Of a stretch of 25,158 nt of DNA, positions 1 to 25,158 are shown piece by piece. The stretch lies in IMG/VR virus record IMGVR_UViG_3300042938_000400, positions 1 to 25,158 of that record. One strand, given 5' to 3'. A program made the position numbers and the translations under genes. The notes beneath the pieces were generated by a model. The model saw only the letters and a list, made by a program, of their open reading frames with translations, did no database searches and was not told the DNA's origin. Positions within the stretch are counted from its first letter, which is position 1. Each line of letters begins with the position of its first letter. Source of the stretch: a virus.

Positions 1-212
1 GTTTTTATACCTATCTTATCGTTATCTTTATCCTCAATAACTTTAATGATTTGAGTTCCCTTTGAGCCTTTGATAACTGTTCCGCCTACTTCTTTAACCT
101 GTAAAAAGGTTAGCCATTCTGTAGATTGAAAACCTGACATTGCTAATACTAGCGCATTTTGACCTTTATATTCCTGACCAGTTAGGTAATTGATTTGAGT
201 TTTTAGTTCCAT
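1..212 (-). CDS. ArdC-like antirestriction / ssDNA-binding protein, N-terminal part (partial at left edge)
   Basis: Read on the minus strand, an ATG at 212-210 follows an AGGAGC ribosome site with ordinary spacing. It opens a frame of about 70 codons that leaves the window without a stop. The peptide begins MELKTQINYLTGQEYKGQNA, then shows a WLTF motif, a lysine/valine stretch leading to GG, and a KGSKGTQ turn. This order (TG..Y.G.NAL, WLTF.Q..E.GG.V.KG.KGT) is the signature of the N-terminal ArdC domain (DUF1738 family), known from plasmid antirestriction proteins that bind single-stranded DNA and from phage early genes. The C-terminal peptidase-like part, if present, is outside the window. 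The start lies almost directly on the domain, so the usual longer N-terminus with a PW motif is missing. The gene is divergent from the virion genes, as expected for an early or middle gene shielding incoming DNA. The function is inferred from the family. Confidence 0.72.
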   Translation of the reverse strand, partial: MELKTQINYLTGQEYKGQNALVLAMSGFQSTEWLTFLQVKEVGGTVIKGSKGTQIIKVIEDKDNDKIGIK

Positions 213-234
213 TTTATTGCTCCTTTTCTTTTTT

Positions 235-262
235 AAGATATTTACTTTTATTTCAATATCTT
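235..262. repeat. Inverted repeat AAGATATT / AATATCTT, operator or 5' leader hairpin candidate
   Basis: Two perfect 8-base arms (235-242 and 255-262) are separated by 12 bases. The repeat lies between the TATAAT of the leftward promoter and its start codon, overlapping the expected +1. It could be a repressor operator or form a leader hairpin. It is AT-only apart from one G-C pair, so an RNA stem would be weak and the operator reading is somewhat better. Confidence 0.4.
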
Positions 263-270
263 ATATTTAT

Positions 271-298
271 ATTATACCTTATCAATTACACGATGCAA
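271..298 (-). promoter_or_regulatory. Candidate sigma70-type promoter for the leftward ArdC-like gene
   Basis: On the minus strand TTGCAT (298-293) is followed after 16 bases by a perfect TATAAT (276-271). The start codon of the leftward gene lies about 60 bases downstream, and an inverted repeat sits at the expected transcription start. No other gene could use it in this direction. Confidence 0.5.
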
Positions 299-300
299 GT

Positions 301-353
301 ATTAAAACAATAAAAGTTGATAATAACAATAAATTGATTTCAGATACTTGACA
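301..353 (+). repeat. Direct repeat, copy 1, ending in TTGACA (interrupted by extra bases)
   Basis: This copy reads attaaaacaa, taaaa, gttgataata, about 18 extra bases, then atacttgaca. It matches copy 2 at 457-490 almost base for base apart from the insertion. TTGACA at 348-353 is a consensus -35 box, but no good -10 box follows at 16-18 bases, so it could be a protein-binding repeat instead. Confidence 0.5.
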
Positions 354-456
354 TATGCAATATAGGGGTGGATTTATTTTAGCTATTTTATTTATGTATA
401 TTTATGCAACCTAATGCATGGATATGCCGACACCTATGGCTTACCAATTGCCCTAT

Positions 457-491
457 ATTAAAACAACAAAGTTGATAGTAATACTTGACAT
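457..491 (+). repeat. Direct repeat, copy 2, ending in TTGACA
   Basis: This is the compact copy of the element at 301-353: attaaaacaa, caaa, gttgatagta, atacttgacat. TTGACA lies at 485-490. A weak -10 candidate GAATAT (510-515) stands 19 bases away, so promoter activity is possible but not well supported. Confidence 0.5.
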
Positions 492-527
492 CCTGTTAAT
501 CCGCTGTCCGAATATCCTGTTTATTTA

Positions 528-565
528 GGGACTAGCCTAATGCTAGGATAACCTAGCCCAGTCCC
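528..565. repeat. Nested hairpin GGGACT ... GCTAGG-ATAA-CCTAGC ... AGTCCC
   Basis: The inner stem GCTAGG/CCTAGC (542-547, 552-557) closes an ATAA loop. It is nested inside outer arms GGGACT (528-533) and AGTCCC (560-565), with an asymmetric internal loop of 8 versus 2 bases. No T-run follows on either strand, so it is not a standard terminator. Confidence 0.5.
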
Positions 566-858
566 TGCCTCAGGTCAAGCCTGCCTAACCTGCTCCAGAT
601 ATTCAGGCATACCCAGTTCTCCCCAGACAGGGGTCCTTCTATATATATACTACCTGAACGGCATTTTTTCAAGTATTTAGCAGTCCGATTCTTAAAAAAC
701 CCACCTATCCCCCTTGTATTCTGGACAAACCTATACAGGACTTACAGGACAAAGAGGGTAGGAATATATAGGGACATAGGTACAAAAACTGTCCCTTATA
801 AAAACATTCTAGAACAACAAATAGGTGGTGTCCGTAGATGGGTCGAGTGGGAGGTATA

Positions 859-915
859 GTAAAGGCATACAGGTCGCTGCAGCCCCTAAGGGCAGCGAGC
901 GAACGGTACCTTTAC
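859..915. repeat. Large imperfect hairpin with GC-rich core
   Basis: The core arms TCGCTG (874-879) and CAGCGA (893-898) enclose CCC (883-885) and GGG (890-892). Outer arms GTAAAGG (859-865) and CCTTTAC (909-915) pair around an internal loop. There is no T-tract on either side and no tRNA-like arm set. It may be a structured leader RNA, a DNA structure used in packaging or replication, or a protein-binding site. Confidence 0.45.
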
Positions 916-1215
916 ATAAATCCACAACTATGTAAAAATATAAACAAACTATAAAGCATAAATAAAAGAATGCAAGATTATGTTTTTTACAAAACAATAA
1001 TAACAATAAACCCCAATATGGGCTAATAGTGAGAGGGTGGATCATAAATGAAATCCTGTTCGATGATGGTGTGTGATTATTCAGAGTATCCCACTTTTTT
1101 AAAAGGGGCAATTCTCGTCATAAAAAAACACATACCTATCCCAGCTTCCTCCTAAGGTGAGTGTCAACTCTCGAAAGGATCAAGGTCCACTCTCTCATTC
1201 TTTTAAAGGAGGAAT

Positions 1216-1743
1216 ATGAGTCATATAAGCAATCAATGGGAATCTTATGCTAACTGGTTGATACTGGAACCAGGGCAGAAGGAAAGGCTTAGCCTTCCTA
1301 AGACTAAGGAAGAGTATGCCCAAGGCAATAACGTTTCTGTCCGAACTTTAAGAAGATGGCAGAATGACCCTATGTTCAAGGCTCTTGTAGAGAAGAAGCT
1401 CGCAGTAAAGGTTAATAGTGAGATATCAGCGGTGTCGGTTGATGGAACCCCTCTACAACTTGAAGAAGAAGAAATAAAATCTTCTGACGAAGATGAATAC
1501 ATCCAAATAAAATCAACACTAATTAAAGGAGCATTAACAGGTGACCCAAAGTATCTCGACTTATACTTCAAGACTTACGGCAAAGATTTCGTTGCAGAGG
1601 AAGCGGCTGCAAGGACTTCGGATCTCGCTGGCTTATCCCTTGATGAACTTATTATCGACTCCATTACACTTCTTGGTGAAGCCAATGTTATGGATTATCT
1701 CAGGTCCAAAGGTTACGAAGTCAGTTTTTCAAATAGTGAATAA
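1216..1743 (+). CDS. Terminase small subunit candidate
   Basis: This 175-aa protein should recognise phage DNA and hand it to the large terminase. Residues about 29-50 (TKEEYAQGNNVSVRTLRRWQ) form a helix-turn-helix of the type found at the N-terminus of small terminases: an acidic helix, a turn, and a VS.RTLRRWQ recognition helix followed by DPMF. The middle (82-94) is acidic. The C-terminal half contains GDPKYLDLYFKTYG and a predicted helical tail, which would fit oligomerisation. The start has an excellent ribosome site (AAAGGAGG, 5 bases before ATG). It is the first gene of the rightward block, and TerL follows two genes later, which supports the call. A plain DNA-binding regulator is the main alternative. 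Confidence 0.72.
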   Translation: MSHISNQWESYANWLILEPGQKERLSLPKTKEEYAQGNNVSVRTLRRWQNDPMFKALVEKKLAVKVNSEISAVSVDGTPLQLEEEEIKSSDEDEYIQIKSTLIKGALTGDPKYLDLYFKTYGKDFVAEEAAARTSDLAGLSLDELIIDSITLLGEANVMDYLRSKGYEVSFSNSE

Positions 1744-1768
1744 CATCAGAAAGGAAGTTATTGAACCT

Positions 1769-2056
1769 ATGTTTAAAAATATGGATGATTTAAGAAATTT
1801 TATATTTGAACAATCTAAAACGATTGTAGGAGAAAACGGTTTAATCGGCTCTGCTGTTGTAGTATTTGAGTTTATTGATGAACGTGGTAATGCTGGTTAT
1901 TCTTTATTAAGACCTACAGGTACTGACTGGAATGACTCATTAACTTTATTATTTAGATCAGCAGAAGTTATAAAACAATCCTATGAAGATGGAACAGGTG
2001 TTAGAAGTAACGATGAGGATGATGAAGACGATGAATTTAACCCAGACTATTTCTGA
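1769..2056 (+). CDS. Small acidic-tailed protein of unknown function between TerS and TerL
   Basis: I do not recognise this 95-aa protein. The frame is open further upstream, but the best start is the ATG at 1769, 26 bases after the TerS stop, with AAGGAAG about 12 bases before it; the ATG at 1781 is an alternative. The N-terminal 70 residues look like a compact alpha/beta domain (GSAVVVFEFIDERGNAGYSL, then a helix with LLFRSAEVIKQSY). The last 17 residues are strongly acidic (NDEDDEDDEFNPDYF). The 3' end overlaps the start region of TerL in another frame. The position between the terminase genes suggests a packaging accessory role, but that is inference from location only. Confidence 0.6.
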   Translation: MFKNMDDLRNFIFEQSKTIVGENGLIGSAVVVFEFIDERGNAGYSLLRPTGTDWNDSLTLLFRSAEVIKQSYEDGTGVRSNDEDDEDDEFNPDYF

Positions 2057-3743
2057 TTATCAGATATCTAGACAAAAACAAAAACTATGGGTAGAACTAG
2101 AATGGCGTAAGTGTGCTGCTGATAAAAAATACTTTATGCGTAACTACGTATTTATTCAAGTACAACCAAAATGGGATGTAAGAGGAAGAACTCAATTTGA
2201 TTTATTTGATTATCAAGAAGAAGCATTAGATACCTGGAATGATAATCGTTTCACTATCATTGTAAAGGCTCGTCAGTTAGGTTATACTACTCTGGCCATG
2301 GCAGACATATTATGGCATTGCCTATTCCAACCTGGATCAAATCTATTATTAGTATCAAAGAATCAAGACTCAGCAAATAAAAACTTAGGCATGGTAAAGT
2401 TCATGTATCAATTTTTACCTCAATGGATAAAAGAAAGAGGACCTCGTTTAGAAAAAGCAGCTGAGTATAAATTAGAATTTGAATTTGCAGATGGCATGAA
2501 ATGTCAAGTTAAATCATTTGCTGGTACAGAAACAGCGGGTGCTGGTGAAACTGCAACTATGGTAGTACTTGATGAGTTCGCTCTTATGGAAGATCCAAGT
2601 AATACATATAGAACTATCATGCCTACTACTGACGCTGGTGGTAAAATATTAATTATCTCTACTGCTAGAGGTGCATATAATGAATTCGCTAAAATATATA
2701 AAAATGCAAAAAACAAAGTAAATCAATTTGTTCCATTATTTCAACCATGGTCAGCATCTAAATTAATTACTATAAAAGAATATGAAGCAAAGCGTAGAGA
2801 GTTCTCGGCAAACCCTTGGGAATTCTATTCAGAATATCCATCAAACGATGTAGAGGCTTTTAGAGAGTCAGGTAATCCACGTTTTATAAACTTACCTCAT
2901 GACGCTGATGAAATGATTTATAGAGGTTATTTAAAAGAAGATGATAGAGAAATAGTTTTTGTTCTTGATGATGAAGGTCCACTACACATATCAGAATATC
3001 CAGATGACGATTTAAGATATTTTATAGGAGCTGACCCTGCACAAGGTAAAGGTGGAGACTATTCAACAGCACATGTATTAACCTCTGATATAGATAACGT
3101 TCCTAGAATTATAGCATACTATCAAAGTAATACCACAGAGCCAGTTGACTGGGCATTAGATATTGATAGACTTGGTAGATTTTTTTCAGGAAAAGATTCT
3201 GCAGCATTATTAGCAGTTGAAGATCAAGGTGGTCAAGGTCAACTACCTATAAATGAATTACATAGAAATTTAAATTATCCTAACCCATATGTATTTAGAC
3301 CAACAGGTAGAAGAGGCACAAAGTATTCAGATAGATTATTTTCATTTCCAATGACTGCTGATCGTAGAAGAATGGTTATAGATAAACTAGCAGACTACTT
3401 AATAAATCTAGATACACCTAATCCATCAATAAGAGGAGTTTATAAAGGACTATTAGAAGAGTTACATCAATTCGTTAGACAAGAACTACCTTCAGGAGGA
3501 GTTAGGTATGCAGCAGACTATGGATGTCATGACGACTTAGTTATGTCTTTAGCCATAGCACTATGGTCATTAACAGAAAACTTAGATATAACCGCCCCAA
3601 TAAAAGTTAATAATGATAATACTATAGTTGTAGAGTTTACAAAGATGCGTGATATTCGTAAGAAGATGATAGCAGATGCGGAGCTTGTACAACAAGAAGC
3701 CTGGGAGAGTTTCTCTTTAGGCGGAGGTATGTCATATGATTAA
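2031..3743 (+). CDS. Terminase large subunit (ATPase and nuclease)
   Basis: This is the motor that pumps DNA into the procapsid and cuts it. Numbering from ATG 2031 (570 aa), the ATPase shows a Walker A-like KARQLGYTT (79-87), Walker B VVLDE (178-182) and a coupling motif IIST (208-211). The C-terminal RNase H-like nuclease shows GADPAQGKGGDYS with Asp335 and Asp343, a VEDQGGQGQ strand with Glu397, and GCHDDLVMS with Asp501/502. All key residues are present. The start is uncertain: in-frame ATGs occur at 1983, 1989, 2013, 2019, 2022 and 2031. I prefer 2031 because the earlier codons are a shadow of the upstream gene's acidic tail, but 2013, with GAAG just before it, is also possible. The gene overlaps the preceding one by 26 bases, suggesting translational coupling. 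Confidence 0.95.
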   Translation: MNLTQTISDYQISRQKQKLWVELEWRKCAADKKYFMRNYVFIQVQPKWDVRGRTQFDLFDYQEEALDTWNDNRFTIIVKARQLGYTTLAMADILWHCLFQPGSNLLLVSKNQDSANKNLGMVKFMYQFLPQWIKERGPRLEKAAEYKLEFEFADGMKCQVKSFAGTETAGAGETATMVVLDEFALMEDPSNTYRTIMPTTDAGGKILIISTARGAYNEFAKIYKNAKNKVNQFVPLFQPWSASKLITIKEYEAKRREFSANPWEFYSEYPSNDVEAFRESGNPRFINLPHDADEMIYRGYLKEDDREIVFVLDDEGPLHISEYPDDDLRYFIGADPAQGKGGDYSTAHVLTSDIDNVPRIIAYYQSNTTEPVDWALDIDRLGRFFSGKDSAALLAVEDQGGQGQLPINELHRNLNYPNPYVFRPTGRRGTKYSDRLFSFPMTADRRRMVIDKLADYLINLDTPNPSIRGVYKGLLEELHQFVRQELPSGGVRYAADYGCHDDLVMSLAIALWSLTENLDITAPIKVNNDNTIVVEFTKMRDIRKKMIADAELVQQEAWESFSLGGGMSYD

Positions 3744-3780
3744 ACCAACCACAACCCACAAACTAACAAGAAGGAATTAA

Positions 3781-5715
3781 ATGAAAAAATTTACATTAAA
3801 TGATAAACAGATGTTACTGCGTGATGCCATTAGGAGAATGGACCCTTTACATCAACACTGGAAGATTTTAGAAGGCTTATACAGAACAGGTATGAGGAGA
3901 GATTTAAATGCAAGAGACTTTGCAGATTTAACACCAACTCCAATCCCTGGCAACATACTTAAAACAATAAATTATATACTACCACATATTTCATTAATGG
4001 TTACTAGTATTGTTTCTAGAGACCCGCAGATGCTAGTTGTACCTATCGGAGGAAAAGATAACACAGCAGAAGACAACGCTACCTTCGCACAGGCAGTACT
4101 ACAATATTTTTGGAAAAGAACAAATGCAACTGACGATGTAAAATCTGCTACAGAAGATATGATTAAGTTAGGTAATGGATTTTGTAAAGTTGGTTGGGAT
4201 TATGTAGCAAATGAATATAAAGAAAGTCCATCAGATCTAACTATGGATGAAGCATTAATGGAAGTAGACCAAGCAGAAGCAATAAATAAAGACGGAGGAT
4301 TTGCTCCAGAGACAAGTGATTTATCAGCAAAAAATAAAGCACAATCTACATATGAGACAGTTGAATCAGATGATCCATTTGTTGAGTATGTATCACCTTA
4401 TGATATGTTCGTTTCAAGAGATGCAAGAAGATTAGATTCAGCAAGATGGGTATGTCAGAGATTAAGATTACCATATGAAGATGTTAGAGAAAAATATGGA
4501 GAAGATGTAAATCTATCAGTAGATGCAACTATCGCTTCAGATGCTTTAGTATCTACTTATTTAAACGGTCAAACTACTTTACCTGAAGTTTTATCTTATG
4601 TAGTTCTATATGAATTCTACGACTTACTAACAAGAGAGTTAACAGTATTTCAAATAGATGCTTCAGAACCATTATTTGAAGGTCCAATTCCTTATCAGAA
4701 TAGATACTCACCATTTGTTCACTTCAGAAACTATAATGATGGTGGTATGCAGTTCTGGTCATTTGGAGATTTAGAAAACATTGCAGGTATTCAATTAATG
4801 TTAGGTGAAGTTACAAGAGCACAGATCGATGACTTAAAGAGAAGTGGTAATAAATATGCTGTAAGAAAGCGCCACATGACTCCAGAGTTAAAGAAACAAT
4901 TAGAATCACCAATACCAGATCAGGTAGTTGTATTTGATATACCAGAAGCTTCTAGCTTAGATGATGTAGTAAGACCACTATCAAGACAAGCAACTCCTTC
5001 TGATGCATATGCAATGGATGGAAAACTACAAGATGCAATGATGCAGGTATTAGGTATCAATGACTTCCAAGCAGGTGGAGTTGGAGCAGATAGAATGTCT
5101 GCAACTGCTGCCGCAGTAGTAGATGGTGTTGCAACATTAAGAGCACAAGATAAATTAGCAGCATTAGAAACTGCAATATCAGGAATTGGTTTAAGAGTTT
5201 TACTTCTATGCCAAGAGTTCTTAGATGAGCAGAGAGCAGTTAGAATTGCTGGACCAAACGGATCTATGTGGCTAAATGTATCACCATCAGATATCTATGG
5301 AGAATTTAAAGTCTCTGTAGAAGGTGGTTCTACAAGAGCATTAAATCCAGCAACAAGAGCACAGAGAGGTATACAAACTCTACAGGCTGTAATACCTGCA
5401 CTTACTCAACTAGGATATGACCCAACTAATGCATTGAGAATGGCAATTAAAGATTTAGGATACGATCCTAACTTCATGCTTGTTCCAGCTCAGCAACCAG
5501 AAGAACTTGCTATAGATCAGCAAGTACCTCAAGAGATACCTATGGTAGAACAACCCCCAATGGAGCAACCTCCACTGGAACAACAGAACATGACTCTAGA
5601 TGAGTTAATGGCTGGTATGAATCCTAATGCAGGCTTAGCGCCTGCACAGGCTATAGCAGAAGAATTTGGTGGACCAGGAGTTCCTGGTGCATCAAATGGC
5701 GGATTACAACTGTAA
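3781..5715 (+). CDS. Portal protein
   Basis: This 644-aa protein follows TerL and precedes scaffold and capsid, the canonical portal position. It should form the dodecameric vertex through which DNA enters and leaves the head. The N-terminal third has the portal-like pattern of a helical opening with HW..LE.LYRTG, then NILKTINYILPHI and IVSRDPQMLVVP (about 59-88), then a helix ending in GNGFCKVGWDY (about 131-141). A long mixed core follows, with YVSPYDMFVS and a conserved R/W-rich strand. The last 70 residues are Pro/Gln/Glu-rich and then Gly-rich, probably disordered. The length fits podovirus portals of the P22 and environmental types. The start has AAGGA about 7 bases upstream. Family assignment rests on position and general pattern rather than one diagnostic motif. 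Confidence 0.85.
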   Translation: MKKFTLNDKQMLLRDAIRRMDPLHQHWKILEGLYRTGMRRDLNARDFADLTPTPIPGNILKTINYILPHISLMVTSIVSRDPQMLVVPIGGKDNTAEDNATFAQAVLQYFWKRTNATDDVKSATEDMIKLGNGFCKVGWDYVANEYKESPSDLTMDEALMEVDQAEAINKDGGFAPETSDLSAKNKAQSTYETVESDDPFVEYVSPYDMFVSRDARRLDSARWVCQRLRLPYEDVREKYGEDVNLSVDATIASDALVSTYLNGQTTLPEVLSYVVLYEFYDLLTRELTVFQIDASEPLFEGPIPYQNRYSPFVHFRNYNDGGMQFWSFGDLENIAGIQLMLGEVTRAQIDDLKRSGNKYAVRKRHMTPELKKQLESPIPDQVVVFDIPEASSLDDVVRPLSRQATPSDAYAMDGKLQDAMMQVLGINDFQAGGVGADRMSATAAAVVDGVATLRAQDKLAALETAISGIGLRVLLLCQEFLDEQRAVRIAGPNGSMWLNVSPSDIYGEFKVSVEGGSTRALNPATRAQRGIQTLQAVIPALTQLGYDPTNALRMAIKDLGYDPNFMLVPAQQPEELAIDQQVPQEIPMVEQPPMEQPPLEQQNMTLDELMAGMNPNAGLAPAQAIAEEFGGPGVPGASNGGLQL

Positions 5716-5728
5716 AGGAGATGATAAT

Positions 5729-5968
5729 ATGATGCCAGATAGAGAAGCAAAAAAGAAAGCACTTGACATAATGATCGTTATGGGTGGCAAACCTAAAGAT
5801 GATAGTTATGATAAAGACTCATATGAGGATAAAGAAGAAGGCAGTCATGATAAGTGCAAATGCTCATGTTGCGGTATGCCTTGCCCTAAGTGCTCTAAAG
5901 AATCTGACGAAGACTCTGAAGATGATTCTGAAGAAGAATCTGACGAAGACTCTGAAGATTACAAATAA
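5729..5968 (+). CDS. 79-aa cysteine-cluster protein with acidic tail, unknown function
   Basis: I do not recognise a family. The start at 5729 (or the adjacent ATG 5732) has AAGGAG 8 bases before it, 14 bases after the portal stop. Residues 1-40 are charged and helical. Residues 43-55 hold six cysteines in 13 positions (CKCSCCGMPCPKC), with His40 nearby, which suggests one or two bound zinc ions. Residues 57-77 are an acidic Ser/Asp/Glu run encoded by a perfect 26-base DNA repeat (5898-5923 and 5934-5959). Location between portal and scaffold suggests a role in head assembly or packaging. The zinc reading and any such role are inference. The cysteine spacing (C-x-C-x-C-C-x3-C-x2-C) does not match a classical zinc ribbon. 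Confidence 0.7.
   Translation: MMPDREAKKKALDIMIVMGGKPKDDSYDKDSYEDKEEGSHDKCKCSCCGMPCPKCSKESDEDSEDDSEEESDEDSEDYK
5898..5959 (+). repeat. Perfect 26-base direct repeat inside the acidic tail
   Basis: The 26 bases at 5898-5923 recur exactly at 5934-5959, offset by 36 bases (12 codons), so the reading frame is kept. The product is a repeated ESDEDSED segment. It probably arose by slippage or a small tandem duplication. Related GAT/TCT/GAA runs occur again at about 6210-6300 in the next gene. Confidence 0.75.
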
Positions 5969-6001
5969 TCTTTAAAACACCCCAACACCAACTAATAGTG
6001 A

Positions 6002-6017
6002 AGGTGTATACACACCT
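6002..6017. repeat. Intergenic hairpin AGGTGT-ATAC-ACACCT
   Basis: A perfect 6-base stem with a 4-base loop lies in the 131-base gap between the cysteine-cluster gene and the scaffold gene. No T-run follows, so it is not a clear terminator. It may be an RNA processing or stability element in the leader of the scaffold/capsid genes, or an operator. Confidence 0.45.
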
Positions 6018-6099
6018 GAAAACTAATATTCGAATAAGGTAATATGAGAATCGAGGCCATCGACACTCTCAAAGGGACCACTCGAGAAATGGAGAAATA

Positions 6100-7092
6100 A
6101 TGGAAAAAGAAATGACGCTAGAAGACGCTATCAATGAAGCGATTAAAGAAGTTGCACCTGAAGAGGATAATGCAACTGAAGTAACAGAAGATGAGGATTT
6201 AGTAGATTTAGAATCTACAGAAGATTCCTCAGAAGATGAAGAAGGTGAAGACCTTGAAGCATCTGACGATTCTGAAGATTCTGAAGAAAGCGAAGAGCCT
6301 GATACTAATAATTATATCGTTAAGGTAGACGGAGAAGAGTACAAAGTAACTTTAGATGAATTAAAGTCTGGATACTCAAGGCAGGCTCACTATACTAAAT
6401 CTATGCAATCTCTTAAAGAAGAGAGAGAGTTATTTCAAACAGAAATTTCTCAATATCAAGAAACCCTAGAACAGCTGTCTTCACTAGACACTGCATGGGA
6501 AACAAATCCAGTATCAGTTCTTACGAACCTACTAAGTTCAACAGAGAATCCATCCTACTTCCTCGGATTAGTAATAAAAGAGGCAGCAGCAAATGATCTC
6601 TTAACTCCAGAAGCACTTCAATACTTTGGTATTGATAGGGAGACAAAGAACGTATGGGCTCAAGAAACAGAAATGGACAGGCTTAAAAAACAACTTGCAG
6701 AAAGAGAAGACGTTGAGAGACTTCGACAAGAGCAAGAATTAGATAAGATTCAAGAATCAAAAGTTAAAGATGCTATACAAGTATATGATAATCAAATTAC
6801 TGACATTATTCAAACTGAAGGATTAGATTTACCAACAGTTAGAGATAGACAGGAATTTAAAGTATCTATATTGACATATGCAAATGAAAATGGTATTCTA
6901 GATCTTAAAAAAGCCTACGCTGCTATGATGTATGAAAATAGCAGAGCAAAAGGAAAAGTTGCTAATCCTAAAAAACAAGCAACAAAGGTGGTTTCACGAA
7001 AGAGCGCTGGCGGATCCAGTGTTTCTCAAGTAAGCAATCCTAAAGATTTAAGATCCTTAATACAGGATACTATGAAGGATATAGATTTTTAA
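6100..7092 (+). CDS. Head scaffolding protein
   Basis: This 330-aa, highly acidic protein lies between portal and capsid genes. Residues 18-68 are a long Glu/Asp/Ser run. Residues 71-110 carry a pattern common to phage scaffold proteins: YIVKVDGEEYKVTLDEL, then SGYSRQAHYTKSMQ and an EER helix. A Gln/Glu-rich coiled coil continues to about 245. The C-terminus switches to basic (KGKVANPKKQATKVVSRK, about 285-302) and ends in a short helix; scaffolds usually bind coat protein through such basic ends. It should guide procapsid assembly and leave before maturation. No protease is visible nearby, so exit rather than cleavage is more likely. ATG 6100 has GGAG 7 bases before it. A second ATG at 6112 is less likely. 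Confidence 0.78.
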   Translation: MEKEMTLEDAINEAIKEVAPEEDNATEVTEDEDLVDLESTEDSSEDEEGEDLEASDDSEDSEESEEPDTNNYIVKVDGEEYKVTLDELKSGYSRQAHYTKSMQSLKEERELFQTEISQYQETLEQLSSLDTAWETNPVSVLTNLLSSTENPSYFLGLVIKEAAANDLLTPEALQYFGIDRETKNVWAQETEMDRLKKQLAEREDVERLRQEQELDKIQESKVKDAIQVYDNQITDIIQTEGLDLPTVRDRQEFKVSILTYANENGILDLKKAYAAMMYENSRAKGKVANPKKQATKVVSRKSAGGSSVSQVSNPKDLRSLIQDTMKDIDF

Positions 7093-7135
7093 ATCTCTCT
7101 GGCCCCTAAATTACTAAAAAAAGGAAGGTAAACAA

Positions 7136-8335
7136 ATGGCCCTCGGAAACGCAGCGTTTACTCAATTATTTGCAACTACTCTACAAAAGTATGAGAAAGT
7201 TTTAGCAGATAACATTTTGTTAACGCACCCTACACTAGAACTCTTTAAACAAGAGTCAAAATCACAAACTGGTCGTGGACTAGTCATACCTCTTCGTGCC
7301 GCTCAACTTGGCGCAACAGCATATGACACCGCATCAGGATCTGGTGGTTATGCCACCTCAGTCTCAGCAGATACAATCGGAGCTGCTGTCTATGACTGGT
7401 CAAATACCGTACTAACACCATTTCGTGTTAAGCACTCAGATATACTACAGAACACTGGCCCAGAGCAAGTTGTTAATCTTGTAGAAGAATATGTCAAAGG
7501 CGCTACAGCAGACCATCAGGATTTCTTAATCGCTGAACTATGGGCTGCATCTTCATCTACAGGAGACATCCTCTCACTACGTGAGTTGATTCGTTCAACT
7601 GATAAAATTTCTACTACTGTTGCAAAAACAGTTGGTGGAATTCGTGGTGGAGATTCAACAAACGCAGTAACAGATTATGAGCGTGCTGGTACAACAGCTA
7701 CACTAACAATTGGAGCAAACGATTTTATCGTTGGTGACTCTGTAGTTGTAACTGGTGTTATCGCTGCTCTTGCTGGTACATTCACACTTACAGCTGTGAC
7801 TGCTACAACAATCAGTTATACAACTGCTACATCTGCAACAGTAGGAACTACTGCAACTACTGGTTCAGTAACATGTTCAGATATCAAAGACTACTGGCGT
7901 TCAACTCAAAAGACAATCGCTAAGTCTTCAAAAGATATTCTTGTAGCATTTCGTGAGATGGTTAACGCTATCTACGTGGCAAGCCGCAAGAGACCTACAC
8001 ACATCATTGCAGGCATTGATGTATATGAAGAGTTCGAAGCTTATCTACAAGATAAGGGTCGTTACGACTTCGCAAATGTAAATAAAGCTGAAACTCGCTT
8101 CCGCGAAATTAGTTTCGATGGAATCGTAGTTCGTATGGATCCAGATGCTCCAGTTGCTGAAGCATACTTTATCCACGCACCAGCACTTCGCTTTGCATAT
8201 CTTGCAGGCGAGTTTATGAAGACCTACCCAGCAGACCGTATTCAAGGTACTCTGGATGAGGTCGTTCCAATTGCTTCAACATTAAGCATTGGTACTTCTG
8301 AGCGTAGAGCTCATGGAAAACTTATCCGTACCTGA
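7136..8335 (+). CDS. Major capsid protein with an inserted beta domain
   Basis: This 399-aa protein directly follows the scaffold and is preceded by a strong ribosome site (AAGGAAGG). The pattern fits an HK97-fold coat: a helical N-arm, a GRGLVIPLRAA strand, a long spine helix around 110-135 (EEYVKGATADHQDFLIAELW) and a C-terminal A-domain with THIIAGIDVYEEFEAYL and a ...GEFMKTYPADR strand. Between about residues 177 and 248 lies a Thr/Val-rich insertion with GDSVVVTG and AGTFTLTAVTATTISYT, which closely resembles a segment in the nozzle-like protein at 9100. Arginine codons are 18 CGT/CGC and 2 AGA out of 20, whereas neighbouring genes mostly use AGA. A clear terminator follows. Both fit very high expression. 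Confidence 0.88.
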   Translation: MALGNAAFTQLFATTLQKYEKVLADNILLTHPTLELFKQESKSQTGRGLVIPLRAAQLGATAYDTASGSGGYATSVSADTIGAAVYDWSNTVLTPFRVKHSDILQNTGPEQVVNLVEEYVKGATADHQDFLIAELWAASSSTGDILSLRELIRSTDKISTTVAKTVGGIRGGDSTNAVTDYERAGTTATLTIGANDFIVGDSVVVTGVIAALAGTFTLTAVTATTISYTTATSATVGTTATTGSVTCSDIKDYWRSTQKTIAKSSKDILVAFREMVNAIYVASRKRPTHIIAGIDVYEEFEAYLQDKGRYDFANVNKAETRFREISFDGIVVRMDPDAPVAEAYFIHAPALRFAYLAGEFMKTYPADRIQGTLDEVVPIASTLSIGTSERRAHGKLIRT

Positions 8336-8355
8336 TATTGGATAACCAAGGTGAG

Positions 8356-8390
8356 CCCACTGCCGTAACTGGTAGTGGGTTTTACCTTTT
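8356..8390 (+). terminator. Intrinsic terminator after the major capsid gene
   Basis: Arms CCCACTGCC (8356-8364) and GGTAGTGGG (8371-8379) form a 9-base stem with one G-U pair and a GTAACT loop, followed by TTTT, ACC, TTTT. It starts 21 bases after the capsid stop. It is the best terminator in the window. It would limit read-through into the tail genes and so lift capsid mRNA relative to them. Confidence 0.85.
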
Positions 8391-8428
8391 AACCCCACGA
8401 CTTAGCAAATGATAGAGAGGTATACTAA

Positions 8429-9100
8429 ATGAATTTAACAACACTGAGAGATTACGTACGAGACTTAACTGGCATATATTCAACTGATTTATTAGCAAAT
8501 GCTTTATTAGATAGATGGTTACAGGAATCTTATACAGAAGTAAATAGAGAAGAAGACTGGCCTTGGATGACCAATATAATTACAGGAACTCTAGCAATAG
8601 GAGCTACTACAATTACATTAACTAACCCTTCAGGAAAAATTAAAGAATTTTCAGTAACATATCCAAATTCTCTACTTATACAGATACCCTCAAGAAGAGG
8701 ATTAATACAAACAGTTGAGGGTGACGATGAATATTTTTATGACTGTGACTCTTCTAACAATATAGTTTTATCAAAAGCATTTGGCGAGACAATGACTTAT
8801 AAAATAAGTTATATTAAGGCTGCCCCACTTATAGACACAGTTGGTGCAAACGCAACAGAACTCCCATCAGAGTATGTAAATATTATTGCATATCGTACTG
8901 CAGTAAAAGTATTATTCTCACAGTCAGATGATACTAACAGACCACAGTTTTATTCTACAGAATATGCTAGATTACTAGATTACATGAAATCAGATTTAGT
9001 TGTTGATCATGACCTTGGACCTATACAAATAGGTGGAGAAATTCTAAGAGTTGACGGGAGAACGGCAGGAACAGTTAATTTAAGATATAGGAGTTCTTAA
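8429..9100 (+). CDS. Head-tail connector / tail adaptor protein (gp4- or gp11-like position)
   Basis: This 223-aa protein directly follows the capsid gene and overlaps the next start by one base (TAATG). Its opening (LRDYVRDLTG..., LLDRWLQESYTEVNREEDWPWM, about 5-47) is the helical pattern of phage adaptor proteins that dock under the portal: a helix with an R/D..L..SY..V...EDWPW signature. A beta-rich middle (TGTLAIGATTITLTNPSG) and a second helical segment with PSEYVNIIAYRTAVKVLF follow. In podoviruses this slot holds the protein that extends the portal and carries the nozzle. The start has GAGAGG about 9 bases upstream. The assignment rests on the N-terminal pattern plus gene order. I cannot say which adaptor family it belongs to. 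Confidence 0.68.
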   Translation: MNLTTLRDYVRDLTGIYSTDLLANALLDRWLQESYTEVNREEDWPWMTNIITGTLAIGATTITLTNPSGKIKEFSVTYPNSLLIQIPSRRGLIQTVEGDDEYFYDCDSSNNIVLSKAFGETMTYKISYIKAAPLIDTVGANATELPSEYVNIIAYRTAVKVLFSQSDDTNRPQFYSTEYARLLDYMKSDLVVDHDLGPIQIGGEILRVDGRTAGTVNLRYRSS

Positions 9101-11301
9101 TGGAAGTATTAACTATAAATGATTTTAGTGGTGGAATAAATGAACAATTTGCCATAGACAACTTTTCAAATAAACAATGGTCTAGATTAAAAGGTTTTGT
9201 TATGGACTCAGATCAAACAATAAGAACTCAATGGGCTGCTCAAAGTATTGGTTCATCAGGTGCAATTACAGGTGGAGTTAAATCAATTAGTGGTTTCACA
9301 GGTTCCTCTAACTCTTATTTAGTTGCTATATCTAACACAGGTGCAATATATACTGCAGTAGCACCATCAGATACAGCAAACTATACTACAGCAAATAGCG
9401 TATCATGGACTCTTCAATCATCTATTACAGTAAATACAGATTATAGATTTATATGTGAGATACCAATTCTTATAGAAGATAGTACAACTAATTTCGTAGG
9501 TGAAGTAAATGCTTTATTAATAAATACAACTTCTGGTACAACAGTACCATTTGTTATATATGAAAATGATTTAACTAATTCTATAGGTATTAGAACTTGG
9601 AGTAGATATCAACCAGTAGATCAACCCAATTTAATTAAACCTTTACCTGGTGAAACTTTAAATTTAAATGATGCTAAAACTTTTACCGCTACAACTTCAT
9701 TTAGTATAGTAACAACATTTACAGGAGCAGGTACTGTATGGACTTTAGCAAATGATGGTAAATTTCCAGTAGATGTAAGAATAAATACTGGTGCAACTAT
9801 AACTACAGTACAACCTTTAGATTCATATACACATACCGCTGCATTAACAGTTGGAGAGCAGTTACAAGTTCAAGCTACTGGAGGTAGTAGTTTAATAAGA
9901 GTGGGTATATTCTTAGGTTCATATGCATTACCAATGAGAAATTTAATACCTAAAGCAAATGTAGGATGTATATGGAAAAATAGACTAGTATTGGGAGATA
10001 TATTAACTAGAAGAAATTCAACATCAACTTGGGTTAATACAAAGAGTATATCAAATGTAGCCAGAACCTCTAATACAGTTACTATAACAACATCTGCCGC
10101 ACATAACTTTTCAACAGGAGATACTGCTGTAGTTACTGCTGTAACTAATACTACATTAAATGGAACATTTACAATTACAGTAACAGGTTTAACAACATTT
10201 ACTTATACTAAAGCAGGTACTGATATTACCAGTGTAGCAGATACTGGAACTGTAGTAGTTAATAATATACAAAGAAATCCAAATCAATTCTATTACTCTG
10301 AAGAAGTAGCAGATAGTTATCATGAGCAATCAATACTATTAGCAGGTTCAGCAGAATCTCAAATATTAGGTATGCATGTATTAGATAACACTCTAGTAAC
10401 TATATCATCACCAAATACTGAATCAGATGGTATAAGAATATTTAATGGTAATCCAACATTTATAGATCTTCAAGAAGGTAATAATGTTTTAGACATAAAT
10501 GTAACTAGAGGTGGATTAGGTCCAGTTAGAGATACATCTGCAACTGGTACTAGAATACCTTCATGTGTCTGGCCTGATTCTGGCATAGTAGTATTCCTAG
10601 ATAAGTTAGGTGGATTATGGTATACAGATGGGCAACAGGTAGATCGATTAGATAGAATCGGTCCAGTGACTCCAGATAGAACAACTGTAAGTGATGAACT
10701 ATCTTCTATTAGTAAATATTTATTTATGGTAAGAAATAGTAAATACTATGTATTAAATTTAATGGAAGGTGTTAGAGGTGATTCAGCTCTTGCAGCATGG
10801 ACTGAATTAGTATTTCCTGCATATACAGTTGCACCTAAGAGTTTTAAAAAAGTTTCAGGTAGTATGTATTTTGTTATGGATAATAGAGTTTATAGATTCT
10901 GTGTATCTAGAGATAATGCAGCAGATACAGAAAGAGCAACTTTTGATAATACACAATTAGAGTGTACTATAGGAACTGCAACAATAGGAAATAATGAACA
11001 ACATAAAAAAGTAAGTTGGTTTAGATATGGTATGAGAACTAGAGGTAGATCTAATAATGCTCAAGTTAGAACAGTAACAATTAAAGCAGGTCCTAATTTA
11101 GATACTTCAGTATTTACATATTCAAAAGCTATAAATAGAAATTTAGTTGATAGAGATGAATTTGTAATACCAGCAGGTATTGGTTCGTCTGTAGAAATAT
11201 CTGCAGAGACTACATTTAAAGGAGATCTACAAATTGAATCATGTAGTTTCTGGTCTGTAGGATTAAAGCCAAGTAGACCTGGAGATGGTAGCGATGCGTA
11301 A
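9100..11301 (+). CDS. Tail nozzle / DNA-stabilisation-like structural protein with inserted beta domain
   Basis: This 733-aa beta-rich protein begins with MEVLTINDFSGGINEQFAID. This DFSGG[IL]N opening is common in podovirus nozzle or packaged-DNA-stabilising proteins that cap the connector. The C-terminal half (about 395-600) alternates short beta strands with SGIVVFLDKLGGLWYTDG and SMYFVMDNRVYRF, suggesting a propeller-like fold. Residues 317-388 hold a separable domain (GDTAVVTA, NGTFTITVTGLTTFTYT, TGTVVV) matching the insertion in the capsid protein. The length compares with about 790 residues for T7 gp12 and about 470 for P22 gp10. It is translationally coupled to the adaptor gene. Arginine codons are mostly AGA, unlike the capsid gene. 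The exact family is uncertain. Confidence 0.65.
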   Translation: MEVLTINDFSGGINEQFAIDNFSNKQWSRLKGFVMDSDQTIRTQWAAQSIGSSGAITGGVKSISGFTGSSNSYLVAISNTGAIYTAVAPSDTANYTTANSVSWTLQSSITVNTDYRFICEIPILIEDSTTNFVGEVNALLINTTSGTTVPFVIYENDLTNSIGIRTWSRYQPVDQPNLIKPLPGETLNLNDAKTFTATTSFSIVTTFTGAGTVWTLANDGKFPVDVRINTGATITTVQPLDSYTHTAALTVGEQLQVQATGGSSLIRVGIFLGSYALPMRNLIPKANVGCIWKNRLVLGDILTRRNSTSTWVNTKSISNVARTSNTVTITTSAAHNFSTGDTAVVTAVTNTTLNGTFTITVTGLTTFTYTKAGTDITSVADTGTVVVNNIQRNPNQFYYSEEVADSYHEQSILLAGSAESQILGMHVLDNTLVTISSPNTESDGIRIFNGNPTFIDLQEGNNVLDINVTRGGLGPVRDTSATGTRIPSCVWPDSGIVVFLDKLGGLWYTDGQQVDRLDRIGPVTPDRTTVSDELSSISKYLFMVRNSKYYVLNLMEGVRGDSALAAWTELVFPAYTVAPKSFKKVSGSMYFVMDNRVYRFCVSRDNAADTERATFDNTQLECTIGTATIGNNEQHKKVSWFRYGMRTRGRSNNAQVRTVTIKAGPNLDTSVFTYSKAINRNLVDRDEFVIPAGIGSSVEISAETTFKGDLQIESCSFWSVGLKPSRPGDGSDA

Positions 11302-12802
11302 TGATCAAATCAGAATAGGATATGGACCCACAAGATATAAAGGTCCTAAAGGATTAAAAAGAGAATTAGATAATCTACCTGAAGTTACTCAGAATGTTTC
11401 TGATAATTTTAATGAATTAGTTACAGTATCTACTTATGATCCTTTATCAAGAGAAGGTACAGGAACTTCTTTTGATGGTGAGTTTATTAATTATACTAAT
11501 ACCTCAACCTCATCTTTATCTCCAGATGATGTAATAATTGTTACATTAATAGATGGTGAATATTATGCTATAGGTATCTCAGAGAGAGCTGGGTATATAA
11601 CACCTGTAGAACTACCTGCTGCAGCCGCACTGAGTGCAAGTTTTCCAATAGTAACAAATCCAGATTTAACATTTGATATATCTGCAATGAATACAAATAT
11701 TAATACCTTAGTAACTGGTTATTCATTATGTCATGATATGGCTGGTGGTTATGGTATTGGTACTGATTCAATTATTGGTAGATTAAGTCTTTCAACTATA
11801 AATGCATTTACTAGAAGTAGCAGTGTTAACTCATCATTATTCTCTGCAGTTGGTTCTTATAATGATATGTATTTACAACAAGGTAATGGTACAATAATGG
11901 AAGCTGGAACTACTGGTACTTATTCATATCGTAGACCAGCAGATACTTCATATACTACTTTTACAGCAACTAATGGAAATGACTATAACGCATTTGATCA
12001 ACTAACTGAAAATATGTGGACTTGGTCTTGGACTAATGCTGGTGTTGGACCTAGCAATTTCTGGAGAATGTCAGATACAGATTCATCACCTGTAGATAAA
12101 GGTAACTTAGGAATGCCTAATAGTACATTAACAAAGTATAGAGTATTAATTGCAGGTCATGGTTATTTAGCAGCATTTTTTATTGATACAGCAACACCAG
12201 GAGTTTCTAATATGTACATGAAACCTGCTAATGATGATACAAATTTTACTTTAGTTGCTACATATAATAATACTGCATTTGATGCAGCAGATGATACAAG
12301 CACATGGTTAAGTGGTACAGACTTACCTCGTTATAGAGATATGAGAATCACACCTAATGGAGATGTAACTTATATTTATAAGAGCACACTTACAACAACA
12401 TGGCATATAAAATTATTACAAAAAAATACAAGTGTTGTTTATGATTACGATACAAATATTCCTAGTACATATACAGCATTAACATTTACTAGAGATGCTT
12501 TACAAGGTCATATGCATACATCTAGTGGTTTAGTAATATTACAAGGTATAGTAGATGATGTAACACTAGGAGCAGCTACCCCTGGATTTTATCCAGCGAC
12601 TGCTGCCTATAATTATATAAGTTCTACTTATATTTATTATGATCCAGATCTACCAGATAACTTATCCGCTGTTGGAGATATAAAAACAGATATACCTATA
12701 GAAATAGATCCAGGAGTAATAAGATTTATGTACTATTCTAATACAGATCAGAATGGTGCAATACCAGCGCAAGATAGAGTTTACGAGTTAACAGGGTTAT
12801 AA
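11294..12802 (+). CDS. Beta-rich structural protein of unknown role (tail-associated)
   Basis: I do not recognise this 502-aa protein. ATG 11294 is preferred because GGAG lies 9 bases before it; an in-frame ATG at 11285 sits almost on that site and is less likely. It overlaps the preceding gene by 8 bases. The N-terminal 35 residues are charged (IRIGYGPTRYKGPKGLKREL). The rest is rich in Thr, Ser, Asn, Asp and Tyr with alternating strand patterns (PDDVIIVTLIDGEYYAIGIS; DMRITPNGDVTYIYKSTLT), typical of phage fibre, spike or repeat-propeller proteins. There is no coiled coil, collagen-like repeat or chaperone motif. Its place after the nozzle-like gene suggests a virion protein attached to the tail, possibly a host-contact part. 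Confidence 0.5.
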   Translation: MRNDQIRIGYGPTRYKGPKGLKRELDNLPEVTQNVSDNFNELVTVSTYDPLSREGTGTSFDGEFINYTNTSTSSLSPDDVIIVTLIDGEYYAIGISERAGYITPVELPAAAALSASFPIVTNPDLTFDISAMNTNINTLVTGYSLCHDMAGGYGIGTDSIIGRLSLSTINAFTRSSSVNSSLFSAVGSYNDMYLQQGNGTIMEAGTTGTYSYRRPADTSYTTFTATNGNDYNAFDQLTENMWTWSWTNAGVGPSNFWRMSDTDSSPVDKGNLGMPNSTLTKYRVLIAGHGYLAAFFIDTATPGVSNMYMKPANDDTNFTLVATYNNTAFDAADDTSTWLSGTDLPRYRDMRITPNGDVTYIYKSTLTTTWHIKLLQKNTSVVYDYDTNIPSTYTALTFTRDALQGHMHTSSGLVILQGIVDDVTLGAATPGFYPATAAYNYISSTYIYYDPDLPDNLSAVGDIKTDIPIEIDPGVIRFMYYSNTDQNGAIPAQDRVYELTGL

Positions 12803-12835
12803 AGACCCCATAACTTAGTAATAACAGGAGACATT

Positions 12836-12859
12836 ATGAATGAGGTGAGCAGTGGCTAG
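12836..12859 (+). other. Seven-codon leader ORF overlapping the next gene's start
   Basis: ATG 12836 follows AGGAG with a 5-base gap and encodes MNEVSSG, stopping at TAG 12857-12859, inside the first codons of the next gene (GTG 12852). Ribosomes ending here could restart at the GTG. It has the same length, the same 16-base lead and the same 8-base overlap as the one at 14348. Confidence 0.35.
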
Positions 12860-14345
12860 TTTTCAAGACAGAGCAAAACAATTTGGGTATGAGTTTACGG
12901 GTGCTTCCGATGTAATGGCTGGTTCCAGAAAACTTGGTAAAGCAACTACATTTACAGAAGGTCTAAAAGGAGTAGGTCAACTAGGATATGGTCTTGTTGG
13001 TTTAGTTCCAGGTGCAGGATTTCTTACTAAGGTACCTAAATTAGCAAAATTAGCAAAATTAACAAAAGAATCACCTATAAATAAATCTGTACTTGAAACT
13101 GTACCTAAGTTTTTTGGTGCAAAAAAAGGATTTACAACAGAAGTTACAAGAAAAATTCCATATGCAGCAAAGCCAAGACAATTTGTTAGAACTAGCACAT
13201 ATAGTTTAACAACACCAAGAGGTATTGCTGCAAGTTCAATAGCTACAGATGCAGTACAAAATCAAGTTAGTATGGGATTAAATTATCAAGATCCAAATAA
13301 AAATCTAGGAACTATACAAGATAAAGTAACAAAACAAATTAATGCTATACAACCTACTTATAATCCAAGCGGAAGAAAAGGTGGTCCTTATTCCACTGAA
13401 AATTTATTTAAAGGTTCATTTTCAACCTCAGGTTTTCCTGGTTTAAATGTAAATCAAAAACCTAATTTGACTATTGTTAAACCAAATGATGGTACTTTAA
13501 AACCTAGACCAAAACAACCACCAGCTGCAGTAGTTCCAAAACCAGTAGCTCCAAAAGCACCAGTACCACCTGCTAGACGTAAACCAGAAGATATATATTC
13601 ATTCCCTCCAAAAACTCCTCCTAGAGTTGTTCAACCTCCTGTAACTACTAGGCCCGCACAACCATCAACACAACCATCAACACAAACAGTTACTACTCCA
13701 CCTGATACTACTCGCCCTCGTGTGTATCCAGATAATTATTCTGGTACTACAACTTGGATGGATTTAAACAAAGATCGAATTGCCGCTGAAGCAGCAAAAG
13801 CTACTGAAGATATTAAAAGACAAAATGATTATAATACTTATCTAGATGAAGTTAAAAGAAATGCTACTTTAGCAGAACAACAAAGGTTTACTCAAGAACA
13901 AAATGATATTGTACAACGAGGAGCATTACAACAACAAAGAACTCAGTTAGAAAACAAGGAATATGGAATTCCTCCATATTTGGAAGCAGCAAGTAAAAGG
14001 TATCAAGGAGGTCTTGCTAGATCACAGGCACTAGGTGCTATAAGAGAACAAGATATAAGAGATGCATTATCTCAAAGACAGATGTCTGCTAGAGGAAGAT
14101 CTGCAGGTACAGTGGGTGGATTAGCACCAGCATTACTAGGATCTGGTTTAACAGGTGCTGGTAGATCATACAAGCTAGATACAAGAAATGAAGTTTTGAG
14201 AAGAGCGGAAGAGCAAGCCGCCCTAAAAGAATCATATGATGTATACTTAGCAGAAGCGGCAAGAGAAGCTCAATTAGAACAACTTGAAGATGCAAAGACA
14301 AGATCTTTACTAATTGATCAAATTAGAAGCCTCGGGAGTAACTAA
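12852..14345 (+). CDS. Internal virion protein candidate 1 (proline-rich, helical)
   Basis: This 497-aa protein starts at GTG 12852, with GAGGT 5 bases before it; the nearest upstream ATG (12836) is in another frame and stops at once. Residues 34-58 are a Gly/Leu/Val-rich hydrophobic segment (GVGQLGYGLVGLVPGAGFL), followed by a basic amphipathic stretch (KLAKLAKLTK). Residues about 205-295 are Pro/Thr-rich and probably extended. The C-terminal 200 residues are Gln/Arg/Glu-rich helices, with a short Gly/Leu patch (about 423-440, PALLGSGLTGAG) that resembles one in the next protein. As the first of three long genes before the lysis genes, it fits the podovirus set of proteins ejected into the cell with the DNA. 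This is inference from composition and order, not a recognised family. Confidence 0.5.
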   Translation: MASFQDRAKQFGYEFTGASDVMAGSRKLGKATTFTEGLKGVGQLGYGLVGLVPGAGFLTKVPKLAKLAKLTKESPINKSVLETVPKFFGAKKGFTTEVTRKIPYAAKPRQFVRTSTYSLTTPRGIAASSIATDAVQNQVSMGLNYQDPNKNLGTIQDKVTKQINAIQPTYNPSGRKGGPYSTENLFKGSFSTSGFPGLNVNQKPNLTIVKPNDGTLKPRPKQPPAAVVPKPVAPKAPVPPARRKPEDIYSFPPKTPPRVVQPPVTTRPAQPSTQPSTQTVTTPPDTTRPRVYPDNYSGTTTWMDLNKDRIAAEAAKATEDIKRQNDYNTYLDEVKRNATLAEQQRFTQEQNDIVQRGALQQQRTQLENKEYGIPPYLEAASKRYQGGLARSQALGAIREQDIRDALSQRQMSARGRSAGTVGGLAPALLGSGLTGAGRSYKLDTRNEVLRRAEEQAALKESYDVYLAEAAREAQLEQLEDAKTRSLLIDQIRSLGSN

Positions 14346-14347
14346 TA

Positions 14348-14371
14348 ATGAAAGGGATACATAATGGCTAA
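14348..14371 (+). other. Seven-codon leader ORF overlapping the next gene's start
   Basis: ATG 14348 follows GGGAG (14334-14338) at about 9 bases, encodes MKGIHNG and stops at TAA 14369-14371, within the second and third codons of the gene starting at 14364. The geometry is identical to that at 12836. It may only be a by-product of a downstream start of the form xTGGCTAR. Confidence 0.3.
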
Positions 14372-16706
14372 TAAAAAAGTACGTAATGATATGGAATATC
14401 AATTAAGCAAAAACAAAAAAATTATAGCTGCCGAAAAGAAGGCTGCTGAAAAATTAAATATAAAAAGATTTAAAGAAACAGAGAGTTTAAAAGAAGGTGT
14501 AAAAAAGAATGAAATAAAACTAGGTACTAAATATCAACAGTATGCAAATAAAGCCGCTAAACAAGAAGAATTAAAATATAATAAAGCTATGGCTGCTCAA
14601 AAGGCTGCTGGTACTATTGGTGAAGAATATTTTACAAGACCATCAATTAATCCTGAAGATTATTTTGAAAAACCTGATAATATAAAACCAATTCAAGATT
14701 CTCCATCTACCTCTAAACCTGCGTGGCTGAAGGATGAAATAGAAACACCTAAATCTACTTCTTCTTTTTTAGATAAATCAAAATCTATTGGTAAAAAAGT
14801 AGGAACTAAGATAATTGGTAAAACACCTGTAGGTAAAGGATTAAGAATACTTGCTGCACTTGGTGCAACTGGTGCCTATTATGGAGCAAAACCAGATAAA
14901 ACTGAAGATGTACCTGCTTCAATTACACAAACTCCACAATTACCAATAACTCAAACTCCAAGAAATATAGATATTAATTCATTATTTCCTGCACCTACAT
15001 TAGAAACTTTTAAACCTAGGGAATTTTCTCCAGTAGATTATATACCTTCATCTGTTGGTGCTGCACCTAGACCTTCAACATTGCCCACTCCTAAAAGATC
15101 TACAGGTCCAAGTAATGTAGAATTAACTCAAGGTTTATTAAGTCAATTACCAGATAATACACAGAGAAATATAGATACAATAAATAAAGCTTATCAAGAC
15201 CGTATTGCTAATCGCAAACCTATAGAGGATATTGATATATCTGCTAACGCAGAAATTCAAAAATTAAATACAACTCTTCAATCACAATTAGATAATTTAG
15301 TAAAGGCTTATGGTAGTAAAAGAGAAGTTCAGAAAGCAGTTCAACAAGAAGATCCTATACTACTTCAAGAACTTGCTTCTATAGATGCACAATATAATTT
15401 ATCATTAAATGATATACAAAGTAGTTATACTAATGCACTGGCTGACGCTCAAAGAACACAACAATTAACAGATGAGTTACTTAGTAAAACAACACAACAA
15501 ATGACAGGTGGCTTTGAACAGATAGCAGGTGGTTTACAAGGTGGTGGTGGTGCTGACGTAAGTACAGCAGCATTACTAAGAGGTCTATCTGGAGCTTCAG
15601 CAACAGGTGCTGGTGCTAGACAATTTGAAACAGGTGTTGATTTACTTGGTAATATTGTAGGTGGAAGACTTGCTCAAGCAAGATCAGAATCTGATTTAGC
15701 GCTATCTAGAGCATCTTCAAGATCTCAAGCACAGAGAGGTTCAGCAGTTAGACAGGCAGATTTAAGAGAAAGAATACGTCAAGAAGAACTTGATGCTGAG
15801 AAAGAATTCTTAGCAAATCAACAGGGACTTGCTGGTACTTTATATGAAAATACTTTAAATGAAAGAAATAGAGCTGAGACTAAATTAGTAAATGCTGCTG
15901 AAAGAAAACAAAGCCTTGAGTTAGCAAGACAAGCTGAAGATGAGCAATTACAATTTGATCTTCAAAATGCAATACTACAAGCACAGCAACAGGGTGATGA
16001 GAACTTAGAGCAGAGAACTATTCAATTATATAATGCTACTTTAGCAGATAGAGAAGCTGAAAGAGACTTTGAGAATCAAATCCTTAATAGAGATTTGCAA
16101 CAGGCTGAACAAGATTATCAATACTCTACAAACTTATTTAATCAACAAGCTCAAGAAAACCTTGCTCAAAGAGAGTTCGCTATGGGTCAACAGGCTGCTG
16201 CAAATAAATTTGCTGAAGGTGAAGTATCTAGAGAAGAAGCATTAAGACTTGCTAACACTCAAGCAATGAATGAATATAATCAAAATAGAATATCAGTCGC
16301 TAAACAGTTATTACCTGAATCTCAATATAATGAATATATTAGAGGATTAACTGGTCAAGCTCAACCTGCAGCTCCATTTACTGCTAAACAAGTAACAGGT
16401 GATATTAAAGTTTCTACAAAATCAGATGGTAAAACAACTAGTAAAATAATACCTCAAGATGATGCACAAGGTATTTTAGATGCAGTAGATAATTTTATAT
16501 TACAAGCACAAGAAGCAGATAATTATAATGAAGCAGCAGCATATTTTGATACTGTTTTTAACTCTCCAGAGGGTAAGGGTGGTCTAAAAGATATTGCAAT
16601 AGGATATAATGTTTCATTACCACAACTTCGTGCATTGCTTGTACAAGCAGGACTCCCAACAACAGCAAGTGGATTTGCAGCTACATATTTTAAAAGAGGA
16701 GAATAA
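14364..16706 (+). CDS. Internal virion protein candidate 2 (long coiled coil, gp15-sized)
   Basis: This 780-aa protein starts at ATG 14364 with AAAGGG 8 bases before it. The N-terminal 90 residues are very Lys-rich and helical. Residues 158-174 form a short hydrophobic segment (GLRILAALGATGAYYGA). A Pro-rich linker (about 185-250) and helices follow. A Gly-rich patch at about 378-420 (GGFEQIAGGLQGGGG, then ALLRGLSGASATGAG) comes next, then about 200 residues rich in Gln, Glu, Arg and Ala (430-640) that look like a long coiled coil. The C-terminal 110 residues are more globular. The size is near T7 gp15 (747 aa), and it sits just before a gp16-sized gene. I infer a virion protein stored in the head and ejected to help DNA cross the envelope. 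No enzymatic motif is visible. Confidence 0.52.
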   Translation: MANKKVRNDMEYQLSKNKKIIAAEKKAAEKLNIKRFKETESLKEGVKKNEIKLGTKYQQYANKAAKQEELKYNKAMAAQKAAGTIGEEYFTRPSINPEDYFEKPDNIKPIQDSPSTSKPAWLKDEIETPKSTSSFLDKSKSIGKKVGTKIIGKTPVGKGLRILAALGATGAYYGAKPDKTEDVPASITQTPQLPITQTPRNIDINSLFPAPTLETFKPREFSPVDYIPSSVGAAPRPSTLPTPKRSTGPSNVELTQGLLSQLPDNTQRNIDTINKAYQDRIANRKPIEDIDISANAEIQKLNTTLQSQLDNLVKAYGSKREVQKAVQQEDPILLQELASIDAQYNLSLNDIQSSYTNALADAQRTQQLTDELLSKTTQQMTGGFEQIAGGLQGGGGADVSTAALLRGLSGASATGAGARQFETGVDLLGNIVGGRLAQARSESDLALSRASSRSQAQRGSAVRQADLRERIRQEELDAEKEFLANQQGLAGTLYENTLNERNRAETKLVNAAERKQSLELARQAEDEQLQFDLQNAILQAQQQGDENLEQRTIQLYNATLADREAERDFENQILNRDLQQAEQDYQYSTNLFNQQAQENLAQREFAMGQQAAANKFAEGEVSREEALRLANTQAMNEYNQNRISVAKQLLPESQYNEYIRGLTGQAQPAAPFTAKQVTGDIKVSTKSDGKTTSKIIPQDDAQGILDAVDNFILQAQEADNYNEAAAYFDTVFNSPEGKGGLKDIAIGYNVSLPQLRALLVQAGLPTTASGFAATYFKRGE

Positions 16707-16708
16707 TA

Positions 16709-19700
16709 ATGGCTATACCAAAGTTAGCTCTTGCTGGGGGATTATCTAGTGTAAATTTAGATTCATTAACACCTGAAGAGCGCTCTTTATATCTAGCAAG
16801 AAAGAGTTATCTAAACACACAACAATTTGCACAAGGCTTAGGTATTGAAGGTGGCGGAGAAACAAAAAGAAAGTTTCTAACTTCTGCTTTAGATTATCTA
16901 ACTAGACCACAATCTGCAACTCTAGGATTTTTAAGTGGAGTAGCAGGTATAACTCAAGAGGGTGAAGAGACTAATCCATTTTTAAGAGCATTACAGGGAT
17001 TATCAGGTGAAGAAAGATTTACTGGTGGTGAGTTATTAGGAGAAACTCCAGAAGATGCGTCTTTAGCAGAAAGATTTGGTAGAGGAGCACTAGGATTTGG
17101 TATAGATGTAGCTACAGACCCACTTACTTACCTAACATTTGGTGGAGGTGGTGTATTAAGAGGTGCTGCTAAGGCAGCAGCTACCGAGGCAGAGGTTGCT
17201 AAGTCAGCGAGAAGAGTATTACAACCTATAAGACTGCCAGAAGTACCCATTACAAGCCCTGTAGAGGCTGCTACAGCCACGCAACAGGCAGGTCTAAAGG
17301 CTCTTACTAGAGCAGGGGATATAAGGACATCAGATCAGCCTGTAATAAGAATGGGAACTCAGAGAACTACAGCAACTAAAGCACCTACAAACATAGAATT
17401 ACCAGATACATTTGAAAGTAGATTAGCACAAGGCTCTAATATATCTAGAGTAAAACCTATAGAAGAATCGTTATTTAAAACAAGAGAAGATGATATAATA
17501 AAGCAGTTATCTTCTGCTGCAGGTGAGGGTCAGATTATAGGTGGTGGTTTTGGTGCTAGAAAAGGTATAGAGAAAACATTATTAGATCAAGGTTATTCAC
17601 CTGATAAAGCTCGTGACTTAACTAAAGAGATATTATCTGGTACCACTAGTGAGATAAGAGGTGGAATAGGAGTAAGACTTCCATTCTTAGGTAAATCAGA
17701 TACTGGTAAAATTGTATCTGCAGGTGAATCATCTACTAGAAGAGTATTAGATCTAACTCCTGGATCTGGATACTTAGTAGATGACTTAGGATTAAGATCT
17801 ATGGCTGAAGCAGGTAGAAATGTATTTAATACTTATAGATCAAGTAGAGCATTTCAGGGTTGGTCAAATTTACTTAATGGTAGATTTGGTTCTGAGTATG
17901 CAGACTTTATTAAAAATTATCACACTGGTAAAGGTGGAATGGACTATAAAACATTTACTACAAATATAGCTGATGAGAATAAAAGAACCGCAGCATTAAT
18001 TCTTAGAGATGAAACTGCTTCTACTGTATTACAGGCTAGTGATAAAATGGTTAATAAATCAAAAAATTCTAAAGCAGTAGATAGATATAAAGACGAGTAT
18101 TTTGGGATGGCTGATGACATGAGGTTAAATCCAAATGCAGGTGAAGATGAGATATTAGGTTTTAATATTGCATCTACTCTTAGAGAGCAGGGAGAGAATA
18201 TGTTCTCAGAACTTAAAGAAGCAGCATTATATGCTGGAGTTGATGTAGGTGATATATCTACTATAGCTAGAAATTATATACCTAGACCTATTACGCAACA
18301 GGAAATTGCTAGACGAGCTAAAGAAGGTAAAGAAAGTTTAGCATATACAACAGATAAATCAAGAAGACTTGGATTTGATACAGATCAATATGGTAGAGTA
18401 GAGAATGCTAACAATGCTGAATTAAATCAAAGATTTATTGATCTAGGAATAAGACCTAAAGGTCATAAGACATTTGAAACCGATGCAATAAAGATAGCTG
18501 CTCAACAATATGCATCTTACTCAGAATTTACAAATAAACTATTATTGATTGGTGATTTAAAACGAACTGGTTTATTAAGCGAAAGAACATTTGATGAAGT
18601 AAAATTATTAAATTTACCTTCATTAGTTAAAAAAGGTGAGGATATAAAAACTACTTTAGATAATATAGACTATGATTTACGCAACGGTATTTTAAATAAT
18701 AATATTACTGATGTAGATAAGGCAAATAAAGCTATTGATAAAATTGCTGCTAATAAAGAAGTAATAAATAGTTTACTTGCCAATATACAAGATGTAGATC
18801 CTAATAGCACCAAAGTAATTGGTAACTTAATGAGTGTATTAAAATCCTCGCTAGTTGCTGGTGAATCTTCTGGAATTAAATTATCTAAGAAAGCAAAAGA
18901 AAATTTATTCTCTAGAGATGGATTAGTTCAAGTAAGACAAACTGGTGGTAACTTAGAAGATCTATTAAGTAGAAATTTACAACCTATTGGATTAGAGAAA
19001 GGTATTAAACTACCTAGAGGTCTATCTAATTTATATGCAGATGAGACAGTTAAAGATGCAGTAGAAAAGTATTTTAAAGTAGAAACAAATGCATTAAATA
19101 CAAGTAAATTCTTTACTGATGTTTATCAACCTTTATATACATTATATAAGACATATGCCACTGTAGGTAGACCTGGAGGTTACCATTCAAGAAACTTACA
19201 AGGTGCTTGGTGGAATAATTATTTAGGTGATGTATCTGCTAAAGATCACAACTTATCTGCTAAAATACTATTTCAATTAAATAAAGCACAGAAAGAAGCA
19301 GATAAAGCAATAGATAACATTAGAAATGGAAAGGCTTCAGGATTAGATGATGACGCTAATAAATTAGCAAATGATATAATTACATTATCAAATGCTAGAG
19401 GTTCTCAAGTTGCTGATTTTGAAATAAGTCAATTAGCAGATTATCTTGCACTTAAAAAATTATCTAATATAAAAGTAACTGGTAATATATCTGCTGCAGA
19501 AGTATTAACTTCTGGCAAAGATAACCTTATATTTAAAGGAAATAGAACTCTAGAATACCTAAGAGATGAGGCTAGACTAGAAGGCAGAGAATTATCTTCT
19601 GCACTATTAAATCCCAATACAGTAAATTTATTTAAAGGTAGAAGTCAAGAAGAATTAACTACATATCAAAAAGCTTTAAATAAAGCAATGAACTTTAGTT

Positions 19701-20647
19701 TTATAAATAAATCAGGTGAGGTTGCAGATATATCAGAAAACTATGTAAGATTAGCAGCATATCTAAGTGGTGTAAAAAGATTTGGTTTAGAAGATAATGG
19801 TAATGCTGCAGCTTTATTTACCAAAGCATTACAATTTGATTATAAAGATCTAAGTGACTTTGAAAGAACATATATGAAAAACATTCTACCATTCTATACA
19901 TGGAGTAGAAGAAATATACCTCTACAATTTAATGCATTATTAAGTCAACCAGGAAAGTTTAATAAACTTGGATTTGCTAAAGATGAATTACAGAATCAAT
20001 TTGGTGCTGAAGGTGATGATGAATTAATGAATGAACTAGTGCCTGACTTTATGAAAGAAAGAATGGGATTTGTAACTAGATTCCAGACTCCTGGTGGTCC
20101 ATTAGCGATAGCAGGTCCAGGGTTTGAATCTCCCGCATTTGATTTAAACAAATTCTTATCTGTAGGTGATGGTCAATTATCAAGCGAATTAGTATCAGCA
20201 TCTAACCCATTAGCTAAAGCAGCTCTTGAATCTCTTATAGGTGTAGATACATTTACAAAACAGAAGTTCTCTGAAGAACCAGTACAGGCTCTTCCAATTA
20301 TACCTGCAAATTCTATAGTATATGATTTCTTAACTCCTAAAAGATATAATATAATAAAAGACTTAATACCTCCTATTGGAACTATTGCAAGATTATCAAG
20401 TCCAGCCGATGCTGATAGAAGATTATCTAGTATACTAAGTACATTTACTGGTGCTCCTGTATCAACTCAAACAATGAAGCAGAATGCTGCTGAATTAAGA
20501 ACTAGAGAAGATAGATTAATAAGTAAAATAGAGGGAATGGCAAGATCATTAGGTGTTGAAAAAGCATGGTTAAAGGAAATGTTAAAACAAAATTACACAT
20601 CAGCAGATATACAACAGATGGTTAGGGATGGTTATGGTCGCCCCTAA
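16709..20647 (+). CDS. Large internal virion / DNA-ejection protein candidate (1312 aa)
   Basis: This is the largest gene in the window, starting 2 bases after the preceding stop with GAGGAG before the ATG. Near the N-terminus are hydrophobic Gly/Ala-rich segments (ATLGFLSGVAG, 70-80; RGALGFGIDVATDPLTYLTF, about 125-144) of the kind seen in very long phage internal proteins. The centre is helical and charged. Residues about 1061-1084 carry PFYTWSRRNIPLQFNALLSQ followed by PGKF, a conserved landmark in large virion proteins of environmental podoviruses. The C-terminus has an arginine-rich helix ending ...MVRDGYGRP. The length compares with 1318 aa for T7 gp16, but I see no N-terminal lytic transglycosylase motif, so any muralytic role must come from other genes. 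Ejection is inferred from size and order. Confidence 0.6.
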   Translation: MAIPKLALAGGLSSVNLDSLTPEERSLYLARKSYLNTQQFAQGLGIEGGGETKRKFLTSALDYLTRPQSATLGFLSGVAGITQEGEETNPFLRALQGLSGEERFTGGELLGETPEDASLAERFGRGALGFGIDVATDPLTYLTFGGGGVLRGAAKAAATEAEVAKSARRVLQPIRLPEVPITSPVEAATATQQAGLKALTRAGDIRTSDQPVIRMGTQRTTATKAPTNIELPDTFESRLAQGSNISRVKPIEESLFKTREDDIIKQLSSAAGEGQIIGGGFGARKGIEKTLLDQGYSPDKARDLTKEILSGTTSEIRGGIGVRLPFLGKSDTGKIVSAGESSTRRVLDLTPGSGYLVDDLGLRSMAEAGRNVFNTYRSSRAFQGWSNLLNGRFGSEYADFIKNYHTGKGGMDYKTFTTNIADENKRTAALILRDETASTVLQASDKMVNKSKNSKAVDRYKDEYFGMADDMRLNPNAGEDEILGFNIASTLREQGENMFSELKEAALYAGVDVGDISTIARNYIPRPITQQEIARRAKEGKESLAYTTDKSRRLGFDTDQYGRVENANNAELNQRFIDLGIRPKGHKTFETDAIKIAAQQYASYSEFTNKLLLIGDLKRTGLLSERTFDEVKLLNLPSLVKKGEDIKTTLDNIDYDLRNGILNNNITDVDKANKAIDKIAANKEVINSLLANIQDVDPNSTKVIGNLMSVLKSSLVAGESSGIKLSKKAKENLFSRDGLVQVRQTGGNLEDLLSRNLQPIGLEKGIKLPRGLSNLYADETVKDAVEKYFKVETNALNTSKFFTDVYQPLYTLYKTYATVGRPGGYHSRNLQGAWWNNYLGDVSAKDHNLSAKILFQLNKAQKEADKAIDNIRNGKASGLDDDANKLANDIITLSNARGSQVADFEISQLADYLALKKLSNIKVTGNISAAEVLTSGKDNLIFKGNRTLEYLRDEARLEGRELSSALLNPNTVNLFKGRSQEELTTYQKALNKAMNFSFINKSGEVADISENYVRLAAYLSGVKRFGLEDNGNAAALFTKALQFDYKDLSDFERTYMKNILPFYTWSRRNIPLQFNALLSQPGKFNKLGFAKDELQNQFGAEGDDELMNELVPDFMKERMGFVTRFQTPGGPLAIAGPGFESPAFDLNKFLSVGDGQLSSELVSASNPLAKAALESLIGVDTFTKQKFSEEPVQALPIIPANSIVYDFLTPKRYNIIKDLIPPIGTIARLSSPADADRRLSSILSTFTGAPVSTQTMKQNAAELRTREDRLISKIEGMARSLGVEKAWLKEMLKQNYTSADIQQMVRDGYGRP

Positions 20648-20670
20648 GTATAATAATAGTGAGGTACAAT

Positions 20671-21105
20671 ATGACTAATATAGAAGCAATACTAGCAGCA
20701 CTTGGAACTATCCTTACTGGATTCTTTGCGTATTTGAGAACCAAGAAGGGTAAAACCTCTGCCTGGAATTGGATAAAAAGAGTATTTAATGTTGATCCCT
20801 CAGCTGATGATTTAAGATCTTCAGTAGATAATATGAGTTTAGTAGTAGATGCTCAAGGTCAATCAATAACATATTTAACAGAACAGCAAGAGTATTTAGT
20901 AAATCAATTAAACGATTATAGAGAAGAGTTATCAGCAGCAAGAGAGAAATTAAAAGAATTAGAAGTTTTAAATAAAGAAAATATATCGTTAAAAAAGAGA
21001 ATAAAAGAACTAGAATCTCAAGTAGCTAAGTTAGAGGAAGATCTTGAGCGTAGAAGAAAGTACACACCTAAATCAAAAAGAGGAGAAGATAATGGCACTA
21101 AGTGA
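20671..21105 (+). CDS. Membrane-anchored coiled-coil protein, holin- or spanin-like lysis candidate
   Basis: This 144-aa protein starts at ATG 20671, with GAGGT 5 bases upstream; an in-frame GTG at 20659 is less likely because it overlaps tandem stop codons and lacks a site. Residues 4-22 (IEAILAALGTILTGFFAYL) form one transmembrane helix followed by RTKKGK, giving N-out, C-in by the positive-inside rule. After a linker with an amphipathic W-containing segment, residues about 66-130 are a strong coiled coil (EELSAAREKLKELEVLNKEN, then LKKRIKELESQVAKLEED). The C-terminus is basic. It overlaps the endolysin gene by 14 bases, the classic arrangement of a lysis pair. A single-helix holin, or an inner spanin of reversed orientation, are the options. 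The family was not recognised. Confidence 0.55.
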   Translation: MTNIEAILAALGTILTGFFAYLRTKKGKTSAWNWIKRVFNVDPSADDLRSSVDNMSLVVDAQGQSITYLTEQQEYLVNQLNDYREELSAAREKLKELEVLNKENISLKKRIKELESQVAKLEEDLERRRKYTPKSKRGEDNGTK

Positions 21106-21634
21106 AAATGGTTGGAAAGTAATAGAAGATCAATCTAGTAAGGAGTTAGTAGTTATTAGAATACCTAATACTGGAATTCCTGGGATACCTTTAAGGGTTC
21201 AAAAAGACTGTGCCCCACTACTTGCATATGTTGCAAGCAGAGTTCATGAAGAGGTTTGTGATTTAAGAAAGAATAATAAACCAGGTAAGTTTCAAGATGA
21301 GGCTGGATATACATATCGTAAGATAGGAACTGGTAACAAATGGTCAAATCATGCTTCAGGAACTGCTATCGATTTAAACTGGCAGAGATGGCCTATGTTT
21401 AAAAAGAGAATGTCAAAGAAAGAATTATTAGCATCTACAAAAATTGCTGAAGAGTTATCTGAAGTAATTAGATGGGGTGGTAATTATAGAGCTACTAATA
21501 TAGATCAAATGCACTGGGAGATAAAACCAGGTGTAACTAAATTAGAAGTAAAGAAGTTTATTAAAGATAGAGGTATCCTAAAGGATGGAACTCTAAAAGT
21601 ACAAAAGGCTAAACCGAAATACATTTGGTTATAA
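21092..21634 (+). CDS. Endolysin, M15 (VanY / Ply500-type) peptidoglycan peptidase
   Basis: This 180-aa protein cleaves stem-peptide bonds in peptidoglycan. ATG 21092 has AGAGGAG close upstream; the longer in-frame start at 21044 lies deep in the preceding gene. The zinc-peptidase signature is complete: SNHASGTAIDLNW gives His87 and Asp94, and IRWGGNY...IDQMHWEI gives Asp138 and His141. The spacing (7 residues between the first pair, 3 between the second) matches the His80/Asp87/Asp130/His133 set I recall for Ply500. No separate wall-binding domain is obvious; the last 35 residues are basic and could attach electrostatically. There is no signal peptide, so release would need the membrane protein encoded just before it. 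Confidence 0.88.
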   Translation: MALSENGWKVIEDQSSKELVVIRIPNTGIPGIPLRVQKDCAPLLAYVASRVHEEVCDLRKNNKPGKFQDEAGYTYRKIGTGNKWSNHASGTAIDLNWQRWPMFKKRMSKKELLASTKIAEELSEVIRWGGNYRATNIDQMHWEIKPGVTKLEVKKFIKDRGILKDGTLKVQKAKPKYIWL

Positions 21635-21646
21635 GAAAGGAAAACT

Positions 21647-22315
21647 ATGCCATATATATACAACTCATCAGCAGCATCAGCAAATGTGTCTGCTAATTTA
21701 AACCCTATAACAGCACCTCCAGTAGGTAGATACACTCACCCATGGGGATTTGATGTAAGTGGTGTTTCATTAACTTCAAATAATAGTAGACACCTACCTA
21801 ACCCATTCATACAATTTGTACCTATTAAAATGGATTCAACAATTACCATTAATAAAATAGGTATAATGTTTACAGGTGATAATGGAGCCGTTGATACATG
21901 GAGTTATAATATAGGTTTATATACTCATGATGCAACAAACAATTATCCTGCATCATTAATAACTACTTATGGAACTCTTAGCTATGACGCTGGAGTTACT
22001 AGCCCTGGACCACAGGAACTAACTATATCTCAAGAGTTATTAGGTAACACTGTATACTGGATCGCTGTAGGAGTAACCGTATCAGGATCAACAGATGTAC
22101 CTGCTGGTAAAACACCAGCACTCTTTACTATGCAAGGAGATTTTCAGATGTATCGTAAGAGAGGTATAGTTTCAGGTAGCGCAGGAAGTCTTGGAGCATG
22201 CTGGGCTCACTCAATTGGTACTTATGCTGGTACATTACCTGCTACTGTAACTTATGCAGCAAACGCTGCATCATTGCCCACATTTATAAGAACAACTTTT
22301 AGAAGATCAGCGTAA
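21647..22315 (+). CDS. Beta-rich surface protein, receptor-binding or decoration candidate
   Basis: I do not recognise this 222-aa protein. It starts with a good site (AAAGGA, 6 bases before ATG). Composition is high in Thr, Ser, Asn, Gly and Pro, with alternating hydrophobic residues (STITINKIGIMFTGDNGAVD; ELLGNTVYWIAVGVTVSGST), typical of a beta sandwich or jelly roll. The N-terminal 40 residues, with HPWGFD, look like an arm that could dock to a virion partner. There is no helix, transmembrane segment or catalytic motif. It heads a run of three small beta-rich genes between the endolysin and a second hydrolase-like gene. Such clusters often encode head or tail adhesins, so a host-recognition role is likely but inferred. 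Confidence 0.5.
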   Translation: MPYIYNSSAASANVSANLNPITAPPVGRYTHPWGFDVSGVSLTSNNSRHLPNPFIQFVPIKMDSTITINKIGIMFTGDNGAVDTWSYNIGLYTHDATNNYPASLITTYGTLSYDAGVTSPGPQELTISQELLGNTVYWIAVGVTVSGSTDVPAGKTPALFTMQGDFQMYRKRGIVSGSAGSLGACWAHSIGTYAGTLPATVTYAANAASLPTFIRTTFRRSA

Positions 22316-22330
22316 CAGAAAGGAGATAAT

Positions 22331-22579
22331 ATGAATATCACTGTAGCGGCTGGAGCAACAAACACTGGGTTCACAGGCAATCAAGCACCTGTAATCCAGA
22401 ATCTAGGTCCTGGAGATCTATATATATATAACCAATCTACAAATATAACAACAGAAGGAATATATTTACCACCTTATGCTGTATATGAGTTCCCTGTAAC
22501 TGTAGTCGAAGGTCCAGGAGAGATCTGGGTACAGGCTCTCGTTGGAACTTGCGACATGCGAATACTGAATGTAGGCTAG
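22331..22579 (+). CDS. Small beta-strand protein (82 aa), virion decoration candidate
   Basis: This 82-aa protein has a strong ribosome site (AAAGGAG, about 6 bases before ATG). It consists of short strands and turns (MNITVAAGATNTGFTG; APVIQNLGPGDLYIYNQST; GEIWVQALVGTCDMRIL). The PVIQNLGPGDLYIYN turn resembles small trimeric or decoration domains in which strands pack around LGPG-type turns. There is no signal peptide or membrane helix. It lies between two other beta-rich genes with nearly no spacing, so it probably belongs to the same surface structure. I cannot name a family. Confidence 0.45.
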   Translation: MNITVAAGATNTGFTGNQAPVIQNLGPGDLYIYNQSTNITTEGIYLPPYAVYEFPVTVVEGPGEIWVQALVGTCDMRILNVG

Positions 22580-22583
22580 TCTC

Positions 22584-23084
22584 ATGCCGTTAACATACAG
22601 ACCTGATGATTATGGTATAAGTAATTTAGGTTCTGTTCCTAATGGTTCTTGGCAATCATTGGTTGATCAATTTGCAACTGTTGCTGGAGATGAGTATATT
22701 GTCTCATTTAACTCAACTGATTTCGAAAGATATGTATTGTTACAAGACACTAATAAAATTAGGGTTTCACAAACTGGCCTATATAATATTCAATATGCTG
22801 TACAGTTTCACAATTCAGGTGGTGGCGGTACTAATGCCCATGCTCATTTATGGTTTAAGAAAAATGGAACAGCAATACCTGAGAGTGGTACTAGACAATC
22901 AGTAACAACTAACTCAGAATATCAAGTATCATCAAGAGATTTTTATTTAACATTAAATACTAATGACTATATACAGTTAGCTTGGAGTGTTAATCATACT
23001 AATATAAGTCTATACCATGAAGATGCATCTGGTGTTGTACCAGTTGTTCCATCAGTTGTTTTAACTATTGGTCAGGTGGGTTAA
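22584..23084 (+). CDS. C1q-like jelly-roll surface protein
   Basis: The strand order of this 166-aa protein fits the C1q/TNF-like trimeric jelly roll often found on phage capsids and fibres. IRVSQTGLYNIQYAVQFHN (about 58-76) matches the [IV]..TG.Y.I....F pattern. Then come HAHLWFKKNGTAIPES (about 87-102), with its W-KKNG turn, FYLTLNTNDYIQLAWSV (a strand pair with the ND[YF]I.L.W motif), and a final strand PSVVLTIGQVG. It is compact, without a collagen or coiled-coil stalk, so it probably binds another virion protein through the first 40 residues. The start at 22584 has a poor ribosome site and lies 4 bases after the previous stop, so translation is probably coupled. Likely use: host or glycan contact. 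Confidence 0.62.
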   Translation: MPLTYRPDDYGISNLGSVPNGSWQSLVDQFATVAGDEYIVSFNSTDFERYVLLQDTNKIRVSQTGLYNIQYAVQFHNSGGGGTNAHAHLWFKKNGTAIPESGTRQSVTTNSEYQVSSRDFYLTLNTNDYIQLAWSVNHTNISLYHEDASGVVPVVPSVVLTIGQVG

Positions 23085-23086
23085 TT

Positions 23087-23620
23087 ATGGATAAAGTATT
23101 TATAGGTATTAAGCCAGGAGATATAGGATTCACTAAAGGTGGAGGTTTAATAGGTTGGGTTATTAGGCATGGAACAGGTTCTCCTTATGCCCATTGTTTT
23201 ATATACCATCATTATTTAGGTGAGGGTAAATGGAAAACCATAGAGGCATTCCCATCTATAAAGAAAAGTAAAGATGGAGTTAGATATCGTGTTAGAACTG
23301 AAGAGCCTATAAAGATAGTTAGAATGTGGAGAACTAAGAATGAACAAAGAGATATTCTAGTTCACTCTGAATCAATGGTAGGTGTTAGATATGGATGGGG
23401 AGAGATCACTCGTATAGCACTTAGATTCTTAGGTATTAAGATTAAAGGTTGGGAAAGTAATAAAAGAGCAATATGTTCTAATCATTGTACACAATCTTTA
23501 TTAGCAGCTAGACCACAATTACATTTAATAATGAATTATAAACCATCACAAGTTTGGCCTGGAGAGTTGGCTAATGTTACAGATTATATATCTTGGTTAG
23601 AGGATAGGATAGGTGAGTAG
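23087..23620 (+). CDS. Permuted NlpC/P60-like (YiiX-type) hydrolase candidate
   Basis: This 177-aa protein has the motif order of permuted papain-like YiiX/YaeF proteins. It opens with KPGDIGFTKGGGLIGWVI. The catalytic His candidate (His36) is in SPYAHCFIY, an acidic strand TIEAF holds Glu53, and the Cys candidate (Cys130) is in AICSNHC near the C-terminus. Known members act on amide or thioester bonds, in some cases in cell-wall peptides or lipids. With no signal peptide it would be carried on the virion or act in the cell. It follows the surface-protein genes rather than the lysis pair, which fits a virion-borne wall or lipid-degrading enzyme more than a second endolysin. The start has GGTGGG before it. 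Substrate is unknown; the catalytic residues are inferred from position. Confidence 0.62.
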   Translation: MDKVFIGIKPGDIGFTKGGGLIGWVIRHGTGSPYAHCFIYHHYLGEGKWKTIEAFPSIKKSKDGVRYRVRTEEPIKIVRMWRTKNEQRDILVHSESMVGVRYGWGEITRIALRFLGIKIKGWESNKRAICSNHCTQSLLAARPQLHLIMNYKPSQVWPGELANVTDYISWLEDRIGE

Positions 23621-24181
23621 ATGAGTATCATAGGTAAGATAGGTAGAGAAATAGGTGAAGAGGTTGCAGAAGGCCTAGCAAAGAAGGCTGCTCCTGTAGT
23701 TAAGAAAGCTGCTAAAAATGTTGATGATAATTTAGAAGATTGGGTATTTAAGAAAAAACCTAATGAGATGTCTGGTAATGAATACTTAAAAAAAATAAAT
23801 TATGCTGGTCATGGATTTGGAGAAGGTGCTTCATTAAATAGAAATAATTCTAAAGCATTAAAAAATAAATGGGCAAAACAATTAGAAAATCATGATATTC
23901 TATCCGAGTCCCCACATAACAGTGCACTTTTATTTGCTAAACTAGAAGATGCTAATATACCTAGAAAATATACAGGTAAATTAGCAAAAGCGTTATTAAA
24001 AGATGAAAATTATAGAACTGTTAGTAATACTGAAAGTTACAAAAAAAGGATACAAGATATATCTAATGGCTTAAAAGGTATGAATGAAAGTCAAAGAGAA
24101 ACACTTATATCTCTACTACCAGAGTGGGATTTTAGTACCAGTAGTGCTGACGATCTAGTGAGGGCGGCTAAGTTATTATGA
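23621..24181 (+). CDS. Unknown basic protein, paralogue 1 of a tandem pair
   Basis: I do not recognise this 186-aa protein, but it is clearly homologous to its right-hand neighbour. The first 25 residues (MSIIGKIGREIGEEVAEGLA, then KKAAP) are an amphipathic, Lys-rich helix with 23 of 25 positions shared with the neighbour. The middle (about 40-110) differs. The C-terminal third shares IPR..TGK, a following helix, and SQRET..SL..EW..T.DDLVRAAKLL. It starts directly after the stop of the hydrolase-like gene, with AGGTGAG upstream, and overlaps the next start by ATGA. Basic N-terminus and acidic C-terminus suggest a virion-packaged or nucleic-acid- or membrane-contacting protein. No enzymatic residues are evident. 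Confidence 0.55.
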   Translation: MSIIGKIGREIGEEVAEGLAKKAAPVVKKAAKNVDDNLEDWVFKKKPNEMSGNEYLKKINYAGHGFGEGASLNRNNSKALKNKWAKQLENHDILSESPHNSALLFAKLEDANIPRKYTGKLAKALLKDENYRTVSNTESYKKRIQDISNGLKGMNESQRETLISLLPEWDFSTSSADDLVRAAKLL

Positions 24182-24252
24182 GTATCATAGGAAAAATAGG
24201 TAGAGAAATAGGTCAGGAAGTGGCTGAGGGCTTAGTTAAGAAGGCTGCTCCT
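23621..24252 (+). repeat. Duplicated 5' gene segment (23621-23695 and 24178-24252)
   Basis: The first 25 codons of the two paralogous genes are similar at the DNA level, with the changes mostly silent or conservative. The first 14 bases are identical and a second identical block, ataggtagagaaataggt, follows. This is the trace of a tandem gene duplication. Confidence 0.7.
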
Positions 24253-24762
24253 AAAGTTATGCCTGCTGTTAAGAAACCTTTAGAGTGGGGATTCAAGGGT
24301 AGAAAACCTACTGATATTGAAGACTTTAATTATCGTCAAGATTGGGACCCAGGTAATTTACCAATATTAAGTCAAAAGGAATACTACTCAATTATAGATA
24401 CAAATATGAATAAACTTAAAAGAGGTGCTAAGAAAAATAAATATATTTCTGATATTATTAATGATAAAAAAAATTTTTATACAGATGCTGAAAATTTAGC
24501 AGATGTTAATAGAGAGTTTAAATATTTAGAAAATTTTGATGTACCAAGAGAATTAACTGGTAAAATGCTTGGTAATAATCTAGGTATAAATTATTTTAAT
24601 AAAGAGAAAGTAGGATTTTTGCAAGATATAAGAGATTGGAAAAGAGGTTGGTTACGATATCATAATGAGTTAACTAAATCTCAGAAAGAAACCTTTGATA
24701 GTTTATCTGATGAGTGGAATGGTACAATAGATGAATTAGTAGATGCGGCTAAGTTATTATGA
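24178..24762 (+). CDS. Unknown basic protein, paralogue 2 of a tandem pair
   Basis: This 194-aa protein overlaps its paralogue by ATGA. The N-terminal helix is almost the same (MSIIGKIGREIGQEVAEGLV, then KKAAPKVMPAVKKP). The middle is unrelated to paralogue 1 (PTDIEDFNYRQDWDPGNLPI, then a Lys/Asn-rich helix). The C-terminal part again shows VPR..TGK and SQKET..SL.DEW..TIDELVDAAKLL. The final 18 bases before and including the stop (24745-24762) are identical to those ending paralogue 1 (24164-24181). The pattern of conserved ends with a divergent middle suggests selection on a delivery or docking helix and on a C-terminal module. Function unknown; toxin, ejected protein or assembly factor are all open. 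Confidence 0.55.
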   Translation: MSIIGKIGREIGQEVAEGLVKKAAPKVMPAVKKPLEWGFKGRKPTDIEDFNYRQDWDPGNLPILSQKEYYSIIDTNMNKLKRGAKKNKYISDIINDKKNFYTDAENLADVNREFKYLENFDVPRELTGKMLGNNLGINYFNKEKVGFLQDIRDWKRGWLRYHNELTKSQKETFDSLSDEWNGTIDELVDAAKLL

Positions 24763-25109
24763 AACAACCTATAAAAGATCCTAAAGGTGGATTAACCTCA
24801 GCAGGTAGAGAGTTCTTTAAGAAAACTCAAGGCTCTAACTTAAAGCCAGGAGTTAAAGGTCCTGCCGATACACCTGATAAGAAGAGGCGTAAAGGATCGT
24901 TTCTTACTCGTTTCTATACCAACCCATCTGGGCCCTTACAAAATCCTAATGGCAAGCCAACAAGGCTTGCTCTGGCTGCTGCTGCCTGGGGAGAACCAGT
25001 ACCTAGAAATGCCCAGTCTGCTGCTAGACTTGCTGCTAAAGGTAGGGGTTTATTAAACTCATATCAGGCTGGTAAAGATCGTAATAAAAGCCCTAATAAA
25101 AACAAATAG
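24759..25109 (+). CDS. DUF6321-like small basic phage protein
   Basis: This 116-aa, strongly basic protein starts in an ATGA overlap with the gene before it. The pattern is conserved across many phages: KDPKGGLTSAGREFFKK, GSNLKPGVKG, then RRKGSFLTRFYTNPSGPLQN, PTRLALAAAAWGEPVP and an AARLAAKGRGLL helix. From memory this matches the family called DUF6321, whose function is not known to me. It has no signal peptide, membrane helix or cysteine. Its basic charge and its place in the late virion/lysis operon would suit DNA or capsid-interior binding, but that is inference. The remainder (SYQAGKDRNKSPNKNK) is probably disordered. Confidence 0.65.
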   Translation: MKQPIKDPKGGLTSAGREFFKKTQGSNLKPGVKGPADTPDKKRRKGSFLTRFYTNPSGPLQNPNGKPTRLALAAAAWGEPVPRNAQSAARLAAKGRGLLNSYQAGKDRNKSPNKNK

Positions 25110-25126
25110 AGAGAGAAGGTAATACT

Positions 25127-25158
25127 ATGTATAATGATAAAATGAAAAAAGTTATGGG
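25127..25158 (+). CDS. Start of a further gene (partial, right edge)
   Basis: ATG 25127 follows AGAAGG at about 7 bases and opens MYNDKMKKVMG before the window ends. Too little is present to suggest a product. Spacing and site quality fit continuation of the same operon. Confidence 0.5.
   Translation, partial: MYNDKMKKVM

Follow-up and report, generated by a model that had tools for sequence, protein, structure and literature searches.

Sequence Evidence for an Exchangeable Domain Shared by the Major Capsid Protein and a Nozzle-Like Protein of an Uncultured Phage

Introduction

The Ig-like domains of the lambda and T5 tail tubes and of T5 pb10 are protruding or solvent-exposed, and phage Ig-like domains have been proposed to bind surfaces (PMC5292684, PMC8718954). 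In the SU10 nozzle, the propeller contains four inserted Ig-like domains (PMC9509320). A survey of contemporary domain mosaicism found it for the most part in receptor-binding proteins, endolysins, and DNA polymerases (PMC10684548).

The window analysed here is the whole stretch of 25,158 nucleotides (positions 1-25,158 of IMG/VR record IMGVR_UViG_3300042938_000400), which belongs to an uncultured phage. A module of ~70 residues was found in two of its proteins. The module resembles the phage Ig-like domains (Hoc, T5 pb10, the C-terminus of lambda gpV, Big_1/Big_2) as a putative small beta domain added to head and tail proteins, which may be exposed on the particle as theirs are. It differs from them in being shorter, in having its own motif and no Ig-like Pfam match, and in being inserted within the major capsid protein, where it is apparently exchanged as types at one site. 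SU10 is a short-tailed phage with beta domains inserted in its nozzle propeller, and the likeness lies in a putative beta domain inserted in the nozzle-like protein; however, SU10 carries four Ig-like domains at one place, whereas a single module occurs here and its place varies among the nozzle relatives. As in the domain mosaicism survey, fragments of proteins have been shuffled recently between phages, but here the major capsid protein is affected.

Gene Context of the Two Copies

All features discussed are on the + strand. The major capsid protein gene (7136-8335, 399 aa) was located downstream of the portal gene and a probable scaffold gene, and its product matched the major head protein family phrog_9953 (E 3.2e-17). 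Judged from this family match and its place in the head gene cluster, the window capsid protein is assigned to the HK97 type. A deep capsid relative (L137) had a weak resemblance to SU10_MCP, and a module-free distant capsid family resembled the major capsid protein of PDB 6j3q (E 0.005). The capsid copy of the module, which is of type A, occupies aa 177-248 (7664-7879) between ...VGGIRGG and IKDYWRST... and was supported by BLASTP and an HMM match at aa 178-247.

The adaptor gene (8429-9100) matched SU10_adaptor (PF24175, E 1.6e-7, over the cut-off). The portal of the window likewise matches an SU10 family, and the adaptor gene places the capsid and nozzle genes in an SU10-like order. The next gene (9100-11301, 733 aa) was named nozzle-like from its position directly after the adaptor. 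Its copy of the module occupies aa 317-388 (10048-10263; HMM match aa 316-387) between ...STWVNTK and NNIQRNPNQFYYSE. The nozzle-like backbone had no Pfam or PHROG match. Its AlphaFold model was mostly strand at low confidence (pLDDT 39.8); no solved relative of the protein was found, and no structure matched this model in Foldseek at E <= 0.001. A putative virion gene without the module follows in the window (11285-12802, 505 aa), and its structural role is suggested by position. Phage records searched with the whole capsid, the whole nozzle, and the nozzle module gave no match, whereas the capsid module of the related L002 did match phage records.

Homology of the Capsid and Nozzle Copies

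The earlier note had proposed that the same inserted domain occurs at residues 177-248 of the capsid protein and 317-388 of the nozzle-like protein, and both its identity and its boundaries were borne out. The two segments were 41% identical over 56 columns (BLASTP, E 8e-7), and the whole capsid and the whole nozzle-like protein aligned at the same segments (E 3e-7). The Smith-Waterman score of the two copies was 104, which was reached neither by 6000 shuffles (mean 54, maximum 100) nor by any of 621 real Thr-rich segments of phage proteins, for which the best scores were 66 with the capsid copy and 89 with the nozzle copy. The segment scoring 89 was a further copy of the module in L137/L138 that the first profile had missed. 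These Thr-rich controls are one-sided only, since homologous duplicates among the segments invalidated random pairing. Moreover, an HMM built solely from module copies in other proteins matched the capsid protein at aa 178-246 (E 6.3e-14), the nozzle-like protein at aa 317-387 (E 5.7e-25), and nothing else among the 13 window proteins tested. The alignments and the profile show that the two copies are diverged, homologous copies of one domain, with the motif T.T...H..G....V.G....NGT....TTF.Y......G.

Distribution of the Module in Virion Proteins

The nozzle module was present in L001 and L002 and cleanly absent from L006, L004, and L009, which are relatives with 63-68% identity; the nozzle relatives that have the module carry it at differing places. 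The L002 equivalent (581 aa) of the gene at 11285-12802 contained a third copy, inserted after ...PVDKGNL. In an unrelated capsid family, L072 has the module, and Streptomyces phage capsids without it align in two pieces over 79%. For the nozzle, the third gene, and the L072 capsid family, close relatives thus differ in whether the module is present at one exact site. A module is found in each of the 22 capsids of the close family and may be indispensable there; for this family, presence and absence were seen only via the distant relative L028 (45% identity), which lacks it, and gain versus loss in L028 gave an AU p of 0.27. A distant capsid family of 325 aa also lacks the module. According to the alignments, both window copies are clean insertions.

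The earlier note had also held that such modules are swapped among phage virion proteins and occur in different parts of one particle. In agreement, the module, with ~180 relatives, was found in no fewer than 20 clusters of proteins (21 when the proteins were clustered with the module masked), and its hosts were unrelated: two unrelated major capsid proteins, a major tail protein, a head-tail adaptor, a baseplate protein, and several nozzle-like proteins. PHROG names among the hosts were major head, major tail, head-tail adaptor, and baseplate. In several phages, two or three virion proteins contain the module.

Exchange at the Capsid Site

Four module types were found on the capsid backbones, and they conflict with the backbone tree, on which the AU test rejected types B and C as clades (p 9e-6 and 6e-8). 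The capsids of the window and L002 had backbones of 95% amino acid identity and modules of 59%; L005, L008, and L022 carried three module types on 95% identical backbones, whereas the backbones of L008 and L026 were 63% identical and their modules 87%. The capsid genes of the window and L001 differed at 18 positions, all in 7652-7901, with 15 of them in 7653-7762 and none in the other ~950 bases. Seventeen of the 18 fell within a 234-base tract (binomial p 1e-11), and silent changes were among them. Positions 7652-7901 were hence taken as a recent replacement tract. Between L005 and L004, an exact run of 72 bases lay inside the module, whereas the flanks were 60-65% identical. Furthermore, silent sites of window-L145 (p 0.0019) and window-L005 (p 0.0016) agreed better within the module than within the backbone. 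These patterns show that the capsid module is replaced by recombination with the surrounding capsid unchanged, and that this replacement has happened repeatedly, once very recently; the site behaves like an exchangeable cassette.

Type A modules were 86-100% identical across backbones that were merely 42-61% identical; for L137-L005, the module was 100% and the backbone 46% identical in amino acids. For window-L027, the module was 92% identical in amino acids, and four-fold-site identity was 27% in the module versus 30% in the backbone. Because the type A protein is conserved despite diverged silent sites, the module itself is under selection. In several type A pairs, the silent sites of the module are no more similar than those of the backbone, so that much of the type A conservation is due to purifying selection.

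The earlier note had described the codon use of each copy as following its own gene and the exchange as not very recent. For the nozzle copy, the first statement held (GC3 0.07 in the module and 0.10 in the rest). For the capsid copy, it failed: GC3 was 0.11 in the module versus 0.28 in the remainder of the gene (Fisher p 0.0024), and four-fold Thr/Val/Ala/Gly codons ended in G/C in 1/49 cases in the module versus 21/112 in the rest (p 0.0027). The second statement survives only in that neither window copy was recently derived from the other, their identity being 41% and closer relatives being found elsewhere; at the capsid site, it is contradicted by the window-L001 tract and by the types that conflict with the backbone tree.

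Fold and Family Relations

The module is predicted to be beta-rich. AlphaFold models from alignments of close relatives only (11 and 6 sequences) were poor, with a pLDDT of 31.7 for the capsid and the value given above for the nozzle. PDB profile searches with the module returned only chance-level matches (a tRNA ligase and a VWA protein) and no convincing solved relative.

E1_FCCH has a six-stranded barrel fold as in the ubiquitin-activating enzyme. A resemblance to this family had been suggested in the earlier note and was confirmed only as a weak likeness of some copies, over positions 3-52 of 70: the nozzle copy scored 20.6 bits with PF16190, 3/12 and 7/30 module copies matched weakly, and the capsid copy had no E1_FCCH match in Pfam. 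Membership was not supported, as every score shown was 16-21 bits against a cut-off of 29.5, and the module has neither cysteine nor an enzyme context. No Ig-like family was among the Pfam matches of the 12 and 30 module copies, and no relevant paper turned up when the literature was searched for FCCH together with phage. Because no good family model exists, the module is mostly unannotated or given the name of the ubiquitin enzyme.

Proposed Role and Alternative Explanations

The reading that we consider probable is that the copies represent one autonomous accessory domain in permissive loops, most likely for surface binding or decoration in the manner of Ig-like domains, and exchanged between phages. 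The ~70-residue domain would sit in permissive loops of virion proteins. Since host proteins of unrelated families accommodate it and some relatives do without it, it may fold by itself and point outward. By analogy with the Ig-like domains of other phages, from which the display or adhesion role is inferred, it would most likely be a low-specificity part for surface binding or decoration, of which the head would display hundreds of copies and the tail a few, and its exchange between phages would alter surface properties with assembly undisturbed. The conservation of type A across distant capsids suggests that a specific binding surface or partner has been retained; it could equally reflect contact with a neighbouring capsid subunit. 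A more specific version is possible but on the unlikely side: the capsid protein would have a dedicated exchange site at which distinct surface cassettes supplant each other, with every type kept near-constant by selection, giving serotype-like surface classes independent of lineage, and matching modules of head, tail, and connector would give multivalent binding to a shared target.

The module could instead act as a built-in cement that stabilises the particle via the neighbouring subunit, in the manner of an inserted capsid domain or of the YSD1 tail protein, with swaps tolerated because the contacts are generic. The 22/22 close capsids with a module and the type A conservation would fit, as would the inserted beta domain of the YSD1 tail protein (domain2), which makes a large ring interface (PMC8718954). 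Against this, the backbone that type A would touch has diverged whereas type A has not changed, four types are found at one site of backbones that are as much as 95% identical, and unrelated proteins, whose neighbours differ, contain the module as well, so that we regard this explanation as unlikely, though to be taken seriously. Vertical inheritance without exchange, in which tightly constrained lineages beside fast-changing ones would produce the type pattern, agrees with type A pairs such as window-L027. It is improbable and already largely refuted, as the AU test refuses to join the backbones of type B or of type C, silent sites of window-L145 and window-L005 are more alike in the module, and the window-L001 differences include silent ones confined to the module region.

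The remaining explanations are weaker still. Every locus of the capsid set comes from an IMG/VR contig, and within communities the modules form conserved repeats at which assembly chimeras might be joined. Modules on different backbones, however, often share no longer exact DNA run than 9 (window-L027), 11 (L002-L022), 15 (L008-L026), or 27 bases (window-L005), and the same backbone resumes on either side of a foreign module, which makes mosaic capsids from misassembly very improbable. Gene-to-gene duplication within this genome, to which the homology and the spacing of ~2.2 kb might point, is just as improbable: the copies share 41% amino acid identity and at most 9 exact bases, and at low resolution, each is nearest to proteins of its own kind in other phages, the nozzle copy to nozzle-like proteins and the capsid copy to other capsids. 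That the likeness arises from Thr/Val-rich composition alone has a negligible probability and is already refuted; T, V, A, S, and G do make up 69-75% of both segments, but the score was attained by 0/6000 shuffles and by no real Thr-rich segment, and the independent profile singled out the two copies among the window proteins tested.

The major capsid protein is commonly regarded as the conserved core of a phage, inherited vertically. Here, such a protein contains a foreign segment of 70 residues that has been swapped repeatedly and recently, which suggests that phages trade an accessory part of the particle surface. Tail, connector, and baseplate proteins of widely differing phages also contain this domain; among these phages are Microbacterium isolates such as A3Wally, whose copy lies in the major tail protein. 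The hypothesis of adhesion at the phage surface thus becomes directly testable, caution is advised for capsid trees that include such inserts, and the capsid and nozzle sites may point to natural display sites.

Two further candidates were not retained. A 370-aa protein of L058 had been considered as a third capsid family; its A3Wally relative is a hypothetical protein beside an annotated capsid gene. In L002, the capsid and third copies are alike (TNK.LTSNVATLT), yet they share <=13 exact bases, which gives no evidence of a recent intragenomic conversion.

Homologous Modules in Two Virion Proteins

The late genes of the window, a 25,158-base IMG/VR virus record, were ordered as terminase, portal (SU10_portal), capsid, adaptor (SU10_adaptor), and nozzle-like protein. 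The earlier note had placed the same inserted beta domain in the capsid protein (399 aa, 7136..8335, +) and the nozzle-like protein (733 aa, 9100..11301, +), and its coordinates were exact: capsid residues 177–248 (7664–7879) and nozzle-like residues 317–388 (10048–10263). The two segments were alignable as claimed (41% identity, E 8e-7) and were prominent when the whole proteins were compared. The Smith-Waterman score for the pair was 104, and the maximum in 6000 shuffles was 100. As a control for random Thr-rich similarity, 621 real Thr-rich segments were scored, and none attained 104; the top score against the nozzle copy (89) came from another module copy, in related loci L137/L138, which a broader profile later picked up. 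A profile built only from copies in other proteins matched both window copies, at E 6e-14 in the capsid and E 6e-25 in the nozzle, with no match in other window proteins (13 window proteins tested). On these sequence comparisons, the similarity reflects homology, not composition.

A tree of 86 copies, of low resolution, placed the window's capsid copy among those of other capsids and its nozzle copy among those from nozzle-like proteins in other phages. At this resolution, the two copies have separate histories. Carrier class required 35 changes on the tree against a minimum of 20; therefore, the copies track their carriers only partly.

Insertion and Exchange of the Module

Nozzle relatives in loci L006, L004, and L009 (63–68% identity) lacked the module and had an uninterrupted TTLAWTAA-NNIQRSPYAFFYSE at the site occupied in the window, L001, and L002. 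The copy was at a different place in the L026 (near residue 158) and L137/L138 (near residue 183) relatives. The gene after the nozzle had no module in the window, and its L002 equivalent carried a third copy. A second, separate beta domain at nozzle-like residues ~190–270 (9667–9909) was the most confidently predicted segment of the nozzle model (pLDDT 66–86); in Foldseek it weakly resembled double-stranded beta-helix/cupin folds. The capsid module was located between VGGIRGG and IKDYW in 22/22 close relatives, and was absent from L028 (45% identity) and a distant 325-residue capsid family; comparing loss with original absence in L028 gave an AU p of 0.27.

With the module removed, the window and L002 capsid backbones were 95% identical, and their modules 59%. 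Three module types occurred on 95% identical backbones (L005, L008, and L022), and the L008 and L026 modules were 87% identical on 63% identical backbones. Backbone trees constrained to keep L002 with L022 (type B) or L008 with L026 (type C) were rejected (AU p 9e-6 and 6e-8, respectively). The window and L001 were 98.7% identical across 12.7 kb, and 17/18 differences between their capsid genes fell within 234 bases at the module (p 1e-11), with silent and replacement changes mixed, mostly in its first half. The L005 and L004 modules had a 72-base exact run in common, between flanks of 60–65% identity. In several cross-backbone pairs, the longest exact module runs were 9–27 bases. Because such runs are short, chimeric assembly is an unlikely source of most of the mosaic pairs.

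Other local window–L001 divergence spikes (12–16% vs. ~1%) were observed at 12751–12977, the end of a 505-aa gene and start of a 497-aa gene, and at 14701–14928, inside a 780-aa gene.

Selection and Codon Use

Type A modules had 86–100% protein identity on backbones down to 42–61%; L137 and L005 had identical modules on 46% identical backbones. Silent sites were often equally diverged in module and backbone (27% vs. 30% identity for window–L027), and therefore the module sequence was actively kept. For the window paired with L145, L005, and L137, silent sites were more similar in the module than in the backbone, which matches the prediction of exchange. Both selection and exchange are at work.

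The earlier claim that codon use follows each gene held for the nozzle copy and failed for the capsid copy, in which GC3 was 0.11 vs. 0.28 for the remainder of the gene. Module GC3 was lower in 22/22 capsids, the difference being weaker or absent in some with only 4-fold codons. This tail-like pattern within a richer capsid gene fits import; it may also be due to local constraint.

Distribution and Likely Role

Relatives of the nozzle copy were encoded in 180 IMG/VR stretches at the search cut-off, and the best 80 were retained. With the module masked, the carriers among the matches listed formed 21 clusters. By PHROG match, carriers included the major tail protein (phrog_792), the head-tail adaptor (phrog_783), baseplate wedge, and a capsid family unrelated to the first (phrog_1357, L072). 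There were also matches to phrog_3287 (virion structural) and to phrog_5107, the amidase label of which looks like a mislabel of proteins that are nozzle-like here. Annotated Streptomyces phage capsids of the L072 family lacked the insert (two-piece alignment over 79% of the query). In isolated phages, a match to the module of the L002 capsid (65% identity, E 6e-16) was found in the Microbacterium phage A3Wally major tail protein. Several contigs had copies in two or three adjacent virion genes, as in L058 (tail, adaptor, and one further protein). Contigs of bacterial MAGs and genomes (Actinomycetia, Acidobacteriota, and others) were also matched.

Nozzle-like proteins of ~1000 aa in L116/L117 and L102 contained six tandem copies; their relative in L114 matches phrog_5107. 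The A3Wally minor tail protein (19774–23721 of L159, the A3Wally locus) contained approximately seven tandem half-modules (S.VATLTT..HGFSVGD.I.VALP) and then a full one, which suggests that the module is made of two separable halves.

Matches to E1_FCCH were weak and below the cut-off, and no Ig-like family was matched in Pfam. The module is loop-inserted, dispensable in many carriers, present in many copies per particle, and probably autonomous. By this anatomy, its closest functional counterparts would be the Ig-like domains carried by the heads and tails of phages; those domains are exposed to solvent, and carbohydrate binding has been proposed for them (PMC5292684, PMC8718954). The domains inserted into the SU10 nozzle would be a further parallel (PMC9509320). 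Beyond the homology, insertion, mobility, and selection that the comparisons demonstrate, the module would be displayed outward and may act in adhesion, as judged by anatomical analogy. The shuffling of domains among phage proteins has been described before; one survey found it mainly in DNA polymerases, endolysins, and receptor-binding proteins (PMC10684548). Exchange of module types at one site inside a major capsid protein, and recurrence of one unnamed module in head, connector, tail, and baseplate, are apparently new in the literature searched.

Elsewhere in the window, adjacent genes at 23621–24181 and 24178–24762 encoded a near-identical N-terminal peptide (MSIIGKIGREIG.EVAEGL.KKAAP) and are likely a partial duplication.
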